DNA of 64,000 bases, from contig NZ_CP107254.1 of NCBI RefSeq assembly GCF_029229925.1, forward strand, positions 186,001 through 250,000. The letters are read 5' to 3'. Position 1 is the stretch's first letter, and each line of letters begins with the position of its first letter. The position numbers were made by a program, and so were the translations under genes. The stretch comes from Halorhabdus sp. BNX81 (lineage in GTDB: Archaea > Halobacteriota > Halobacteria > Halobacteriales > Haloarculaceae). The notes under the pieces were generated by a model, which had not been told where the DNA came from, did not search any database, and saw nothing but the letters and a program-made list of their open reading frames with translations. This document shows positions 1 to 64,000 of the stretch, one piece after another.

Positions 1-1
1 C

Positions 2-1297
2 GAGCCGCTGGCCCGCGAGGTCGACGTCGGCGGCGTGATGGCCGACGGCGGATCGGCCGCCCTTGTCGAGCCCGGACTGCGCGAGGAGATCTACGGGGGG
101 CGTCGCTCGCGCGTCCAGTCGATCGCCGACGAGGTCCAGACCGTCACCGAGGTCGAGGGCGGGATCAGGGAGTGGCTCTCCGACCTCATGATCCACCCCC
201 TGACGGGCACGCCGATCGCGCTGGCGATGCTCGGACTCATCTTCTATCTCATCGGCGGGGTGGTCGCCCAGCGGATCGTCGGCATTACGGAAGGCGACAT
301 TTTCGCCCAGCACTACAATCCTGCCGTCGAGGCGTTCGTGAGTGACCTCCTGCCCGAGGCGGCCTGGGTCGACCCGATCGAGTTCCTGTTGATCAACCCC
401 GAACTCGGCCTGCTGACGATCACCGTCCAGTACGTCGTCGGCGTCCTGCTGCCGCTGGTGCTGGCGTTTTACCTCGCTATCGGGCTGCTCGAGGACTCGG
501 GTATCCTGCCCCGGCTCGCGGTATTGACCGATCGCGGTCTCAACCGGATCGGCCTCAACGGCCGGGCGGTCGTCCCGATGATCGTCGGCGTCGGCTGCGT
601 GACGATGGCGGTCATCACCACCCGGATGGTCGGCTCGAAACGCGAGCGCCTCATCTCGACCGCGCTGCTCGGCCTCGCCGTGCCGTGTTCGGCCCAGATC
701 GGCGTCATCATGGGGCTGCTCGCGGGACTCGGGCTGGTCTGGTGGTTCGGCTACCTCGGCGTCCTGCTGGCCGTGCTCGGCATCGCCGGACTCGTCCTCG
801 ACCGGACGCTGCCCGGGGAGGGCCAGGCGCTGGTGACGGAACTCCCACGGCTGCGCGTCCCCCGGCCGGGCAACCTCCTCCGGAAGACCTACAACCGCAC
901 GAAGATGTTCCTGCGGGAGGCCGCGCCGCTGTTCGCCGCGACGGCCCTGGTCGTCTCCGCTCTGGACTACGTCGGCGGGCTGGACGCGATCATGGACGGC
1001 CTGCGCCCGCTGACCTCGCTGATCGGGATGCCCGCCGACTTCGGGCAGATCCTCGTCCTCGGGCTGATCCGGCGTGACTTCGCCGCTGCCGGCATGACCG
1101 ACATGGCGCTGAGTCACGCCCAGATCTTCGTCGGCCTGATCGTCATCACGCTGTTCGTCCCCTGCATCCTGACGATGACGATGATCCTCAAGGAGCGCGG
1201 CAAGAAGAGCGCGCTCCTGATGTGGCTCGGCTCGTGGGTCGCGGCCTTCACTGTCGGCGGGATCGCGGCCGCCACGCTGGGGGTGCTCGGGGTATGA
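2..1297 (+). CDS. feoB: Ferrous iron transport protein B, C-terminal part
   Basis: This is the membrane part of an Fe(II) transporter; the frame is open to the window edge, so the start and the N-terminal G-protein domain lie upstream. About 431 residues are visible. After a short cytosolic linker come many hydrophobic helices with the two FeoB gate segments: GVGCVTMA with a following TTR, and VPCSAQ near the middle, plus VPCILTM near the C-terminus. The GCVTMA form of the gate is one I know from some archaeal and anaerobe FeoBs rather than GCNVPA. The stop overlaps the ATG of the next gene (ATGA), implying translational coupling. Family assignment is firm; only the 5' part is missing. Confidence 0.95.
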   Translation, partial: EPLAREVDVGGVMADGGSAALVEPGLREEIYGGRRSRVQSIADEVQTVTEVEGGIREWLSDLMIHPLTGTPIALAMLGLIFYLIGGVVAQRIVGITEGDIFAQHYNPAVEAFVSDLLPEAAWVDPIEFLLINPELGLLTITVQYVVGVLLPLVLAFYLAIGLLEDSGILPRLAVLTDRGLNRIGLNGRAVVPMIVGVGCVTMAVITTRMVGSKRERLISTALLGLAVPCSAQIGVIMGLLAGLGLVWWFGYLGVLLAVLGIAGLVLDRTLPGEGQALVTELPRLRVPRPGNLLRKTYNRTKMFLREAAPLFAATALVVSALDYVGGLDAIMDGLRPLTSLIGMPADFGQILVLGLIRRDFAAAGMTDMALSHAQIFVGLIVITLFVPCILTMTMILKERGKKSALLMWLGSWVAAFTVGGIAAATLGVLGV

Positions 1298-1476
1298 ACT
1301 GCCCGACCTGCGGCCTCGACTTCGAGCCGACCGAGGACCTGCAGTGCCCCCGCTGTGGCGCGTCGCTGTCCTGCTCGACGGTGACCTGTGGCGACTGTGA
1401 CGCCTGTGAGGGCGTCTTCGAACAACTCCGCCGGACCGCCACCGATCGGCTGCGTGCCGACGGCGGCACGGAGTAG
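1294..1476 (+). CDS. Small zinc-ribbon protein coupled to feoB
   Basis: A 60-residue protein. The start at 1294 is chosen because it overlaps the feoB stop by ATGA and begins directly with MNCPTCG; a longer in-frame start would lie inside feoB. It has CPTC and CPRC pairs spaced like a zinc ribbon, then four more cysteines (CSTVTCGDCDAC), so eight Cys in the first 42 residues could bind two metals. The C-terminal tail is charged. Its position suggests a role with FeoB, as FeoC-type accessory proteins have, but there is no winged helix, so this is inference only. It could equally be a general haloarchaeal zinc-finger protein. Confidence 0.75.
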   Translation: MNCPTCGLDFEPTEDLQCPRCGASLSCSTVTCGDCDACEGVFEQLRRTATDRLRADGGTE

Positions 1477-1544
1477 GCTCCCCGCTCACCGGCCACACCT
1501 CGCTCGACCGACCGTTTCTTTTCCCCGTGGCCCCACGTCGTGGT

Positions 1545-2177
1545 ATGGACCGGGCCGGAAGTACGGTGCAGGCGAGCAGTCCAACCACGGTACTGATCGG
1601 CGTGCTGGTCGTCTTTTTCCTCCTGCAGCGGCTGCTTGAAGTGTTCGGCGGCGCACCCGGGACGCTCGCCCTCGCCTGGCCGCTCTCGGAGAACCCCTGG
1701 ACGCTGGTGACGAGCGTGTTCGTCCACCGTCGGATCATGCATCTGGTCCCGAATGCCCTCTTCCTGTTCGTGATCGGGATCATCCTCGAACGGCGGACGG
1801 ACCCCTGGCGCTTTTATGCGTTTTTCGTCGTCGTCGGGATCATCGCCGGGGTGATGGAAGTGACGGTCGCTCAAGTGCTGGGCCAGCCGGTCGCCGTTCT
1901 CGGGGCCAGCGGTGCGGTTTTCGGCCTGCTCGGGTACATCCTGTTGGGTAATCCGATCATCGACGCCGTCGCCGACCGGATCAGCGTCGATCCGCGGGTA
2001 GCAATTCTCGCCATGATCGGCGTCGCGCTCGCGATCACGTGGCTCACCAGGGGCCGTCAGGTCGCGCTGGTCGCCCATTTCACCGGACTCGTCCTCGGGC
2101 TGGTGGCCGGCCGAGCGCACGTGCTCCGGAGTAGTCGATCGCGTACGAGAACCAGTACGGAGCGGCGACGCTTCTGA
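1545..2177 (+). CDS. Rhomboid-family intramembrane serine protease
   Basis: A 210-residue polytopic membrane protein with the rhomboid signature. HRRIMHLVPN gives the HxxxxHxxxN-like segment of the second helix, GASGAVFG carries the catalytic serine (about S122), and a histidine in AHFTG (about H178) completes the Ser-His dyad. Rhomboids cleave substrates inside the membrane; the substrate here is unknown. The ATG at 1545 is preferred over an in-frame start 18 bases upstream because a T-rich box (around 1515-1523) lies about 26 bases before it, as in leaderless haloarchaeal transcripts. It ends just before a strong hairpin shared with the convergent exonuclease gene. Confidence 0.88.
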   Translation: MDRAGSTVQASSPTTVLIGVLVVFFLLQRLLEVFGGAPGTLALAWPLSENPWTLVTSVFVHRRIMHLVPNALFLFVIGIILERRTDPWRFYAFFVVVGIIAGVMEVTVAQVLGQPVAVLGASGAVFGLLGYILLGNPIIDAVADRISVDPRVAILAMIGVALAITWLTRGRQVALVAHFTGLVLGLVAGRAHVLRSSRSRTRTSTERRRF

Positions 2178-2183
2178 GTAAAC

Positions 2184-2209
2184 AGCCTCGGGCGCGGTGG
2201 CCCGAGGCT
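2184..2209. terminator. Bidirectional terminator-like hairpin
   Basis: A perfect 10-bp stem (AGCCTCGGGC / GCCCGAGGCT) with a 6-base loop lies in the 36-base gap between the convergent rhomboid and exonuclease genes. Position and symmetry suit termination in both directions. Archaeal terminators are mostly U-tracts, so the role is inferred. Confidence 0.6.
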
Positions 2210-2213
2210 TCTA

Positions 2214-2969
2214 TTAGAACTCGCAACCGTCGGGCACCGTTCGCTCGTGGAGACGCGTGACGACCCGGTCGGCGACCGTTTCCAGGTGATCGACGTCCTC
2301 GCGGTTGTAGGAGATCAGCGTCTCCAAAGCGGCATCGTCGCCGCGCTCGGCCTCGTACCACAGCCGAACGGCGTCCTTTCCCGAAAGGTCCGGCCGGTCG
2401 CGTTCGATACCCACGTCTTTCTCGATCTGTTTGAGCCCGCCCGTCAGATCGAGTTGCCGGCAGGGATACATGAGATCGAGGTGTGGTCGGTCGAGGAGTC
2501 CGTCGAGGTCGAAGGAATGCTCGAGGAAGGGCACGTCGAAGCGTTTGCCGTTGAAGGAAACGAGCAGGTCGGCGTCGGCGAAGGTTTCCCGGAGTCGGTC
2601 CGCGGTGAGATCCCGATCGCGGACGAAGGTCTTCGTCTCGCCGCCCTGCCGGACGCTGACGGTCGTCACCGTGTCGTGGCGCTGATCCAGGCCGGTCGTC
2701 TCGATGTCGAAGAAGGCCGCTGAGTCCTGAAAAGACTCGTAGAGGCGCCACTGCGCGCCGCTGGGGAACTGCCGGCCGAAGTAGTGGCTGTCACCGCGAG
2801 CCAACCGCTCGCGAGCGTTGTCGATGAACGTCTCGATGCGCTCGGCGGTGGTTGAGCCGACCGCGTCCGGCTCGAAGTCGTCCCAGTGGGTCATTCCCTG
2901 CCGCCACAGCTTGCGCTCGGTCTGCTCGCCGACGCCCCTGACCGGAATGAAACTCTGCTCGACGCGCAC
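2214..2969 (-). CDS. RNase H-like / DnaQ-fold 3'-5' exonuclease (YprB-like)
   Basis: A 251-residue protein. The N-terminal about 30 residues (PVRGVGEQTERKLW) resemble a helix-hairpin-helix segment. From about residue 86 there is a DnaQ-type nuclease: FFDIETTGLD (D88, E90) is ExoI, LLVSFNGKRFDVPFLEH is ExoII, and YNREDVDHL is the C-terminal acidic motif. This matches the YprB/ribonuclease-H-like family common in haloarchaea, metal-dependent nucleases of uncertain substrate. It starts with ATG at 2969, 64 bases after the toxin-like gene on the same strand, and converges on the rhomboid gene. Nuclease fold is confident; DNA or RNA preference is not known. Confidence 0.85.
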   Translation of the reverse strand: MRVEQSFIPVRGVGEQTERKLWRQGMTHWDDFEPDAVGSTTAERIETFIDNARERLARGDSHYFGRQFPSGAQWRLYESFQDSAAFFDIETTGLDQRHDTVTTVSVRQGGETKTFVRDRDLTADRLRETFADADLLVSFNGKRFDVPFLEHSFDLDGLLDRPHLDLMYPCRQLDLTGGLKQIEKDVGIERDRPDLSGKDAVRLWYEAERGDDAALETLISYNREDVDHLETVADRVVTRLHERTVPDGCEF

Positions 2970-3012
2970 GATACGGCTAGTCCATCACGGATGGTCCTAA
3001 AGGTCGCGGTAC

Positions 3013-3030
3013 CGATGGCATGCGCCATCG
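3013..3030. terminator. Short hairpin after PIN gene
   Basis: A 7-bp stem CGATGGC / GCCATCG with loop ATGC, 4 bases after the end of the PIN-domain gene and 43 bases before the exonuclease start. It may end the toxin-antitoxin transcript. No strong U-tract is visible. Confidence 0.35.
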
Positions 3031-3033
3031 AAC

Positions 3034-3579
3034 TCAGAGCGTCGCTCTGACAGCCTGGACGTACGCGTTCGACCCCCAGCTTCGGTGCGGGGTGATCGTC
3101 TCGATCAGTGTTCGGGCCTGGTCGGTCCGGAGGTGGCCGTTCCGTGCGTAATCTCGGAGCAATCTCGGAGTCGTGACGAGCGTTGCGTCCTCGAGCAACG
3201 CGTGCACTCGTGCCAGGCTCCGGAATTCGTCAGTTAACAACCCGTCCGCGTCGATCGCGTTCGCCAGGACGATCCCGGCAGTCTCGCCCTCGTCCAGCCC
3301 GTGATCGGGGAGGTTCTCCGGCGTCTCGGCCCGATCCAGTGGATCGACGCGCGTGTAGTGGTCGCTCGCGGCCAGAACGTTCGTCGCTGCCGCAGCGTGG
3401 ATGTCGTCGTCCCCGGCCATCTCGTGGAGTTCGCGCTCGACCTGCAAGGGAACCAGCACCTCGGGTCCGGTGAGGAGATATTGGAGGGGGTCAGGGTCGA
3501 CGGCTGTCTCGTAGTCCGTGTCGGCCTTCGGGATCGCGAGGCTGACTAGCGCGCAGGTGTCGGCGACGACGGTCTCCAT
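3034..3579 (-). CDS. PIN-domain protein, probable VapC-like toxin
   Basis: A 181-residue protein with spaced acidic residues typical of PIN nucleases: D7 in VVADTCALV, the ERELHE segment around residue 50, D96/E99 in GLDEGETAGIVLA, and D117 in LLTDEFRSL. PIN toxins cut RNA, often tRNA, using Mg. It is longer than a minimal VapC (about 130 residues), with extra length after residue 140. It starts 6 bases after the ribbon-helix-helix gene on the same strand, the usual antitoxin-toxin order. The pair points away from the cas operon. PIN fold is likely; toxin action is inferred from the pairing. Confidence 0.78.
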   Translation of the reverse strand: METVVADTCALVSLAIPKADTDYETAVDPDPLQYLLTGPEVLVPLQVERELHEMAGDDDIHAAAATNVLAASDHYTRVDPLDRAETPENLPDHGLDEGETAGIVLANAIDADGLLTDEFRSLARVHALLEDATLVTTPRLLRDYARNGHLRTDQARTLIETITPHRSWGSNAYVQAVRATL

Positions 3580-3585
3580 CGGTGG

Positions 3586-3945
3586 CTACTCCGTAGGGTC
3601 GACTTCGGCCGTCTCGCCGTCGTAGATATCGACGCTTTCGTCGGGTTCGGGCACGTCGAGGGGGTCGGATTCGAGGTCGGCCTTGAGTAACTCGAACGTG
3701 CGGGCGCGTTCGGCCCCGACGAGTGCCTCGACGAGATCGTGGTCAATCCGACCGTCGTAGTAGGCCTCGGCGACGCGCTGCTGGAAGTCCTCGTCGTCGG
3801 TCCGCTCGTCGAGAAACTCCTGGAGTGCCTCGTTGATCACGTCGGTGCGGTCGGTGCCCATGATCTCCGCGAGCGCGTCCGCCCGCTCGACGAGATCCTC
3901 CGGCGAGAGGAAGTGGACGCGCTTGTGGTCGTTGTCGGCGGCCAT
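3586..3945 (-). CDS. Ribbon-helix-helix antitoxin-like protein
   Basis: A 119-residue acidic protein. The first 55 residues (KRVHFLSPEDLVERADALAEIM, then TDVINEALQEFLDER) fit a ribbon-helix-helix DNA-binding domain. The rest is acidic and probably contacts the PIN partner encoded 6 bases downstream. Antitoxins of this type usually repress their own promoter, which would lie in the 3946-4146 gap shared with the cas operon. No related gene is next to it. Antitoxin function is inferred from architecture and gene order. Confidence 0.75.
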   Translation of the reverse strand: MAADNDHKRVHFLSPEDLVERADALAEIMGTDRTDVINEALQEFLDERTDDEDFQQRVAEAYYDGRIDHDLVEALVGAERARTFELLKADLESDPLDVPEPDESVDIYDGETAEVDPTE

Positions 3946-4146
3946 GTGTGTCTGTTATGTACCTGTATGAATTAAATTTGTGCATGATATACTCATTTTA
4001 GAGACCGCGACGCTCGACCTCTGGCATAGTCTCACGATTCGTCTCAGTTTTACTTTCACTGTGGTCTGAGAACCTTTTTGCCCTTTCCCGATGATTTCAA
4101 TGGCGGAATGTTAACAACTAAACGACGAGAGGTGGGGTGACGCTGG
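3946..4146. promoter_or_regulatory. Divergent promoter region, toxin-antitoxin / cas operon
   Basis: About 200 bases without a gene. The left part is AT-rich (GAATTAAATTTG near 3968-3980, TGATATACTCATTTTA near 3985-4001), giving TATA candidates for the antitoxin gene on the minus strand. The right part has a purine-rich GAGAGGTGGGG just before the cas6 ATG, a plausible ribosome site. I see no clear inverted-repeat operator. Confidence 0.5.
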
Positions 4147-4959
4147 ATGCGTGTACTCGCCCGGTTGCGGGCACGAGCCGACGCGGCGTACGACAACGCG
4201 TATCATCACAAACTCCGCGGGCGACTCTGGGGCGCGCTCGACGGGACCGAGTACGGGGCCAGCCACGACGAGAACCGTCCGAAGGCGTTCACGTATTCGA
4301 ACCCCTTCCCGCCGGGCGACATGGACGAGGGTGACGAGCGAACGCTCCTCGTCGCCTCGCCGTACGAGGACCTGCTGGCCCACGTCGCCGCCGACCTGAA
4401 GGACGACCCCGAGCTGAACATCGGCGAGATGCCCTTCACCGTCGAGGAGATCACGCCACTCGCGCCCGACGTCGGCGAGCCCGGAACGAGCGGGACCATT
4501 TCGACTGGAACCGGCGTTCTGGTTCGGATTCCGCCGTGGCGGTTCGACGAGTACGGGATCGAGAGCGATCACGAGGAGGCGGAGTTCTGGCGACCGGAAC
4601 ACACGATGGAGCCGTTCCGCAACCAGATCGAGGCGAATCTCGACAAGAAACACGACCTGTTCTGTCCGGACTACTTGCCCGGGCCGAGTGAGGTCGACGG
4701 CGAGTTGTTCGACGGCTACGAGTTGCTCAAGACGTTCGCGATACCAGTCACGCCGACGACTGGCGAGCGCGAAACGTGGGTATTGAGCAAGTGGCGCTTC
4801 GAATACACCGTTCGGGACGACGACCATCGGCGGCACCTGAACCTGCTGTTGGACGTCGGGATCGGCGAGCGGAATTCGCTCGGGTTCGGGTTCGTGAACA
4901 TCGTCGACAAGACGGAACCGGGCGAGACGGAACTGGAGGGCGAGAATGCTTTCGCCTGA
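4147..4959 (+). CDS. cas6: CRISPR pre-crRNA endoribonuclease Cas6
   Basis: A 270-residue RAMP protein that cuts the CRISPR transcript inside each repeat to leave an 8-nt 5' handle. The diagnostic part is the C-terminal glycine-rich loop GIGERNSLGFGFVN (about residues 238-251), and the length matches haloarchaeal Cas6. The histidine-rich start (YHHKLRGRLWG) is consistent with the family. ATG at 4147 has a GGTGGGG-type ribosome site upstream. The end overlaps cas8b by 14 bases, so there is no room for a creTA module between cas6 and cas8b, the place where it sits in Haloarcula hispanica. It opens the cas operon. Confidence 0.93.
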   Translation: MRVLARLRARADAAYDNAYHHKLRGRLWGALDGTEYGASHDENRPKAFTYSNPFPPGDMDEGDERTLLVASPYEDLLAHVAADLKDDPELNIGEMPFTVEEITPLAPDVGEPGTSGTISTGTGVLVRIPPWRFDEYGIESDHEEAEFWRPEHTMEPFRNQIEANLDKKHDLFCPDYLPGPSEVDGELFDGYELLKTFAIPVTPTTGERETWVLSKWRFEYTVRDDDHRRHLNLLLDVGIGERNSLGFGFVNIVDKTEPGETELEGENAFA

Positions 4960-7060
4960 GGAGTTCCGAGAGGAGTACGACGACGAGGAGTTGGCTGCGG
5001 AATTACCGGACTCGCCGATCTCGTCGCTCCGGAGCATCCAGTACCTCTACGGGAAACTCTACACACTCGGGACACTCGGTGGTGGTCAGTATGCTCCGTA
5101 CCTCACTCCGGACGCCGCAGACGACATCATCGACACCGAGGACAGCCTGATCGTCGTCAGGGTAGACGTTTCCGATGACGAGCCGTCACTCGCCGATGAC
5201 GACCGAGGACCCGTGTGGGTGACACGATACAGCGACGATTTGGTCCAAAGCGTCTCGCACTGTAAATATCCTGCTGCACGCGGGATCGATCACAGCGTTA
5301 CGCATCAGGCCGGGCAAAACAGCAACCCCGAGAAACTCGCCCGCTACGCGAAGGAGCGACTGACGAAGTGGCCCGTCGATGACGAAGTGCAAGACGTCGC
5401 TGATGAGCATGTCGATGGCTGGATCATCGACGCACTTGCCGCGCTCGGGGAAAATGAAGAGACCCTCGAATCGGTCGAAAGCGGTGTCACTGACGCACTC
5501 GGTGGCGAATCGACGACGGCGCTCCTGACAGTACAGGTCAAGACGGAACCGGATGGCGACTATCGTTGGCCCGGAGAGATCGACGGGTTCATGGAAGCGA
5601 TGCGACGCCGGAAGCTCTCGAAACTCGTCACGAAGAACAAGGCAGACGACTCTTCGGGTGATGCAACCGATCTTGTCACCGGAGACGGAGCGCGTACTGT
5701 TGGAACGGCAGAGGACCCACAGAACTACTTCCTCGGCAAGCAGCTGGAGAAGTTCCCTGGACTCGACATCGAGGAGGCATGGCGCTCGCACCCAATCTCG
5801 GAAGATGCGGCGATTACGGTAATGAACGCCGACACGTTCGTCGACGAGTGTTCATATCGGACGTTCGGGGCCAAGGTGTATTATCTCCCGTATTTCCAGC
5901 GTGTTCCGACGCCCGACAGCGCCAGAGAGCTGTATGGGTTGCTCTACCACGCGACGAAAGACGAGGACATGACGCCTGTCGAAAGGGCCTACCAGGAGTT
6001 ACGAAACCGAGAGAGCGAGTACGAGTTGCGATTTTACGTTTCAGCCGTCATGCCGCACCAGATGTCGAGATACGACGTGTTCGGCGAGACGATGAACGGT
6101 CGCCTGCTATATCCGAAGACGCTGGCTGTCGAACACAACAACGTCGTCGATAAGACGGCGGCGTTCCAGTCGGATTCCGGCCGAACGGCTCCGATGCCGA
6201 CGCACGACGGTTGGGATCTCCTCACTGAGGATAACAACCGACTTCACCCTGTCTCGACTGGCTGGTACTTCCGTGAGACGTTCGCCGAACGGGATGATGA
6301 CGAAGCGGCCGCTGACGATCCACGAATTGAAGCGCTGATCGCCGTACTGAGCGGCGACTCGATCGCCGTCGAGACGCTTCTCGAGGAATACGTCGATCGG
6401 ATCGACACGGACGAGAACGACGAAACCGTCGAATCGTTCCCCTCGTTCCGCGTCGCCAGCCAGTTCGCACAGTTGTGCGCTTTGGCGACCGACGAACTGG
6501 ACTTGCTCTCGACGGACGATCCCGGGAAGGAATCGATCACACGAGAACCGAACTACGAGGAAGACTCCATGGAAACAGCAGCACAAATCCTGGCGACAGA
6601 CGGAGGTAACGCCGCCGCGGAGAAGCTAGAGACGTTCATCGAGGACACTCCCGCGCTCGCCCACGATCCGGACGCATCGCTCAACGACCAGCGCCGCGGC
6701 GCGTTCCTGCTCGGCGTCCTCATCGGCGAAGTCGGCGGGTACCAGAACTACAGCGAGGAGCGCTCAACGACGTTGATCGACCAGTATCCGGTGAAATCGA
6801 TCACCCGGACGCGCATCAAGAAAGTCACGCAGGAAGCGATCGGCAAGACGATCACGTATACACGAAACGAGGATCGGACGATCACGCTGTTTGAGCACGT
6901 CGTCGAACGACTCCGGGAGACGATCCTGCGTCCCGACCCCGACGAGTGGGAGATCGAAACCGACGACCTGCGGTTCTACTACGCGCTCGGCGTGACGTAC
7001 GGCATGAACGACCATCCCGACTGGGAACAGACTGAAACCGATACCGAGGAGGAATCCTGA
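4946..7060 (+). CDS. cas8b: Type I-B Cascade large subunit Cas8b (Csh1)
   Basis: A 704-residue protein, close to the about 720 residues of the well studied Haloferax Cas8b. It recognises the PAM and stabilises the R-loop. Identification rests on its position between cas6 and cas7 and on Csh1-like stretches such as SIQYLYGKLYTLGT near the N-terminus and the C-terminal helical part with GAFLLGVLIGEVGGYQ and KKVTQEAIGKTITY. Cas8 proteins have few universal motifs, so context carries weight. It overlaps cas6 by 14 bases, with one base between its stop and the cas7 ATG. No frameshift is seen. Confidence 0.92.
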   Translation: MLSPEEFREEYDDEELAAELPDSPISSLRSIQYLYGKLYTLGTLGGGQYAPYLTPDAADDIIDTEDSLIVVRVDVSDDEPSLADDDRGPVWVTRYSDDLVQSVSHCKYPAARGIDHSVTHQAGQNSNPEKLARYAKERLTKWPVDDEVQDVADEHVDGWIIDALAALGENEETLESVESGVTDALGGESTTALLTVQVKTEPDGDYRWPGEIDGFMEAMRRRKLSKLVTKNKADDSSGDATDLVTGDGARTVGTAEDPQNYFLGKQLEKFPGLDIEEAWRSHPISEDAAITVMNADTFVDECSYRTFGAKVYYLPYFQRVPTPDSARELYGLLYHATKDEDMTPVERAYQELRNRESEYELRFYVSAVMPHQMSRYDVFGETMNGRLLYPKTLAVEHNNVVDKTAAFQSDSGRTAPMPTHDGWDLLTEDNNRLHPVSTGWYFRETFAERDDDEAAADDPRIEALIAVLSGDSIAVETLLEEYVDRIDTDENDETVESFPSFRVASQFAQLCALATDELDLLSTDDPGKESITREPNYEEDSMETAAQILATDGGNAAAEKLETFIEDTPALAHDPDASLNDQRRGAFLLGVLIGEVGGYQNYSEERSTTLIDQYPVKSITRTRIKKVTQEAIGKTITYTRNEDRTITLFEHVVERLRETILRPDPDEWEIETDDLRFYYALGVTYGMNDHPDWEQTETDTEEES

Positions 7061-7061
7061 C

Positions 7062-8135
7062 ATGACTGACAACATCGACATCGTCGAGAATCGCTCCGAG
7101 ATCGTCTTCCTGTACGACGCCGTCGACGCGAACCCCAACGGCAATCCGCTGAGTGGCGCTGATCGACCGCGGATCGATCCACAGACCCAGCAGGCAATCG
7201 TCACCGATGTCCGCCTGAAGCGCTATCTCCGCGACCAACTCGACGACGACGGCCACGGGGTCTACATCCGGAACGTCCAGGAAGAGGGACTCCAGTACAC
7301 GCGAGAACAACTCCTCGAAGATCGACTCAAGGAAGTCGATCCTGATGACTACGATGTCGACGAAGACGAGGAGGCCGAGCGGTTCAGGGACGACATCTTC
7401 GGGACGTTCCTCGAAAACAGTGCCGACGTTCGATACTTCGGGGCGACGATGGCGACTGACGCTGGCGACTACGAGGACTACCTACCGGATCACTTCACTG
7501 GCCCGGTCCAGTTCTCGCCCGGGAAGACCATGCACGCCGTCAACGAGAACGAGGAGTACGACAGCCTGACGAGCGTCATCGCCACCCAGGAGGGCAAAGA
7601 GCAGGGCGGATTCGATCTCGACGATCACCGGATCCAGTACGGCCTCATCCGCTTTCACGGACTTGTCGACGAGCACGGTGCCGAGGACACGAAACTGACG
7701 CGAGGCGACGTGCGTCGCCTCGACACGCTCTGCTGGCGGGCAATCAAGAACCAGACGATCAGTCGGAGCAAAGTCGGTCAGGAACCCCGACTGTACTGCC
7801 GCGTCGAGTACGAAGAGGAGAGTTTCCACATCGGCGGCCTCGACAAGGATCTCGAACTGGACGAGGACGAGTCGAAGCCCGACGAAGAACTCCGGAACGT
7901 GAGGGATCTCACCGTCTCAGTCGACGCGTTCGTCGACCGCGTTCGCAACGCCAGCGACCAGATCGAACAGGTCCGAATCGTCGCGAGCGACGTCTTGGAC
8001 GTCTCACACGACGGTGAAACTGGAGGGCCGGAGGTTCTCATTGGGGCTCTCGAAGACGTACTCGGCACGGACGCGGTTGAGGAGGTCAACGTATACGACG
8101 AGTACCGGAAAACGCTGGCCGACGCCAGCGAGTGA
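7062..8135 (+). CDS. cas7: Cascade backbone protein Cas7 (Csh2)
   Basis: A 357-residue RAMP that polymerises along the crRNA spacer. The N-terminal signature SEIVFLYDAVDANPNGNPL followed by DRPRIDP is the Csh2/Cas7 I-B motif, and VTDVRLKRYLRD follows. The middle contains VRYFGATMA and the FTGPVQFSPGK segment also typical of the family. The stop overlaps the cas5 start. Six or so copies per complex are expected from the family. Assignment is firm. Confidence 0.95.
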   Translation: MTDNIDIVENRSEIVFLYDAVDANPNGNPLSGADRPRIDPQTQQAIVTDVRLKRYLRDQLDDDGHGVYIRNVQEEGLQYTREQLLEDRLKEVDPDDYDVDEDEEAERFRDDIFGTFLENSADVRYFGATMATDAGDYEDYLPDHFTGPVQFSPGKTMHAVNENEEYDSLTSVIATQEGKEQGGFDLDDHRIQYGLIRFHGLVDEHGAEDTKLTRGDVRRLDTLCWRAIKNQTISRSKVGQEPRLYCRVEYEEESFHIGGLDKDLELDEDESKPDEELRNVRDLTVSVDAFVDRVRNASDQIEQVRIVASDVLDVSHDGETGGPEVLIGALEDVLGTDAVEEVNVYDEYRKTLADASE

Positions 8136-8944
8136 CGATGACTCGGCAATCGCTGGACAAGTCGGTGTCTGAAGGGTCGACGGAGCGGATAGTCCCTGAA
8201 CGCTGTCTTTCCCTGACAGTCCGAGGTCCGTGGGGCCATTTCAGGCGTGTCGAAGGCAACATCGTCAAACAGACGTACCGGATCATCCCTCGAACGACGA
8301 TTGCAGGCTTGCTCGCGGCCGTGCTCGGTATCGGTCGAGACGAGTATTACGACCTGTTCGGTCCGGACGCGTCGGCAGTCGCGATCGAGCCAGTCAGAGA
8401 GCTCCGGACGGTGAACATGCCGATGAATACGCTCTCGACTGCCGCAGGCGATCTGACTTCTCTCAACGGTCGAGGGAAGATCAGCATCAAGCTCCCCGAT
8501 CCGACGAACCTCCGGCAACAGCACAACTACGAAGTGTTGGTCGAACCGGCCTACCGGATCGACGTTTGGTTGAGTGACGCCGATCGGTTCGAAGAACTCG
8601 CATCGATGCTCGATGCCGGGAAATCCCATTATGTCCCGAGCCTCGGACTCTCTGAACACCTCGCTGATATCGAGTTTCATGGTGTGTTCGACATCGAACC
8701 GATAGATGAGGGGGCCGAACGAGTCGAGATCGATTCCGCAGTCCCGGGCGGTTTCGACGACGTGATTATGGACGCCGGCCACCGCTGCCAGATCGAGGAA
8801 TCGCCGGCATTCATGACCGCTGACCAGGGTGGGCGGACGACGACCGCGTTCACGACGTACGCGTACAATCCTGACGCAGGCCCGCTTACAGTATCTGGTG
8901 CGGATGCCGCCCGGGTCGGCGACCGAACGGTGGTGTTCGTCTGA
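8132..8944 (+). CDS. cas5: Cascade subunit Cas5 (Cas5h)
   Basis: A 270-residue RAMP that caps the 5' handle of the crRNA. The N-terminal CLSLTVRGPWGHFRRVEGN and then TYRIIPRTTIAGLLAAVLGI are classic Cas5 sequences. Start choice: GTG at 8132 overlaps the cas7 stop by 4 bases; ATG at 8138 is an alternative two codons in. An N-terminal extension of about 25 residues before the RAMP strand is a little longer than usual. It is followed directly by cas3, with no gap between stop and start. Confidence 0.93.
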   Translation: MTMTRQSLDKSVSEGSTERIVPERCLSLTVRGPWGHFRRVEGNIVKQTYRIIPRTTIAGLLAAVLGIGRDEYYDLFGPDASAVAIEPVRELRTVNMPMNTLSTAAGDLTSLNGRGKISIKLPDPTNLRQQHNYEVLVEPAYRIDVWLSDADRFEELASMLDAGKSHYVPSLGLSEHLADIEFHGVFDIEPIDEGAERVEIDSAVPGGFDDVIMDAGHRCQIEESPAFMTADQGGRTTTAFTTYAYNPDAGPLTVSGADAARVGDRTVVFV

Positions 8945-11506
8945 GTGAGTCGTCCGTATTCACATCCACCAGAGGACGGGCGGGAGGGAACGTATCTCCT
9001 CGATCATCTGAATGACGTCGCGTCCCGGGTCGAGTATGTCGTTCCGGAAGACGCCGAAACGCCGTCCGGAGAGTCCTTCAAGTCGACCGTCGAGACGCTG
9101 GGGTACGTCCATGACTTCGGCAAAGCAACGACGTACTTCCAGAAGTATCTCGAAACGGGTCGGTCACCCGACGATAAACGGCTCCGCCATCACGCGCCGC
9201 TCGGTTCGTTCGCGTCGTATTACGCCCTCGACGCGAAAGGATACGAAAGAGAGACCTGTCTCGCCGGGTTTGTCGCCGTGGCGAAACACCACGGACGCCT
9301 ACCGAACGTTGCCGAATACGTCTTCGACCGCGCACATGGACAGGACGGTGACGAGTACCACGCGATACTTGCCAAGCAGATCAATGACATCGACAGCGAT
9401 GCGTCCGAGGTGGCTCAGGAGGTGTTCGAAACGGCGACGAACGGCGCTGGATCCTGGGATGAGTTCCGAGACGGATTCATCGATCTACTCGATGCGATAG
9501 AAGACACCGTCGCGACGGAGGGGATCGTCCCCGAACCGCGGGAGGATGCTGTTTCGGACGCCTGTTACGGACTCGTCCTGCAATGTTGGGGATCGCTCGT
9601 TCTCGCCGACAAGACCAGTGCAGCAGGGGCCCCGAACGACGAACGAACGTTCATCGCTGAAACGCCGTCCACCGACCGTCTCGACGAATACGTCGAAGGA
9701 CTTGAGGCAGACGTTCGACAGGACGAGGACGGGACCCGGACCGAACGGCTGAATCACTACCGATCGCACGCACGAGACAGCGTTTTGAATGCCATCCCGG
9801 AGTTCCTAGCGGCCGGAAGTGACGTGGCGACACTTACGCTCCCGACGGGAATGGGGAAGACGCTTACCGGACTCTCTGCAGCACAGAAACTCCGCGACGA
9901 GGGTCAACAGAGCCGTATCGTGTACGCCCTTCCGTTCACGAGTATCATTGATCAAGTCGTCGAGGAACTCGAAACGATCTATCGGACGGATGGGACCGGA
10001 CGACTGCTGACTGCCCATCACCATCTCGCCGAGACGACGATCAGAGATACCGCCGACGAGGACGAAGCTGACCTCTCCGACGACGTGGCCGGGATGCTTG
10101 CCGAAAGCTGGCGGGCGGGCGTGACAGTCACGACGTTCGTCCAGTTGTTCGAGAGCCTGGCCGGCCCGAAAAACAGGCAGTCGATGAAACTTCCGGCACT
10201 CCGGGACGCCGTCGTGGTTCTCGATGAACCACAGAGCCTCCCGCTGGACTGGTGGAAACTCGTCCCTCGACTTGTGGACGTGCTTACCGAGCAATACAAC
10301 GCGACGGTGGTCGCGATGACTGCCACGCAGCCACGACTGTTCGAGGACGAATTCGAACTCGTGGACGACCCGGACCGATATTTCGAAGTCGTCCGTCGCG
10401 TTTCCTACGAGCTCGACGATTCGACCGAGCGCTATATCCAGTCTCAGAGCGAGCCAAAATCTTACGCGGCGGCCGCCACCGAACTCCGTGAGGCCGTCTC
10501 ATCGGGACAGACGACGCTCGCCGTCTGTAACACGATCGACAGTGCCCGAGAACTCACGGAGCGGGTCGGCGACGATGTCTTTGTCGACGTTGGTCGCCTT
10601 TACGACGACGAACTACAGGAAGCGGGGTCAGCTGACGACGTTGATCCTGTCGAACTCGCGAAGCGCGTTGTAGCGACCGACGACAATGCACTCCTTCATC
10701 TGTCGACCCGACTTCGGCCTGCGGATCGGCTCACGTTGATCGAGACGGCGAAAGCGCTCACCGAACGGGGCCATCCGACGCTCGCGATCTCGACGCAACT
10801 CGTCGAGGCCGGCGTCGACATCAGCTTCGATCGTGTGTTTCGCGACCTCGCTCCGATCGACAGTATCGTTCAGGCAGCCGGGCGGTGTAACCGTTCTTTC
10901 GAGCGCGAGCAGGGAGTCGTCACTGTCTGGTGGCTCGACGTGCCCGACGAGCAGTCGAAGACGCCGGCGGAAGCCGTGTACAATCGCGGGACAACGCTGC
11001 TTCCTACTGTCGCAGACACGCTCCGACAGATCCGGGACGAATCCGGATCGCTTTCCGAGACTGACGTAGCTCGAAGGGGTGTCGAACGGTATTTCGAACG
11101 GCTGCGAGAAGACAAGGATGTCGGGAAGCAAACGTATGCCGACTGGGTTGACGACGCGAAAGCGAACGAACTCGGAACCATTTCGCTCATCGACGAACAG
11201 CTTTCGGCAGAGATCATCGTCACCCGAACGCCTGCTGAACGGGAGCGGGCGGAAGCGATACGGAACGCTCAACGCAACTTCGAATTCGAGGCGCTTGGCC
11301 AGTTGCTCGACGAGACGAAGCCGCTGCGTATTTCGGTCCCGTATTACTCCGAGGATAGCCAGACCGCCGACGCGATCACGGATCTCCCGCCACTCGTCGA
11401 AGACGAAGGCATATACGAACTCGACGTGCAGCAAAATCCGTCGCACTTCGATCGAATGACGGGATTCGTCGTTCCCGAGGCGAGCGTCGATCACCAGTTC
11501 CTATGA
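8945..11506 (+). CDS. cas3: CRISPR nuclease-helicase Cas3
   Basis: An 853-residue single-chain HD nuclease plus SF2 helicase that degrades DNA marked by Cascade. The HD domain comes first: GYVHDFGKAT, then RHHAPLGSF and AKHHGRLP supply metal-binding histidines. The helicase has LPTGMGKT (Walker A, about residues 297-304), LDEPQ (about 424-428, a DEAD-box variant), MTATQP (motif III, about 457) and QAAGRCNR (motif VI). GTG at 8945 follows the cas5 stop directly. The end overlaps cas4 by 4 bases. All catalytic motifs seem present, so interference should be functional. Confidence 0.95.
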   Translation: MSRPYSHPPEDGREGTYLLDHLNDVASRVEYVVPEDAETPSGESFKSTVETLGYVHDFGKATTYFQKYLETGRSPDDKRLRHHAPLGSFASYYALDAKGYERETCLAGFVAVAKHHGRLPNVAEYVFDRAHGQDGDEYHAILAKQINDIDSDASEVAQEVFETATNGAGSWDEFRDGFIDLLDAIEDTVATEGIVPEPREDAVSDACYGLVLQCWGSLVLADKTSAAGAPNDERTFIAETPSTDRLDEYVEGLEADVRQDEDGTRTERLNHYRSHARDSVLNAIPEFLAAGSDVATLTLPTGMGKTLTGLSAAQKLRDEGQQSRIVYALPFTSIIDQVVEELETIYRTDGTGRLLTAHHHLAETTIRDTADEDEADLSDDVAGMLAESWRAGVTVTTFVQLFESLAGPKNRQSMKLPALRDAVVVLDEPQSLPLDWWKLVPRLVDVLTEQYNATVVAMTATQPRLFEDEFELVDDPDRYFEVVRRVSYELDDSTERYIQSQSEPKSYAAAATELREAVSSGQTTLAVCNTIDSARELTERVGDDVFVDVGRLYDDELQEAGSADDVDPVELAKRVVATDDNALLHLSTRLRPADRLTLIETAKALTERGHPTLAISTQLVEAGVDISFDRVFRDLAPIDSIVQAAGRCNRSFEREQGVVTVWWLDVPDEQSKTPAEAVYNRGTTLLPTVADTLRQIRDESGSLSETDVARRGVERYFERLREDKDVGKQTYADWVDDAKANELGTISLIDEQLSAEIIVTRTPAERERAEAIRNAQRNFEFEALGQLLDETKPLRISVPYYSEDSQTADAITDLPPLVEDEGIYELDVQQNPSHFDRMTGFVVPEASVDHQFL

Positions 11507-12081
11507 GTGGACACACTGACGAGCGGACCGGCGAAACCGACCCTGTCGATCTCCTGCTCGAATCAGCACGCGACGAGGCCGTCGAGTCGTCGTTTCACGT
11601 CACCGGTGTGATGATGCAATATTATGAAGTGTGTGAGCGCGAACTCTGGTTCGAGAGCCGCAACATCGAGATCGATCGAGAGAACCCGAACGTCGTCCGT
11701 GGCACGCACGTCGACGAGACGGCCTACGACGAGCAGCGGCGGAACCTAAGTATCGACGGTCGGATCGCGCCCGATCTGCTTGATGACGGTCGTGTCGTCG
11801 AGGTGAAGCCGTCCTCGACGCTGGTCGAGCCGGCACGCCTCCAGTTGCTGTACTACCTCTGGTATCTCGATCGGGTCGTCGGCGTCGAGAAAGAGGGTGT
11901 CCTGGCTCATCCGACCGAACGAAAGCGCGAATCGGTCGAGCTGACAGACGAAACTGAACAGCAAGTCGAGGACGCGATTCGCGGGATTTACGACGTGATT
12001 CGAAGCGAGACGCCACCGCCCGCGACGGAAAAGCCGTTCTGTGAGTCGTGTGCGTACTACGACTTTTGCTGGAGCTGTTGA
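11503..12081 (+). CDS. cas4: CRISPR adaptation exonuclease Cas4
   Basis: A 192-residue RecB-like nuclease with an iron-sulfur cluster, which trims and PAM-selects prespacers. The nuclease core shows GRIAPDLLDDGRVVEVKPSS (catalytic D, E and K) and LQLLYYLWYLD. Candidate cluster ligands are C44 (YEVCEREL) plus C180, C183 and C189 in the C-terminal CESCAYYDFCWSC. It overlaps cas3 by 4 bases and ends 3 bases before cas1. Length and motifs agree with type I-B Cas4. Confidence 0.93.
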   Translation: MSGHTDERTGETDPVDLLLESARDEAVESSFHVTGVMMQYYEVCERELWFESRNIEIDRENPNVVRGTHVDETAYDEQRRNLSIDGRIAPDLLDDGRVVEVKPSSTLVEPARLQLLYYLWYLDRVVGVEKEGVLAHPTERKRESVELTDETEQQVEDAIRGIYDVIRSETPPPATEKPFCESCAYYDFCWSC

Positions 12082-12084
12082 TCC

Positions 12085-13077
12085 ATGAACGACAACTACC
12101 ACATCTTCTCGGACGGACGGGTCGAACGCCACAACGACACGGTACGACTCGTCACCGAGGACGACGAGAAGAAGTACCTCCCGATCGAGAACGCCGAGGC
12201 GCTGTACCTCCACGGGCAGATCGACTTCAATACGCGGGTGATCTCGTTTCTCGACGACCACGGCGTCGCGATGCACGTTTTCGGCTGGAACGACTACTAT
12301 TCGGGCTCGATCATGCCCGAGCGTGGCCAGACATCGGGTCAAACGGTCGTCGAACAGGTCCGGGCCTACGACGACGAAGCCCATCGTGGCAACATCGCCC
12401 GTGAGATCGTGGCGGGAAGCATCCACAACATGCGGGCGAACGTCACCTATTACGACAACCGGGACTACGACCTCGGCGCGACACTCGAGTCACTCGATCG
12501 TCGACGTGACGAGATCAAGTCCGTGGCGTCAGTCGAGGAAGCAATGGGCGTCGAAGCGAGTGCGCGACGTGCCTACTACGCGATATTCGATCAGATTCTG
12601 CCCGACGGCTTCGTCTTCGGGGGTCGAAAGTACAATCCGCCAAACAACAAGGTGAACAGCCTGATCTCGTTCGGCAACAGCCTGGTCTACGCGAATATCG
12701 TCTCGGCAATCCGGGCCACGGCACTCGATCCGACGATCAGCTATCTCCACGAGCCTGGCGAGCGACGGTACTCACTGGCACTGGATCTCGCTGATCTCTT
12801 CAAGCCCGTCCTGACGGATCGCGTCGTTTTCCGACTCGTGAATCGAGGGCAGTTGTCCGACGATGATTTCGATTCGGAGATGAACGCGTGTCTGCTCACC
12901 GAGAGTGGCCGGGAGACGTTTTCGAAGGAGTTCGAGCAGACACTTGACCGGACTATCGACCATCCCAGACTTAATCGGAAGGTAAGCTACCAGTACCTCC
13001 TTCGGGTCGAGGCGTACAAACTCAAGAAACACCTGCTGACTGGCGAGGCCTACGAGTCCTTCGAGCGGTGGTGGTAA
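12085..13077 (+). CDS. cas1: CRISPR integrase Cas1
   Basis: A 330-residue protein that, with Cas2, inserts new spacers at the leader end. The N-terminal beta domain (FSDGRVERHNDTVRLV) is followed by the helical catalytic domain. NNKVNSLISFGNSLVYANI contains a family segment, LHEPGERRYSLALDLADLFKP provides the catalytic His and Asp, and a glutamate in the preceding helix is expected. There is one base between its stop and the GTG of cas2. Assignment is firm. Confidence 0.95.
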   Translation: MNDNYHIFSDGRVERHNDTVRLVTEDDEKKYLPIENAEALYLHGQIDFNTRVISFLDDHGVAMHVFGWNDYYSGSIMPERGQTSGQTVVEQVRAYDDEAHRGNIAREIVAGSIHNMRANVTYYDNRDYDLGATLESLDRRRDEIKSVASVEEAMGVEASARRAYYAIFDQILPDGFVFGGRKYNPPNNKVNSLISFGNSLVYANIVSAIRATALDPTISYLHEPGERRYSLALDLADLFKPVLTDRVVFRLVNRGQLSDDDFDSEMNACLLTESGRETFSKEFEQTLDRTIDHPRLNRKVSYQYLLRVEAYKLKKHLLTGEAYESFERWW

Positions 13078-13078
13078 C

Positions 13079-13342
13079 GTGGTGTACGTCGTCGCCGTCT
13101 ACGACGTCGAAGCGGACCGAACCTACCTCTTTCTGAACTTCTTGCGTCGGTATCTCACACACGTACAGAACTCGGTGTTTGAGGGTGAAATCACAGAGGG
13201 CGATCTCGAAGAGGTCAAGGGAAAGCTTGATTCGATGCTGGAGCCCGGCGAGTCGGTGATCGTCTACCGGATGAGTTCCGAACAGTATGTCTCGCGTACT
13301 GTCTACGGCGAGGATCCGACCGAGGACAGCCAATTTCTATAG
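13079..13342 (+). CDS. cas2: CRISPR adaptation protein Cas2
   Basis: An 87-residue ferredoxin-fold protein that bridges two Cas1 dimers. YVVAVYDVEADRTYLF has the conserved Asp after the first strand, and RRYLTHVQNSVFEGEITEGDLEEVK is typical of archaeal Cas2. GTG at 13079, one base after the cas1 stop, is the only start that keeps the first strand. The CRISPR leader begins directly after it, so the cas operon and array run head to tail on the same strand. Confidence 0.95.
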   Translation: MVYVVAVYDVEADRTYLFLNFLRRYLTHVQNSVFEGEITEGDLEEVKGKLDSMLEPGESVIVYRMSSEQYVSRTVYGEDPTEDSQFL

Positions 13343-13444
13343 TGTCGTCATCGACCTCCCGGGTCTCGTGGGCTATTGACGGTCGACGAAAACACTAACT
13401 TCCAGGCAAGGGTATCACGCGCTATATGGCCGGTTTCGGCCATG
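13343..13444 (+). promoter_or_regulatory. CRISPR leader
   Basis: 102 bases between cas2 and the first repeat. They contain a TATA-like CTATATGG at 13422-13429 and, touching the first repeat, a 7-bp palindrome ATGGCCG-gttt-CGGCCAT at 13426-13443. The decayed repeat at the far end of the array confirms this is the leader side, where new spacers enter. Confidence 0.8.
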
Positions 13445-15319
13445 GTTTCAGACGGACCCTCGTGGGGTTGAAGCCCGCGGTATATCGACAAGCCGAAAGC
13501 GGCCACCGACGTTTCAGACGGACCCTCGTGGGGTTGAAGCGCGTCGAGGAGTTGGGTCACGTTGTCCTGTGTATAGGTTTCAGACGGACCCTCGTGGGGT
13601 TGAAGCGTATTAGTCGGATCGCGTATGATAACCAGCGTCTCGTTTCAGACGGACCCTCGTGGGGTTGAAGCTCGCGGGTCACTGGCCGTCACCTCCGTCA
13701 AACTCGGTTTCAGACGGACCCTCGTGGGGTTGAAGCATCTCCTGAGGTCCGTCGTTGGCCTGCCAGGAGTCGGTTTCAGACGGACCCTCGTGGGGTTGAA
13801 GCTCTTGCAGGATGTCGATCACCTCGTCCGTCGACGTGTTTCAGACGGACCCTCGTGGGGTTGAAGCGGCCGGCGGTGGGGGGTTAGAGAAAAGGGGTCT
13901 AAAGTTTCAGACGGACCCTCGTGGGGTTGAAGCTCCCCGAGAGGTGGACGGCCGTGAGCGGCCCAGAACGTTTCAGACGGACCCTCGTGGGGTTGAAGCT
14001 CACCCGGCGCAGGGCACTGAAAGCGGGCGCTGGCGGTTTCAGACGGACCCTCGTGGGGTTGAAGCGGTGGCCTGCTCGCCGTGGCGATCGGCGCGCTCCC
14101 CGTTTCAGACGGACCCTCGTGGGGTTGAAGCACGATCCGGCCACCGTCGCTGAATCCCTTTATCTCGGTTTCAGACGGACCCTCGTGGGGTTGAAGCTAC
14201 GGCCACAATACTGAATTATGATATTATCACATGTTTCAGACGGACCCTCGTGGGGTTGAAGCGGACGATGGTGAACGACATGGTTTCGATAGCGAAGCGT
14301 TTCAGACGGACCCTCGTGGGGTTGAAGCACCGCCTGACGGTCGCTCACCACCGGTAAGCTCCCGGTTTCAGACGGACCCTCGTGGGGTTGAAGCACGTCG
14401 GACCCGACGACTGACGCTGACGGCCAGCCGCGTTTCAGACGGACCCTCGTGGGGTTGAAGCCGAATCTCGGTCTGATTGCTGTCCCTGCTGCTGCAGTTT
14501 CAGACGGACCCTCGTGGGGTTGAAGCCAGACACCGGTATTTGTCAACCGTTTAACTTCAGGATGTTTCAGACGGACCCTCGTGGGGTTGAAGCTGGCGGA
14601 CTTGATAAGACCCAGCCATCGCGTCAACGCGTTTCAGACGGACCCTCGTGGGGTTGAAGCTTGAAGGGTCCTGGTATCGCGTCGATCGCCTGAACGGGTT
14701 TCAGACGGACCCTCGTGGGGTTGAAGCGCTTTGTGAGACGGCATCAATCGCTCCCGCGCCTCGGTTTCAGACGGACCCTCGTGGGGTTGAAGCCGACGTA
14801 ACTGGCATGCCCGACACTTTCGGTGGGGTGGTTTCAGACGGACCCTCGTGGGGTTGAAGCACATGACGGCAACAAGATGGTGGGTGAAGGCATTTGGTTT
14901 CAGACGGACCCTCGTGGGGTTGAAGCGACACCTACCAACCACTGGATGAACAGTTTGGCTTTGGTTTCAGACGGACCCTCGTGGGGTTGAAGCAAACATC
15001 ATCCAGCGAACTTCTAACTCACTTTCCTGAAGTTTCAGACGGACCCTCGTGGGGTTGAAGCGTCTTACCAGTCTTCGGATCGCCAGCGACGGTCAGTTTC
15101 AGACGGACCCTCGTGGGGTTGAAGCTCTACAAATTGCCCCTGCATCGTCTGTAGATCGTCAGTTTCAGACGGACCCTCGTGGGGTTGAAGCATCCGGAAA
15201 AAAGAGGGTCGACACGGCCGACACGCGTTTCAGACGGACCCTCGTGGGGTTGAAGCATGGAAGGCGGGGAAATCGCCCGGCGATCGACCAGTTTCAGACG
15301 GATCCTCGGGGGTTGAAGC
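13445..15319 (+). CRISPR. Type I-B CRISPR array, 29 repeats, 28 spacers
   Basis: Repeats are 30 bases, starting GTTTCAGACGGACCCTCGTG and ending GGGTTGAAGC. Counting by eye, 28 copies look identical; the last (15291-15319) is 29 bases with C to T and one lost base, the usual decay at the leader-distal end. Spacers are 34-38 bases, mostly 36. Inside the repeat, ACCC and GGGT can form a small stem, and the last 8 bases, GTTGAAGC, would be the crRNA 5' handle after Cas6 cutting. No duplicated spacer was noticed. Orientation matches the cas operon. Several spacers, such as 14198-14232, are AT-rich compared with the chromosome. Confidence 0.99.
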
Positions 15320-15445
15320 GTCCTTGATCTCGCCGTGGGCTTCGGCGAGCGATCTTTGGTATATACTTACGTTTAGCGAGGCTCCCACCCGAACTCTGTC
15401 TCTGGCATGGTGTCCTCCTATGAAAAGACGCCCTCGGCTGCCGCG
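15320..15445. other. Array to zinc-ribbon gene gap
   Basis: 126 bases between the decayed last repeat and the end of the opposing gene. I see no repeat, promoter or gene; it probably holds the 3' end of the pre-crRNA transcript. Confidence 0.5.
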
Positions 15446-16102
15446 TCAGGCCCGCGTCGCAGTGATCGTGAGAGATACCGTCACTTCGCCGTCAGGGCTC
15501 GTGCCGTAGACGCCAGTGTTGTCGAACACCAGATCATACTCTCCTGCCCCGACTGACGTAGTTAGCTGTCCACTCTCCGCAGCCGTCCGTTGAGCGCGGT
15601 GTTGGACATCTGAGTTTCTGTCCCGGTAACGATCGTACTCGTCGTCATCAAGGAGGATGACGTCGATCGGGCCGCCGTCAGTCACCTCGAACTCAACACT
15701 GTACTCGACAGCCACATCCGGCTCGAGGATGCGTGTCGCGTACCGACCGGAAGGGATCGTGACCGTTCCCTCGAGCGTCTCCGACGTCAGCCCGGAACTC
15801 CGCTCGACATCCCAGCCCTCGCCGTAGACTCGGTGCGTGGTCTGGCCGAGCGAGTCCAGCGCGACGATCGCGCCACCGCCCAGGAGCACCGCGCCACCGC
15901 CCAGGAGTAACCGCCGGCGCGTTACCAGCGTCGGGCCGTCGCCCGCCCCGCCGGCCCCGAGGGCCTCGTCCGCCGGTGGCTCTTCGGGCGCACGCCCCGT
16001 CTCGCCGAGGAGATCAGATCCACACTCACTGCAGTACCGGCCAGAGCCGGGCGCTTCGGCCCCACACACCGGGCAATATGTTGGCGTCTCAAACTCTACC
16101 AT
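15446..16102 (-). CDS. Zinc-ribbon, membrane-anchored beta-rich protein
   Basis: A 218-residue protein of unknown function. Residues 9-28 form a zinc ribbon (CPVC ... CSEC). After an acidic linker comes TRRRLLLGGG and a hydrophobic stretch (about residues 62-82), one transmembrane segment or Tat-like anchor. The outer part, about residues 90-218, looks beta-rich, ending in VTVSLTITA. The combination of a cytosolic zinc ribbon and an exported domain is common among haloarchaeal hypothetical proteins. The TATA-like AAATATATT near 16126-16134 lies about 28 bases before the ATG, suggesting leaderless expression. It sits between the main array and the mini-array and opposes both; a link to immunity is not shown. 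Confidence 0.7.
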   Translation of the reverse strand: MVEFETPTYCPVCGAEAPGSGRYCSECGSDLLGETGRAPEEPPADEALGAGGAGDGPTLVTRRRLLLGGGAVLLGGGAIVALDSLGQTTHRVYGEGWDVERSSGLTSETLEGTVTIPSGRYATRILEPDVAVEYSVEFEVTDGGPIDVILLDDDEYDRYRDRNSDVQHRAQRTAAESGQLTTSVGAGEYDLVFDNTGVYGTSPDGEVTVSLTITATRA

Positions 16103-16125
16103 GTGTGGATCTGTGTATGGGTATC

Positions 16126-16134
16126 AAATATATT
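16126..16134. promoter_or_regulatory. TATA-like box between zinc-ribbon gene and mini-array
   Basis: AAATATATT, nearly symmetrical. On the minus strand it is correctly placed (about 28 bases) for a leaderless start at 16102. On the plus strand it would start RNA near 16157, about 50 bases before the mini-array. Confidence 0.45.
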
Positions 16135-16205
16135 TCGGGGCATGGTCACTTCCACTGGGCTGTTTGGACAGTCAGCGCGAGCTGGACATCTCGCCACGGC
16201 CACCA

Positions 16206-16302
16206 GTTTCAGACGGACCCTCGTGGGGTTGAAGCTCGATCCGGGACCGGTCGCTCCCGAAAACCATCAGGTGTTTCAGACGCACTCTCGTGGGGCGACT
16301 GC
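16206..16302 (+). CRISPR. Solitary one-spacer CRISPR mini-array
   Basis: A repeat identical to the main array (16206-16235), a 37-base spacer (16236-16272), and a decayed repeat (16273-16302) that keeps GTTTCAGACG and CTCGTGGGG but has lost the GTTGAAGC handle (it ends CGACTGC). It lies 886 bases past the main array, on the same strand, behind an opposing gene. The intact first repeat should still be cut by Cas6, giving one crRNA-like product with an irregular 3' end. It could be a relic of a longer array split by the gene at 15446-16102, or a crRNA-like regulator. Confidence 0.9.
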
Positions 16303-16374
16303 CTCCAAAACCAGCACTGTGACGGAATCGCGTTTCCGATCACTCGGCAATGTCACTCCAAGTATAACCGAACC

Positions 16375-16722
16375 CTATACGTTTTCGATCCGCCCGTCTC
16401 GCGATCGCCAGTCTCCACGATCGAGGAGTCGTTCGAGCATCGGCCGAAGATCGTCGGCGGCGACGCCGAAGTATTTCTCGCGGCCGACAGGCGTCCGGAA
16501 CTGGACGATACAGGTGTGATCGGTGGCTTTGAAGACCGTCAGCATACTGCCGGTCGTTCGGTTTCCGGCGGCGAACAATCGTGATGTCCCCCCGCTCGTC
16601 ACACGTGACCCGAGTTCCCAGCTCAGTGATTCGATCGCCGCCCGGTCGATCGGCAGAATGTCGGCGAGGTGTTTCCCGTCCCCCGAATCGGATCCACCCT
16701 GCCGCGCCTCACGGGATGACAT
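16375..16722 (-). CDS. Hypothetical protein, 115 residues
   Basis: A small soluble protein I do not recognise as a named family. Start at 16722 (MSSREARQGGSDSG) is chosen over an upstream ATG at 16806 because the upstream 28 codons are less haloarchaeal in composition and run toward the promoter of the next gene. The middle (RTTGSMLTVFKATDHTCIVQFRTPVGREKYFGV) looks like two or three beta strands, followed by a helix with DDLRPMLERLLDRG. It converges on the mini-array transcript. No catalytic motif is visible. Confidence 0.65.
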   Translation of the reverse strand: MSSREARQGGSDSGDGKHLADILPIDRAAIESLSWELGSRVTSGGTSRLFAAGNRTTGSMLTVFKATDHTCIVQFRTPVGREKYFGVAADDLRPMLERLLDRGDWRSRDGRIENV

Positions 16723-16809
16723 ACCACTGCATACGCGATGGGTTACTAAAAATGACGCCATTCGAGCGCTCTCTTGTGGCGTGGTAACCCGTGTGTGAAC
16801 CAACAAGCC

Positions 16810-16817
16810 TATATACT
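16810..16817 (+). promoter_or_regulatory. TATA box of zinc-finger gene
   Basis: TATATACT centred about 27 bases before the ATG at 16840, which supports that start and a leaderless transcript over the ATG at 16831. Confidence 0.55.
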
Positions 16818-16839
16818 GGTGTGGTATACCATGTCATGT

Positions 16840-17025
16840 ATGGCGACCGCACCGAGCACCGACGACGTCATCGATCAGTTCCTTGCCCAGCGCGGGCACG
16901 AAACGGACGCGGTCGGATGGGACGAGAGTTATAATAAAAAGCAGTGTCCCGAGTGTGGTGGATTACACGAGGCGACAGCCACGGAATGCTCGGTCTGTGA
17001 GTGGACGCCGGCGCGGTCGAGCTAG
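16840..17025 (+). CDS. HVO_0416-type small zinc-finger protein
   Basis: A 61-residue haloarchaeal zinc-finger protein. The central KKQCPECGGLHEATATECSVCEW has two CxxC pairs for one zinc. The N-terminal helix DDVIDQFLAQRGHE and the following SYNKKQCPECGGLH fit the family I recall as HVO_0416. The start at 16840 is set by the TATA box. These proteins are often regulatory or of unknown function. It stands alone, followed by a GTG-started winged-helix gene 84 bases downstream. Confidence 0.8.
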   Translation: MATAPSTDDVIDQFLAQRGHETDAVGWDESYNKKQCPECGGLHEATATECSVCEWTPARSS

Positions 17026-17109
17026 GATCGCGTTCGAGCTTGGTGGTCCCCCGGCTCCGGTTCGGACATCTCCCAAGATTTTTCAGCACCGCCAGAATAC
17101 CTATCGTCA

Positions 17110-17460
17110 GTGGACGAAAAACGCCCCATTGAAGAGGTGCTGGATACGATCGGGGATCAGCACGCGCGCCACGTGCTCGCGGCCGTCAGCCAGGCACCCA
17201 AGTCGGCCAAGGAACTTAGCGAGGAGCTCGAGCTGTCACTGCCGACGGTCTATCGTCGCCTCGAAATCCTCGAGGAGCACGATCTGGTCAGCGACCAGAC
17301 GAGCGTCGCCGAGGACGGCAACCACTACAAGGTCTATGAGTCGAACTTCGAGAGTACCGTCATCAGGCTCGAAGACGACGAGTATCAGGTTCGGATTTAC
17401 CGATCGGAGAACTTGCCCGACCGGTTCGGCCAGCTCTGGGACGACCTCAACCTCGAGTGA
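17110..17460 (+). CDS. ArsR-like winged-helix transcription regulator
   Basis: A 116-residue protein starting at GTG 17110. The N-terminal 75 residues are a winged helix: VLDTIGDQHARHVLAAV, then AKELSEELELSLPTVYRRLEILEEHDLV as the recognition part. The C-terminal part (ESTVIRLEDDEYQVRIYR) resembles the small effector domain of haloarchaeal ArsR-like regulators. It is followed 72 bases later by a three-helix membrane protein. I know haloarchaeal pairs of this kind, in which the HTH protein adjoins a DUF7521-like membrane protein. Ligand unknown. Confidence 0.85.
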   Translation: MDEKRPIEEVLDTIGDQHARHVLAAVSQAPKSAKELSEELELSLPTVYRRLEILEEHDLVSDQTSVAEDGNHYKVYESNFESTVIRLEDDEYQVRIYRSENLPDRFGQLWDDLNLE

Positions 17461-17493
17461 GACCGTGTCGCTTACCGCAACTCTTTGAGTAGC

Positions 17494-17501
17494 TTAATAT
17501 A
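17494..17501 (+). promoter_or_regulatory. TATA box of membrane-protein gene
   Basis: TTAATATA about 35 bases before the ATG at 17533, suggesting this gene has its own promoter with a short leader as well as possible read-through from the regulator gene. Confidence 0.5.
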
Positions 17502-17532
17502 GGGAGCTTGTCAAACTGGAGACGATCGTACT

Positions 17533-17835
17533 ATGGTCGACACCGTGGTGCAGTATGGACAGGGGGCCCTGGTGTTGTTACGACTCGTGCTCTTCGGGCT
17601 GACGCTCGGGATCACGCTCATTAGCTTTCAGGCGTACCAGAAACGACGGAGCGAGCGACTCCAGTATGCGTTTATCGGGTTCGCTTTCATCAGCATGGGA
17701 GTCGCCGTCAGCAACATCGTCTCGCAGATGTTCACGTCCCAACCGGCTCCGCGAGTGCGGCTATTTTTCGATATGACCCAGACAGTGCCGTTTATCATCG
17801 GCTTTGCCATGCTGTACGTCTCGTTGTACCGGTAG
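17533..17835 (+). CDS. Three-helix membrane protein (DUF7521-like)
   Basis: A 100-residue protein with three predicted membrane segments: about residues 11-34 (LVLLRLVLFGLTLGITLISF), 45-66 and 80-98, with positive residues KRRSER between the first two. Sequence style and pairing with the upstream winged-helix gene match DUF7521-type proteins of haloarchaea. Function unknown; it may sense something at the membrane for the regulator. No catalytic residues are evident. Confidence 0.75.
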   Translation: MVDTVVQYGQGALVLLRLVLFGLTLGITLISFQAYQKRRSERLQYAFIGFAFISMGVAVSNIVSQMFTSQPAPRVRLFFDMTQTVPFIIGFAMLYVSLYR

Positions 17836-17906
17836 CGAATTGGGGTACTTTCGCGGTCAGGGAAAAGTCACGTCGCTTATGAGGGGGCGGCCCTAGTTAC
17901 TGTGCA

Positions 17907-19748
17907 ATGACTGAATCGACGTCCCAGGTGACCCGTCTGTTCGGCGGGCCTGGCAGCGGGAAGACGACGGCGTTGCTCGACCGGGTCGAGGACCTCCTCG
18001 AAGACGACGACGTAGACGTTCGGGACGTCCTCGTCGTCTCGTATACGCGGGCAGCTGCCGCGGAGGTTCGCGAGCGGCTCGCCGAGCGCCTCGATGTCTC
18101 GCCGCGCTCACTCAAGGGCAACGTGTGTACGATGCACGCAAAGGCCTACGAGTTGTTGAACCTCTCGCGTGGCGACGTCGTTGGCGAGTCCGACAAACAG
18201 GAGTTCGCCGAGGAGTACGGCATCGAGTACGAGGATCAGTACGAAGGTGGCCGACGGCGAACGGCCCGATCGACGACGATCGGCAACAAGATCATCGCCA
18301 CGAGCCAGTGGCTCCAGCGCACTCGCCGGGACGTCGCCGACTGGTACGATGTCCCCTTCAAGTGGAACGACGAGAAGGTCCGACTGCCGCCGGAGATCGA
18401 CGAGAACGCTCAGACGGGCAACAAGTACACCCCGACGTGGCCCAGCGACGACGACCGGATCGACGTCCCGGAAGTCATCCGCGCCTGGCGGTCGTACAAG
18501 GGTGAACACGGGCTGGTCGGGTTCGCCGACATGCTCGAACGCGTCAAGCAGCGCTCGTTGCTCCCCAGCGTCGATTACCTCGCCATCGACGAGTTCCAGG
18601 ACATCACGACGCTGCAATACGACGTCTACGAGGAGTGGAAAGCCCACGTCGACCACGCGCTGATCGCGGGCGACGACGATCAGGTCGTCTACGCCTGGCA
18701 GGGAGCCGACCCCAACCTCTTGCTCGAAGAGGAGGGCGAGGACGTCATCCTCGACACCTCACATCGACTTCCCTCGGAAATCCTCGAAGTCGTCCAGCGC
18801 GAGGTCACCCACATCGACCAGCGCCAGGAGAAGAACCTCTCGCCGCGCAAACAGGGGGGCAACGTCGAGGCCGTCCGGAACCCGTCGATGCTCGATCTCG
18901 TCCGGAACGTCCGGGGGACCGTCGAGGAGGACGACGGCACCGTCATGGTGTTGTTCCGGGCGCGCTACCAGATGTTCCAATTTGTCGATGAGTTTATCGA
19001 CGAGGGCATCCCCTTCCGGACGATGACCGACCAGCGGATGTGGACCGACCGCCTTACGGACTACGTCAACGGGATCGAGGCCCTCGCGGCCGACGAACCC
19101 CTGACGGCTCTGGAGGGGCGACGGCTCGCGGACATGCTCGAAGACACGGCGTTCGGCACCGGCGAACGCGACGATCTCTTCGACGATCTCGAAGATCGCC
19201 AGGAGGCCGCCGAGACGGACGACCTCACCGAGATCGAGGTCGAGCCGGATCTCATCCGCGATCACGCGCCGTTCCTGCCGGAACCGCCGGCTGCCGCCGA
19301 CATGGTTCGGAAAGTCACCAGCTTCCAGGAACAGACGATCGACGCGTACTTCGCCGGCGACTACGAGGGCATGGACCCCGGGCGGGTTCGCCTCGGCACG
19401 ATCCACAGCGCGAAGGGTCGGGAGGCCGATCACGTCTTCGTCGCGACGGATCTCACCGAGAAGGTCGTCGAGCAGATGGCCGCGACCGTCGAGCGCAACG
19501 AGATCGACGTGCCCGCTGTCGATGAGTTCACCAAACACACCGATCCGGTTCCGACGCTGACCGATAACGAGCGCCGGGTCTTCTACGTCGGGCTCTCCCG
19601 TGCCCGCGAGCGACTCGTCATCCTCGAAAACCTCGTCAGCGGCGCGCCGACGCTGCCGATCGACGTCCTGTTGAACAACGAACCCAGCGAGGACCCAGAG
19701 GCGGCTCTCGCGTCGATTCTCGGCGAGGAAGCGGCTGCCGTCCACTGA
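17907..19748 (+). CDS. UvrD/PcrA-like superfamily 1 DNA helicase
   Basis: A 613-residue 3'-5' SF1A helicase. Motif I GGPGSGKT is at residues 13-20, motif Ia VVSYTRAAAAEV follows, motif II is IDEFQD, motif III is GDDDQVVYAWQGAD, motif V is GTIHSAKGREADHV and motif VI is YVGLSRARERL. It lacks the long C-terminal extension of AddA/RecB types. Such helicases act in repair or replication restart. It stands alone between the DUF7521-like gene and the convergent RNA ligase, with no nuclease partner. Composition is like its neighbours, so no sign of recent transfer. Confidence 0.93.
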   Translation: MTESTSQVTRLFGGPGSGKTTALLDRVEDLLEDDDVDVRDVLVVSYTRAAAAEVRERLAERLDVSPRSLKGNVCTMHAKAYELLNLSRGDVVGESDKQEFAEEYGIEYEDQYEGGRRRTARSTTIGNKIIATSQWLQRTRRDVADWYDVPFKWNDEKVRLPPEIDENAQTGNKYTPTWPSDDDRIDVPEVIRAWRSYKGEHGLVGFADMLERVKQRSLLPSVDYLAIDEFQDITTLQYDVYEEWKAHVDHALIAGDDDQVVYAWQGADPNLLLEEEGEDVILDTSHRLPSEILEVVQREVTHIDQRQEKNLSPRKQGGNVEAVRNPSMLDLVRNVRGTVEEDDGTVMVLFRARYQMFQFVDEFIDEGIPFRTMTDQRMWTDRLTDYVNGIEALAADEPLTALEGRRLADMLEDTAFGTGERDDLFDDLEDRQEAAETDDLTEIEVEPDLIRDHAPFLPEPPAAADMVRKVTSFQEQTIDAYFAGDYEGMDPGRVRLGTIHSAKGREADHVFVATDLTEKVVEQMAATVERNEIDVPAVDEFTKHTDPVPTLTDNERRVFYVGLSRARERLVILENLVSGAPTLPIDVLLNNEPSEDPEAALASILGEEAAAVH

Positions 19749-19774
19749 TCGGCTGTTCCGTTCCCCGACCGCTT

Positions 19775-20896
19775 TCACTCGTCGATCAACTGTCCATCGA
19801 GATAATTCCGGGCGTTGTCCCGCGTCGACTGTGAGACTTTTACGAACGTGACGACGCGCTCGCCGCTCTCGTCTCGGTCCTGCTGGATTTCGAGCTCGAT
19901 GCCCATATCCCGCAAGTGCGAGAGGAGTGCCTCGATCACGGCAGGGTCGTCCCGGACGGTGTGTTCCTCCCCCACAGTCTCGCCGCGCTCGACCGCTCTG
20001 ACGGTTTCGACCGCGGGCAAGAGGATCGACTCCCCGAGTTCCTGGGCTCGCTGGCGGGGCTCGCCCTTCGTTCGATCCAGCTCGATGGCCTGGAACACCT
20101 CCCGGAGAACCCGCGGAAAGACGAAGTCCCGCCCGTAGTCGAAGGGGAGCGAGAACGCGTGTTCCAAATCGGCTCGATGCGTCGCCGATGTCGTGTATTT
20201 CAGCTGCCGGGTACCGTCCATCGATTGCAGCACGACCCCTTCTTTGCCTGCCCGGTCCAGGTCGTCGATCACCTCCCGGACGGCCTCAGCCGCCTTCGCC
20301 GGATCGCACTCGCCGAACTCGGGAACCGTCGCCAGGCCGTGGCGCGCACAGAGGTCCCGCCGGTGATCGACCGCCAATGGCCGGCCCGTCTCTCGGTCAC
20401 GGACGTCGAACACTTCGAAGGCAGCCGACTCGACTGTGGGATACTCGTGTGGCGTGTAGGGGTTCTCCGGGCCGATCAACTCCCCACAGAGCATGCGCTC
20501 GGGATTGGCGTCGAAAACGGAGTCGGGGTTGAGTAGCTCCCTGACTTTGCTGGTGGTGTACGGACAGATGTATCCGCTCCGGGTGAACCCCAGGACGTCG
20601 CCGTCGATCCGGGCGACGCGGACGTTGTACCCGTTGCGCTTCTCCTCGATCGTGACTCGCCCGTCGAAGTGCTCGGCGATCCCTGGGTCGAGCACCAGCG
20701 TTCGCGGGATCGACGGAAATCCCCGGACGACGGTCCCGTCGACGATTGCCGTCCCACGCTCGATCCCGTGGCGGGCAGCCGAGAGGTGACGGTAGCGCCG
20801 CCCCTCGTACATATCAGTCTCGAACGCCGCGAGGACCCTTTCGACCTCCTCGTCCGGGATCCCGAGAACCGCCGCCCAGTCGCGATCCTCGTCCAT
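19775..20896 (-). CDS. ATP-dependent RNA ligase, Rnl3 family
   Basis: A 373-residue nucleotidyltransferase. Start at 20896 (MDEDRDW) is preferred to an upstream in-frame ATG at 20944 because the extra residues (PPIAIGRDA) do not look conserved. Motif I is EEKRNGYN with the lysine nucleophile at about K86; motif III-like CGELIGPENPY, motif IV KEGVVLQS and motif V QLKYTT follow. The C-terminal about 120 residues match the dimerisation and helical part of Pyrococcus Pab1020-type ligases. It seals or circularises RNA ends. It converges on the helicase gene with a gap of 26 bases. Confidence 0.9.
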   Translation of the reverse strand: MDEDRDWAAVLGIPDEEVERVLAAFETDMYEGRRYRHLSAARHGIERGTAIVDGTVVRGFPSIPRTLVLDPGIAEHFDGRVTIEEKRNGYNVRVARIDGDVLGFTRSGYICPYTTSKVRELLNPDSVFDANPERMLCGELIGPENPYTPHEYPTVESAAFEVFDVRDRETGRPLAVDHRRDLCARHGLATVPEFGECDPAKAAEAVREVIDDLDRAGKEGVVLQSMDGTRQLKYTTSATHRADLEHAFSLPFDYGRDFVFPRVLREVFQAIELDRTKGEPRQRAQELGESILLPAVETVRAVERGETVGEEHTVRDDPAVIEALLSHLRDMGIELEIQQDRDESGERVVTFVKVSQSTRDNARNYLDGQLIDE

Positions 20897-20984
20897 GCTG
20901 ACAGCTACGGCGTCCCGACCAATAGCTATGGGGGGTGATAACACGCCACTCCGGTATGTAATACAAAAACCGCGGCCAGAACCC

Positions 20985-21662
20985 TCAGGCAGTGGCGGAT
21001 TCGGCGTCCTCTTCGGCTTCGCGCTCGGCTTTCTCCTCGGCTTCCTTGTTGGCCTTGATCTTTTTCATCCGGAAGATCTCCTCGCGTTCCTGCTCTTCGA
21101 GCTTCTGCTCGATGTAGTCCTGACTCGATCTGAGATCGGGCAACAGCGTGAACTCCAGGGCGTTGACACGCCGCTTCGTGGTCTCGATCTCGTCGAGCAG
21201 TTCCTTCATCGCGGTCTCGACCTCGGCAGCGAGGATGATCTGTTCTAAGAGTTCCTCGTAGACTTCCGCGACCTCGTCGATCCGGGCGCTCGTCCCGAGG
21301 ACCCCGTACCCGCGTTCGTCCAGGCTCTTGCGCACCTTCGTCGATTCGATCTGCGGGACGACGACGCCCATGATGTTCTTCGACTGGGTGGTGATCTCGG
21401 GGTGTTCCTTCAAGGCCGCCGCCGCCCCGCGGACGGCGACGTCGCCCTCCATCGCCCGCGCCATGTCGATGCGCTCTTGGGCGCGGTCGTAGGTCTCCTC
21501 TAAGTCCGCACGGACGTTCTGGGCCTGGTCGAGGATGTCCATGAACTCCATGATGAGGCCGTCACGCTTCTGTTCGAGCGTGTCGTGGCCCCGCTCGGAG
21601 AGTTCGATTCGATCCTCGATCTGCATGAGGTTCTTTCGCGTCGGCTTGACGTCCTGGGCCAT
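20985..21662 (-). CDS. atpD: A-type ATP synthase subunit D
   Basis: A 225-residue coiled-coil protein that forms the central rotor stalk. [32 protein letters not shown] is the well conserved N-terminal helix, and [18 protein letters not shown] the conserved C-terminal part, with a charged alanine-rich tail. Start MAQDVKPT at 21662 is preferred over MVMAQ two codons up. It lies on the same strand as atpB but is separated from it by a small membrane gene, the retinal-forming dioxygenase and the dispersed element, whereas B and D are usually closer. Confidence 0.95.
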
Positions 21663-21756
21663 TACCACCCGATAACCGAGCCACTCAGTTAACGCTTTTC
21701 AGTCGATGTGAGTTTGTGTTTGGATCTGTGACTTCTGGATCCGCCAGTGATGAGTC

Positions 21757-22073
21757 CAGCATGAAAGCCCCGGCTGGCTCCGGTCGAGGCGCTCGCTGCG
21801 GTCCTCACTCACTTCGCTCGTTGCGGTCCTTGCGTCGCCCGTCTTCCCGGAGCCAGCCGCCCCTTTCAGTCCCACCCGTGTCGGCTTCTTCACTGGCTTA
21901 AGTGGGTGGGACTGAAAGGGGCGAGCCGCGCGTGGCGGCGTACGCCGCCACGGAATGAGGAGGTCGGCGTCGCCGACCTCCCTTTCGGGGAAGGCGGACC
22001 CGACAAGCACCGGAACGCAGTGAGGAGCGCAGTCGCGGTCCCCCGACTCGAACGGCTCGGGGCTTTCATGCTG
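21757..22073. repeat. Dispersed structured element, copy 1
   Basis: 317 bases bounded by a perfect 16-bp inverted repeat (21757-21772 / 22058-22073, CAGCATGAAAGCCCCG). Inside: stem A, 12 bp (21772-21783 / 21847-21858); the central 18-bp inverted repeat CCCCTTTCAGTCCCACCC (21860-21877 / 21904-21921); stem C, 7 bp (21922-21928 / 22053-22059); a perfect 22-bp palindrome (21931-21952); and a 9-bp hairpin with a GTC loop (21960-21980). No convincing reading frame. It shares the central repeat and outer AAAGCCCC stem with the copy at 60970-61377, but most other stems differ in sequence while still pairing. It fills the gap between atpD and the dioxygenase gene. Confidence 0.85.
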
Positions 22074-22146
22074 TTCGTAGTACTCTCCCTCGCCTCAATC
22101 TTATCAGAACGTCATCTCGCGTACCCAAACCCATCCACGTAACTCA

Positions 22147-23226
22147 TCACCAGAACCCTTGCTCACGGTCAATCCAGGTGACGATCACCACGTGGGGCAG
22201 GGTCAGGACGGCGATGCCAACGAGATAGACCCCGATCGCGCTCGCGACTCCCTCGCTCGCCGGCGTCAAGACGTACAGCGCCCACAGGAAACCGCCGGCA
22301 GCGAGCGTCGTCGGCAACGCTTCGACCGCCAGCCGACCGGCCGGCTTCAGCCACTCGCCAGCCGAAAGCGAAGACGCCGTCCGCTGATCCAGCAACCCAA
22401 CCCGGACGATGTGACGCAGCGAGTGCCACAGACAGAAGTACGCCCCGATGGCGAGCACTGGCTCGACGAGGAGGAAAAACACCCACAGCAGTGCCGTCTC
22501 GGCCGCGTCGAGTCGCCAGCCGCCGTTGTCGCTCTGCCGACGACCGTTCGCCTTCGCCAGCCGCCACCCGCGCCACAGCGTCACGACGGTCACCAGCCCG
22601 AACCCCACCGCAACGATCGCTTGCCCGCTCGGCTCGAACAGCCACGCCGACCCGATCGACCCGCCGAAGGGATCGACGAACGTTTCGAGGACGGCCAGAT
22701 ACCGGTCGGGAAACCCGACCAGCGGGACCGCCATCGGCAACCCGCCGCGGACCACCGTCGTCAGCGCCTGCTGGGTGCGATCGTCGAGGTGGCCGCCGCC
22801 GAAGGCGTCCCGGAGGACGAACAACTCGCCCTGCCCCCAGTGGAACCACGTCAGCGCGATGAACACCACGGCGGCCGGGACGGGTACGATCAGCCACGCC
22901 GTGAGGTAGGCCCCGCCGAGAATTGCATAGAGGACGCCCACGATCGCCAGTCCCCGTGCGTCAACCCGGCCGGACAGCGCCCGCGGCAGGGCGACGTAGT
23001 CCAGCGCGCCGTGGGGCAGGCCAAAGACTACGACGCTCGCAGCCAGGGGCAGATACCGGATGGGCTCCGGTAGCGGGGCGAGGAGTGGGACGACGACGGC
23101 GAGCCCGAGTAGCGGCAGCCAGCCGGTCCACCGGAGGAAGGCCCCGAGGCTAGCGGCCACCGTCCCGTCGATCCCGCCCCTATCGGTCGTCGGTTGCACG
23201 CGTTTGAACTCGATGGGCAGGTGCAA
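22147..23226 (-). CDS. blh: Brp/Blh-type beta-carotene 15,15'-dioxygenase
   Basis: A 359-residue polytopic membrane enzyme that splits beta-carotene into two retinals, the cofactor of rhodopsins. Family motifs: FGLPHGALDY, ALTWFHWGQGE, CLWHSLRHI and LTLPHVVIV, each with a histidine likely to bind iron. About eight hydrophobic helices. It is 23 bases after a small membrane-protein gene that itself follows atpB by 27 bases, so it probably belongs to the ATP synthase transcript. No rhodopsin gene lies in this window. Brp and Blh paralogues cannot be told apart here. Confidence 0.92.
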   Translation of the reverse strand: MHLPIEFKRVQPTTDRGGIDGTVAASLGAFLRWTGWLPLLGLAVVVPLLAPLPEPIRYLPLAASVVVFGLPHGALDYVALPRALSGRVDARGLAIVGVLYAILGGAYLTAWLIVPVPAAVVFIALTWFHWGQGELFVLRDAFGGGHLDDRTQQALTTVVRGGLPMAVPLVGFPDRYLAVLETFVDPFGGSIGSAWLFEPSGQAIVAVGFGLVTVVTLWRGWRLAKANGRRQSDNGGWRLDAAETALLWVFFLLVEPVLAIGAYFCLWHSLRHIVRVGLLDQRTASSLSAGEWLKPAGRLAVEALPTTLAAGGFLWALYVLTPASEGVASAIGVYLVGIAVLTLPHVVIVTWIDREQGFW

Positions 23227-23249
23227 AACCGTTGGGTCGGCCCTCGCCG

Positions 23250-23447
23250 TCAGCTACCGTCGTCACGCCGGCGATAGTAGTACTTCGAGGCGTAGAACGT
23301 GAGGACGGCGACGACCCACGTCACCACGACGGGAGTCGTGACGGTCCCGCCCGTCGCGAACTGATACCCGCCGATGGCGACCAGCAGAAGGATCGTCGCG
23401 AGAAACCCGTTCCGGGCGGCGCGAACGAGTGGATCGGCTTCGACCAT
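23250..23447 (-). CDS. Small two-helix membrane protein
   Basis: A 65-residue protein with two hydrophobic segments (about residues 13-31 and 36-55), a short polar loop between them, and a basic tail YYYRRRDDGS. It is 27 bases after atpB and 23 before the dioxygenase, all on one strand, so it looks operonic. I do not recognise the family. It could be an accessory protein of the ATP synthase or of retinal formation; this is a guess from position. Confidence 0.65.
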   Translation of the reverse strand: MVEADPLVRAARNGFLATILLLVAIGGYQFATGGTVTTPVVVTWVVAVLTFYASKYYYRRRDDGS

Positions 23448-23474
23448 GTGTGAGGAGCGGAAACGCGATCAGCT

Positions 23475-24890
23475 TCAGTCGTCGGCTTCGGCAGCTTCGA
23501 CCGTCGCGTCCGACCCCTCGTCGTAGTAGGTCTCGATGAACTCCTCGTCGATGCGGTTGAGTTCCTCTTTGGGTAGATCCGAGAGCAGATCCCAGGCGAT
23601 GTCAAGGGTCTGGTCGATCGACCGGGCGGTGTCGTAGCCCTGGTCGACGAACTCGCTCTCGAAGCGGTCGCCGAAGTCCAGATACTTGTTGTCACGCTCG
23701 CTGAGTGCTTCGCGACCGACGATGTTCACGAGGTCACGCAGGTCCTCGGCCTCGGCGTAGGCCGCATACAGCTGTGACTGGACGTCGCCGTGGTCCTCGC
23801 GGGTCAGCCCCTCGCCGATCCCCTCGTCCATGAGCCGCGACAGCGAGGTCGGGACGTAGATCGGCGGCCGGACGCCCTGGCTGTTGAGGCCACGATCGAC
23901 GTAGATCTGGCCCTCGGTAATGTAGCCTGTCAGGTCCGGGATCGGGTGGGTGTCGTCGTCGCTGGGCATCGTGAGGATCGGGATCTGGGTGATCGACCCC
24001 TCGACGCCCTCGATCCGGCCCGCCCGCTCGTAGAGGTTCGCCAGGTCGGTGTACATGTACCCGGGGTAGCCCCGGCGACCCGGAACCTCCTCGCGGGCGG
24101 CCCCGATCTCCCGGAGGGCCTCACAGTAGTTGGTCATGTCCGTCATGATCGTCAGGACGTGATACCCCTTCTCGAAGGCCAGGTACTCCGCCGTGGTGAG
24201 CGCCAGCCGCGGCGTGATCGTCCGCTCGACCGCGGGGTCGTCCGCGAGGTTGAGGAAGACGACCGAGCGTTCCAGCGCGCCGGTCCGCTCGAAGTCGTCC
24301 ATGAACTCGTTGGCCTCCTCGGCGGTAATCCCCATCGCGGCGAAGATCACGGCGAACTCACTTTCCTCCTCGTCGTCCTCTTCAGGCACTTCGGCCTGGC
24401 GCGCGATCTGGAGGGCGAGTTCGTTGTGGGGCAACCCCGACCCGGAGAAAAGCGGCAGCTTCTGGCCCCGGACGAGGGTGTTCATGCCGTCGATGGCGGA
24501 AATCCCCGTCTGGATGAACTCCCGGGGATACTCCCGGGAGAACGGATTGATCGACGCGCCGACGATGTCCTGGCGGTCGTCGGGCACGATGTCGGGGCCG
24601 CCGTCGATCGGCCGGCCGGTCCCGTCGAGCACCCGCCCCAGGAGGTCCTCGGTGACGGGCATCTTCATCGTCTCGCCCAGGAACCGGACCGAGCACTCCC
24701 GGTCGATCCCCTGGGTGGACTCGAAGACCTGGATCGCGACGTGATCGCTGGTCGATTCGAGCACCTGCCCGCGACGGGTGTCGCCGTCGCCGACTTCGAT
24801 CTCGACGATCTCGTCGTACCCGATCGGCTCGTCGGTCTCGACGAACACGAGCGGCCCACTGACTTCGGTGATCGTCTGGTATTCTTTCAT
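23475..24890 (-). CDS. atpB: A-type ATP synthase subunit B
   Basis: A 471-residue non-catalytic nucleotide-binding subunit of the A1 head. [15 protein letters not shown] is the N-terminal barrel, [18 protein letters not shown] replaces the P-loop as normal for B subunits, and [25 protein letters not shown] and [27 protein letters not shown] are hallmark stretches. The start overlaps the atpA stop by 4 bases. It alternates with subunit A in the hexamer. Assignment is certain. Confidence 0.97.
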
Positions 24891-26650
24891 TGGTAGGTCC
24901 CCCTGAGTTGGGATTCGATGTCGTCTTCGAGCTCGGCGACGAACTCGTCGTACTCCTCGGTCGTCCCGATCCGGTTGAGCCGCGGCGCGGCGTCGATGTC
25001 CGTGATCTCGTCGACCGGGACGCCCGCGTCCAGCGCGTCGAAGGCCTCGTCGTTGAACGTCTTGATCGCCTGCATCATCCGGTAGGTCTTCTGGGGTTCA
25101 CAGTAGGTGTCGACGTCGTGTAAGGCGTTCTGCTGGAGATATGACTCCCGGATGTACCGGGCGACTTCCAGGGTGAGCTGCTGGTCGGCCGGCAACGCGT
25201 CCTGGCCGACCAGCTGGACGATCTCCTGGAGGTCGCTCTCCTCGTCGAGAACGTCGATGACCCACTGGCGGATCTCCGCCCAGTCGTCGGCGACCTCAGA
25301 TTCGAACCACGGATCGAGCTGATCGCGATACAGCGAATACGATTCGTCCCAGTTGATCGCCGGGAAGTGCCGGCGATCGGCCAGGTCGGCGTCCAGCGCC
25401 CAGAAGGTCTTGACGATCCGCAGGGTGTTCTGGGTCACCGGCTCCGAGAAGTCACCGCCGGGTGGGCTGACCGCCCCCACGACGGTGACCGAACCCTCGG
25501 TGCCATTGGCGTTCTGGTAGTAGCCGGCCCGCTCGTAGAACTCGCTGAGGCGCGCCCCGAGATAGGCGGGATACCCCTCCTCGCCGGGCATCTCCTCGAG
25601 TCGCGAGGAGATCTCCCGCAATGCCTCGGCCCACCGCGAGGTGGAGTCGGCCATCAGCGCGACGTCGTAGCCCATGTCCCGGTAGTACTCGGCCATCGTG
25701 ATGCCGGTGTAGACCGACGATTCACGCGCCGCGACGGGCATGTTCGACGTGTTGGCGATCAGGCTCGTCCGGCTCATCAACGGCTTGCCCGTCTGTGGGT
25801 CCTCCAGGTCCGGGAAGTCCTCGATGACCTCGGTCATCTCGTTGCCACGCTCGCCACACCCGACGTAGACGACGATGTCCGCGTCGGCCCACTTGGCGAG
25901 CTGGTGCTGGGTGACCGTCTTCCCGGAGCCGAAGGGCCCCGGAATCGCGGCCGTCCCGCCCTTCGCGACGGGGAAGAGACCGTCGAGGATGCGCTGGCCC
26001 GTCACCAGCGGATCGGTTGGGGTCTCCTTGTCGCCGGCGGGCCGGGCCTGCCGGACCGGCCACTCCTGGCGCATCTGGATCTCCTCGCCGGTATCGAGTT
26101 CGACGACCGTCTCCTCGACGGTGAAGTTGCCCTTCTTGGTATCGATGACTTCGCCACCCTCGTAATCGGGCGGCACCATCACCTTGTGATCGATACTCTC
26201 TGTCTCGGGAACGGTCCCGACGATGTCGCCGGCGGTGACCTCGTCGCCTGCCTCGACCTCGGGAGTGAACTCCCAGGTTTTCTCCAGATCGACACCCGGC
26301 GCGTCGACCCCACGGTCGAGGAATGCCGAGTTCATCTGCTCTTCGAGTCCTTCGAGGGGGCGCTGGACGCCGTCGTAGATGTTGTCCAGCAGCCCGGGCC
26401 CGAGGTCGACCGATAGCGGTGCGCCCGTACTCTCGACGGGGCCGCCCGGCGCGACGCCGGAGGTCTCCTCGTAGACCTGGATCGTCGTCAGGTCTCCCTC
26501 GATCTCGATGATCTCTCCCATCAGGCCCTCCGAACCGACGCGAACCACGTCGTTCATCCGGGCCTGCAGGCCCGTCGCCGTGACGACGGGACCGCTCACG
26601 CTCTCGATGACGCCGTCTTCACGGACGTCGGACGTTGTCGCTTGACTCAT
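24887..26650 (-). CDS. atpA: A-type ATP synthase catalytic subunit A
   Basis: A 587-residue catalytic subunit of the A1 head. The N-terminal barrel ([21 protein letters not shown]) is followed by the A-type non-homologous insert, the P-loop GPFGSGKT, and [15 protein letters not shown] with the catalytic glutamate region, then [29 protein letters not shown]. There is no intein, although archaeal atpA genes are a common intein site. It overlaps atpB by 4 bases and follows atpF by 3. Confidence 0.97.
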
Positions 26651-26653
26651 ACG

Positions 26654-26977
26654 TTAGTCTTCCTCCATCAGGTCGATACCGACCGCACGTTTGATCTGGT
26701 CGCGCAATCCACCGCTTCCCGCTCCGCCGCCGAGCGTCACCAACACCGGATCGACGCTCGTCTCGACGCGCTCGCGGACCGACCGCGAGAGGTGATCGAT
26801 ATCCGGATCGTGCATCACGATGATGCCGACATCGTCGTCTTCGAGCATCGTCGTGACCGCCTCGTCGACCTCTTCGGTCTCGGGGTCATCCGAGATGGTG
26901 GCGAACGTCCGGATGCCGGCAAGCCGGAAGCCGGTCGTGAAATCCGCACTCCCGATGACTGCGATCTCTTTGCTCAT
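26654..26977 (-). CDS. atpF: A-type ATP synthase subunit F
   Basis: A 107-residue rotor-stalk protein with a Rossmann-like fold. IAVIGSADFTTGFRLAGIRTF is the family start and DDVGIIVMHDPDI the central strand. It overlaps atpC by 4 bases and precedes atpA by 3. Assignment rests on both sequence and fixed place in the operon. Confidence 0.94.
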   Translation of the reverse strand: MSKEIAVIGSADFTTGFRLAGIRTFATISDDPETEEVDEAVTTMLEDDDVGIIVMHDPDIDHLSRSVRERVETSVDPVLVTLGGGAGSGGLRDQIKRAVGIDLMEED

Positions 26978-28047
26978 AGCATCACCAGCTCCCGCTGGAT
27001 CTCCTCGGGCGAGAGCCCACTTTCGGTCCCGCGGGCGATCGCCCGGATGTTGTCTATCTCCCGCTCCTTGGCCAGTACGTACGAGAGAACCGCCGTGATA
27101 GACACCGGATATCGGTAAGATAGCCGGTCTGCGTACTCAAGCAACGCCGCTTCGATGGCGTGTTCGAACTGGATCAACTCCTCGGCCGAATCCAGGGCAT
27201 CGAGCGCCTCGGACAGCTCGTCGCCGTACTGGCTCTCGCGGATGTGATCGAGTAACTGCCCTTCGTCCTCGACGAGCTGGCGGACCGCCGTCGCATCGAA
27301 CAACTGGCCCCCCTCGATGTAGTACTCGGCGGGGTCCATGTCCGCGCCGCTGCGGACCAGCCGCAACGCGTTCCGGAGGTTCCGGAAATCGATCTCCGCC
27401 CGCAGGAACTCGAGATAGTACCCGATCGCGCTGCCCGTCTCCGCGCTGTCCGGCAATCCGGCGAGCAACGCCTCGTAGAACGCCCGGTCGACGGCGTTCT
27501 CCAGGGGCACCAACAGTCCCGTCTCCTCGAAATCATCGAAGGCAGCCACGAGCGGGTCGTGGAAGATCGTCTCGTCCAGCCGCTCGATGACGCCCTCGAT
27601 CGACTCCGCAGTTGCCAGCTGGTCGAGTTCGTCCTCGGTGAGTTCGCCCGCCCGGATGAAGTCGGACTCGATGGCCTCGGCATCCGCTCCCGAGTAGATC
27701 CCCCGAAACACCGTCTTGATGTTCCAGGCGTCGAACTTCCGGAGGTACCTGGCGACGTAGTCATAGAGTTGCCCCTCCGACCACGACAGCAGGTCCTCGA
27801 AGTGCTTTGCCATGTTCCGTGTCAGCGCGTACTCGATGAGGTCGACCCCGGAATGCCGCGAGCCCAAGGCGTTCATCTCGCGCTCGTACTCGCTTTCCTC
27901 CATGAACCGGGCGATCTCGCCGGTCCCCATCCGGACGAGCTTGCGGTAGTCGTCCTCGTCGAACAGCGAGGCACGACGGGAGCGAACGCGGGCAACGACG
28001 TACTCGTAGTTGCTCTTTGCGCCGCTGGGGTTTCTCATGGGACTCAT
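26974..28047 (-). CDS. atpC: A-type ATP synthase subunit C
   Basis: A 357-residue helical protein linking the membrane ring to the central stalk. The start NYEYVVARVRSRRASLFDEDDYRKLVRMGTGEI is typical, and three similar helical units follow, as in other C (d) subunits, ending IDNIRAIARGTESGLSPEEIQRELV. It overlaps atpE and atpF by 4 bases each, implying translational coupling. Confidence 0.95.
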   Translation of the reverse strand: MSPMRNPSGAKSNYEYVVARVRSRRASLFDEDDYRKLVRMGTGEIARFMEESEYEREMNALGSRHSGVDLIEYALTRNMAKHFEDLLSWSEGQLYDYVARYLRKFDAWNIKTVFRGIYSGADAEAIESDFIRAGELTEDELDQLATAESIEGVIERLDETIFHDPLVAAFDDFEETGLLVPLENAVDRAFYEALLAGLPDSAETGSAIGYYLEFLRAEIDFRNLRNALRLVRSGADMDPAEYYIEGGQLFDATAVRQLVEDEGQLLDHIRESQYGDELSEALDALDSAEELIQFEHAIEAALLEYADRLSYRYPVSITAVLSYVLAKEREIDNIRAIARGTESGLSPEEIQRELVML

Positions 28048-28667
28048 TGCTCGGTTGTCTCGGCGTCGTCGGCGAGGTCGCCGTCGACGTCAGTATCTTC
28101 GAAGAGGCGATCGCTGATCGCCTTGATCTGGTCCTCCCAGACGTCTTCGAGTACCGAGTCGAACGTGTTGTTCACCCTGACCCTGGACTCGTCGCTCTCG
28201 ACGACGACGCCGCCGAGACAGTCGCGTTCGCCAGCCAGGGTCGCGTCGTAGTCCGCAAGGATCGATTCGAGCAACTCGGCGTCCTCGGGCCGACCGTAGA
28301 CGCGTACCTCGCTTCCCTCGAACTCCGCAAGCGCGTTTTCGAGGAGCTCGCGGGTCAACGTCTCGCGTCGGTCCGCCTCGAGGGTCGCGAGCCCGTCTTC
28401 GACCTGGCTGCGAACCGTTTCGAGGACTTCCCGGCGTGCGTTCAGCCGCTCCTGTTTGGCCTCCAGGTTCGCACTCGAGAGCCGGCGCTCGCGCTCCTGG
28501 GCGATCTGGCGTTCGACCTCGCGCTCGCGCTCGGCGACGATCGACTCGGCGTCGTCCTCGGCCTCGCTGACGATCGATTCGGCTTGCTCGTCAGCGGCCT
28601 CCGTGATCTCTCTCGCACGCGAACGGGCTTGCTCCCGGATGTCTTCGACGACCGTTTCGAGGCTCAT
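28044..28667 (-). CDS. atpE: A-type ATP synthase subunit E
   Basis: A 207-residue peripheral-stalk protein. The first about 100 residues form a charged coiled coil (REITEAADEQAESIVSEAEDDAESI), the second half a compact domain with GGVVVESDESRVRVNNTFDSVLE, which is the diagnostic subunit E segment. The acidic C-terminal tail is a haloarchaeal feature. It pairs with subunit H encoded at the front of the operon. Confidence 0.95.
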   Translation of the reverse strand: MSLETVVEDIREQARSRAREITEAADEQAESIVSEAEDDAESIVAEREREVERQIAQERERRLSSANLEAKQERLNARREVLETVRSQVEDGLATLEADRRETLTRELLENALAEFEGSEVRVYGRPEDAELLESILADYDATLAGERDCLGGVVVESDESRVRVNNTFDSVLEDVWEDQIKAISDRLFEDTDVDGDLADDAETTEQ

Positions 28668-28688
28668 GAATATCGAGAACCTCGGTTT

Positions 28689-28898
28689 CTACGATAGCGT
28701 CAGGAAGACGACGACCAGTGCCAGGATGACGAGCGTCTCCGGGAGGACAGTCAGGATCAGCACCTGTCCGAACAGACTGTCGTCCTCGGCGAGCGCGCCG
28801 ACGGCCGCCGAGCCGATACCTCGCTCGGCATACCCCGCTGCCAGCGACGCGAGACCCACGCCAAGTGCCGCAGCCGAAAGCGGTTCGAGAACGACCAT
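28689..28898 (-). CDS. atpK: A-type ATP synthase proteolipid subunit K (c-ring)
   Basis: A 69-residue two-helix proteolipid. AGYAERGIGSAAVGALAEDDSLFG gives the polar loop between helices, and LPETLVILALVVVF holds the ion-binding glutamate of helix 2. The lack of a sodium-binding glutamine pattern suggests proton use, but that is inference. It is slightly shorter at the N-terminus than those I remember. A 26-codon reading frame ends 2 bases before its ATG. Confidence 0.92.
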   Translation of the reverse strand: MVVLEPLSAAALGVGLASLAAGYAERGIGSAAVGALAEDDSLFGQVLILTVLPETLVILALVVVFLTLS

Positions 28899-28900
28899 GT

Positions 28901-28981
28901 TCAGTTCCCTCCCTCGGTCCGGCCAGCTAGTTCGGAACGCGATACGGTGTCACCGTCGGTCGACAGTAGTGGTTCACTCAT
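28901..28981 (-). CDS. Possible 26-codon leader ORF before atpK
   Basis: ATG at 28981 opens a 26-codon frame (MSEPLLSTDGDTVSRSELAG and six more residues) whose TGA lies 2 bases before the atpK ATG. The purine-rich GGAGGGAA near its end could be the atpK ribosome site. It could couple translation to the high output that the c-ring needs. It is short enough to be chance; the sequence is hydrophilic with no known motif. Confidence 0.3.
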   Translation of the reverse strand: MSEPLLSTDGDTVSRSELAGRTEGGN

Positions 28982-29173
28982 GGGTTTGCGAATAGATCCT
29001 GTTCGGTTCAGGAACATTGGTTTTCGGACATCCTGGAATCGGATCACAACCCTCATAAAGCTTCTCAAAGCGGTCGAGACGCGTGGAGTGGGAGTTATCG
29101 AATACGGTCGACTGGTGGGGGTCAGTAGCGAGCCCACGTTCGGGGAAACATACCGGCTGTCGCCCGGGTAGTT
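28982..29173 (-). promoter_or_regulatory. Gap between atpI and atpK with possible internal promoter
   Basis: The atpI-atpK spacing is far wider than elsewhere in the operon. It holds a TATA-like CTTTATGAG (about 29055-29063, minus strand) and is otherwise featureless. An internal promoter would raise proteolipid levels. Confidence 0.4.
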
Positions 29174-31354
29174 TCAATCCTCGGCCGTATATTCGCGCTC
29201 GTGTCCGAACGGCCGGTAGGCCGTCCCACCGCCCTCGTAGAACTTCCCGAAGAACTCGACGTATTCGAGACGGACGGCCTGGAGGCCGGCCGAGGAGACG
29301 CCAAGCACCAGCACGACCAGGTGGCCGGCCACCAGGACGACGATGCCGGCGAGCCAGCCGAGTGCGATCATCACGGGCTCGCTCCCGTTGACCAGGCCCG
29401 CGAAGACGACGTAGTCGGGATTTGGCGCATGATCCATGAAGAAGATGAAGTGGAACTCCCCCTCATGCAGCGTCGCGCCGAACACCAGCAGGTTGACGAC
29501 CAGCGCCATGCCGGCCTTCGCTAGCAGGACGGCCGCCAGCCGGGTGTAGGACACCACGTGACCGAACGCCTGCGTGATGCTCTCGACCAGTGCGATGCCA
29601 CCCTCGGCGTAGATCGCCAGGACGAACCCGACGGCCGTCAGCACCAGCCCGGCCGTCCCGACCGTCGGCGAAAACCCGGTAAACCCGAGTGGGATGGCCG
29701 CCGCCTCGCCGCTGCCGAAGGCGGTGAACATGAACTCGGGCTTGGGGCCACGGGCCTGCGTGCTGAACACCCACAGCCAGATCCCGGCGGTGAGCATGAT
29801 CCAGGAGCCGCTCTCGGCGAAGGCGTCCCACAGCCCGTGGTGGAGATTGTTCGCGAAGTCGATGACCCGACCGACGATCAGGTGGAGTACGCCGGCGACG
29901 AGACTCGCCACCAGCCACGCCTGGGCGAAGGCGACGTAGTGGGGCTGGAGTCCCTTGTGAATCGGCGGGTGGCCGTTCCAGACGATCTCGCCGAGCTGGT
30001 GGAGCCCGAAGATCTCGCCGTACAGCACGCCGAAGACGGCAGTGAAGCCGCCGGCCCACATGCCGACGCCGCCGAGACTCTTCAGTGTCGGCTTGTCCAG
30101 GCGACTCCAGATGCCATACCCCGCGATGAAGTACAGGATCCCGTAGCCGAGGTCGCCGATCATGAACCCGAAGAAAAGCGGGAAGGTGAGGAACAACGCG
30201 AGCGTCGGATCGAGTTCCGTGTACTTCGGCCGGTTGATGACCTCGACCAGCGACTCGAAGGGCGCGATCCCGCCGGGATTGTCCTGGACGACGGGCGGGT
30301 GCCCCTCGCTCATCGTGAGCGGGCCAACCGTCCGGCCGCCGTCCGCCGCGACCGCTTCGGCCCCGTCGTCTGCCGCCTGGTCACCAGCGCCCTCGACCGG
30401 CTCCCGCTCGGTGGGGTGACCCTCGTCGTCGTAGTCGGCGCGCTCGAGCTCGTCGATCTCGAGGTGATCGCCGACGGCCGACCGGAGTGCGGACTCGAAG
30501 CGGTCGACGTCCTCGGTCGGGATCCATCCCTCGGCGACGAAGGCGTTCTCCGTCGTCGCGAACGTCAGGGGCGCTTCCCGCTTTTGGACCTCGACGGTGA
30601 GTTTTTCCTCGGCCGCCAGCAGGAACCCGCCGACGTCGAGTTTGAGCTCCTCGAACTCGTTTTCGACCGTCGAGAGCCGCGACTCGAGTTGCTGGCGGCG
30701 GTGTCTGAGTTCGCTCAGATACGTCTCCGGGTCCCCATCGCCGTCGGGCATGTCGACAGCCGCGAAGTCGGTCCCGACGAGGGCGTCCCCGAGCGCTTCG
30801 TCGTCGGCCGGGTAGGCGAACGCGGCGAGCGTGTTCCCGTCGCCGAACACCTCGGTGGCGTCGAACGCATCGGCCGACTCGAGTGCCGTGCTGACGCTGT
30901 TCGGATCGCCGTTGCCGACAGCGACGGACAGCGAGTCGTACCCGGAGAGCAGATCCAGGTCGATACCGAGGTCGACGAAGAACTCCATTCGCTCGATGTC
31001 CTCCTCGACGTTCCGGATGTCGGTGCGCAGCGCGTCCCGGCGGTCGTCGAGCTCGTTGACCTCCTCACGGATCTCTTCGAGATCTGATTCGAGCGCCTCG
31101 TCGGTCACCAGCCGCGTCGGACCGGCGTCCTCGGGCTCGACGCCAAGAGTCGATTCCAGTGCCCGCACCGTCACGAGCTTGTCCGAGGCGTCGTCCGCGC
31201 CTTCCGCCGGGTCGCCAGGGTCGAACCCCTCGAAGGAACCGTCGTACTCCGTGATGTGAAGGACATCGAGGTCGTGGACGGTCTCGATGACGTCGGTCAT
31301 CACGCGCTTTGCGCCGGCGACCGAGACCCGGCTCATCCGCTCAGGTCTGAGCAT
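29174..31354 (-). CDS. atpI: A-type ATP synthase subunit I (a-subunit)
   Basis: A 726-residue subunit that carries the ion half-channels. The start at 31354 (MLRPERMSRVSVAGAKRV) is chosen because that sequence is conserved; an ORF extension to 31447 only overlaps atpH. The N-terminal half is cytosolic with coiled coils; the C-terminal half has about seven to eight membrane helices, with SYTRLAAVLLAKAGMALVVN holding the essential arginine. An acidic insertion near residues 335-365 is a haloarchaeal elaboration. It overlaps atpH by 14 bases. Confidence 0.95.
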   Translation of the reverse strand: MLRPERMSRVSVAGAKRVMTDVIETVHDLDVLHITEYDGSFEGFDPGDPAEGADDASDKLVTVRALESTLGVEPEDAGPTRLVTDEALESDLEEIREEVNELDDRRDALRTDIRNVEEDIERMEFFVDLGIDLDLLSGYDSLSVAVGNGDPNSVSTALESADAFDATEVFGDGNTLAAFAYPADDEALGDALVGTDFAAVDMPDGDGDPETYLSELRHRRQQLESRLSTVENEFEELKLDVGGFLLAAEEKLTVEVQKREAPLTFATTENAFVAEGWIPTEDVDRFESALRSAVGDHLEIDELERADYDDEGHPTEREPVEGAGDQAADDGAEAVAADGGRTVGPLTMSEGHPPVVQDNPGGIAPFESLVEVINRPKYTELDPTLALFLTFPLFFGFMIGDLGYGILYFIAGYGIWSRLDKPTLKSLGGVGMWAGGFTAVFGVLYGEIFGLHQLGEIVWNGHPPIHKGLQPHYVAFAQAWLVASLVAGVLHLIVGRVIDFANNLHHGLWDAFAESGSWIMLTAGIWLWVFSTQARGPKPEFMFTAFGSGEAAAIPLGFTGFSPTVGTAGLVLTAVGFVLAIYAEGGIALVESITQAFGHVVSYTRLAAVLLAKAGMALVVNLLVFGATLHEGEFHFIFFMDHAPNPDYVVFAGLVNGSEPVMIALGWLAGIVVLVAGHLVVLVLGVSSAGLQAVRLEYVEFFGKFYEGGGTAYRPFGHEREYTAED

Positions 31355-31673
31355 GTACCTCCTCCGCGAACGCTTCGAGGACATCCTCGACGACCTCGTC
31401 GATGCGCTGTTGGGCTTGGGACTCGAGTCGCTCCCGTCGGTTGGCACCGTCCTCGAGGATCTCCTCGCGGTCGGATTCTATCTCTTCGCGCGCGTCGGCG
31501 AGACGCTCTTCGGCCATCGCTTCGGCGTCCGCGTGGGCCTGCTCACGGATCTCCTCGGCCCGCTCGCGCGCCTCTTCGAGGCGCTGTTCACGCTCGTTTT
31601 CGGCCTCGGCGACGATTTCGTCAGCCTCTCGCTCGGCCTCCTTGATGCGGTCGAGAACCTCGGGCCTGGGCAT
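31341..31673 (-). CDS. atpH: A-type ATP synthase subunit H
   Basis: A 110-residue almost wholly charged coiled coil (EAEREADEIVAEAENEREQR and on) that dimerises with subunit E to form the peripheral stalk. First gene of the ATP synthase operon. ATG at 31673 has a TATA-like TATATGG region at 31700-31707 about 30 bases upstream on the minus strand. Low complexity makes sequence alone weak; operon position makes it firm. Confidence 0.92.
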   Translation of the reverse strand: MPRPEVLDRIKEAEREADEIVAEAENEREQRLEEARERAEEIREQAHADAEAMAEERLADAREEIESDREEILEDGANRRERLESQAQQRIDEVVEDVLEAFAEEVHAQT

Positions 31674-31699
31674 TTGTCAGTCGTGATTTGCGAGAGCGC

Positions 31700-31707
31700 C
31701 TATATGG
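31700..31707 (-). promoter_or_regulatory. TATA box of ATP synthase operon
   Basis: CCATATAG on the minus strand, about 30 bases before the atpH ATG, in the 115-base divergent gap with the methyltransferase gene. Confidence 0.5.
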
Positions 31708-31788
31708 GCGTTGCGAAGTACTCACGGGATTTCGGCAATCCATTCCTGATCCGGGGAGTTATGCCGACGAAGGCCCAATACGGCCCAA

Positions 31789-32406
31789 ATGGGCATCCTT
31801 GAAGACAAAGCGCGGGCACGGCTATTTTACAAGTACCTCTCGAAAGTGTACGACCGCGTAAACCCCTTCATCTGGAACGAGCGGATGCGCACCGACGCGC
31901 TCGAACTCCTCGACATCGGCACCGACGATCGAGTTCTCGATGTCGGGTGTGGCACGGGGTTCGGGACCGAGGGCATCCTCGAACACACTGACGACGTCTA
32001 CGGGCTCGATCAGAGCCCCCACCAACTTGCCAAGGCCAGAGAGAAACTCGGTGACGGGCCCGCCCAGTTTTGCTTTGGCGACGCCGAACGCCTCCCGTTC
32101 GAGGCGGACACCTTCGACGTGGTCTGGTCCTCGGGTTCGATCGAGTACTGGCCCAACCCCGTCACGGCACTTCGGGAGTGTCGGCGCGTCGCCCGTCCCG
32201 GCGGGCAGGTCCTGGTCGTCGGCCCGAACTACCCCGGGTCGTCGATCTTCCAGAAACTCGCCGACGCGATCATGCTGTTTTACGACGCCGAGGACGCTGA
32301 CCGGATGTTTGCCGAGGCCGGCTTCGAGGATGTCGAACACGTCACGATGGGACCGGGGTACAACCCCGAAATCGCGATCACGACCGTCGCGCGCGTTCCG
32401 GCGTGA
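31789..32406 (+). CDS. Class I SAM-dependent methyltransferase (MPBQ/UbiE-like)
   Basis: A 205-residue Rossmann methyltransferase. VLDVGCGTGFGTEGIL is motif I for SAM binding, VYGLDQSPHQLAKAREKL motif II, and FDVVWSSGSIEYWPNPVTALRECRRVARPGG motif III. Similarity in style to quinone (MPBQ/MSBQ) methyltransferases suggests a hydrophobic quinone or lipid-like substrate, possibly in menaquinone metabolism; this is inferred. It diverges from the ATP synthase operon. No partner gene downstream on its strand. Confidence 0.85.
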   Translation: MGILEDKARARLFYKYLSKVYDRVNPFIWNERMRTDALELLDIGTDDRVLDVGCGTGFGTEGILEHTDDVYGLDQSPHQLAKAREKLGDGPAQFCFGDAERLPFEADTFDVVWSSGSIEYWPNPVTALRECRRVARPGGQVLVVGPNYPGSSIFQKLADAIMLFYDAEDADRMFAEAGFEDVEHVTMGPGYNPEIAITTVARVPA

Positions 32407-32460
32407 GTCTGGTCGGGCGCCCGGCAGGGACACGCGTCCTCGAAATGGTGGCGGCCACGG

Positions 32461-32925
32461 CTACTCGGCCGTCGTTTCCAGCCTCGCGAGCACGTTGGTC
32501 TCCTCGGTGACAGTCACTGTCACCGTCGCGCCGTCCGTGAGCAGCGGGTTGTTCGTCGAGGCGAGTTCGAGCCTGGCGGTCTCGCCGGCGGTCCAGGGCC
32601 CGGTCGTCTTGCTGTTGAACGCGCCAGTTGGGCCACTCACGAACCCCGTCGCGGCGAAGAATGGAACCGGCGGCTGGTGGGTAAGATCGGTCCCGTCGAT
32701 GGCGATATTCACGTCGATGGCCGCCGGGTCGAGGGCGTCGCCACCCTCGTGGGTGAGGGCGACGGCATCACTGGCCGCGTCGGCGTTCGCCGAGAGCTGT
32801 ACTGTCGCCCCCGGGTCGGGTGTGGTTGTCCCGAGTGCCATCGTCCCGACCGTTGCCGCGAGCAGCACGGTCAGGGCAACGACCAGGACGATGCCGACGA
32901 CGGGCGAGACGGCACGATCAACCAT
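32461..32925 (-). CDS. Type IV pilin-like surface protein
   Basis: A 154-residue protein with an archaeal pilin N-terminus: MVDRAVSPVVGIVLVVALTV, where cleavage before the hydrophobic stretch by a PibD-type peptidase is expected. The remainder is a beta-rich exported domain (TVTVTVTEETNVLA). Such pilins serve adhesion or motility. No pilus ATPase is nearby, so assembly genes are elsewhere. It converges on the methyltransferase gene. Confidence 0.82.
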   Translation of the reverse strand: MVDRAVSPVVGIVLVVALTVLLAATVGTMALGTTTPDPGATVQLSANADAASDAVALTHEGGDALDPAAIDVNIAIDGTDLTHQPPVPFFAATGFVSGPTGAFNSKTTGPWTAGETARLELASTNNPLLTDGATVTVTVTEETNVLARLETTAE

Positions 32926-32988
32926 CGCGGAGACCTGGCTGCGCGATCGTATATAAACTCACGAACGACACAGCGTGGGGTCAGCCCG

Positions 32989-34218
32989 TCACGATCCGAT
33001 CGTGATCGAGACGGTCGTCCCGTCCGGTCGCCGGGCCGTGATCGTCCGTGTTTCGTTCGCATCGAGCAGCCACAGGCGACTGCCGATCGTCGACCGCTTC
33101 ACCCGTTGCGCTTCGACTGTGATGTCGGCGATCACCTCCTCCCCGGTCGTCGCGTTTCTCACGGTGACGGTTTTCGGTCCGATAGCTGTCGTGTTCACCT
33201 GTATCAGGAGCTCCCCCGTCGTGTTCGTCGCGACGGCTTCCGTGGGGAGGCTGGACAACCGGAGCTGTTGGACCTCATAGAAGACGTTCGTCGTCCGGCC
33301 GTCGAGATACGTTCTGAGGTCGCCGTGGCTGTGGGTCAAATCGACGCCGTAGACTGTCGAGTCCCCGAAGCCGGTCACGCTCAGCCCAGAGATCATGTTG
33401 TCGGCGGCCCACGGGTACGTCTCCTGGGCGCGCTGGTAGGCCCGTGACAATGCTGAGCTGTCCCCCTCGACGAACTTGTTGGGGCCGGACTCCGCCCGCT
33501 CGTTCCAGAGCGTCGCCTCGCGGACGAATGTCCCTCCATCGTCGATTGTCGTGAGAACGACGCCGCTATCGCCACCCTGAATGCCGATCGACCGCGAAGG
33601 CGCTGTTCCAGCGAGGCTCGCCGCCATCCGTTCCGTAACGGGCCCTCTCAGCGTGATCAACTCACCGTCGATGCCAGCCAGCTGCCCGGTGGCATCGGCC
33701 GAAAGTGAGAGGGTCGAGGACTGCTGGACGACTGTTTCGACGACGGCTGCGCGCTCGTCGACACCCTCAGCAGCGGCGCGAATACGGGCGAGTTCACGGA
33801 AGAGCCCGGCACTACCGATCTCGCCCTGCGCGAAGGCACGGAGTGCGTCCTGGCGTTCTGTCTGGAGTCTCGATGTCCGTGTTTCGAGTCGATCGAGGGT
33901 CTCCTCGACGACTGTCCGCTTGGCCGACTCGTTGTCGGCGGACTCGAACGAATTGCCGAACTGTCCCGTCTCAACGGTTGTTTGTAGCTGTTCCTGGTCG
34001 CCGGCAAGCGCGCCCGCAAGGTCGGCTGTCGCTTGCTGACGCGTCGGGCTTCCACCGGGCACGACAAGCCGGCCGACAGTGTCGTTCCCGGGCGTCACCG
34101 AATACGGCATTTCGGGACTGTCACCGACTGTCGTGGCCACTGCCGAACCCACGCCGAAGACTGTCACGACCGTGAGGAGGGCCACGAGGAGCGTGACGAT
34201 ATGCGGGGGCCTGCGCAT
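32989..34218 (-). CDS. Exported haloarchaeal protein (DUF7096-like)
   Basis: A 409-residue protein. Start at 34218 (MRRPPHIVTLLVALLTV) gives a signal peptide or anchor of about 25 residues. Residues 60-180 are helical and charged (EETLDRLETRTSRLQTERQDALRAF), then a beta domain, and the end (PKTVTVRNATTGEEVIADITVEAQRVKR) looks like an immunoglobulin-like fold. It is divergent from a membrane-anchored winged-helix gene; that pairing recurs in haloarchaea as I recall. Function unknown, presumably at the cell surface. Confidence 0.72.
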   Translation of the reverse strand: MRRPPHIVTLLVALLTVVTVFGVGSAVATTVGDSPEMPYSVTPGNDTVGRLVVPGGSPTRQQATADLAGALAGDQEQLQTTVETGQFGNSFESADNESAKRTVVEETLDRLETRTSRLQTERQDALRAFAQGEIGSAGLFRELARIRAAAEGVDERAAVVETVVQQSSTLSLSADATGQLAGIDGELITLRGPVTERMAASLAGTAPSRSIGIQGGDSGVVLTTIDDGGTFVREATLWNERAESGPNKFVEGDSSALSRAYQRAQETYPWAADNMISGLSVTGFGDSTVYGVDLTHSHGDLRTYLDGRTTNVFYEVQQLRLSSLPTEAVATNTTGELLIQVNTTAIGPKTVTVRNATTGEEVIADITVEAQRVKRSTIGSRLWLLDANETRTITARRPDGTTVSITIGS

Positions 34219-34322
34219 CGGATATGTGTTTGAGACCACAACACAAAAACCCATCTACCTCCAGTTATGACGTGTGTCTGACGCCCTGAGACGGGGCGAT
34301 ACCTTTCATCAAGGCAGCTAAC

Positions 34323-34331
34323 GTTTTATTT
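34323..34331 (+). promoter_or_regulatory. TATA box of membrane-anchored regulator gene
   Basis: GTTTTATTT places transcription start near 34352, which excludes an ATG at 34330 and supports 34375. Confidence 0.5.
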
Positions 34332-34374
34332 GTGGATGGAAAGGGTTTTGGACTCGGCCCGACACTGCAACGAC

Positions 34375-35547
34375 ATGTCCCCGTCGATGCGACTCGTCGC
34401 TGCGTTTCTTGCTCTCCTCGCGATAGTGGCTGGTAGTGTCGTCGTCGGGGCCCAATCGGGAGATGTCTCCGACCAATCGACGGCCAACGTTTCGGTCAAC
34501 GTTTCGACAACGATGTGGATCGAACTGGGAAGCGGTGGCGACGCCCACTGGAACGTCTCGTTGCTCGCCACACTGCCGGACCAGGAGGCGGTCGATTCGT
34601 TCCGGGAACTCGGAACTTCCTTCGAGGCGAACGAAAGCGAGATCCTCTCGTCGGCGACGTTTCGCCGGTACGTCGAGATCGCGGACAATTCCACTGGCCG
34701 GGACATGCGACTCACCGGCATCGAACGGACAGCTACCGTGGCAAACACGACCGGCCGCCTCGAACTGTTGTTCACCTGGGAGAACTTCGGCCGGCGTGAT
34801 GGATCGACGGTCCACGTTGCGGATGCCTTCACCGGATCGGACGGGCTGTGGTTACAGACGTTGAGTGCCGATCAGCAACTGGTCTTTTCGGTGCCCGAGT
34901 CCTTCGATATCACGAGCGCGCCCAAGGGGTACACGAACCGGACGATCCGGTGGGAGGGACCGACGGAGTTCGAACCGGGGGACTTCGAGATCACGTACGA
35001 CGTCACTCCCTCGTCGACGACGGACACTCCCCCAACCCAGGACCCGACGACATCGACGACGGGAACGACGGATGCGGGTCCCACCCAGAGCGGTGGCGTT
35101 CCGGCGCTCGCGATCCTCATTGGCGTGATCGTCGCCGTCGCCGTCGGTGTGTATCTCTTCCGGAACGTCGGGGACCTCTCGACCCCGGATCGGCCCACCG
35201 GGGGTGACGGGATGGCCGCCGAGACGGCTGACGATCGACCGGCCGATTCGACGGCGACGCCACCGCCCGGATCGAGTGACGAGCAGGCACAGACGGACGC
35301 GACTGCCGACGACCAGCCCCCTCTGGACCGGGAACTGCTCAGCGACGAGGAGTACGTCGAAGCACTCTTAGATCGCAACGGCGGGCGGATGAAGCAGGCG
35401 AACATCGTCACGGAAACCGGGTGGTCGAACGCGAAAGTCTCGCAGTTGCTCTCGACGATGGCCGAGGAGGGCCGCGTCGAGAAACTCCGCATCGGGCGGG
35501 AGAACCTGATCTCGTTCCCGGACGAGGACGGGGAGACCGAGGAGTGA
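34375..35547 (+). CDS. Membrane-anchored winged-helix regulator (DUF7345/7343-like)
   Basis: A 390-residue protein with a signal or anchor (about residues 5-27), an exported beta-rich domain with many N-glycosylation-type sites (NVS, NST, NTT, NRT), a Thr/Pro-rich stalk, a membrane helix (VPALAILIGVIVAVAVGVYL, about residues 241-260), an acidic linker, and a cytosolic C-terminal winged helix (YVEALLDRNGGRMKQANIVTETGWSNAKVSQLLSTMAEEG). The layout is a one-component membrane sensor. It may control the divergent DUF7096-like gene. Signal and targets unknown. Confidence 0.82.
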   Translation: MSPSMRLVAAFLALLAIVAGSVVVGAQSGDVSDQSTANVSVNVSTTMWIELGSGGDAHWNVSLLATLPDQEAVDSFRELGTSFEANESEILSSATFRRYVEIADNSTGRDMRLTGIERTATVANTTGRLELLFTWENFGRRDGSTVHVADAFTGSDGLWLQTLSADQQLVFSVPESFDITSAPKGYTNRTIRWEGPTEFEPGDFEITYDVTPSSTTDTPPTQDPTTSTTGTTDAGPTQSGGVPALAILIGVIVAVAVGVYLFRNVGDLSTPDRPTGGDGMAAETADDRPADSTATPPPGSSDEQAQTDATADDQPPLDRELLSDEEYVEALLDRNGGRMKQANIVTETGWSNAKVSQLLSTMAEEGRVEKLRIGRENLISFPDEDGETEE

Positions 35548-35654
35548 TCGTCGCGGCTTGATCGCCGATCCGAACGACATCGTGGATTCGACCGGCGCGA
35601 GACAGACACGCTGCGGTCGTCACGTACTTGTCCCACCAACGCCTAGGACGGCCG

Positions 35655-36497
35655 ATGGAGTACCTGGAGCGACGGCGAGGGCTCATCGAAACGCGACTCG
35701 AAGATGTCCTCGCGTCGGTCGACCCGGCCGAACTGTCGAGCGAACTCGAAGACGTCGTCCTCGCAGGTGGCAAGCGGGTTCGCCCAACGGTCGCGCTGCT
35801 GGTCTGTGAGGCCGTCGGCGGCGAACCCGAGGACGCTGTCGATTTTGCGGTCGGCGTCGAGCTCGTCCACAACGCGTCGCTGGTCGTCGACGACATCATC
35901 GACGAGTCCGACCGCCGGCGTGACTCGCCCAGTGCCTGGTCCGCATTCGGACACGGGCCGGCACTGATCGCCAGCGACGGGCTGATCGGCGAGGCGTTCG
36001 CGCTGTTCTCGACTGACGAACGCGCGATGCGCGCCGTCTCGGAGGCGATGGTCGAACTCGGCGAGGGTGAAGCGACCGAACTCGCCGCGATGCCCGACTC
36101 CGAGGACGCCTACCGGCAACTCGCCCGCCGAAAGACCGGCGCACTGTTCCGTGCGGCGGCCGAACTCGGGGCAATCGCGGCCGACGCCGACGCGCGTACT
36201 GTCGAAGCGTTCGGGCAATACGCCGAACAGGTGGGTATCGCCTTCCAGATCCGCGACGACGTCCTCGACGCGACGGCCGACGCCGAGCAACTCGGCAAGC
36301 CGGCCGGTCACGACGCGGCAATGGACCGTCCATCGATCGTCCAGGTGACCGACCTCTCGCCGGCGGAGGCCACCGAGCGCGCCCGCAGCGAGGCCGACGC
36401 CGCCCTCGAACTCCTCGATACCGTTCCCGTCGAAGACGAGCAGGCCGTCGAGTATCTCCGCGATCTGGCGAATTTCGTCGTCGAACGTGAGCGGTGA
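35655..36497 (+). CDS. Polyprenyl (geranylgeranyl) diphosphate synthase
   Basis: A 280-residue trans-prenyltransferase that joins C5 units for archaeal lipids. The first Asp-rich motif is DDIIDESDRRR, preceded by GGKRVRP; the second is IRDDVLD. It is shorter than most GGPP synthases (about 320-350), lacking some N-terminal helix and ending soon after the second motif. Start at 35655 is chosen over a TTG at 35628. It could be a second, divergent paralogue rather than the main lipid enzyme; product length cannot be read with confidence. Confidence 0.88.
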   Translation: MEYLERRRGLIETRLEDVLASVDPAELSSELEDVVLAGGKRVRPTVALLVCEAVGGEPEDAVDFAVGVELVHNASLVVDDIIDESDRRRDSPSAWSAFGHGPALIASDGLIGEAFALFSTDERAMRAVSEAMVELGEGEATELAAMPDSEDAYRQLARRKTGALFRAAAELGAIAADADARTVEAFGQYAEQVGIAFQIRDDVLDATADAEQLGKPAGHDAAMDRPSIVQVTDLSPAEATERARSEADAALELLDTVPVEDEQAVEYLRDLANFVVERER

Positions 36498-36522
36498 GGG
36501 CTGCGCTGGACCGCCCCACTCC

Positions 36523-37875
36523 TCATTCGAGTTTGCCGTTGAGAACCTTTGCCGCCGTGAGAATGGGGTCCCACGTCGGCCCGAACGGCGGCGCATACGA
36601 AAGATCGAGATATTCCACATCCTCGACGGTCAACTCCGACTGGATGGCCGTCGCGATCGGATCGATCCGCTTGGCGACACCCTCACGGCCGACGATGCTT
36701 GCGCCGAGGACGTGCCCCGTCTCCCTATCGCCGACCAGCGTGATCTCGATCTCCGACCCGCCGGGATAGTAGTGTGCCCGGGAAGCCGACGTGATCGACA
36801 CTGATACTGGGTCGAAGCCGGCGTCCCGCAGCTCCCGCTCGTCGAGAATCCCCGTCCGGGCGACGGCCAGGTCAAACGCCTTGAGGACGGCCGTGCCGGC
36901 GATGTCGCCGACAGGCGTGGGATCGCCGCCGACCGTCGCGCCGACGGCCCGCCCGGCGCGGTTGGCCGTCAGCGCCAGCGGGACGTGGGCCGGTTCGTCC
37001 GTGACTGCGTGGCTCATCTCCGCGCAGTCGCCAGCCGCATAGACGGCGTCGTCGCTGGTTCGGCCGTATTCGTCGGTTTCGATCGCGCCCGTCGGCCCCA
37101 GGTCGATCCCCGTCTCCTCGGCCAGTTCGACGTTCGGTTCGACGCCCGCGGCGACCAACACCGCGTCGACCGGAACGGCCCCGGCGTCGGTGCGGACCGT
37201 CTCGACCCCTCCATCTCCTTCGAGGGCCTGGACGCGCGTCCCGGTTCGGACATCGACACCGTTGTCTTCGAGTTCGTCCTCGACCGTTTCCGCGGCCGCC
37301 GTGCCGAAGGGCGGGAGGACGTGTTCGCGCATCTCGAACAGCGTCACGTCGAGGTCGCGACCCCGGAAGGCCTCGGCCATCTCGATGCCGATGTAGCCGC
37401 CGCCGATCACGCCGATCCGGTCGTACTCGGCCGCCGCAAGTGCTTCCTTGAGTTCCCGCCCCGCGTTCATCTCCTGGAGCGTGAAGACGTTCCCGGCGTC
37501 CAGACCGTCGATCGGCGGTTCGAGCGCACCCGCTCCCGTGGCGATCAGGAGGTCGTCGTAGCCGATCCGGTAGGACTCGCCGTCGTCGGTCTCGACCGTG
37601 ACTTGCTGTCGATCGCGGTCGATCCCCGTGGCCTCATGCCCTGTCCGGAGGTCGATGTCCCGCTCCTCCCGGAAGCGTTCGGCCGGGATCGCGATGAGAT
37701 CGTCGAGGGAGTCGATCTCCCCCTTGACGTAGTAGGGGAGGCCACAGGCCCCGTAGGATACCCACTCGCTCCGTTCGAGGACCACTACCTCGCGGGCAGG
37801 AGCCTCGCGTTTGGCCTTGCTGGCCGCGCTCATTCCTGCCGCATCGCCGCCGATAACCACAAACGCCTCGGTCAT
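36523..37875 (-). CDS. CoA-disulfide reductase-like FAD/NAD(P)-dependent oxidoreductase
   Basis: A 450-residue flavoprotein. FAD site FVVIGGDAAGMSAA, the active cysteine C44 in SYGACGLPYYV, the NAD(P) site IGVIGGGYIGIEMAEAF, and AAGDCAE of the second FAD segment; the C-terminal dimerisation domain contains DLSYAPPFGPTWDP. The single cysteine places it with CoA-disulfide reductases and NADH oxidases. In halophiles, which use gamma-glutamylcysteine as thiol, the substrate may differ. It converges on the prenyl synthase gene. Confidence 0.9.
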   Translation of the reverse strand: MTEAFVVIGGDAAGMSAASKAKREAPAREVVVLERSEWVSYGACGLPYYVKGEIDSLDDLIAIPAERFREERDIDLRTGHEATGIDRDRQQVTVETDDGESYRIGYDDLLIATGAGALEPPIDGLDAGNVFTLQEMNAGRELKEALAAAEYDRIGVIGGGYIGIEMAEAFRGRDLDVTLFEMREHVLPPFGTAAAETVEDELEDNGVDVRTGTRVQALEGDGGVETVRTDAGAVPVDAVLVAAGVEPNVELAEETGIDLGPTGAIETDEYGRTSDDAVYAAGDCAEMSHAVTDEPAHVPLALTANRAGRAVGATVGGDPTPVGDIAGTAVLKAFDLAVARTGILDERELRDAGFDPVSVSITSASRAHYYPGGSEIEITLVGDRETGHVLGASIVGREGVAKRIDPIATAIQSELTVEDVEYLDLSYAPPFGPTWDPILTAAKVLNGKLE

Positions 37876-37908
37876 ATTTCAGCTTCGGCTCCGAACCCAT
37901 AAAGAATT

Positions 37909-38124
37909 GTGGTGACCGCACAAACCCAAATACCCGAATTCCGATCTGAACGCTGGCTGGAGGTCTTCGAGCGGATCACGCCCGAGATAGGGAGATACCC
38001 GAAGGGGGCCACGCCCGAGCAGGTGGACCTGGTAGTGGCGACCGAAGGAACCGCCCGCGTCACCCGCTGCTCACCGGGCGGGGCAAGCGAACGCGATCCT
38101 CACCGGGCGACGACCAGTTTCCTG
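37909..38124 (+). pseudogene. Possible gene remnant or short reading frame
   Basis: From GTG at 37909 or 37912 the frame reads TAQTQIPEFRSERWLEVFER and continues through RYPKGATPEQVDLVVATEG with good haloarchaeal character, then changes to arginine-rich sequence after about 60 codons and runs into the opposing gene. It resembles the N-terminus of a larger protein cut short. I do not recognise the family. Chance coding cannot be excluded. Confidence 0.3.
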
Positions 38125-38125
38125 T

Positions 38126-38425
38126 TCATTCCCAGGGGGCGTCCGGACCGCCCTGCTCCGGCGGTTCGTCGTCGTCCGGCTTCCTGTTCTCCGTCGAGAG
38201 GTCTGGCTCGTCGATCCGCTCCCCATCCTCATCTCTGTCATCGAACGGCGGGAGCTTCTCCTCCATCACGCTCCGATAGTAGATGGTCCAGAGGAATCCG
38301 ATCACCAGCGAGAAGACGAGGAGTTCCGTGACCGTTATGTCGTAGGTGAGGGCGACGTATCCGCCCGAGAGAACGACGCCCCAGTTGTACACGAAGATGG
38401 TGAGATCGCCACGGTCGATGTCCAT
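38126..38425 (-). CDS. Small membrane protein with acidic tail
   Basis: A 99-residue protein starting at 38425 (MDIDRGDLTIFVYNW). It has two hydrophobic segments (about residues 11-27 and 30-48) and a long acidic, proline-rich cytosolic tail (DDRDEDGERIDEPDLSTE). I do not recognise the family. It is followed by an unassigned 250-base stretch and has no operon partner on its strand nearby. Composition is typical haloarchaeal, so it is probably a real gene. Confidence 0.6.
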   Translation of the reverse strand: MDIDRGDLTIFVYNWGVVLSGGYVALTYDITVTELLVFSLVIGFLWTIYYRSVMEEKLPPFDDRDEDGERIDEPDLSTENRKPDDDEPPEQGGPDAPWE

Positions 38426-38507
38426 GCACGGTACTGGCGCGACCGTCCACAAATGCGTGTCGGTACTTTTCGACGGGATCTCGGCCAATTCCGACTATTT
38501 CCCGCCG

Positions 38508-39074
38508 TCAGTGATCGCCGTCGTGGCCGATCGGCTCACCCGGATACGCCTTCTCGCCGGCCTCGACCCGGACGTCGAGCCAGTTTGCCATCGGGATCAG
38601 CGGACACTCGTAGGCGGCGTTGTACGCACACGTCGGGTTATACGCCTGATTCAGGTCGAGGATCCAGGTCCCGTCGGCCGTCTGATGGCGGTCGGGTTCG
38701 AGGTCGAGATATCGACCGGCACCGTAGGTCTCCTCGTCGTTGGTCTCGTCTCGGAACGGGACCCAGAAGCGATCCTCGCCGGCTGCCGGTTTGTACGCCT
38801 GGAGGGTGACCGCTTCGCCGTCGACATCGAAATTGAACTCGCCCCACCGGACGTATTCTTGACTCCCGTCGGCGGTCGTCTCGACGGTCACCGACTCCTT
38901 GTCGTCGTGTTCCTCCAGGGGCAGTTCGTACCGATAGGCCGGGTCGACCGCGAAAAAGTCCAGCCCGGCAAAGTCGGCGTGTTGCGGGACGGGCGATCGC
39001 GGGTGTTCGGCGAAATACGTCTCCTTTTCGGCTCGCTGCTCGCGGATCCGCTCGGTGTAGTCCTCGTCTGTCAT
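38508..39074 (-). CDS. DUF1684 family protein
   Basis: A 188-residue protein. Start MTDEDYTERIREQRAEK at 39074. The family pattern is clear: FFAVDPAYRYE, WVPFRDETNDEETYGAGRYLDLE, and LDLNQAYNPTCAYNAAYECPLIPMANWLDVRVEAGEKAYP. DUF1684 proteins occur in bacteria and haloarchaea; biochemical role unknown. The start has no obvious partner; the ABC permease gene ends 105 bases upstream on the same strand. Confidence 0.85.
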   Translation of the reverse strand: MTDEDYTERIREQRAEKETYFAEHPRSPVPQHADFAGLDFFAVDPAYRYELPLEEHDDKESVTVETTADGSQEYVRWGEFNFDVDGEAVTLQAYKPAAGEDRFWVPFRDETNDEETYGAGRYLDLEPDRHQTADGTWILDLNQAYNPTCAYNAAYECPLIPMANWLDVRVEAGEKAYPGEPIGHDGDH

Positions 39075-39179
39075 CGTCGGAACTTGGACGCGGGGACACA
39101 TAATGGTATTGCGTGACTTCGACAACACCGGTGACGCTACGCAACTGCCCGGATCGGGGGCCAGAGCGCGGTCGCCGCG

Positions 39180-40427
39180 CTACTGCTGGAGGCGACTCAG
39201 CCACTGTCCGACCCGGCCCGAACTACCCGTGATCAGGCGGTCGGAGTTGAACACCCGGATCGCCAGGTAGATCATGGCGGCGGCGAAGATCGCCTCGTAG
39301 ACGATCCCGCCGAACACCATCGTCGTGTCGTTCAACAGCAGTCGTTTGGGTGCGATCGTCGGGTGCGTGAACGGGATCGCCAGCAGGATCGCCCGGATCG
39401 GCAGCGACAGCTGGGCGACGTCGGTGAACATCGTCGCCAACATCGGGACAATTGCCAAGATAGAGATCGGGAACAACAACATCTGGGCGCCCTGGCGGTC
39501 GCCGGCGAACACTCCCAGGAGGAGCGCCAGCGCCAGAACACCGACCAGCGAGAGGAACAGCGAGACACCGATGATCGCGTAATCGGTGATTCCCAGGCTC
39601 AGCGCCGTACTCGCCGCGCCGTCGCTGAACGACGACTGGTAGTAATAAAAGGAGACGGTGTACAACGCTGCGCCGAGCAGTCCGATCGAGGCACTACCGA
39701 TCAGCTTCGCGGCCACGATCGTCGAGCGCTTGACCGGCATGGTTAGCAGGGTTTCCAGCGTCTTGTTCTCCTTTTCGCCCCCCATCGAATTGATCACCAT
39801 CTGGCCCGAAAAGAGGATGACAAACATGATCACGACGGGAATGAGAATGAACTGGGTGGCGAAGCTTCCCGACAGACTGGCGGGTGAGGTCCCGTTGAGG
39901 GTCTTGTCTTCGAGATAGGTCGTATGCTCCGGCTGAATCGGATTGAGCATCGCGGGGGTCGTGCCGGTGACGTTTAGCGTCAGGGCGGTGCCTGCCCGCC
40001 CGATCTGTTGATCGATCTCTGCCGAGGAGGTGATCCCCGAGAGGCTGAGTGAGCGAACGACCGAGTGGACGCCGACGTCGCCGACCGTCCCCTGTCGGAT
40101 CCGTTCGCTGAAGCCATCGGGGATGACGATCAGGGCATCCCCACCCGCGTCGGAGACGGTCTCCATCGCAGTCGATGGATCGCCCGACTCGGCGTAGTAG
40201 ACGACTGAGGCATTCTGTGAGAGCGAGGCGTTGACCAGGTCGCCGTACTGCCCGTCGTCCTCGTGGATGATCCCGATTGCGGGCTCGCCGTCCGCGCCGT
40301 CCTCGATGCCGCCGATCCCTTGCCCCATCGCGACGAAGATGATGGGGATCATCAGGATCGGCAGGAGATACCGCGGCCGGAGGAGCTCCCGGGTTTCCTT
40401 CCAGAGGAGCCGCCAGAAGTGGTTCAT
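39180..40427 (-). CDS. ABC-2 type transporter permease (NatB-like)
   Basis: A 415-residue permease. An N-terminal helix (RYLLPILMIPIIFVAMGQG) is followed by a large exported domain (about residues 40-185) and five to six membrane helices with the family MINSMGGEKENKTLETLLTMPV motif. It matches ABC-2 exporters such as NatB, which often move Na or small molecules; substrate unknown. The start overlaps the ATPase gene by 4 bases. Confidence 0.88.
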   Translation of the reverse strand: MNHFWRLLWKETRELLRPRYLLPILMIPIIFVAMGQGIGGIEDGADGEPAIGIIHEDDGQYGDLVNASLSQNASVVYYAESGDPSTAMETVSDAGGDALIVIPDGFSERIRQGTVGDVGVHSVVRSLSLSGITSSAEIDQQIGRAGTALTLNVTGTTPAMLNPIQPEHTTYLEDKTLNGTSPASLSGSFATQFILIPVVIMFVILFSGQMVINSMGGEKENKTLETLLTMPVKRSTIVAAKLIGSASIGLLGAALYTVSFYYYQSSFSDGAASTALSLGITDYAIIGVSLFLSLVGVLALALLLGVFAGDRQGAQMLLFPISILAIVPMLATMFTDVAQLSLPIRAILLAIPFTHPTIAPKRLLLNDTTMVFGGIVYEAIFAAAMIYLAIRVFNSDRLITGSSGRVGQWLSRLQQ

Positions 40428-41140
40428 GCGACCGCCTCCAGGAAGGCCTCCTCTAGGTTCTCGACGCCGTAGCGCTCGACCAGTTCGGCCGGCGGCCCCT
40501 CGGCGACGATCTCGCCCTCGTTGAGCAAGCCGATCCGGTCACAGAGGTATTCGACCTCGAGCATGTTGTGGCTCGATAAGAGGACGCTTCGATCCGTGCC
40601 GGGGAAGTCCTTGATGATGTCCCGGATCGCCCGGGCGTTCTCGACGTCCAGTCCCGACGTCGGCTCGTCTAAGATCGCCAGATCGGGCTCGGTCATGATC
40701 GTACTCGCAAGCAGAAGCTTGCGGGTCATCCCCTTTGAGTACTCGCTGGTCTTGCTCCCGATTCGATCGCCGAGATCGGCGATCTCGACGCCCCGGTCGA
40801 CGAGTGCTGTCGGACTGTCGCTGTAGAAGTCCGCCACGAACTCCAGATACTGTCGGCCGGTGAGATTGTCGTACGAGCCGGCGTCCTCGGGAAGATATCG
40901 GATCCGCTTTCGTACCTCGTTGGGCTCTGCCTCGACGCCGGTACCGAAGACAGTCACGTCGCCGCCACCGACCGTCAACAGCGTCGCGAGCGTCCGGAGG
41001 GTCGTGCTCTTGCCCGCGCCGTTTGGCCCGACGAGCCCGTATATCTCGCCCGGCTCGACGGTAAAGGAGACGTCGCGGAGGGCCTGTACGTCGCCATATC
41101 GTTTCTCCAGCTCGGAGACCGTCACGGCTGATTCTGCCAT
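40424..41140 (-). CDS. ABC transporter ATP-binding protein (NatA-like)
   Basis: A 238-residue ATPase: Walker A GPNGAGKST, signature YSKGMTRKLLLAS (in place of LSGGQ, as in many NatA types), Walker B LAILDEPTSG, then the switch histidine in LLSSHN. It drives the overlapping permease. Together they form a complete two-gene exporter. A promoter is expected in the 85-base gap above it. Confidence 0.92.
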   Translation of the reverse strand: MAESAVTVSELEKRYGDVQALRDVSFTVEPGEIYGLVGPNGAGKSTTLRTLATLLTVGGGDVTVFGTGVEAEPNEVRKRIRYLPEDAGSYDNLTGRQYLEFVADFYSDSPTALVDRGVEIADLGDRIGSKTSEYSKGMTRKLLLASTIMTEPDLAILDEPTSGLDVENARAIRDIIKDFPGTDRSVLLSSHNMLEVEYLCDRIGLLNEGEIVAEGPPAELVERYGVENLEEAFLEAVA

Positions 41141-41225
41141 CGTCGGCTACGTCACACCACTGTTAAATGATAATACCGGTTTCGTCAGGTGACGCCGGTT
41201 GTGGTACGCGGCGGGGAAACACGGG

Positions 41226-41501
41226 TCAGACCACGTCCGGGCGAACTCGAAACCGCTGGTAGCCGCCGTGGGAGAGTTCGAGCGCGCCGAGCCACCAGTT
41301 CCAGCGCTCGATCAGATCGGACTCCTCGGGTGCATCGTTCAGGTTGTCGACGACGATCTCGACGGTCAGCGGCCCCTCGAAGTCGGCTGCGTACTGCGCG
41401 GAGTCGGCCAGATCCGTCGCCTGCCGGGCGACGATCCGGGCGGTTTCCGGCTCGGTGTCGAAGGTTTCGACCAGTTGGGCTTCGAGTTTCCTCCGGTCCA
41501 C
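41226..41501 (-). CDS. Hypothetical haloarchaeal protein, 91 residues
   Basis: A small acidic soluble protein starting MDRRKLEAQLVETFDTEPE, with an N-terminal helical half and VEIVVDNLNDAPEESDLIERWNWWLGALELSHGGY. No cysteine pairs or known motif are visible. The reading frame is clean and composition fits the neighbours. It lies between the aldo/keto reductase (upstream on its strand) and the ABC genes. Function unknown. Confidence 0.6.
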   Translation of the reverse strand: MDRRKLEAQLVETFDTEPETARIVARQATDLADSAQYAADFEGPLTVEIVVDNLNDAPEESDLIERWNWWLGALELSHGGYQRFRVRPDVV

Positions 41502-41585
41502 AGCGGATGTTGATCGAGCGCCGACTTCAAGAACTCGAAATTCGTTCGCCAGCCCGACGGGAGCGCCATTCCGGACTCGGGACCG

Positions 41586-42560
41586 TCAGTCGTGGCCGAC
41601 GATCGGCTGTGGCTCGTAGGGTTCTTCGAGATACTCGACGTCAGAATCCGAGAGGTCGATCTCCATGGCTTCGACGGCGTCCTCTAAGTGTTCGACGCTG
41701 GTCGTGCCGACGATCGGCGCGGTGACGTACTCGTTTTGATACTGCCAGGCCAGCGCGATCTGGGCCATCGTGACGCCGTAGTCGTCGGCGAGTTCCTCGA
41801 CGCGCTCGTTGATCTCGCGACCGCCGCCGCGAGTGTACTCGTCGGTCGGGTTGTGGAAGTTCTCGGGGTCGCCACGCTCGGTGGCTTCGAGTTCGTCGAT
41901 CGGGCGCGTCAGGAAGCCCTGGCCCAGCGGCCCCCACGGGATGACGCCCATGTTCTCCTTCTCGGTGAGGGGGAGCATCTCGCGTTCTTCCTCGCGATAG
42001 GCCAGGTGGTAGTGGTTCTGCATCGTCTCGTAACTCACGAGGTCCTCGCGCTCGCTGGTCCGGAGTCGCTCGGAGAGCTGGTGGGCGAACATCGAGGAGG
42101 TGCCGACGTGGCGAACCTTGCCGGCGCGGACGGCATCGTCAAGCGCTCGCAAGGTCGTCTCCGGCGGGGTGTTCGGATCGACCCGGTGGGTCTGATACAG
42201 GTCGATCGTGTCCATGCCGAGCCGATCCAGGCTCGCGTCGAGTTCCTGCTGGATCGTCTTCCGGGAGAGCCCGGCGGCGTTGGGCGTGTCCTCGCCGACG
42301 GGGAAGCGAACCTTCGACGCGACGACCTGCTCGTCGCGGTCGTAGTCGGCGAGGACGTCCCCTAGGATCTCCTCGCTCTCGCCCGCTGAGTAGGCGTTTG
42401 CGGTATCGAAGAAGTTCACGCCCAGATCGATCGCCCGCTCGATGATCTCGCGACTCTCTTCTTCGTCGAGCATCCAGGGCTCCTCGCTGCCGAAGCTCAT
42501 GGCCCCGAGACAGAGCTGACTGACCTCCATCCCCGTCGAGCCGAGTGTGGTGTATTCCAT
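41586..42560 (-). CDS. Aldo/keto reductase
   Basis: A 324-residue NAD(P)H-dependent TIM-barrel reductase. The catalytic set is visible: D in FFDTANAYSAG with the acid tyrosine, K in VVASKVRF, and H in YQTHRVD. The NADP end is GTTSVEHLEDAVEAMEIDLSD. Close in form to YajO/PdxI-like or Tas-like members that act on sugars or aldehydes; the substrate cannot be read. No operon partner is obvious. Confidence 0.9.
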   Translation of the reverse strand: MEYTTLGSTGMEVSQLCLGAMSFGSEEPWMLDEEESREIIERAIDLGVNFFDTANAYSAGESEEILGDVLADYDRDEQVVASKVRFPVGEDTPNAAGLSRKTIQQELDASLDRLGMDTIDLYQTHRVDPNTPPETTLRALDDAVRAGKVRHVGTSSMFAHQLSERLRTSEREDLVSYETMQNHYHLAYREEEREMLPLTEKENMGVIPWGPLGQGFLTRPIDELEATERGDPENFHNPTDEYTRGGGREINERVEELADDYGVTMAQIALAWQYQNEYVTAPIVGTTSVEHLEDAVEAMEIDLSDSDVEYLEEPYEPQPIVGHD

Positions 42561-42718
42561 GCCCTCTGGAATATGAGCGGGCAGTTCAAATGATTTATGC
42601 CTGCTGAACTGTCTCTTCGCACGTTTCGGCGGGATCTGTTGTCATCTCCTGGCGCTGTCGAACATACGACACTCGAAGTGAACGTTAAGTCCGCCGGCGA
42701 CGTACTGTCGGTGAGACG

Positions 42719-43177
42719 ATGCCTTCGAAACCCAACCCCTTCGACGAGATCGAGCGGATGTTCGACCGGATGAGCGACCAGTTCGAAGCCCTGGATCCGA
42801 CAGAGGTCGCCGGCGCGGTCACCGGTTCGGCCGGCGGGATCGCCGTCGATGTCGTCGACGAGGGCGACCGGTTCGTCCTCACGGCCGACGTGCCGGGTTA
42901 CGACAGCGACGACATCGACGTGACGCTACCGGACGCGACGACGATGCGAATCAGTGCCGAGCGCACCGACGCGACCGAATCCGAGCACAGCGAGCCCGAT
43001 GACGGCGTGTTTATCCGACGCGAGCGCCGCCGGACGGCGACGAGTCGAACGGTCTCGCTGCCGGAACCCGTCGACGAAGACGGCACGGCGGCGAGCTATC
43101 AACACGGCGTCCTCACGGTCGAACTCCCGAAGGAGCGACCCGACGCCGGTGACTCTCGGACGATCCCGATCGAGTGA
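42719..43177 (+). CDS. Hsp20 / alpha-crystallin small heat-shock protein
   Basis: A 152-residue chaperone. N-terminal FDEIERMFDRMSDQFEA, then an alpha-crystallin domain (FVLTADVPGYDSDDIDVTLPDATTMRISAER ... HGVLTVELPKE). The short acidic tail ends PIE, close to the usual IxI anchor. It should hold unfolding proteins under heat or salt stress. A possible box GTTAAGT lies about 30 bases upstream. It converges on the XPD-like helicase gene with a 40-base gap. Confidence 0.9.
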   Translation: MPSKPNPFDEIERMFDRMSDQFEALDPTEVAGAVTGSAGGIAVDVVDEGDRFVLTADVPGYDSDDIDVTLPDATTMRISAERTDATESEHSEPDDGVFIRRERRRTATSRTVSLPEPVDEDGTAASYQHGVLTVELPKERPDAGDSRTIPIE

Positions 43178-43217
43178 TCCCGGACCGTCGAAACCGTCTG
43201 GATCCGGTCTCTCCGCG

Positions 43218-45476
43218 TCAGGGAGCCGGTGGATCGCCGTCGTAGGCGTCCATGTCGGCGTAGAAATTGAGTAACCCGAACTTGAGCTTTCCCGGGTCGA
43301 CGTCGATCATCTCGCCGCGCTCGACCGGCGGGAAGGTGCCCCGGACGGCGTACTCCGGGGACTCGATCTCGGCTTTTTCGGTGTAGCGCCGATCGACCAG
43401 CACCCGTGCGCCGAAGTCCTCGGGCGAGCGGACGACCCGCCCCATCGCCTGGCGCGTCTTGCGGATCGTCGGGATCTCGACGGCGTAGCGCCACCCGGCT
43501 TCGTCGGCGTCGAAGGTCGCGTCGTAGGCGTCCTGGACGGCGTCCATCCGGTCGTCGAGGTAGGGGTAGGGCACGCCAACGACCAGGACCGTCCGGGCGT
43601 CGTCACCGTCGTAACTCACGCCCTCGCCGAGGGTGCCCCACAGCGACGTAAAGAGGACGCCGTCGTCGCCGTCGGTGAAGGTCTCGCGTAATTCCTGGGC
43701 GCGGGTGCCCGGTTCGTCGAGGTATTTCGTCGCCTCGACGTCGACCCGATCGTGGTAGCGCTCGGCCTCCGCATAGCTGGGGAAAAACGCGAGCGTGTTC
43801 CCGGGCGTCAATCGGACGGCGTCCTCGACGACACTCGCGACGGTGTCCTGGAGGTCGGGGTCGTCCCGCTGGCTGGCGAACAGCGACGGGACATCGACGG
43901 TGTAAGTCCGACGGCGCTCCTCGGGAAACTGGGGGCCGTAGGCCATCGTCTCCGGGTCGTCCAGCCCCAGTACGTCCTCGGTCACGTCGAAGGGGCGTAG
44001 GGTTGCGCTCATCAGCACCGAGGCGTAGAGATCGTCGAACAGTGTCCGCGTCACCCGCTCGGGGATGGCCGTATACAGTTCCGCCCTGCCGTAAAGATCG
44101 CCGTCCCCGTCCTCCCGCCGGACACTGACGACTGGATACAGGCCGGTCTGCTCGCCGTCTTCGAACCACCCGTCGAAAAAGGTGGCTGCCTGGAGGGTGG
44201 GACACTCCTTGCGGACACTCGTTTCGCCGTCCTTGTAGGCCTCGTCGTACTGCTGGTCGAGTGCCTGCCCGAGCGCGACGGCCGCCTCCAGATCTTCGTG
44301 GACGCCTTGTCCGGTGTAATTTTGCAGGATCGAGAGCGTGAGGTCGTCCCGGCGGTCGTCGTTGTCGATCGCGAGGTCGGTCCAGTCTTCGTCGATCGTC
44401 TCGCGCTCGCCGAACCCGAGCGCGTCGTCGTAGGTCTCCCGGAGGGCGGTCAGAATCGTCTCGAGGACGTTTCCCGCCGGGCCGGCACGGGGATCATCGA
44501 CATCTTCGAGTTCTTCGAGTGCGCGTGCGAGCGTCGGTTCGGCTAACGTCCGGCGGGCGTGTTCGCGGGCCGCATCCTCGACGTTGTGGGCCTCGTCGAA
44601 GACGGCGATCACGTCCTCGGGGTCGCGGCCGAGCCACCGGAAGAACTGCTCGCGGATGAACGGATCCAGCAGGTGATGGTAGTTACAGATGACCAGATCG
44701 ACGCCGTCGATCCCCTCTTTCAGGAGCTCGTACCCACAGAGTCCCTGGCGTTCGGCGTACTCATAGACCTGATCGGGCGTGCGAACGTCGTCGTACAGCC
44801 ACGCGTAGAACTCGTCGGTATCGGTCGTGAGATTCCGATAGTAGTGGTCGCAGGTCGCCTGCTCTTCTTTGAGCGTCTCGATCTCCTCGGCGACCGCGTC
44901 GAGTTCGTCCATGACAGCCGAGCGTGCCTCGGCAGCCTCGCTGTCCCCGTCCTGGCTCGCCTCCAGGAGCTCGCGCTGGCGACGCTCGAGGTCTGCCTGT
45001 TCGGCTTCGCTGTCGACGAGATCGCGAGTCGTCTCCCGCAACGCCTGACACTCCTCGTAGCCCACGTCGATGTGACACATCGAGCCTTTCCCGCGGAAGA
45101 CGGCCGCGCGGATCGGCTCTTGTTCCGTGATCTGGCGCGCGTCCGCGACGAACTGGCGCATCTGCTGGTGGACGTTTGTCGTGATCACGACTGTCTTGTC
45201 CGTCCGACGGGCGAACTCCAGAGCCGGCGTCAGGGCCGCGAGGGTCTTGCCCGTCCCCGTCGCCCCCTCCAGCAAGACGTCCGATCCATCTTCGAGTGCG
45301 TCCCCGATTCCTTCGATGGCCTCACGCTGGTGGTCGTATGGCTCCTCGTAGGGGAAGAACCGCGCGTAGTCGGGATCGGACGCCACGGGCAGGGGTTGGT
45401 CGCTAAGGGCCAAAAGCGTTCGCTCGGGAGGGACACCCGACCCGCCGACAGCCTCCACACTTGTCTGGACTGTCAC
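43218..45476 (-). CDS. XPD/DinG-like iron-sulfur DNA helicase
   Basis: A 752-residue SF2B helicase. GATGTGKT is Walker A, FDEAHNVED is the DEAH motif, and AMGRVVRSPEDFG is motif VI. Four cysteines between motifs I and II (SMCHID, EECQAL, ATCDHY, GLCGYE) should hold a 4Fe-4S cluster, as in XPD. The start is GTG 45476 because a TATA box at 45518-45526 makes the farther ATG at 45515 untranscribed. Role in excision repair or R-loop and D-loop unwinding is inferred from family. Confidence 0.9.
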   Translation of the reverse strand: MTVQTSVEAVGGSGVPPERTLLALSDQPLPVASDPDYARFFPYEEPYDHQREAIEGIGDALEDGSDVLLEGATGTGKTLAALTPALEFARRTDKTVVITTNVHQQMRQFVADARQITEQEPIRAAVFRGKGSMCHIDVGYEECQALRETTRDLVDSEAEQADLERRQRELLEASQDGDSEAAEARSAVMDELDAVAEEIETLKEEQATCDHYYRNLTTDTDEFYAWLYDDVRTPDQVYEYAERQGLCGYELLKEGIDGVDLVICNYHHLLDPFIREQFFRWLGRDPEDVIAVFDEAHNVEDAAREHARRTLAEPTLARALEELEDVDDPRAGPAGNVLETILTALRETYDDALGFGERETIDEDWTDLAIDNDDRRDDLTLSILQNYTGQGVHEDLEAAVALGQALDQQYDEAYKDGETSVRKECPTLQAATFFDGWFEDGEQTGLYPVVSVRREDGDGDLYGRAELYTAIPERVTRTLFDDLYASVLMSATLRPFDVTEDVLGLDDPETMAYGPQFPEERRRTYTVDVPSLFASQRDDPDLQDTVASVVEDAVRLTPGNTLAFFPSYAEAERYHDRVDVEATKYLDEPGTRAQELRETFTDGDDGVLFTSLWGTLGEGVSYDGDDARTVLVVGVPYPYLDDRMDAVQDAYDATFDADEAGWRYAVEIPTIRKTRQAMGRVVRSPEDFGARVLVDRRYTEKAEIESPEYAVRGTFPPVERGEMIDVDPGKLKFGLLNFYADMDAYDGDPPAP

Positions 45477-45517
45477 GGAATGCGGTCGTCGGTACGGACC
45501 ACCCCTCGCGACCACAG

Positions 45518-45526
45518 TTTATATTA
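45518..45526 (-). promoter_or_regulatory. TATA box of XPD-like gene
   Basis: TAATATAAA on the minus strand. Transcription should begin near 45495, leaving a short leader before GTG 45476. Confidence 0.5.
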
Positions 45527-45644
45527 TCGTGAGTATATTACGTACGCGTATGACCCGGCTATTCTCGGAGGCCTCGCGCTGGTGGTCATAGAATCCCTCC
45601 CCCGCCCAGTCAGATTATCAGCTACGATATTCTCGGGCGAACGC

Positions 45645-45652
45645 TTATTTTA
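45645..45652 (+). promoter_or_regulatory. TATA box of 133-residue protein gene
   Basis: TTATTTTA centred 26 bases before ATG 45674, fitting a leaderless transcript. Confidence 0.55.
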
Positions 45653-45673
45653 GCACTCTGAGAACTGCCGACT

Positions 45674-46075
45674 ATGGCAATGGAAGTGATCGAAGAGACG
45701 GACTGGTACCGGATCGAATACGACGACGACCTTGACGCGCTCATCCACACCTGGACGATGTTTTCGAACGGCGAGCAGTTCCGGGAGGGAGCGAACGCGC
45801 TGTACGAGGCCCTCAAAGAGTACGACGTCTCAAAGGAGATCATCGACACCCGGGAGGTCAAGGCACACGACGAGGAGGACAAGCAGTGGCTCCAGGAGGA
45901 GTGGATCCCGAAGATGGTTGATGCCGGCATGGAGTACTCCGCGAACGTCCACCGCGAGAGCGTCATCGCCGAGATGGACATGCAGGAGACCGTTGATCCG
46001 CTCTCCGATCTCCCGTTCGAGAACATGATGACCGACGACATGGCCGAAGCCCGCGAGTGGATCGCCGAGCAGTAG
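45674..46075 (+). CDS. Haloarchaeal STAS/SpoIIAA-like protein
   Basis: A 133-residue acidic protein. The pattern of VIEETDWYRIEYDDDLDALIHTWTMFSNGEQFREGANALYEAL followed by KEIIDTREVKAHDEEDKQWLQEEWIPKMVDAG matches STAS-like proteins of the SpoIIAA-like type in layout (strand-strand-helix repeats). Function unknown; such proteins may bind nucleotides or lipids. The leaderless start is supported by the TATA box. No operon partner. Confidence 0.65.
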   Translation: MAMEVIEETDWYRIEYDDDLDALIHTWTMFSNGEQFREGANALYEALKEYDVSKEIIDTREVKAHDEEDKQWLQEEWIPKMVDAGMEYSANVHRESVIAEMDMQETVDPLSDLPFENMMTDDMAEAREWIAEQ

Positions 46076-46195
46076 ACTGGCCACCCTTTACTCCTCGGGG
46101 TCGCAAGCGATCCGCTCGTCGCAAAAGCTGGACCAAAAACTTCCTGCTCGCAAGCAAGGCGAGCGAGCAGCGAAACGGGGCTTCGCGCCGTACGA

Positions 46196-46489
46196 TCACC
46201 GCCTTTCCCGCAACGCCGCCCGCAAGTCCTCCAGATCCATATCCTTCATCGCGAGCAGCACCAATAAGTGATAGACGATGTCGGCGCTCTCGTGGGCGAT
46301 CTCCTCGCGATCGTCGTCCTTGGCCGCAAGCAATAACTCGGTCGACTCCTCGCCCAACTTCTCCAGAACGGCGTTCTCACCTTTCTCGTGGGTGAACAGC
46401 GATGCGGTGTAGGAGTCCTCGGGCAAATTCTCCTTGCGGTCCTCGATCACCGCGAACAGTTCGTCGAGTATCGCCTCGTCGTCGGTCAT
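46196..46489 (-). CDS. hisE: Phosphoribosyl-ATP pyrophosphatase
   Basis: A 97-residue all-helical enzyme for step 2 of histidine synthesis, cleaving PRATP to PRAMP. EKGENAVLEKLGEESTELLLAAKDDDREEIAHESADIVYHLLVLL holds the MazG-like EExxE and ExxD metal-binding motifs. Start at 46489 (MTDDEAILDEL) is preferred over a longer MNSGM start. It is not fused to hisI and has no his neighbour here. Confidence 0.92.
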   Translation of the reverse strand: MTDDEAILDELFAVIEDRKENLPEDSYTASLFTHEKGENAVLEKLGEESTELLLAAKDDDREEIAHESADIVYHLLVLLAMKDMDLEDLRAALRERR

Positions 46490-46562
46490 GCCCGAGTTCA
46501 CGCGGGGCCGGCCCCTAAGCGCGTCGAAGCGGCCGTCGGGTCAGCACAACCACTCCACTCGT

Positions 46563-48113
46563 TCAACTCCGCCAGAACGACGGCGTGAAGATCACCAGCA
46601 CCGAGAGCACCTCCAGGCGGCCGATCCACATCAGGAACGTCATGTAGAGCTTCCCGAGGTCGGAGAATCCCAGGAAACTGTCCATCGGCCCGACGTCGCC
46701 AAACCCGGGACCGACGTTGCCAAGCGTGGCGATGGAGACACTCATTGCGTCCAGCCCCGACAGCGTCACCGCGGGCGTCCGGAGGCTGTCCAGATACAGC
46801 AGGACCGTCGAGACGACGAAGATCCCCAAGAACAGCGCGATGAACGCGAAGACGTCCCTGACGGTCTCGTCGTCGATGATCTCACGACCCAGTCGGATCG
46901 GCCGGACTGCCTCGGGGTGGATCGACGTGAACAGCGACCGGTCGATCCCCTTCGTGACCAGCACCCACCGGACGATCTTGATCGAGCCGGCGGCCGAGCC
47001 CGCCGACCCGCCGAGGAAGTACGCGAACAGCAGGGTCGTTTGGGCGACAGGGTGCCAGGTGTTGACGTCCATGCTGGCGTAGCCGGTCGTCGTCACGACG
47101 GCGATCGCCTGGAAGAGGCCCTGACGGAGGGCATTCTCGACATTGCCGACGATCGTCCCGACGTTTTCGGGCGTCCCGCTGAGGCCGACGCCGGCGAACA
47201 ACAGCGCCGAGATGAGGGCTCCCACCCCGGCGACGGCGAGCAGATACGACCGGAACTCGGTGTTGTCGATCAGTTCCCGGGGGTCGCCACGGAGGACGTA
47301 CCAGAACAGCGCGAAGTTGGTCCCGGCGACGAGCATGAACACCATCACCGCCCACTGGACGGCGGGGACAAACGCCTCCATGCTCTTGGCTTCCGGCGAG
47401 AACCCGCCGGTCGGCAGCGTCGTCAGCGCGTGGGCGACGGCGTTGTAGAGGCCCATGTTCGGCGCGATTCCCGCGAGGTTAAGCCCGTAGTAGACCAGCG
47501 CCGCGAGCACGGTGAACCCGGCGTAAATCCCCCACAGCGCCCGGGCCGTTACCTGAATCCGTGGCGTCAGCTTCTCCAGGGACAGCCCCGGAGCCTCCTG
47601 ATCGATGACCTGCGCGCCACCGACCGACAGTTCGGGGAGGATTGCGACCATCAGGACGAGGATACCCATGCCGCCGAGCCACTGGGTGAGCTGTCGCCAG
47701 AGCATCATGGCGTGGCCGTGGCGATCGACCGAGATCTTTTCGAGGACGGTCGCGCCGGTCGTGGTGAAGCCACTCATGCTCTCGAAGAGGGCGTTGACGG
47801 GGCCCGCAACCGATCCCGTCCCCGCGACGAGATAGGGGATCGTTCCCGCGAGCGGGACGACGAGCCAGGCGAGACTCACCAGCAGGAACGCCTCGCGATT
47901 GCCGAGGTCTCCCCCTGAGTCGACCGCTTCGAGTAGCCCGCCGCCCAGTACCATGACGACGCACGCGACGACGAACGGAAGGGGATCCTCGCCGTAGAAC
48001 AGCGACAGGACGAACGGCAGCGCGGGCGCAACGCCGATGAACTTCAGAACGGTCCCGACGTAGGCGACGCTCACCCGGTAATCGACGTACGTTCGCACTG
48101 ACGTGTGTCCCAT
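46563..48113 (-). CDS. trkH: TrkH-type potassium transporter
   Basis: A 516-residue membrane channel with four pore loops. FESMSGFTTTGATVLEK is the first selectivity loop; AVAHALTTLPTGGFSPEAKSM, AIAVVTTTGYASMDVNTW and SIATLGNVGPGFGDVG are the other three. Haloarchaea need K import for osmotic balance. A TrkA gating partner is not adjacent, so it is encoded elsewhere. The start MGHTSVRTYVDYRV is at 48113. Confidence 0.93.
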   Translation of the reverse strand: MGHTSVRTYVDYRVSVAYVGTVLKFIGVAPALPFVLSLFYGEDPLPFVVACVVMVLGGGLLEAVDSGGDLGNREAFLLVSLAWLVVPLAGTIPYLVAGTGSVAGPVNALFESMSGFTTTGATVLEKISVDRHGHAMMLWRQLTQWLGGMGILVLMVAILPELSVGGAQVIDQEAPGLSLEKLTPRIQVTARALWGIYAGFTVLAALVYYGLNLAGIAPNMGLYNAVAHALTTLPTGGFSPEAKSMEAFVPAVQWAVMVFMLVAGTNFALFWYVLRGDPRELIDNTEFRSYLLAVAGVGALISALLFAGVGLSGTPENVGTIVGNVENALRQGLFQAIAVVTTTGYASMDVNTWHPVAQTTLLFAYFLGGSAGSAAGSIKIVRWVLVTKGIDRSLFTSIHPEAVRPIRLGREIIDDETVRDVFAFIALFLGIFVVSTVLLYLDSLRTPAVTLSGLDAMSVSIATLGNVGPGFGDVGPMDSFLGFSDLGKLYMTFLMWIGRLEVLSVLVIFTPSFWRS

Positions 48114-48189
48114 CGGACGTTCGACATCCTCGGGCGGGGGATAAATGGCCGTTTCGAACCCGGCGGTTCGGCGACTGCTGTGTCCCGCC

Positions 48190-49206
48190 CTATGCGCCGT
48201 ACCCCTCAGCCTCGATCGGCCCGCTGAACACGCCGTAGAGGAACTTGAAGTACCACAGCACGACGACGAGCACCGGGAACCCGAGGACGGTCGTGAGATT
48301 GAGCGCCAGCGGCGAGACCACGGCCGTCTCGACGGTCAGCTCCGCCCCCGACGCCGTCGCCGGATAGATCGCGGGGTACAGCAGGAGCGCGACCAGCGCG
48401 CTCAACAGTGTGGGGAGGGCAAGCGCGCTCACGAGCCACGCCCGGTAACTGTCACGGAGCGCGAGCACGATCCCGCCGAGGCCCGCGACCACGGAGAGGC
48501 CGACGATGGCGACGCCGGGGATCGAGAGGATCGTCCCGGCAGTCCCGCCGGCGTCGGTCACGATGACGACTGCGAGCAGGACGACCACGCCGGCGAGGTA
48601 TGCGACTGTCGCAAGGATGCCGAGGTCGCGCATCTCGCCGGCGAGGGCGGGGCCGGTCTTGGCCGCTACGAACGCCGCGCCGGTGACCGCCGAGACGGCG
48701 ACCAGGCCGACGCCCGTCAGGATGGCGGGCAGCGAGATCGCGCCCACGTCGAACACCCACGAGCCAGCCAGCACGCCGAAGAGGAACGGCGCGAGCGTGC
48801 TGCCGCCGACGAACGACCAGTCACAGGCCCGCTGCCAGGACTCGTCTTCACGCTGTTCGCGCAGTTCCGGGCCGACGCCGCGGAACAGGAGGGCGAGCAC
48901 GAACCCGAGTGCGATCAGGTAGTTGTCGGCGAGCAGCCGCGAGTAGACGTCCGGGAACGCCGCAAGCAGCATCGTCCCGAACGCGATCAGCCACACTTCG
49001 TTGGCGTCCCAGATCGGCCCGAACGCCGCGAGTAACGTCTCCCGGTCGTGATCGTCATCGCGGGTCGCATACAGCATCCCGATCCCGAAGTCGAAACCGT
49101 CCAGGACGATGTACATCGTCAGCGCGAACATGACGACGCCGAACCAGACGTCCGGGAGCGAGTCGACGAGGTAGGTATCGACCGGCAACAGCAGCGGTTT
49201 AATCAT
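48190..49206 (-). CDS. cydB: Cytochrome bd oxidase subunit II
   Basis: A 338-residue membrane protein with about eight to nine helices. DVWFGVVMFALTMYIVLDGFDFGIGML and FGPIWDANEVWLIAFGTMLLAAFP are the CydB signatures. It supports the haem-bearing subunit I. The 8-base overlap with cydA implies translational coupling. A high-affinity quinol oxidase suits low oxygen in brine. Confidence 0.93.
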   Translation of the reverse strand: MIKPLLLPVDTYLVDSLPDVWFGVVMFALTMYIVLDGFDFGIGMLYATRDDDHDRETLLAAFGPIWDANEVWLIAFGTMLLAAFPDVYSRLLADNYLIALGFVLALLFRGVGPELREQREDESWQRACDWSFVGGSTLAPFLFGVLAGSWVFDVGAISLPAILTGVGLVAVSAVTGAAFVAAKTGPALAGEMRDLGILATVAYLAGVVVLLAVVIVTDAGGTAGTILSIPGVAIVGLSVVAGLGGIVLALRDSYRAWLVSALALPTLLSALVALLLYPAIYPATASGAELTVETAVVSPLALNLTTVLGFPVLVVVLWYFKFLYGVFSGPIEAEGYGA

Positions 49207-50668
49207 CGCTGGTCACCCCCGGGATCGGCCCGTACCAGTGATCGTCCGGGGCCGGTTCGACACCCAATTCGTCGAGTTCCCCCTCGATCAGCCACCGGAG
49301 GGTGTACAGCGCGGCCACGACGAGGCCGATATAAATGACCACGAATGCCGCCAGACTCAGGGTCGCCTCCGTCGAGGACAGCGTCGAGGAGACGGCCTCG
49401 CCGGTCTTGAGCTCGCCCTGGACGACCCACGGTTGACGGCCGATCTCGGTGACGTACCACCCCGTGAGCAGGGCGGCGTACCCCAGCGGCGAGGCGGCGA
49501 TCATCGCTCGCAGGTACAGGCTACTGTCGGACAATCGATCGCGATAGATGAGATAGCCACCCCAGAAGGCCAGCCCGATGAACAGGAACCCGAGTCCGAC
49601 CATGATGCGGAACGACCAGAACACGAGCGGAACTGGCGGGTTCTGTTCGTACTCGTCGAGACCTTTCACGACCGCGTCGAAGTCACCCCCGCTTGCGAGA
49701 AACGACCCGACCCTGGGAAGACTGATCGCAAAGAGATTCTCCTCGCTGGGGTTCATGATCGCGTCTGGGCTCGTCGGGATCGCAAAGAGGTGCAGATCGG
49801 CGGTTCCCGTCTCGTAGTGGGCCTCCATCGCGGCGAACTTCTGTGGCTGGGTGTCCTCGACGTGACGGCCATACGCATCACCGTGGACTGCCTGCAGCGG
49901 CGCGGCGACGATCAGGAGGAGGACGGCAATCTTCAGTGCCGTGTGCCAGGCTTTGGCGTCGCGTTTCTTCCAGACGATGTACGCCGCGACGCCGGCGACC
50001 AACAGCGCCACGGCGATCACTGACGCGTTGATCATGTGGACGTACATCCAGGTCATCCGCGGCGTGAAAAAGGCGGCAATCGGGTCGGTCAGCTTGGCGA
50101 CTTCCATGCCGTTTCGCGTGATCATCTCGTACCCCTGGGGGGTCTGCATCCAGGCGTTGACGACCAGAATCCAGAAGCCCGAAAGCCAGGCCCCGAAGCC
50201 GGTCAGCACCGACGAGAGGAAATACGTCCGATCGCTGACCTTCTCGCGGCCGAACAGCAACACGCCGAGGAAGACCGCCTCGAGGAAAAAGGCCATCTTC
50301 GCCTCGAAGGCCAGCGGCCCGCCGATCAACTCGCCGGCGAGTGCCGAAAAGCCCGGGAAGTTCGTCCCGAACTGGAAGCTCATGGGGATCCCCGTTACCG
50401 TCCCCATCACGAACCCGGCGGCGAAGACATTCAGCCAGAACGACCGTAGCCTGGCGTAGCGCTCACTGCCGGTCCGTACATCTTTCCACGTAAAGTAGAT
50501 GATGAAGGGCGCGAGTCCGATCGAGAGGGCCGCAAAGAGGATGTGGACGCTGATCGTCCAGCCGAACTGCAATCGGCTTGCGAGTTCGGCTGGTAACAGG
50601 AAGAGCCATCCGTCGACGGGTATCCCGGCCCCGAACACGTTCTGGAGTAGCTGGGTAGCTGGCTGCAT
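49199..50668 (-). CDS. cydA: Cytochrome bd oxidase subunit I
   Basis: A 489-residue haem protein. ASRLQFGWTISVHILFAALSIGLAPFI carries the haem-ligand histidine, and later stretches such as AFEAKMAFFLEAVFLGVLLFG, GFGAWLSGFWILVVNAWMQTPQG and PPVPLVFWSFRIMVGLGFL are family hallmarks. The Q-loop (about residues 250-335) is of moderate length. It oxidises quinol and reduces oxygen to water without pumping. A box GTACTTATACT (50697-50707, minus strand) lies upstream. Confidence 0.93.
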   Translation of the reverse strand: MQPATQLLQNVFGAGIPVDGWLFLLPAELASRLQFGWTISVHILFAALSIGLAPFIIYFTWKDVRTGSERYARLRSFWLNVFAAGFVMGTVTGIPMSFQFGTNFPGFSALAGELIGGPLAFEAKMAFFLEAVFLGVLLFGREKVSDRTYFLSSVLTGFGAWLSGFWILVVNAWMQTPQGYEMITRNGMEVAKLTDPIAAFFTPRMTWMYVHMINASVIAVALLVAGVAAYIVWKKRDAKAWHTALKIAVLLLIVAAPLQAVHGDAYGRHVEDTQPQKFAAMEAHYETGTADLHLFAIPTSPDAIMNPSEENLFAISLPRVGSFLASGGDFDAVVKGLDEYEQNPPVPLVFWSFRIMVGLGFLFIGLAFWGGYLIYRDRLSDSSLYLRAMIAASPLGYAALLTGWYVTEIGRQPWVVQGELKTGEAVSSTLSSTEATLSLAAFVVIYIGLVVAALYTLRWLIEGELDELGVEPAPDDHWYGPIPGVTSDD

Positions 50669-50794
50669 TCGTTGGCGCGCGGTTCGCTGCCCTCCAGTAT
50701 AAGTACGGTCCTTCCTCCTGCCCGGTGGAAATAGCCGAACGTATTTTATGGGTCCACAAACAATTCTTGGAAAACCAGCAATTATTGGTGCCTT
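50669..50794 (-). promoter_or_regulatory. cydAB promoter region
   Basis: 126 bases between cydA and the end of pdxT. A TATA-like TACTTATACT (50697-50706) and further AT-rich stretches around 50740-50785 are present. I see no clear operator. Confidence 0.4.
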
Positions 50795-51379
50795 TCAGTC
50801 AGTTTCGAAAAACGCCAGATCGTGGATCCGGTGATCGCCCGTCAACTCCGGGTGGAAGGCGGTCCCGACGACGGGACCGTCCCGGACCGCGACAGGTCGA
50901 TCCTCCCAGGTGGCCAGCACCTCGGCGTCGCCGACGTCACTGATGGCCGGCGCTCGGATGAACACGGCGTGAAACGGCTCCTCAAGGCCGTCCACGTCGA
51001 GCGGGGCTTCGAAGCTGTCCTTCTGTCGGCCGAAGGCATTCCGCTCTACGGTGACGTCGAGCAGACCGAGTGCCTCGACGCGGTCGTCGCCGGTGTCCCG
51101 CGCCGCGACGATCAACCCGGCACAGGTCGCGAGTACCGGTTTGCCGGCCCGGACGTGGGTTTTGATCTCCGGAGCAATCCCTTCCTCAGTCAGCAGGCGA
51201 GAGATCGTCGTCGACTCCCCACCGGGAACCAGTAGGACGTCACAGTCGGGGACGATTCCGGACTCGCGTATCTCGACGACGTCCGCGGGTTCGTCGTGTG
51301 CCGCTGCGGCCGCCCTGACGGCGGTCGCGTGTTCGCTGACGTCGCCCTGGACGGCGATCACGCCGGCGGTAAGCGTCAT
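50795..51379 (-). CDS. pdxT: Pyridoxal 5'-phosphate synthase glutaminase subunit
   Basis: A 194-residue class I glutaminase that gives ammonia to PdxS for vitamin B6. GVIAVQGDVSEHATA begins it; PGGESTTISRLL, the catalytic C86 in VLATCAGLIV, and FHPELTGD (His and Glu of the triad) follow. Start at 51379 (MTLTAGVIAVQG); a longer frame to 51496 is spurious because the family begins there. PdxS is not next to it. Confidence 0.94.
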   Translation of the reverse strand: MTLTAGVIAVQGDVSEHATAVRAAAAAHDEPADVVEIRESGIVPDCDVLLVPGGESTTISRLLTEEGIAPEIKTHVRAGKPVLATCAGLIVAARDTGDDRVEALGLLDVTVERNAFGRQKDSFEAPLDVDGLEEPFHAVFIRAPAISDVGDAEVLATWEDRPVAVRDGPVVGTAFHPELTGDHRIHDLAFFETD

Positions 51380-51494
51380 GGTCCAGCCTTGTGGATCGAC
51401 GGCGAAAAGCGCTCTCTTCCGCGGCCACGTCACGGTGATGTCGTCGGCCGCGGTCGGCGACAAACCCTTGAGTCGAGCCGACACAGGTGAGAGC

Positions 51495-52508
51495 ATGCCA
51501 CAGCGCGATCCGGTCGAGAACGCCGCCGACGGCTCGATCGATCTGTATGGTATCGCCGACTGGGAGGTCCGTGGGTGGCTGGATCGACTCGCCGTCGCGC
51601 TTCACGCGGGCGCTCACACGTTCGCCCGGGTGACGATCGTCATGTTCGCAGTCTCGATTCTCGTCTCGCAATTCCTCCTGGGCGGACTCGGCGCGATCAC
51701 GGATCCGGTCGTAGGGACGGTCACTGTGCTCTCGGTCGTCCCGGCCATCGGCCTGACCGGGTACGTCTGGAACGCCGACGTCACCGATCGCGAACCGCTG
51801 GGATTGCTCGTCACGACGTTTTTCCTCGGCGTTCTCTTCGCCGGGTTCGCCGCCGTGATCAACGCGATGTTCGCCCCGACAGCGTTCGTGCTCACTGACG
51901 CCTTCGGCGTCGAGGCGCTCGGACTGTTCGTCGTCTTTTACGTGATCGTCGGCCCGGTCGAGGAAGGGGTCAAACTCCTTGCAGTTCGACTGTACGCGTT
52001 CAATGATGCCCGATTCAGCGCTGTCGTCGACGGGGCCGTCTACGGCGCGGTTGCGGGGCTGGGCTTTGCGACCATCGAGAACGCGCTGTATATCACCCAG
52101 ACTGCCGGCGACGTCGGGATGGGGGTGTTCGCCGCCGGCGGTAGTGTCGTGACGGTGCGCGCGCTGGCCGGTCCCGGTCACGTCATCTACTCGGCCTTTG
52201 CCGGCTACTACCTCGGCCTGGCGAAGTTTTCCCCGGATCGCGCCGGCCCGATCGTCGTGAAAGGGCTGGTGATCGCCGCCTTCGTCCACGCCACGTACAA
52301 CGCGCTCGTCTCCGTGCTTCCGGCGTTCGCCGCGGAGGTTCTCGGCATCTCGCCGTTCTTTGCCTTCATCGGCTTCGTGATCCTCTACGATGGACTGTTC
52401 GGCTACGTGCTGGTTCGCAAACTCCGGGCCTATCGCCGGGCGTATCAGCAAGCCCTCGCCGGGACTGACCGTCTGCCCGATCCCGAAGTGACCGAATTTG
52501 ATCCCTGA
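51495..52508 (+). CDS. PrsW-family intramembrane metalloprotease
   Basis: A 337-residue membrane protein with about eight helices. The PrsW motifs are visible: PVEEGVKLL (EExxK), GAVYGAVAGLGFATIEN (catalytic glutamate region), GHVIYSAFAGYYLG and VHATYNAL. PrsW members cut membrane-bound regulators. A start at 51495 (MPQRDPVENAADG) is chosen; the longer frame upstream crosses pdxT. Substrate unknown. Confidence 0.88.
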   Translation: MPQRDPVENAADGSIDLYGIADWEVRGWLDRLAVALHAGAHTFARVTIVMFAVSILVSQFLLGGLGAITDPVVGTVTVLSVVPAIGLTGYVWNADVTDREPLGLLVTTFFLGVLFAGFAAVINAMFAPTAFVLTDAFGVEALGLFVVFYVIVGPVEEGVKLLAVRLYAFNDARFSAVVDGAVYGAVAGLGFATIENALYITQTAGDVGMGVFAAGGSVVTVRALAGPGHVIYSAFAGYYLGLAKFSPDRAGPIVVKGLVIAAFVHATYNALVSVLPAFAAEVLGISPFFAFIGFVILYDGLFGYVLVRKLRAYRRAYQQALAGTDRLPDPEVTEFDP

Positions 52509-52540
52509 CGGCCCGAAATGGCCGCGTTCGGGCTGACACG

Positions 52541-52565
52541 GTGGGCAGTATTTATGCGTGCCCAC
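52541..52565 (+). promoter_or_regulatory. TATA box flanked by perfect inverted repeat
   Basis: GTGGGCA (52541-52547) and TGCCCAC (52559-52565) flank the TATA box TATTTATG (52549-52556). The ATG lies 27 bases after the box centre. A symmetrical repressor site over the promoter would fit. Confidence 0.55.
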
Positions 52566-52579
52566 GCGTATTTTCACCC

Positions 52580-52825
52580 ATGGCCGCTGGCATTCTCGAA
52601 ACGGTCAGCCGAGTCGGGACGGCACTGGTGGTCGCACCGATCGCCGTGCTCGGGCTGGATTTCTTGGTCCAGGGACAAACCGCTGGCGGGCTCGCGTTCC
52701 TCGGGATCGTCGGGCTCATTCTCGCTCTCGAACGGTACGTTATCACGCCCCGTGAGATCCCCCAGCGCATCGTGAGCTACCTCGTCGGATCGCTGTTCAC
52801 CGTCGAGGACGCTGCGGATAGCTGA
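52580..52825 (+). CDS. Small two-helix membrane protein (DUF7533-like)
   Basis: An 81-residue protein with hydrophobic segments near residues 13-31 and 33-50 and an amphipathic tail (PREIPQRIVSYLVGSLFTVED). ATG 52580 is set by the TATA box (leaderless). It resembles the haloarchaeal DUF7533 group as I recall it. Function unknown. A repressor-like site overlaps the promoter. It is followed by a strong hairpin. Confidence 0.65.
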   Translation: MAAGILETVSRVGTALVVAPIAVLGLDFLVQGQTAGGLAFLGIVGLILALERYVITPREIPQRIVSYLVGSLFTVEDAADS

Positions 52826-52848
52826 TCGTGGCTCCCGTGGAAAACGGT

Positions 52849-52872
52849 CCGGCGGCCCATCGGGGCCGCCGG
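52849..52872. terminator. Terminator-like hairpin
   Basis: A perfect 10-bp GC stem (CCGGCGGCCC / GGGCCGCCGG) with loop ATCG, 24 bases after the preceding stop. The 196-base gap to the acetyltransferase contains also a 6-bp GCACCC / GGGTGC hairpin near 52940 and no other feature. Confidence 0.5.
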
Positions 52873-53021
52873 CGAGCGCGAACGGCCAGCAGACCGGCCG
52901 AGCGCGCCGAAACAAAGTGGGGGAATGGGGGGTGGGGTGGCACCCTTACGGGTGCGGTCGATCGTAGCCGATGGGTTCCTATGAATCTTGTGTCCTCGGG
53001 TGATCTCGCGTCGTCACGTGT

Positions 53022-53534
53022 ATGTATCAGGGGCTCGTAGAATCGGTAGTGACGACCGTCGCATCCGAACGGGCGGCCGGACCGCTAGTTCGCCCTGCGA
53101 CTGACGCGGATCTCTACGCTGTCGCGGAGATCGAACGCCGCTCGTTCTCCCAGCCCTGGCCGATCGGGGCGTTCGAACGATTTCTCGACGCGCCGGCCTT
53201 TCTCGTCGCCGTCGATCGAGCCCCCGGGACGGCGGGCTCCGTGATCGGCTACGTCGTTGCCGATATGGTCCCGAACCACAGCCAGCCACTCGGTCACGTC
53301 AAGGACCTCGCCGTCCATCCCGACCGGCGAAACAGCGGCGTGGGTCGCCAGTTGCTCCAGCGCGCGATCATCGCCCTCGGGGCAGGCGGCATCACCACCG
53401 TCAAACTCGAAGTCCGCGAGAGTAACGACACCGCCAGACACCTTTACCGGAGTGAAGGGTTCGTCCACCGGCGGACGATCCCCGGGTACTACGACGACGG
53501 CGAGCACGCCTTGGTCATGTTCCGGTCGCCGTGA
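53022..53534 (+). CDS. rimI: Ribosomal protein alanine N-acetyltransferase (RimI-like GNAT)
   Basis: A 170-residue acetyltransferase. GHVKDLAVHPDRRNSGVGRQLLQRAI binds acetyl-CoA (R/QxxGxG/A pattern), and LEVRESNDTARHLYRSEGFVHRRTIPGYYDDGEHALVM is the RimI C-terminal mark. Archaeal RimI/Ard1-like enzymes acetylate protein N-termini. A few N-terminal residues before AGPLVRPATDADL may be extra, so the true start could be further in. Confidence 0.87.
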   Translation: MYQGLVESVVTTVASERAAGPLVRPATDADLYAVAEIERRSFSQPWPIGAFERFLDAPAFLVAVDRAPGTAGSVIGYVVADMVPNHSQPLGHVKDLAVHPDRRNSGVGRQLLQRAIIALGAGGITTVKLEVRESNDTARHLYRSEGFVHRRTIPGYYDDGEHALVMFRSP

Positions 53535-53608
53535 GCGCTCGGGGTGATCGCCCGGGTTCGCCACGCCCCCGGCGAACACCTTTCACTCACGAGTCCGTGG
53601 ATCACCGT

Positions 53609-54187
53609 ATGGGATACGCGTGTCCAGTGTGCGAACAGCCCCAGGTCGACGCCAGACACCTGGCGAATCACCTGGCCTTTACCGCGCTGCTTGGTGACGA
53701 CGATCACGAGCGCTGGCTCGCCGAGCACGCACCGGGGTGGGACCAGGAAGACGACGAAGGGCTTGCCGACCGGGTCCGCAAGCACGCCGAGGAAGTCGAC
53801 GTCCCCGGAGCTGATACCGTCGAACACGACCACGGAACCGGCGACCCTGAAATCCACGAACATGCGGCTGACGTCGAGCGAACCGACAGCGTCGACCGCC
53901 CTGGCGATCTAGCTGGGGGAACCGAATCCATCATTGACGAGCACGATCCGGGAGTGACCTTCGATGACATCGGCGGCGGTCCGACGGCGGGGGCTGATCC
54001 GACCCTGGACGCCGACGCCATGGCGGTCCTCCGGGAGGCCTACGAGATGACCCGCACGCGCCGGGAGCAGGCTACCGGTGTGGAAGACGACGGTGAATCC
54101 CACAGCGACGATTCGGACGACCATCGAGCGACCGGCGAACGAACCGGGGCGGAGCCGGCGGACACTGACGCTGGCGAAACGGAATAG
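53609..54187 (+). CDS. DUF5810-like zinc-binding acidic protein
   Basis: A 192-residue protein. MGYACPVCEQPQVDARHLANHLAFTALLGDDDHERWLAEH holds a CxxC with two His, a C2H2-like zinc site. The rest is strongly acidic and low complexity with a helix (DADAMAVLREAYEMTRTRR). ATG at 53609 opens directly with the zinc site; upstream residues are arginine-rich and unlikely. It is followed by a DUF5809-like gene, the usual partner in haloarchaea as I recall. Function unknown. Confidence 0.8.
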   Translation: MGYACPVCEQPQVDARHLANHLAFTALLGDDDHERWLAEHAPGWDQEDDEGLADRVRKHAEEVDVPGADTVEHDHGTGDPEIHEHAADVERTDSVDRPGDLAGGTESIIDEHDPGVTFDDIGGGPTAGADPTLDADAMAVLREAYEMTRTRREQATGVEDDGESHSDDSDDHRATGERTGAEPADTDAGETE

Positions 54188-54211
54188 TGGACGGAACCCG
54201 AAAGCCCGGGC

Positions 54212-54682
54212 ATGCACACCGAGGGGCTGCTCGCACCTGAGACGCCCGCGGACGCCCGCGACCACTACGACGCCCTCGCGTCGACTGCGGGGGTCGTCGT
54301 CCGTGAAGTCGCGCGGGCGATGGATCTCGACGGCGACGAATACGACCGTCGCGTCACCGACGACGTGATCGAGACCGCCCACGATGCGGTCTTTGCGTCG
54401 CTTCTTGCCGTCCGCGTCGGCACCCACGAGGAGTTCGATTCGTTCTGTGACGACCACGGTGGCGAGGTTCTCCAGACCGGCAGCGAACACGTCGAAGGCG
54501 TGGTCTGGCACGCGCCGCCGTTCGCCGAAACGATCGTCGCCACGACGTTCCAGGACGCCGAGGCGGCGGCGATCGGGACCCTTCGCCGTCAGGCGTACGG
54601 CCGGCTCTATCGGGACATTCTCGAAACGGACGAAACAGAGCCACAGACGGACGAACATGGCGATCACTCGGGGGCGACCTGA
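54212..54682 (+). CDS. DUF5809-like protein
   Basis: A 156-residue acidic helical protein (MHTEGLLAPETPADARDHYD) with a strand-rich middle (EVLQTGSEHVEGVVWHAPP) and a helix FQDAEAAAIGTLRRQAYGRLYRDIL. It sits 24 bases after the DUF5810-like gene and its stop is directly followed by the next ATG, so the three genes seem to be one operon. Role unknown. Confidence 0.78.
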   Translation: MHTEGLLAPETPADARDHYDALASTAGVVVREVARAMDLDGDEYDRRVTDDVIETAHDAVFASLLAVRVGTHEEFDSFCDDHGGEVLQTGSEHVEGVVWHAPPFAETIVATTFQDAEAAAIGTLRRQAYGRLYRDILETDETEPQTDEHGDHSGAT

Positions 54683-55075
54683 ATGCGCAGACGGACGAAA
54701 CTGGTCTCCGTCGCCATCCTCGCCATCGTGGTGCTCCTGCTCGCACTGGGCGCACTGCCGGGATTCATCAAGGCGGGCGACCCCTACTACATGACCGCGA
54801 CGCCGGTCGAGGAACACGCGGCGGTCAACGCGACCGATCTGGACGAGCGGCGGTTTCCGTACACCACGGCGGCGATCGATTCGGCCACAACGGCCCAACC
54901 GGGCGAGTCCGGCCCGTACTGGAAGGGCTACGTCGGCTTCAAGGAGGCGTTCACCCACTCGCCGTTCGACGAACTCACCGCACTTCAGCAGCGCTCGACC
55001 GCGGCGGTCGACGGACCGGAGGCGGTCTACGTCCGGGTTGGGGACACACACTATCGACTGACCATCGAGCAGTAG
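54683..55075 (+). CDS. Membrane-anchored hypothetical protein
   Basis: A 130-residue protein with an N-terminal hydrophobic segment (LVSVAILAIVVLLLALGAL, about residues 7-25) and an exported domain with DPYYMTATPVEEHAAVNATDL and VYVRVGDTHYRLTIE. It may be an anchored or secreted protein. It starts immediately after the DUF5809-like stop. I do not recognise a named domain. Confidence 0.7.
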   Translation: MRRRTKLVSVAILAIVVLLLALGALPGFIKAGDPYYMTATPVEEHAAVNATDLDERRFPYTTAAIDSATTAQPGESGPYWKGYVGFKEAFTHSPFDELTALQQRSTAAVDGPEAVYVRVGDTHYRLTIEQ

Positions 55076-55158
55076 TCCGGACCGACCGGTGGGGCTCGGC
55101 CGACTACAGGGCAGGGCGAGCCAATGCACGTTTTACGATCGGCCCGAAAGTGCCTGCC

Positions 55159-55704
55159 ATGACTGAAGAACACGCGGAGCACGACTGGCCGATTCTCGAA
55201 TCACGCATCGAGTACGAGACGGGGTGGTACGAGGGGGGCTACGATCTGGTCGAACAGCCCGACGGGTCCGAGAAGCGCTACTACTGGGCCGCACTGCCGG
55301 ACGCGGTCGTCGTCGTTCCGGTCGTCGACGATGCACTCGTGATGGTCGAGCAGTATCGGCCGGCGATCCGCGAGCACTGCCTCGAATTTCCGGCCGGGAT
55401 CGTCGAGGACGGCGAGTCCTACACCGAGGCGGGCGCGCGGGAACTCCGCGAGGAGACGGGCTTTGATCCTGCCGGCGTCTCGCTGCTGGAGGATTTCTGG
55501 GTCGCGACGGGGGCGATGCGCCACCAGCGCGGGATCGTCTTCGCCGAGGGCCTCGAACCCGTCGGGACGAACCTCGATGACAACGAGTTCCTCGAAGTCA
55601 CGACGGTCCCGGTCGAGGAGGCACTCGACCGTGCCCGAGCCGACCCGGCCAACGACGCGACGATCGAGGGGATCCTGCTCGCCCGGGAAGACGGTCTGCT
55701 CTGA
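55159..55704 (+). CDS. Nudix hydrolase, ADP-ribose pyrophosphatase-like
   Basis: A 181-residue hydrolase. The Nudix box GIVEDGESYTEAGARELREETG is intact (G..E......REETG), with EFPAG before it and a proline-rich PVVDDALVMVEQYRP strand. This matches ADP-ribose diphosphatases. ATG 55159 is preferred over GTG 55150. Stand-alone gene. Confidence 0.88.
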   Translation: MTEEHAEHDWPILESRIEYETGWYEGGYDLVEQPDGSEKRYYWAALPDAVVVVPVVDDALVMVEQYRPAIREHCLEFPAGIVEDGESYTEAGARELREETGFDPAGVSLLEDFWVATGAMRHQRGIVFAEGLEPVGTNLDDNEFLEVTTVPVEEALDRARADPANDATIEGILLAREDGLL

Positions 55705-55816
55705 TCGTCTGTGAGCGACTGTCTCAGCCGCTCGGCTGCCCTCGGACCACCAGGATAGATCGTGTGATACAGGCTCGACCGGTGCGGTTATGAGGGTGGA
55801 TATGTGACGGACTCCC

Positions 55817-56140
55817 ATGGACGGCGAGTGCTCGGCGGCGGATCTCAAGTCGCTACTCGACACAGACCAGGACGTACGCATCGTCGACGTTCGACCACCG
55901 GCCGCCTTCGAACGCGGTCACATTCCCGACAGCGAGAACGTTCCGCTGGCGACGCTCACGAACGAAGTCGACCGCCTCGATGGGGCCGATCGGGTCGTCA
56001 CTGTCTGTGCTCATGGGGAGGCGAGTATACGGGCGGCCCGACTCGTTGCTGCCTACGAAGGTATTGATTGCCCAGTCGAAAGTCTCTCGTGTGGCGTCGA
56101 CGGGTGGGACGGCGACTTAGAGATGGGCGACGGTCACTGA
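55817..56140 (+). CDS. Rhodanese-domain protein
   Basis: A 107-residue single rhodanese domain. RIVDVRPPAAFERGHIPDSENVPL is the conserved start, and VTVCAHGEAS the loop with the active cysteine. It could carry persulfide sulfur or relay it to another enzyme. Stand-alone, with a long gap to the neighbouring genes on its strand. Confidence 0.88.
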   Translation: MDGECSAADLKSLLDTDQDVRIVDVRPPAAFERGHIPDSENVPLATLTNEVDRLDGADRVVTVCAHGEASIRAARLVAAYEGIDCPVESLSCGVDGWDGDLEMGDGH

Positions 56141-56172
56141 AGCGGGGGCTGTCGGCACGGGGGACGCGTCGA

Positions 56173-57726
56173 TCACTCCGCTGGTTCGTATGCGAAGCGC
56201 TGGATGCGTGCCGGCGTCGCCGTCTCTGTGTCGGTGCCGAGTGCGTACGGACCGATATAGACGCCGGTGAACCCGCCCGCGACTTCCGTCGACAGGTACC
56301 GTGTGGCCGCCGTGGCGAGTTCGGTCGGCTCGCCGTCGCCGTCGTCGTAGCGGAACGTGTATTCCTCAGTCGTCGCGTCGACGACCAGCCGGTGGTCCTC
56401 GCCCGCGGCGGGGATGGACGCGACCGTCTCGGCAACCTCGCCGATCCGGAGTCGGACGCGAGCGACCGTCTCGGCACCCTCACGACCCACGCCGATCTCG
56501 TAGTGGTGGGACTCGTTCATCACGAGCGCGAGACCGGCCTCCTCACCGTCGTCGGGATCGAACCCGAGTTCGATCTCGGCTCGGCAATCGAAGTGGGACT
56601 GCGGGCGGCCGACGAACGTCGCATCCAACTCGTCGAGGCTGTCGGTTTTGCCCGCAAGCGTCAGCCCCTCGCCCGAGACCGAGTAGGTCGCCGGGTCCGG
56701 GTTCCGTCGGAACTGCCAGCTGTCGTCGAGTTCGCCGTCGAAGGTCGTTTCGAACGGTCGGGCCGGACTCGACAGCCCGCCGGGTGAATCCCCCGGCAAC
56801 GACTCGACGGTCATCTCGGGGTCGATCGGTTCGCCGTCGTTGACGATCGGCCAGCCGTCTTCCCAGGTGACGGGCGCGAGGAACGTCTCCCGACCGAGGT
56901 GGTGGACACCGGGGTTGGGGCCGTACTGGCGGATCCCGAGGAACACCATCCACCACGATCCGTCCGGGGCCTGGACCATGTCGGCGTGGCCCATCGCGCT
57001 GAGCGGGTGCATCGGCCGACCGCGATGGGAGAGCACGGGGTTGTCGGGATGGGGTTCGAACGGGCCGGTCGGGTCGTCGCTCCGGCCGACGGTGACCATG
57101 TGATCCGTGTGGGTCCCGCCCTCGGCGGTGATGAGGTAGTAGGTCCCGTCGCGTTCGTAGATGTGCGGTGCTTCGGCGAACCCGCCTTCGATGCCCCGCC
57201 AGAGCTGGCGGACGTCGCCGAGTTCGCCGGTGTCGAGGTCGATCTCGGCCTGTCGGACCCGGTACTCCGGCAAGGACTCGCCGTCGGTGTACTGGAAGTA
57301 GGCCGTCCCATCGTCGTCGAAGAAGAGGTCGGGATCGATCCCGCCCGCGTCGACGTACAGCGGATCGGACCACTCGCCGGCGGGATCGTCGGCGGTCACG
57401 ATGAAGTGGCCACCGTTGACGCCGCCGACGTCGGTCGTGACCATGTAGAAGGTGCCGTCGTGGTGGCGCAGGGTCGGGGCGTAGATCCCGTCGGAAGCCT
57501 CGCGACCGCGGAGGTCAAGCTGGCTGTCGCGGGTGAGACAGTGGCCGACCCGCTCCCAGGAGACCAGGTCCGTGCTGTGAAACAGCGGGACGCCCGGGAA
57601 GTACTCGAACGAGGAGATGGCGAGGTAGAAGTCCTCGCCGGCGCGAGCGATCGTCGGATCGGGATGCATGCCCGGAAGTACTGGATTCGAATACTGCATA
57701 CCGGAGGGCTCGCGGCCGTCGCTCAT
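56173..57726 (-). CDS. Glycoside hydrolase family 43 (xylosidase/arabinofuranosidase-like)
   Basis: A 517-residue enzyme. The five-bladed beta-propeller N-terminal part has MHPDPTIARAGEDFYL (catalytic base Asp), GGIDPDLFFDDDGTAYF (pKa-modulating Asp) and GFAEAPHIYERDGTYYLI (acid Glu), then a C-terminal beta-sandwich from about residue 310 (ETTFDGELDDSWQFRRNPDPATYSVSG), as in GH43 xylosidases. It lacks a signal peptide, so it acts in the cytosol on imported oligosaccharides. Start at 57726 or 57699. Hemicellulose use is a Halorhabdus-like trait. No transporter is next to it. Confidence 0.9.
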   Translation of the reverse strand: MSDGREPSGMQYSNPVLPGMHPDPTIARAGEDFYLAISSFEYFPGVPLFHSTDLVSWERVGHCLTRDSQLDLRGREASDGIYAPTLRHHDGTFYMVTTDVGGVNGGHFIVTADDPAGEWSDPLYVDAGGIDPDLFFDDDGTAYFQYTDGESLPEYRVRQAEIDLDTGELGDVRQLWRGIEGGFAEAPHIYERDGTYYLITAEGGTHTDHMVTVGRSDDPTGPFEPHPDNPVLSHRGRPMHPLSAMGHADMVQAPDGSWWMVFLGIRQYGPNPGVHHLGRETFLAPVTWEDGWPIVNDGEPIDPEMTVESLPGDSPGGLSSPARPFETTFDGELDDSWQFRRNPDPATYSVSGEGLTLAGKTDSLDELDATFVGRPQSHFDCRAEIELGFDPDDGEEAGLALVMNESHHYEIGVGREGAETVARVRLRIGEVAETVASIPAAGEDHRLVVDATTEEYTFRYDDGDGEPTELATAATRYLSTEVAGGFTGVYIGPYALGTDTETATPARIQRFAYEPAE

Positions 57727-58031
57727 AAGTCCTTGCGGTCCAAGCCCGGCAGGTTCGACAGATAACCATGGGCGCATACCTGCTCGGGACACTCGTCAGT
57801 CAGCGAGTTGCGATGTGGTGGCTCGGGTAAACCTCTCATCAGAAGGGACTCAGTGGGGGTAACTGCTCGTCATCGCCACCGTCGGAACCTTACGCGCCTG
57901 TCCTCAAAAGTACACGTGTTTCGTGTGCTACTGTGAGGAGAGCAATCTGATTTCGCGAAACACTCTTAGCTATTCTAGAGGACGTAAGTTTAAATGAGAG
58001 GGTGACCAACGTGGAGGTAGAGGATTCCAAA
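57727..58031. promoter_or_regulatory. Divergent gap, GH43 / winged-helix pair
   Basis: About 300 bases. An AT-rich box (AAGTTTAAAT, 57986-57995) lies before the winged-helix ATG 58032, and there is no obvious TATA box for the glycosidase gene. No repeat is seen. Confidence 0.4.
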
Positions 58032-58583
58032 ATGGCGGACGATTCACGCGGGCACAACCAGTCTTGGTCGGATGCGACCAGCGCTCGCGAGCGGGTTCAG
58101 TCGGTCGCGGAAACGTTGCGTGAACCTCGCTCGATCAACTGGATCAGCGAGCAGGCGGACGTCGCCTGGAGTACCGCAAACGAGACACTCGAAGACCTCC
58201 GTGAGCAGGGTCGCCTCCAGCGGATCGACAGTGACGATGCAACCCGATATCAGCCGGATCGGACGCAGTTGTTCTTCGACGAGATCCGGACGCTGATCGA
58301 GGAGAACACGCGTGAGGAACTCCGGAGCGAACTGGCGGCCATCACCGCGGAAATCGAAGGGTGGCAGGAGACGTACGGCGTGGACTCCTGGGAAGCCCTC
58401 GAACAGACGCTCGCCGACGAGGGGCTGTCGAGTGCCGAGAGCAGCGAACGCCGCGACGTCGTCACCTTCTGGCGGGAGAACGAGGCGGACCGGCAACTCC
58501 TCAAACACGCCCTGGCGCTGTATACCGACGTCGAAGCCGCACGCGAAGGGATGCGAACCATGGCCGAGCGGGCGAGGAGTTAG
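58032..58583 (+). CDS. Winged-helix protein (DUF7342-like)
   Basis: A 183-residue protein. The N-terminal part has RERVQSVAETLREPRSINWISEQADVAWSTANETLEDLREQGRL, a winged helix, then a coiled region (TLIEENTREELRSELAAITAEIEGW). ATG 58032 is preferred over GTG 58002 because of the upstream box AAGTTTAAAT. It overlaps nothing and is followed 6 bases later by a second gene. In haloarchaea such DUF7342-like proteins are often the first gene of a two-gene module, which may be toxin-antitoxin-like. Confidence 0.75.
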   Translation: MADDSRGHNQSWSDATSARERVQSVAETLREPRSINWISEQADVAWSTANETLEDLREQGRLQRIDSDDATRYQPDRTQLFFDEIRTLIEENTREELRSELAAITAEIEGWQETYGVDSWEALEQTLADEGLSSAESSERRDVVTFWRENEADRQLLKHALALYTDVEAAREGMRTMAERARS

Positions 58584-58589
58584 CGCTCG

Positions 58590-59078
58590 ATGCTGTTTCT
58601 CGCTGGCCGAGATCGCCACACTCAACGGACGCTCCTCAGGAAGGTCCACGACCGACTTTCGAAACACGCCGGGTGCGAGAACGTTCGGTATCGCCCATCA
58701 CGTCGACGCCCACGCCACGTCCTCGCCGACGTCGAAACCACGGTCTTTCTGCACGACATCGACGAGACTGAGACCGCACGCCTGGAAGTCCGGTTCTGGT
58801 ATCCAAGCGATGTCGACTACGAATACTACCGCCTCAATTGGATCGAACCCGATCGGGACTTCATGCTCGGATTCCACCGTGACGCTGACCATTCCGACCT
58901 CGGACCGTGTCACGTCCAGGTTGACCACGAAGGGACGACGGTTGATCGTCACGCGGCTGATTTTCTCGACGCGCATCCGCTTTCGGTCCTCGAACGACGA
59001 CTCAGGAAGCTCCCGGCGGTACTTGAGGCTGTTCGCTGGCAGGATGAGCGGCCTTCGCTCCCGGAGTGGTCTCCCTGA
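58590..59078 (+). CDS. Partner protein of winged-helix gene, unknown
   Basis: A 162-residue basic-start protein (MLFLAGRDRHTQRTLLRKVHDRLSKHAG) with a strand-rich middle (TTVFLHDIDETETARLEVRFWYPSDVDYEYYRLNWIEPDRD) and a helix at the end (LSVLERRLRKLPAVLEAVRWQ). The 6-base gap to the winged-helix gene implies co-translation. No catalytic motif is certain; the protein could be a toxin of the DUF6516-like kind. Pair function inferred from gene order only. Confidence 0.65.
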   Translation: MLFLAGRDRHTQRTLLRKVHDRLSKHAGCENVRYRPSRRRPRHVLADVETTVFLHDIDETETARLEVRFWYPSDVDYEYYRLNWIEPDRDFMLGFHRDADHSDLGPCHVQVDHEGTTVDRHAADFLDAHPLSVLERRLRKLPAVLEAVRWQDERPSLPEWSP

Positions 59079-59117
59079 ACCCCTTCCAGCAAATTCGAAC
59101 AGGTTGCGTTTCGGCGG

Positions 59118-60362
59118 TCAGCCCGTCCAGCCGGCGTTCGCCCGGTGCTCGGCAGCGATCGCACCGATGTCCTCTGGTTCAACCGCTCCTCGATCCGTAC
59201 AGATCGCGTCGATCAGCCCCGGCGGCGTCACGTCGAACAGCGGTGATCGAACGGTCAGATCGGCCGGCCCGTCGTAGATCGTCTCCGGATCGACGGATTC
59301 GATCTCGGCCTCTGCATCGACACGCACCTTGTCGGCTGCCGCTGCGACGAGGACGGGCACGCCCTCGTGGGCGGCGGACAGCGCCGCGCCGCGGGTGCCC
59401 ACCTTGTTCAGCACTGCGCCGTCCGGTCGGATCGCGTCGGCCCCGACGATGACCGCCGCCGGCTCCCATTCGTGGATCGCCCACGCCAGATCGGCGTCGC
59501 CGGCGAGGGTCACGTCTCGCTCCTCGGCCACTCTCTCGGCCACACCGACCCCTTCACCGCCCGGTCGCGATTTGGCGACCAACACTGCGTCGGGATCGGC
59601 TCGTTCGATCGCCTCGCGGACGGTCCCCGACCGTGAGAGCGTGGCGATCCGATCCGGGAGTCGCTCGGCAGCGGTTTCGGCCGCCTCGTCGTCGGCCGAG
59701 ACCGCGGCTTCGATCTCCTTGCGAGCCATCTCCTCGACTCCCTCCGGCGATCGGTCCGCGCGGGCCAGCACCCGGTTCACCCGGTTTGCGACGACGGGCA
59801 TCGAGGGGCGGGCGTCCCGGAGATCACGGGCGACGACGGCGAGGTCATCCCACCCGCCACTTTCCCCACCCCACGCCCGGATGCCCGCCTCGTCGCGAAG
59901 CACTTCCAGTGCCCGGAGCGACAGCCACGCCGAGCCGTGGTCGCGATCTTCGCGGATGGTCTTGACGGTTGGCCGAACGCGGTCGTAGGACGCCCAGAGA
60001 TCGGGGACGGTCTCCCGGCGGCGGATCGCCGTCGGGTGGACCCATGCGTACTCGTCGGTTTCGTAATTGGCTTCGACCGCTCGGTCGTCCGCCTTGAAGA
60101 GGAAAGGGTGGACGACCCACCGCGTTCCGCGCTCGGCGTCGACGACATCGAAGGGATCGCCCTGCCGTCGGAGCGTCACGGCGTCGCCGAGTCCGGTCTC
60201 CTCGGCGATTTCTTCTCGCGCCATGGCGTCGGGGTCGCCCTCGGCGTGTCCGGAGACGGCCGCCCATCGCCCCGCGTACGAGCCGACGGCGTCGCTCCGG
60301 CGCAGGAGCAACACCTCGCCGCGGTTCCGGAGGAAGCAGGTGACGATGTCGACCTCGTTCAT
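59118..60362 (-). CDS. Nudix domain fused to aIF2B/ribose-bisphosphate isomerase-like domain
   Basis: A 414-residue fusion. Residues 1-135 form a Nudix domain with GHAEGDPDAMAREEIAEETGLG (Nudix box). From about residue 160, an eIF2B-alpha-like domain follows: TLSRSGTVREAI, VLVAKSRPGGEG, VIVGADAIRPDGAVLNKVGTRGAALSAAHEGVPVLV, and FDVTPPGLIDAICTDRG. The second domain resembles ribose-1,5-bisphosphate isomerase and eIF2B regulators, so it may bind a sugar phosphate or nucleotide made by the Nudix domain. Such fusions are known in haloarchaea. Confidence 0.85.
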   Translation of the reverse strand: MNEVDIVTCFLRNRGEVLLLRRSDAVGSYAGRWAAVSGHAEGDPDAMAREEIAEETGLGDAVTLRRQGDPFDVVDAERGTRWVVHPFLFKADDRAVEANYETDEYAWVHPTAIRRRETVPDLWASYDRVRPTVKTIREDRDHGSAWLSLRALEVLRDEAGIRAWGGESGGWDDLAVVARDLRDARPSMPVVANRVNRVLARADRSPEGVEEMARKEIEAAVSADDEAAETAAERLPDRIATLSRSGTVREAIERADPDAVLVAKSRPGGEGVGVAERVAEERDVTLAGDADLAWAIHEWEPAAVIVGADAIRPDGAVLNKVGTRGAALSAAHEGVPVLVAAAADKVRVDAEAEIESVDPETIYDGPADLTVRSPLFDVTPPGLIDAICTDRGAVEPEDIGAIAAEHRANAGWTG

Positions 60363-60446
60363 GTCCGGACGTATGCACCCTCACCCAATGAAGCGTGGGG
60401 GCGGCGAGCCGACAATGCAAAACCGATCGAGTCCCTGTCACCTTGC

Positions 60447-60950
60447 ATGGACGTCGCGATCATCAGCGACTCACACGTGCCGTCACGCGAACCGGCGATC
60501 CCCGACTGGGCGCTCGACCGCATCCGCGCGGCCGATCACGTCATTCACGCCGGTGACTTCGACGCATCGGCGGCGCTGGCGGACGTTCGCGGCGCGGCGA
60601 GTCGACTCACCGCCGTCGCCGGGAACATGGATCCACGGGCGCTGGGTCTGCCCGAGATCGAACGCGTCACACTCGGCGGTGTCGAGTTCGTCGTGACTCA
60701 CGGCACGGGATCGCGCCACGATTACGAACAGCGTGTCGCGAGCATCGTCGCCGAGGAGGGGAGCGAGGGGCCGACCGTCGGCGTCGCGGGTCACACTCAC
60801 GAGTGCCTGGATACGACCGTCGACGGCGTTCGGCTGCTCAATCCCGGCAGCGTCACCGGGGCATCACCGGCCAGCGAGGCCACGATGCTGACGGCGACGG
60901 TCAACGACGGCGACCTCTCGGTGACTGTCCACCGCGAGTCCGAGGTTTAG
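60447..60950 (+). CDS. YfcE-type metallophosphoesterase
   Basis: A 167-residue calcineurin-like enzyme. ISDSHVPSREPAIPDW, VIHAGDFDAS, VAGNMDPRAL, VTHGTG and VGVAGHTHECLD supply the two-metal centre. YfcE proteins hydrolyse phosphodiesters in vitro; the natural substrate is unknown. The ATG at 60447 is preferred over a much longer frame that runs into the Nudix gene. It is followed by the dispersed element. Confidence 0.9.
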   Translation: MDVAIISDSHVPSREPAIPDWALDRIRAADHVIHAGDFDASAALADVRGAASRLTAVAGNMDPRALGLPEIERVTLGGVEFVVTHGTGSRHDYEQRVASIVAEEGSEGPTVGVAGHTHECLDTTVDGVRLLNPGSVTGASPASEATMLTATVNDGDLSVTVHRESEV

Positions 60951-60969
60951 GGGGCCGTCCTCGATGGTC

Positions 60970-61377
60970 GTGTTTAGTTTAGCGGGAATCGCTTGCAACA
61001 GCCAGAAAGCCCCCGCGCTCTCAGCTGCCGCGACTCGCTGCGCTCCGGCAGGTGCTTGCGTCGTCGGGGCTTGCTGAGAACGCGGCCCCTTTCAGTCCCA
61101 CCCGAGGCCGGTTGGTCAGCCGGCATGGGCGGGACTGAAAGGGGCGAGTGGCTCCGGGAAGACGGCCGAAGTAAGGCGCGAGGCGCTATGCGCCTCGGCA
61201 CGCGCGAACGGGCCCACGGCCCGTGAGCGGACACCGCAACGGAGTGAGGAGCGCAGCGAGGTCGTCGGACGGCGTCGCCGTCCGACTGTCCGAGGGACCA
61301 GCGGTCCCTCGCTACCCTCAACCGGAGCCACTCGGGGCTTTCTGGCTATCTCACCCAGGAATCGCTTAACTAAACAC
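60970..61377. repeat. Dispersed structured element, copy 2
   Basis: 408 bases between phosphoesterase and cofE. Outermost inverted repeat of 15 bp with one mismatch (60970-60984 / 61363-61377); outer stem, 14 bp (61000-61013 / 61334-61347); stem A, 12 bp with one mismatch (61013-61024 / 61074-61085); central CCCCTTTCAGTCCCACCC inverted repeat with one mismatch (61086-61103 / 61127-61144); stem C, 12 bp (61146-61157 / 61322-61333); hairpins at 61179-61197 (8 bp), 61208-61224 (7 bp), 61264-61286 (10 bp, GTC loop) and 61291-61311 (9 bp). A 13-bp long-range pairing (61034-61046 / 61248-61260) is an alternative. No plausible gene inside. Confidence 0.85.
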
Positions 61378-61456
61378 CGCCTCCTCGATTGCTTTCGACG
61401 CCGGACGAACGCGACGCTACCGGGCGACTTTTGGCGGTTCCGGGCCGACTCGGGGT

Positions 61457-62212
61457 ATGGAGGTCTTCGCGGTCCCGGATATCCCGGAAATCGAGCCGGG
61501 TGACGACCTGGCGACGCTGATCGACGAGCGCGTCGACCTGCGGGAGGGCGATGTCCTCACGGTCGCCAGTACGGTCGTCTCGAAGGCCGAAGGCAGGGGG
61601 GCGGATCTGTCGGACTTCGACCCCGGGACGCGCGCCCACGACATCGCCGAGCGGATCGGCGAGATCGCCGGCGAACGGAAGGATCCGCGGTTCGCCCAGG
61701 CCGTCCTCGAGGAGAGCGAGGAACTCGTCATGGCGGCCCCGTTCATCCTGGCGGTGACTCACTTTGGCCACATCACCGTCAACGCGGGTATCGACCGCTC
61801 GAACGTCCCCGGCGCGGACCTGCTCCTGTTGCCCGAGGACCCCTCGGCGAGCGCGCAACGACTGTCCGACGCGCTCGGGGTCCCCGTCGTCGTGACAGAC
61901 ACGTCGGGACGCCCCTTTCGGCAGGGCCAGCGCGGCGTCGCACTTGGCTGGGCCGGAATTTCGGCAATGCGGGACTGGCGGGGCGAACACGACCGCGAAG
62001 GACGCGAACTCACGGCGACCGTCGAGGCCGTCGTCGACGAACTCGCCGCGGCGACCAACCTCGTCACGGGCGAGGGTGACGACGGCCGGCCCGTGGCGGT
62101 CGTCCGTGACTGGGACTTCGGCGACCACGACAGCCACGACGATCTGTTCCGGGACCGTGATGGCGATCTCGTCCGGCAGGCACTCGCCGACTTCGAGTAC
62201 GACCCCGCGTGA
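61457..62212 (+). CDS. cofE: Coenzyme F420-0:L-glutamate ligase
   Basis: A 251-residue enzyme that adds glutamates to F420-0 with GTP. DDLATLIDERVDLREGDVLTVASTVVSKAEGR is the family start, GHITVNAGIDRSNV and VVVTDTSGRPFRQGQRGVALGWAGI the central motifs, and LVTGEGDDGRPVAVVRDW the end. ATG at 61457. The next gene encodes an F420-dependent enzyme 71 bases later, so both serve F420 metabolism. Confidence 0.95.
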   Translation: MEVFAVPDIPEIEPGDDLATLIDERVDLREGDVLTVASTVVSKAEGRGADLSDFDPGTRAHDIAERIGEIAGERKDPRFAQAVLEESEELVMAAPFILAVTHFGHITVNAGIDRSNVPGADLLLLPEDPSASAQRLSDALGVPVVVTDTSGRPFRQGQRGVALGWAGISAMRDWRGEHDREGRELTATVEAVVDELAAATNLVTGEGDDGRPVAVVRDWDFGDHDSHDDLFRDRDGDLVRQALADFEYDPA

Positions 62213-62283
62213 TCGAAGACGAGAAACGGGACGACACCGATTGACGACGGACTCACAGCACGGCACTCACAGCACACAGACCA

Positions 62284-63264
62284 ATGAAAGCGATCGAACT
62301 CACCCCCGAACATCCGGTCGAAGAGGTACGACGACTGGCCGAGCGCGCCGAGCGCGCCGGCTTCGACACTATCTTCGCGAGCAATCACTACAACAACCGC
62401 GATCCGTTCCAAACACTCTCGTCGATCGCGGCGGCGACGGATTCGGTTCAACTTGGCCCCGGCGTGGTCAATCCTTACGAGACACATCCAGTCCGGCTGG
62501 CCTCGCGGATGGCGACCCTCGACGAGCTCAGCGACGGCCGCGGCGTCTTCGGGATCGGGGCCGGTGACGCCTCGACGCTCGCCAACCTCGGCGTCGAGCG
62601 CGACTCGCCCCTCCGGCGCGTCCTCGAGACGTTCAAGGTCGCCCAGCAGCTCTGGACGGGCGACACCGTCGATCACGACGGCACTTTCCGGGCGACGGAC
62701 GCGAGCCTGAACTACGAGGTGGGGGAGATTCCGGTCTACGTTGGCGCACAGGGCCCACACATGCTTCGGATGAGCGGGAAACACGCCGACGGCGTGCTCG
62801 TCAACGCCGCCCACCCGGCGGACCTGTCGTGGTCGGCCGACCGGATCGAAGAGGGCCGATCCGAGCGACCGGACGACCGTGGCGATCTCGACGTTGCCGC
62901 CTACGCGAGTGTCAGCGTCGCCGAGAGCGAGGACCGCGCCCGGGAGGCCGCTCGACCGCCGGTGGCGTTCATCGTCGGGAGCACCGCGCCGCCGGTACTG
63001 GATCGACATGGGTTGGATCACGACCGCGCGGAACGGATCGGCGACGCCATCGAGCGGGGGGACTTCGAGACGGCTTTCGGCGCGGTCACGCCCGAGATGA
63101 TCGACGCCTTCGCGATCGCCGGGACGAAAGCGACAGTCGCCGATCGGATCGAGGAGGCGATGAACCATGTCGACAGCTTCGTCGCCGCGTCGCCGCTCGG
63201 CCCCGATCTGGAGACGGCGATCGAGCTCGCGGCCGAGGCGCTCGAAACGGCTGCGGCGGAGTAA
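62284..63264 (+). CDS. mer: Mer-like F420-dependent methylenetetrahydromethanopterin reductase
   Basis: A 326-residue luciferase-like TIM barrel. Family stretches include TIFASNHYNNRDPFQTLSSIA, LGPGVVNPYETHPVRLASRMATLDELSDGRGVFGIGAGD, and PVYVGAQGPHMLRMSGKHADGVLVN. In methanogens Mer reduces methylene-H4MPT with F420H2; haloarchaea use folate-type carriers, so the real substrate is uncertain. It is paired with cofE. Confidence 0.88.
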   Translation: MKAIELTPEHPVEEVRRLAERAERAGFDTIFASNHYNNRDPFQTLSSIAAATDSVQLGPGVVNPYETHPVRLASRMATLDELSDGRGVFGIGAGDASTLANLGVERDSPLRRVLETFKVAQQLWTGDTVDHDGTFRATDASLNYEVGEIPVYVGAQGPHMLRMSGKHADGVLVNAAHPADLSWSADRIEEGRSERPDDRGDLDVAAYASVSVAESEDRAREAARPPVAFIVGSTAPPVLDRHGLDHDRAERIGDAIERGDFETAFGAVTPEMIDAFAIAGTKATVADRIEEAMNHVDSFVAASPLGPDLETAIELAAEALETAAAE

Positions 63265-63289
63265 GTCTCGGCGGTGGTGGGACTCGGCG

Positions 63290-63493
63290 TTATGCCGGTG
63301 AGACGAGATCCACGACTGCGCCGAGCGTCAGGTACGCACTGGCCCCGACGGTCAGTCCGATCACCAGCGCGCCCATCCCGACCAGCACGGCGCTGATCGG
63401 GTCGTGCGTCACGACCTCGGCGAATCGAAACGGCATCTCACCGATACTGCCGACGAGCCGGTTCAGAAACGAGACGAGTGACAGGACGATCAT
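63290..63493 (-). CDS. Small membrane protein, 67 residues
   Basis: A protein with an N-terminal hydrophobic segment (MIVLSLVSFLNRLVGSIG) and a second (about residues 35-65, ISAVLVGMGALVIGLTVGASAYLTLGAVVDLV). It converges on mer with a 25-base gap. No named family is recognised. Probably a real haloarchaeal membrane peptide. Confidence 0.6.
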   Translation of the reverse strand: MIVLSLVSFLNRLVGSIGEMPFRFAEVVTHDPISAVLVGMGALVIGLTVGASAYLTLGAVVDLVSPA

Positions 63494-63620
63494 GGTGGCA
63501 GTTCACACGCCCGGTACTTGGGTGCTTGGACGGCGGCGATCCATCGGGGCCTCCCAGTCCCGGCCGCGATCAGTCTCGACTCGGCGTCAGGGCTAAGAGC
63601 GTCGGCGAACTCGCTTCGGT

Positions 63621-63905
63621 ATGGGCGACGATGCGTCCTTAGACGAGTTTCTGGGCGACGAGGGGGAGTCGGCGACCGCGACCGAATCCGCCGACGACGA
63701 GGCGGCGAGTGGGTCCGAGCTTCCCGACGAGGCGGCGGCCCAGACTGAACGTGCCGAGGAACCGTCCGAGGAGTCCGTCGAGCCGGCGACGACGACCTAC
63801 GAGTTCGCCCCCGGCGGGGTCGAGTGTGCCTCCTGTGGGGCCACTGTCGACCGCCGGTGGCACCAGCACGGCGAGCTTGTCTGTGTGGCGTGCAAGGACT
63901 GGTAA
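63621..63905 (+). CDS. Acidic protein with C-terminal zinc ribbon (DUF7573-like)
   Basis: A 94-residue protein: a short N-terminal helix (DASLDEFLGDE), a long acidic alanine-rich linker, and a C-terminal zinc ribbon (GGVECASCGATVDRRWHQHGELVCVACKDW) with CxxC and CxxC. Matches the haloarchaeal DUF7573 type as I recall it. Function unknown. The next gene starts about 55 bases later. Confidence 0.75.
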   Translation: MGDDASLDEFLGDEGESATATESADDEAASGSELPDEAAAQTERAEEPSEESVEPATTTYEFAPGGVECASCGATVDRRWHQHGELVCVACKDW

Positions 63906-63960
63906 CGGCTGGACCGCGACGGCTGCCGGGACCGTGGGATTCACGCGGCTGGCGGTCGAA

Positions 63961-64000
63961 ATGGGGTCACTCGAATGGAACGTCGACTCACCTTCATGGC
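63961..64000 (+). CDS. Start of an unidentified gene, cut by window end
   Basis: ATG 63961 opens a frame reading MGSLEWNVDSPSW to the window edge; ATG 63975 is another possible start in a different frame. Too short to identify. Confidence 0.3.
   Translation, partial: MGSLEWNVDSPSW

Follow-up and report, generated by a model that had tools for sequence, protein, structure and literature searches.

A cloverleaf-forming repeat upstream of atpD in Halorhabdus, probably an old copy of a haloarchaeal IS6-type MITE

Small haloarchaeal elements and the copy next to atpD

Members of the IS6 family make 8-bp target duplications, and two IS6 MITEs, 227 and 336 bp long, are known according to the available excerpt of one paper (PMC7986276); the accessible part of another names MITEHarch3 and MITEBth2, the former, from halophilic archaea, being held in ISfinder (PMC6807381). 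IS6-type MITEs of halophilic archaea are already known, and what is unusual in the family described here is its copy-specific self-pairing arms and a core flipped in place. As far as the partial descriptions go, its members share with those MITEs the 8-bp duplication, the GG...TGTT ends, the lack of a transposase and a length of about 300 bp (L189, an uninterrupted copy, has 307 bp). The description of MITEHarch3, in the same partial sources, contains neither a cloverleaf core nor variable arms nor inversion, a distinction that is drawn by description and not by a comparison of sequences.

Further small elements have been reported from Haloquadratum, in a publication of which a part was available (PMC3119063). 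The PATEs and the IS605-type elements resemble the present family as short haloarchaeal elements whose palindromes are targeted by small insertions, but the PATEs are described there without terminal inverted repeats or target duplications; the SMR-A elements and the 'SwitchRepeats' resemble it in their small size and inverted ends, but the SMR ends are given as unrelated to any transposon and no target duplication accompanies them. The same excerpt also tells of repeats that occupy one position in opposite orientations. Young copies of the present family have both terminal inverted repeats and target duplications, and their ends are those of a transposon, which places the family outside the PATE/IS605 type as well as the SMR class.

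REP/BIME elements, with their RAYT transposases, are dispersed intergenic palindromes in inverted pairs; the family is like them in its dispersed intergenic palindromes and differs in its larger arms, its IS6-type ends and its target duplications. The literature searched on haloarchaeal repeats and IS6 MITEs yielded, as far as those texts were available, no cloverleaf core whose arms are self-complementary and yet variable, and the repeat is apparently undescribed so far.

Two copies of it lie in the window, that is, the whole stretch of 64,000 nucleotides of Halorhabdus sp. BNX81 that was analysed. The window also holds a CRISPR array (CRISPR-DR24) at 13445–15319, whose last repeat, at 15291, is degenerate, and a perfect stray repeat at 16206–16235, 0.9 kb beyond the array. 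Copy 1, a two-armed cloverleaf core at 21757–22073 (features of the elements are given without strand), has two minus-strand neighbours by Pfam, BCD (beta-carotene 15,15'-dioxygenase) upstream and ATP-synt_D (atpD) downstream. The first-pass annotation had taken it for a mobile-type repeated element that fills the gap between the dioxygenase gene and atpD; its nature and its location in the gap are upheld, the filling is not, since some 90–95 bp separate the element from atpD and about 70 bp from the gene on its other side. Within the A-type ATP synthase cluster the dioxygenase gene itself (22147–23226) separates atpB from atpD, and it adjoins atpD also in two congeners without the element.

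Direct reading confirmed the perfect 16-bp ends, CAGCATGAAAGCCCCG at 21757–21772 and its exact complement at 22058–22073, together with the perfect 22-bp palindrome CGTGGCGGCGTACGCCGCCACG at 21931–21952; the hairpin described earlier with 9 bp is present at 21959–21981, with a stem of 10 bp and a 3-nt loop. Overlooked until now was a larger perfect inverted repeat of 20 bp (21858–21877/21904–21923), the stem of a central hairpin (21858–21923) with a 26-nt loop. To its left lies arm 1 (21772–21858, stem GGCTGGCTCCGG/CCGGAGCCAGCC), which recurs as the other arm, in an inverted core, at the same site in the congener G072; to its right lies arm 2 (21923–22058, GAGCCG.../...CGGCTC), common to G072 and a second congener, G073. 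Both the palindrome and the small hairpin belong to a 55-bp insert in arm 2 (21929–21983) that has no counterpart in the G072 and G073 orthologues. The fold of copy 1 is beyond chance, with energy z-scores of −9.5 on the plus and −9.2 on the minus strand and none of 100 shuffles equally stable. One-armed MITEs at C1:649264 and C1:711166 match stretch 188–236 of the element at about 90% identity. No recognisable IS6 end or target duplication was found at copy 1 (L019) and no recognisable IS6 ends at its two orthologues (L144, L145), all of which fell into the class 'none' of the end and duplication test; by ends and duplication copy 1 is not an IS6-family MITE, to which it is related by its core only.

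The site was compared in five genomes, the own genome (G000) and G070 to G073; G068 and G069 (L173, L174), read only on the side of atpD away from the dioxygenase, were left out. In this comparison with relatives, which the first-pass annotation had envisaged, the element is variable, occupying the site in G000, G072 and G073, with the syntenic site of G070 and G071 empty. The G072 core aligns best to that of G000 when inverted (alignment score 389 vs 236). In G073 the core has the G000 orientation and keeps one arm, while the other is replaced by an unrelated self-complementary arm that occurs also at L002 of the own genome, the one whole-arm exchange observed. At least one in-place inversion of the core has occurred, and an arm has been replaced as a unit; within the own genome, L004 against L003 provides a second inversion of the core relative to the ends. 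The earlier statement that the orientation of copy 1 is independent of the neighbouring genes is borne out, whereas that of the same internal order as in copy 2 has only limited meaning, given a nearly symmetrical core that also occurs in inverted form.

Between the element and atpD, the putative promoter motif CAGTTAAYSCTTTTCAGTC (21686–21704, minus strand) stands 24–42 nt upstream of the ATG and is kept in all five genomes, with or without the element. Such a distance from the ATG is suited to a leaderless haloarchaeal promoter, and from its sequence CAGTTAAYSCTTTTCAGTC looks like the leaderless promoter of atpD, with the element upstream of it. The insertion of copy 1 on the upstream side of the atpD promoter region would date from the ancestor of the three related species or from earlier. 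The initial proposal that a strong RNA fold might uncouple atpD finds no support because this conserved promoter-like motif stands between element and gene, and the pairing, as set out below, is of a DNA and not an RNA type. Most likely copy 1 is without consequence for atpD, to judge from this arrangement, and for that gene the outcome is mundane.

Plan of the core and covariation of its arms

Full-length elements were parsed in 147 cases. Since parsing demanded the core motifs (with at most one or two mismatches), the sample is poor in decayed copies, and the pairing seen between outer ends in the flank, open-frame and IS6-end tests is partly due to selection; the arm stems were free of it, except in the comparison by loop identity, for which at least 8 of 10 paired positions were required. 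Anatomy and pairing were read from 79 of the 147 elements, with both arms of 60–100 nt and flanks of at least 30 nt; 74 of the 79 entered the alignment (A1), and 76 the pair counts after three duplicates had been dropped.

All follow one plan, with the outer stem AACAGCnnGAAAGCCCC/complement enclosing arm 1, the central hairpin GCCCCTTTCAGTCCCRCCC/complement and arm 2, such that the core can fold as a four-way-junction cloverleaf in which the central hairpin is constant and arms 1 and 2 vary. The alignment of 74 elements has 67 consensus pairs, 41 of them changed on both sides; 96.3% of the cells are paired vs 75.9% after shuffling, and 958 cells are doubly changed vs 306 in shuffles and 110–174 when slid. 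In the 10-bp arm stems pairing reaches 95.7% for arm 1 and 94.2% for arm 2, compared with 49.5% and 46.9% when partners are shuffled (n = 76), with 64 and 70 distinct stem sequences, respectively, among the 76 elements. Across the aligned elements GAAAGCCCC is invariant, the central TTTCAGTCC nearly so, and both arms keep a T-A pair at stem position 8 with hardly an exception (72/74).

Where arms have similar loops, 493 doubly changed pairs stand against 154 single changes, arm pairs not being independent of each other; the excess of double changes fits repair or strong selection alike. Uncompensated stem changes between orthologous copies exist (L178, L195). Even among arms with loops of 90–100% identity the stems differ, at an identity of about 0.68 compared with a background of about 0.45; diversifying selection on the stems is not claimed, since conserved loops with sequence-free stems account for these differences equally well. 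Arm pairing amounts to 94%, 78% and 88% in elements with both, one and no IS6 ends, respectively, and for this reason a selection that still acts on resident copies is not demonstrated.

IS6-type ends, target duplications and spread of the family

Young copies carry ends GGYRSTGTTYAGWTWAG at a fixed 39–40 nt from the core together with 8-bp target duplications, which became visible only once the outer IS6 ends had been located. The IS6 end motif, at 13/17 or better, was found at 40 of 231 element ends and at none of 462 control positions; of the ends scoring at least 12, 36 of 48 lie 39–40 nt from the core, and a target duplication of at least 6/8 accompanies 7 of 15 two-ended elements (shuffled mean 0.44, maximum 3). 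Copy 2 is a complete IS6-type MITE with the same type of core (60966–61381, ends GGTCGTGTTTAGTTTAGCGGG / GGCGGTGTTTAGTTAAGCGATT), enclosed by the 8-bp duplication TCCTCGAT at 60958–60965 and 61382–61389. It is found in G000 and G073, the syntenic site of G072 being empty, and it exceeds its G073 orthologue L189 by about 109 bp (compared at window 61170–61311) owing to small perfect hairpins that lie in the loop of one arm. Four of the six perfect hairpins of the window (stem of at least 8, loop of 3) are located inside copies 1 and 2.

Scanning 30 IS6 transposase loci for ends gave four with a PF13610 (IS6-family) transposase, the same end type and 8/8 duplications, namely L235 and L236 (same genus), L231 and L250, with L236 flanked on both sides by GTCGAACG; L244 has a different end sequence, and the remaining loci have ends but no duplication, or no ends. 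The insertion sequences that share the ends of young copies are of the IS6 family, about 700 bp long, and reside in related genomes, while a search of the own genome for PF13610 gave no match. Elements paired by their ends measure 143–591 bp with a longest open frame of 173 aa, and contain no transposase gene. The family is assigned to the IS6-type MITEs because its young copies have 8-bp duplications and ends in common with the IS6 insertion sequences of relatives.

Other partners and coding parts were considered and discarded. The one DDE_Tnp_1 gene (PF01609) of the own genome is without matching ends nearby; coding flanks, hinted at by a weak three-base pattern, were rejected because the medians of the inward open frames are only 11–24 codons; and as to an autonomous version whose central loop would hold a gene, 12 of the 176 central motifs are without a near partner, and judged by spacing none of these encloses a gene.

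A second MITE, with one arm and a length of about 205 bp (more in some copies), was noticed at L212 (773–982), L213, L214, L215, L216 and L217, and also at L012, L013, L015, L016 and L018; its ends GGCGGTGTTCAGATAAGCACC / GGTAGTGTTCAGATAAGGATC are the other IS6 end type of L231 and L250. In genus g12, the right flank of L141 and other loci show a tandem 15-mer (AACTCCACGACCGCC) or scattered ACCGC motifs ending in ACCGCGAACAGCGT, standing where IS6 ends would be.

Copy 1 has 41 matches in the own genome, a single contig of 2,828,981 bp, reduced to 14 two-armed sites, one of which is without one arm and one degenerate; at seven of the 14 the two flanks are those of an element-bearing site in G072 or G073, and at an eighth this holds for a single flank. 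The central motif GGGACTGAAAGGGG, with at most one mismatch, occurs there 26 times vs once for the reversed control. Beyond this genome a clean copy matches 113 of 146 genomes of the taxonomic family, in 21 of 22 genera, and the central-hairpin pattern matched at least 120 stretches; the titles among the matches listed for it are all haloarchaeal (Haloarcula, Halonotius, Halorarius, Haloterrigena, Natronococcus, Halohasta and others). Partial matches to the element are present in 25 plasmid records, and there was no match in the phage collection searched. The repeat is very widespread in haloarchaea and is now linked to IS6 transposases.

Origin of the element and forces acting on its core

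Copy 1 is probably an old, inactive haloarchaeal IS6-type MITE with a DNA-level cloverleaf core that came to lie upstream of the promoter region of atpD. The elements of the family would be copied by an IS6 transposase provided in trans, as their shared ends suggest, and the core would be shaped at the level of DNA, as an extruded cruciform or a single-stranded hairpin. Its fold may be kept because transposition or replication needs it, or hairpin-templated repair may rewrite one side of a stem from the other; whole-arm exchange is a further candidate source of arms that are self-complementary yet variable. A more specific scheme is put forward tentatively, in which the core is a four-way cruciform that is extruded and then recognised by its junction and a small number of fixed bases, the arm stems being continually rewritten by hairpin-templated repair, with the inverted outer stem as the place where resolution or recombination flips the core in situ.

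It is possible, if doubtful, that the fold is unselected and that neutral quasi-palindrome correction by template switching keeps the palindromes perfect, a view that is compatible with the MITE. The purely Watson-Crick matching without wobble is consistent with it, as are the small hairpins inserted in arm loops at sites common to two species, whereas the invariant GAAAGCCCC, the nearly invariant TTTCAGTCC and the near-invariant T-A at position 8 argue for a recognised structure.

The main weakness of the IS6 assignment is that 79 of the 112 elements that could be tested on both flanks lack any recognisable IS6 end, against 18 with one and 15 with both. Decay of old ends is the likely cause; another mobiliser may also be involved, or a mobility of the core's own. 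A core that is its own mobile unit, based on a cruciform or single strand like REP/BIME or IS605-type palindromes and merely riding in IS6 MITEs, would suit these end-less elements, the sharp common boundary at AACAGCnnGAAAGCCCC and the arm-like modules that recur in one-armed MITEs. We regard it as unlikely, as no duplication or other insertion-site signature was detected at the core boundary in 117 elements, no gene-bearing version of the central loop occurred among the loci read, and ends, where found, mostly keep their fixed distance.

Finally, strong folding with covariation and conserved loop and junction sequences would also be expected of a structured non-coding RNA family, with a transcribed core whose cloverleaf acts as an RNA regulator or terminator. 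G-U pairs are tolerated in RNA helices, while a helix that matters as DNA has no reason to favour G-T over A-C. The arm stems of 137 elements contain 50 G-T and 61 A-C among 2740 cells, those of 76 clean elements 20 and 19 among 1520; a bias per element is likewise absent (sum of |GT−AC| 69, expected 71), a comparison of low power with mostly one or two such cells per element. In the tRNA acceptor stems of the same loci, used as control, the ratio is 11 to 4 in 168 cells. Because G·T does not exceed A·C in the arm stems, the pairing acts on DNA and not on RNA. A regulatory RNA is improbable, rejected as it is by these wobble statistics and further disfavoured by the nearly symmetrical core seen inverted in place and by the lack of any Rfam family at gathering threshold, the central hairpin hitting microRNA families far below the gathering score.

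The element is a clear natural case in which changes of paired bases resemble RNA covariation yet arise on DNA, and genome screens can mistake such elements for structured RNAs. For the study of in-place inversion and of hairpin-templated repair in archaea it is a readable system and, should the tentative scheme of a recognised cruciform be true, it would be a mobile element selected for the secondary structure of its DNA and not for its sequence.

Follow-up and report, generated by a model that had tools for sequence, protein, structure and literature searches.

A dispersed four-armed foldback element of haloarchaea, with IS6-type ends on a copy in Halorhabdus sp. BNX81

ISFinder lists MITEHarch3 under IS6, and the archaeal IS6-family MITEs possess archaeal IS6-like terminal inverted repeats (TIRs), an 8-bp target duplication (TSD) and no transposase gene (PMC6807381), as does the element, hereafter the window copy, found in the window analysed here (64,000 nt of the Halorhabdus sp. 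BNX81 genome; contig NZ_CP107254.1, positions 186,001 to 250,000). Its family differs from those MITEs in having a modular four-way cruciform interior that was found also without IS6 ends, the comparison with MITEHarch3 resting on its ISFinder listing. Short transposase-free haloarchaeal repeats with palindromes, including small elements nested in the palindromes of others, have been described in Haloquadratum walsbyi as PATEs and SMRs (PMC3119063). PATEs are IS605-related, carry IS605-type ends and near-terminal palindromes and have neither TIRs nor TSDs, whereas SMRs have TIRs unlike those of known transposons and make no TSD; both identities were ruled out by the IS6-type TIRs and the 8-bp TSD of the window copy. 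Dispersed extragenic palindromes are also known as REP/BIME sequences with RAYT transposases (PMC2817692), compared with which the elements here are far larger, and divergent-sequence hairpin repeats are dispersed in intergenic regions as the repetitive hairpin-forming elements of fungal and sponge mitochondria (PMC2800124), which belong to other organisms and have no IS ends. Members of the present family are about 250–400 bp long, are scattered in salt-loving archaea and can be folded into a four-armed cross; no published name was found for them in sequence and literature searches, in agreement with the first-pass annotation of this DNA. Double-hairpin elements belong among the fungal and sponge mitochondrial hairpin repeats, for which, to our knowledge, no common four-arm architecture has been described.

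The window copy is a 416-bp foldback element (window 60966–61381) in which the P1 outer stem, arm A, an 18-bp central hairpin (P3) and arm B converge at a four-way junction (Table 1). The first-pass annotation had bounded it at 60970–61377, thereby missing the outer terminal repeat and the 8-bp duplication, and had paired it with a second locus, copy 1, through a shared 18-base inverted repeat with one mismatch. Both loci and the repeat proved real, the mismatch in P3 of the window copy being A/C at base 15, and the 18-base sequence had 4 matches at ≤3 mismatches versus 0.03 expected by chance. Folding was far stronger than that of shuffled sequence in the window copy (z -12.2) and in copy 1 (z -11.1). 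The copies are not two, however: the 2.83-Mb genome carries 8 with an exact P3 hairpin and intact four-arm core, besides degenerate ones.

Table 1. Coordinates in the window of the parts of the window copy and of copy 1
Feature	Position	Strand	Remarks
Left target duplication TCCTCGAT, 8 bp	60958–60965	+	Same as 61382–61389
Left terminal inverted repeat GGTCGTGTTTAGTTTAG and spacer to P1	60966–60999	+	End as in L213, an IS6-family element of a congener (GGTCGTGTTTAGTTTAGGGAGTTCCA, 8-bp TSD)
P1, 5' strand AGCCAGAAAGCCCC	61000–61013	+	Partner 61334–61347; flanking P1 pairs covary
Arm A (C-type)	61014–61084	-	12-bp basal stem, 61014–61025/61073–61084; conserved interior GACTCGCTGCGCTCC...GGTGCTTGCGTCG
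P3 central hairpin CCCCTTTCAGTCCCACCC-loop-GGGCGGGACTGAAAGGGG	61086–61144	.	Kept in every copy used
Arm B (G-type)	61146–61333	+ (outward strand)	12-bp basal stem, 61146–61157/61322–61333; homologue of arm A in reverse complement
Hairpin insert 1, arm B	61176–61231	.	Two small hairpins, loops TAT and CAC; missing from G075 ortholog
Hairpin insert 2, arm B	61262–61314	.	Two small hairpins, loops GTC and AGC; missing from G075 ortholog
P1, 3' strand GGGGCTTTCTGGCT	61334–61347	+	Partner 61000–61013
Spacer and right terminal inverted repeat, end AACTAAACACCGCC	61348–61381	+	Reverse complement GGCGGTGTTTAGTTAAGCG is the other IS6 end of L213
Right target duplication TCCTCGAT, 8 bp	61382–61389	+	Same as 60958–60965
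Copy 1, P1-arm-P3-arm-P1 core without IS6-type ends	21763–22067	.	Site occupied in G120 and G075

The common core, consisting of P1 (AACAGCNNGAAAGCCCC / GGGGCTTTCNNGCTGTT), arm A, P3 (GCCCCTTTCAGTCCCRCCC hairpin) and arm B around the four-way junction, was present with exact P3 in 47 of the 394 genomes of the order; viral contigs and phages gave neither an exact-core nor a BLAST match. Arm statistics were taken from 113 non-redundant elements with 217 arms. The arm stem was 12 bp, the commonest perfect run, and was variable in sequence, the 217 arms having 165 different 11-mers; complementarity averaged 9.7/11 within an arm versus 5.0/11 between arms, and the Watson-Crick fraction of 0.87 fell to 0.19–0.27 when partners were slid by 1–3 bases. 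Inside the stem, every arm had a conserved interior, N12-TCNN-..GACTCGCTGCGCTCCTC..TGCGGTGCTTGCGTCGTC..TTC-N12'. The helices covary, the flanking P1 pairs among the 113 elements being A-T, C-G, T-A or G-C. Arms A and B are one module, each the reverse complement of the other, and the body thus consists of two inverted half-modules (P1 half, arm and P3 half). Two arm types, G-first and C-first, were distinguished, with one of each in 74 of the 104 elements having both arms. The stem of arm A indeed differs between the two window loci, being 12 bp in both with unrelated sequences, but the helix taken for a separate stem C is really that of the second arm, arm B, with a 12-bp basal stem of its own. 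By crude gene calls, most dispersed copies sat upstream of a neighbouring gene (27 between divergent and 38 between tandem genes), and few fell in convergent intergenic regions (6). In Rfam searches no family matched the element; the only matches in the window at gathering score were CRISPR repeats, and sub-threshold hits were to miRNA-like hairpins. The CRISPR array, of CRISPR-DR24 repeats (Rfam RF01337), is located at window 13445–16235.

Both ends of the window copy are equal to those of L213, and the autonomous IS6-family elements of relatives (L213, L220) have the same two asymmetric ends with 8-bp TSDs. Two further copies in the same genome have the ends of the window copy, with duplications GAAAGAAT and CACCGGAT, and a TIR with an 8-bp TSD was observed in L002, L006, L007, L046, L138 and L148. 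In a congener (G120), the corresponding site lacks the element and the flanks join across about 34 bases, the empty-site sequence being diverged around the insertion point. The window copy is therefore a non-autonomous, IS6-type MITE by its TIRs, 8-bp TSD and empty site, and on these sequence comparisons its mobility appears well supported; of the three identities offered by the first-pass annotation, the foldback mobile element fits it best. The IS6 transposase (NF033587) had no match in the genome containing the window and a match in most relatives. Its absence was not taken as excluding a MITE because MITEs need not retain their transposase, and the window copy may have been moved in trans by an archaeal transposase of the IS6 family. 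Paired TIRs were found in about 10–15 of the approximately 110 copies, and most copies had no recognisable TIR or TSD. IS6 mobilisation is thus established for the TIR-bearing subset only, and the core cannot be regarded simply as derived from IS6.

Comparison of sister species showed directly that each arm is a hairpin cassette in its own right, subject to inversion, replacement and enlargement. The ortholog of the window copy in another congener (G075) is identical except for the absence of two arm B segments of 53–56 bp, each a pair of small hairpins; the short hairpins previously noted in the 3' half thus exist, but as inserts in arm B. Three species have collinear flanks at copy 1, but G120 has the interior in inverted orientation (query 558–741 matching the minus strand, 92%) and G075 has arm A replaced by a type found elsewhere in the genome containing the window; in the four other congeners (G270, G318, G196 and G192) only the flanks match, the element itself being uncovered. 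The P1/P3 inverted repeats of different copies probably recombine or allow template switching from one copy to another, giving rise to inversion and arm exchange. Since the change in stems is in good part arm exchange, inversion or hairpin insertion, in which pairing is kept trivially, pairing alone is weak evidence of selection.

A strand test was applied, in which the transition-type mismatches G.T and A.C should be equally frequent on either strand unless the fold of one strand matters. Without orientation the counts were equal (G.T 92, A.C 99), a misleading outcome given that the two arms occupy opposite strands. When oriented by arm type, G-arms had G.T 2 and A.C 22 and C-arms had G.T 30 and A.C 5; arm A of the window copy likewise tolerates G.T when read on the minus strand, that is, outward. 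With all arms read outward, from P3 towards P1, distinct cases amounted to G.T 48 versus A.C 7, and eleven plasmid half-modules (two identical), an independent set unused in defining the orientation, gave 10 versus 3. Thus the earlier claim that paired changes place the fold under selection gains from these counts, although much of the change on which it was based is exchange, inversion or insertion. The oriented counts provide moderate evidence that single-strand folding, of RNA or ssDNA, is under selection; a strand-specific C to T mutational skew could account for part of the bias. Each arm tolerated G-U, but the tolerant strand of one arm was opposite to that of the other. A single ordinary RNA gene is accordingly unlikely, and the structured RNA proposed earlier as a single-strand gene fits poorly.

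The P1-arm-P3 half was also detected by BLASTN on 17 haloarchaeal plasmids, and this half-module is conserved on plasmids of several families. In 11 of the 12 plasmids inspected it preceded, by 430–670 nt and in fixed orientation, a gene for an OB-fold protein akin to replication factor A (RPA-like). Between the two lies a conserved, structured noncoding stretch of approximately 400 nt (L226:3158–3550), which occurs also alone on 155 plasmids, including pNRC100, pHS3, pNG600 and pHTIA, and directly precedes the OB-fold gene in those inspected. This region had no Rfam match at gathering score, and its core is absent from the genome containing the window.

Several explanations were weighed, among which the element is probably a non-autonomous, MITE-like foldback element. 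That its half-modules are outward-transcribed RNA domains, kin to the plasmid region by the RPA-like gene and amplified into the dispersed copies, seems somewhat unlikely: the G.T bias falls on the outward strand, the consensus fold is slightly stronger outward than inward (-34.0 versus -31.4) and the half-module keeps its place and orientation upstream of the OB-fold gene, but the two arms lie on opposite strands, Rfam hits were at chance level below the gathering score and the plasmid core is missing from this genome. The oriented counts of 48:7, a stem length of exactly 12 bp together with an arm interior conserved from genus to genus, and the retention of the half-module on plasmids of several families argue against a pure DNA palindrome with no selected function, in which template switching and gene conversion perfect imperfect hairpins and swap arms among copies; such a palindrome is unlikely, even though the swapped and inverted arms, the hairpins gained or lost and the equal unoriented mismatches agree with it. 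A plasmid copy consists of precisely one half (P1, arm and the P3 5' strand), the approximately 700 nt up to the gene containing no partner for it, and each dispersed copy comprises two of these halves joined head to head, as would be seen in a terminal-fusion derivative of a larger autonomous element with one half-module per end, the plasmid locus being such an end. This origin is quite unlikely, for the plasmids examined yielded no second half in inverted position, and a full element enclosing genes between its two halves was not encountered.

Within the preferred reading as a MITE-like foldback element, the outward G.T bias would most likely mean that every half-module acts in the form of a folded single strand, either RNA from transcription across the element or ssDNA, and the mirror-image halves would yield one working arm whichever direction the element is crossed. 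The folded arm may serve as a shield, a processing site or a binding site. A wider and rather improbable proposal is that mirror-image, invertible RNA or ssDNA cassettes arose from the plasmid RNA locus by the RPA-like gene, were amplified as inverted pairs in the chromosomes of haloarchaea and continually exchanged arms while keeping single-strand folding and a 3-nt-periodic flank, and represent a new class of structure-selected mobile element. The family as such would endow archaea with a foldback element in which structure changes through the exchange of cassettes and not through point compensation; should its arms be functional RNA, an unrecognised, widely dispersed structured RNA would exist in the genomes of haloarchaea. 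It further cautions that covariation in multi-copy repeats is not proof of an RNA gene, and orienting the arms in the G.T/A.C test provides a means of telling DNA palindromes from selected single strands.

The spacers flanking P1 showed a 3-nt periodicity that is unaccounted for by the foldback-MITE model and was counted against it. In 220 flanks, within 30–60 nt just outside P1 and read inward, every third position was poor in C (about 0.1) and rich in G, and where an in-phase CTAG was present the pattern ended at it, which is suggestive of CTAG being the target duplication of copies without IS6-type ends. The spacers were rejected as protein-coding: the phase is codon-like, but third positions lack the haloarchaeal GC bias, TAG alone is in phase (not TGA or TAA) and start codons are not apparent. 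In 110 elements (e.g. L099, L141 and L167) the periodicity extended over approximately 45 nt outside P1 with CTAG at constant phase. Neighbouring genes ending in TAG shared the phase of the spacer, whereas those ending in TGA or TAA did not. Outside the element in L058, L064, L094, L099 and L144, tandem P1-like units with different spacers were observed at a spacing of 45–66 nt, nearly all multiples of three.
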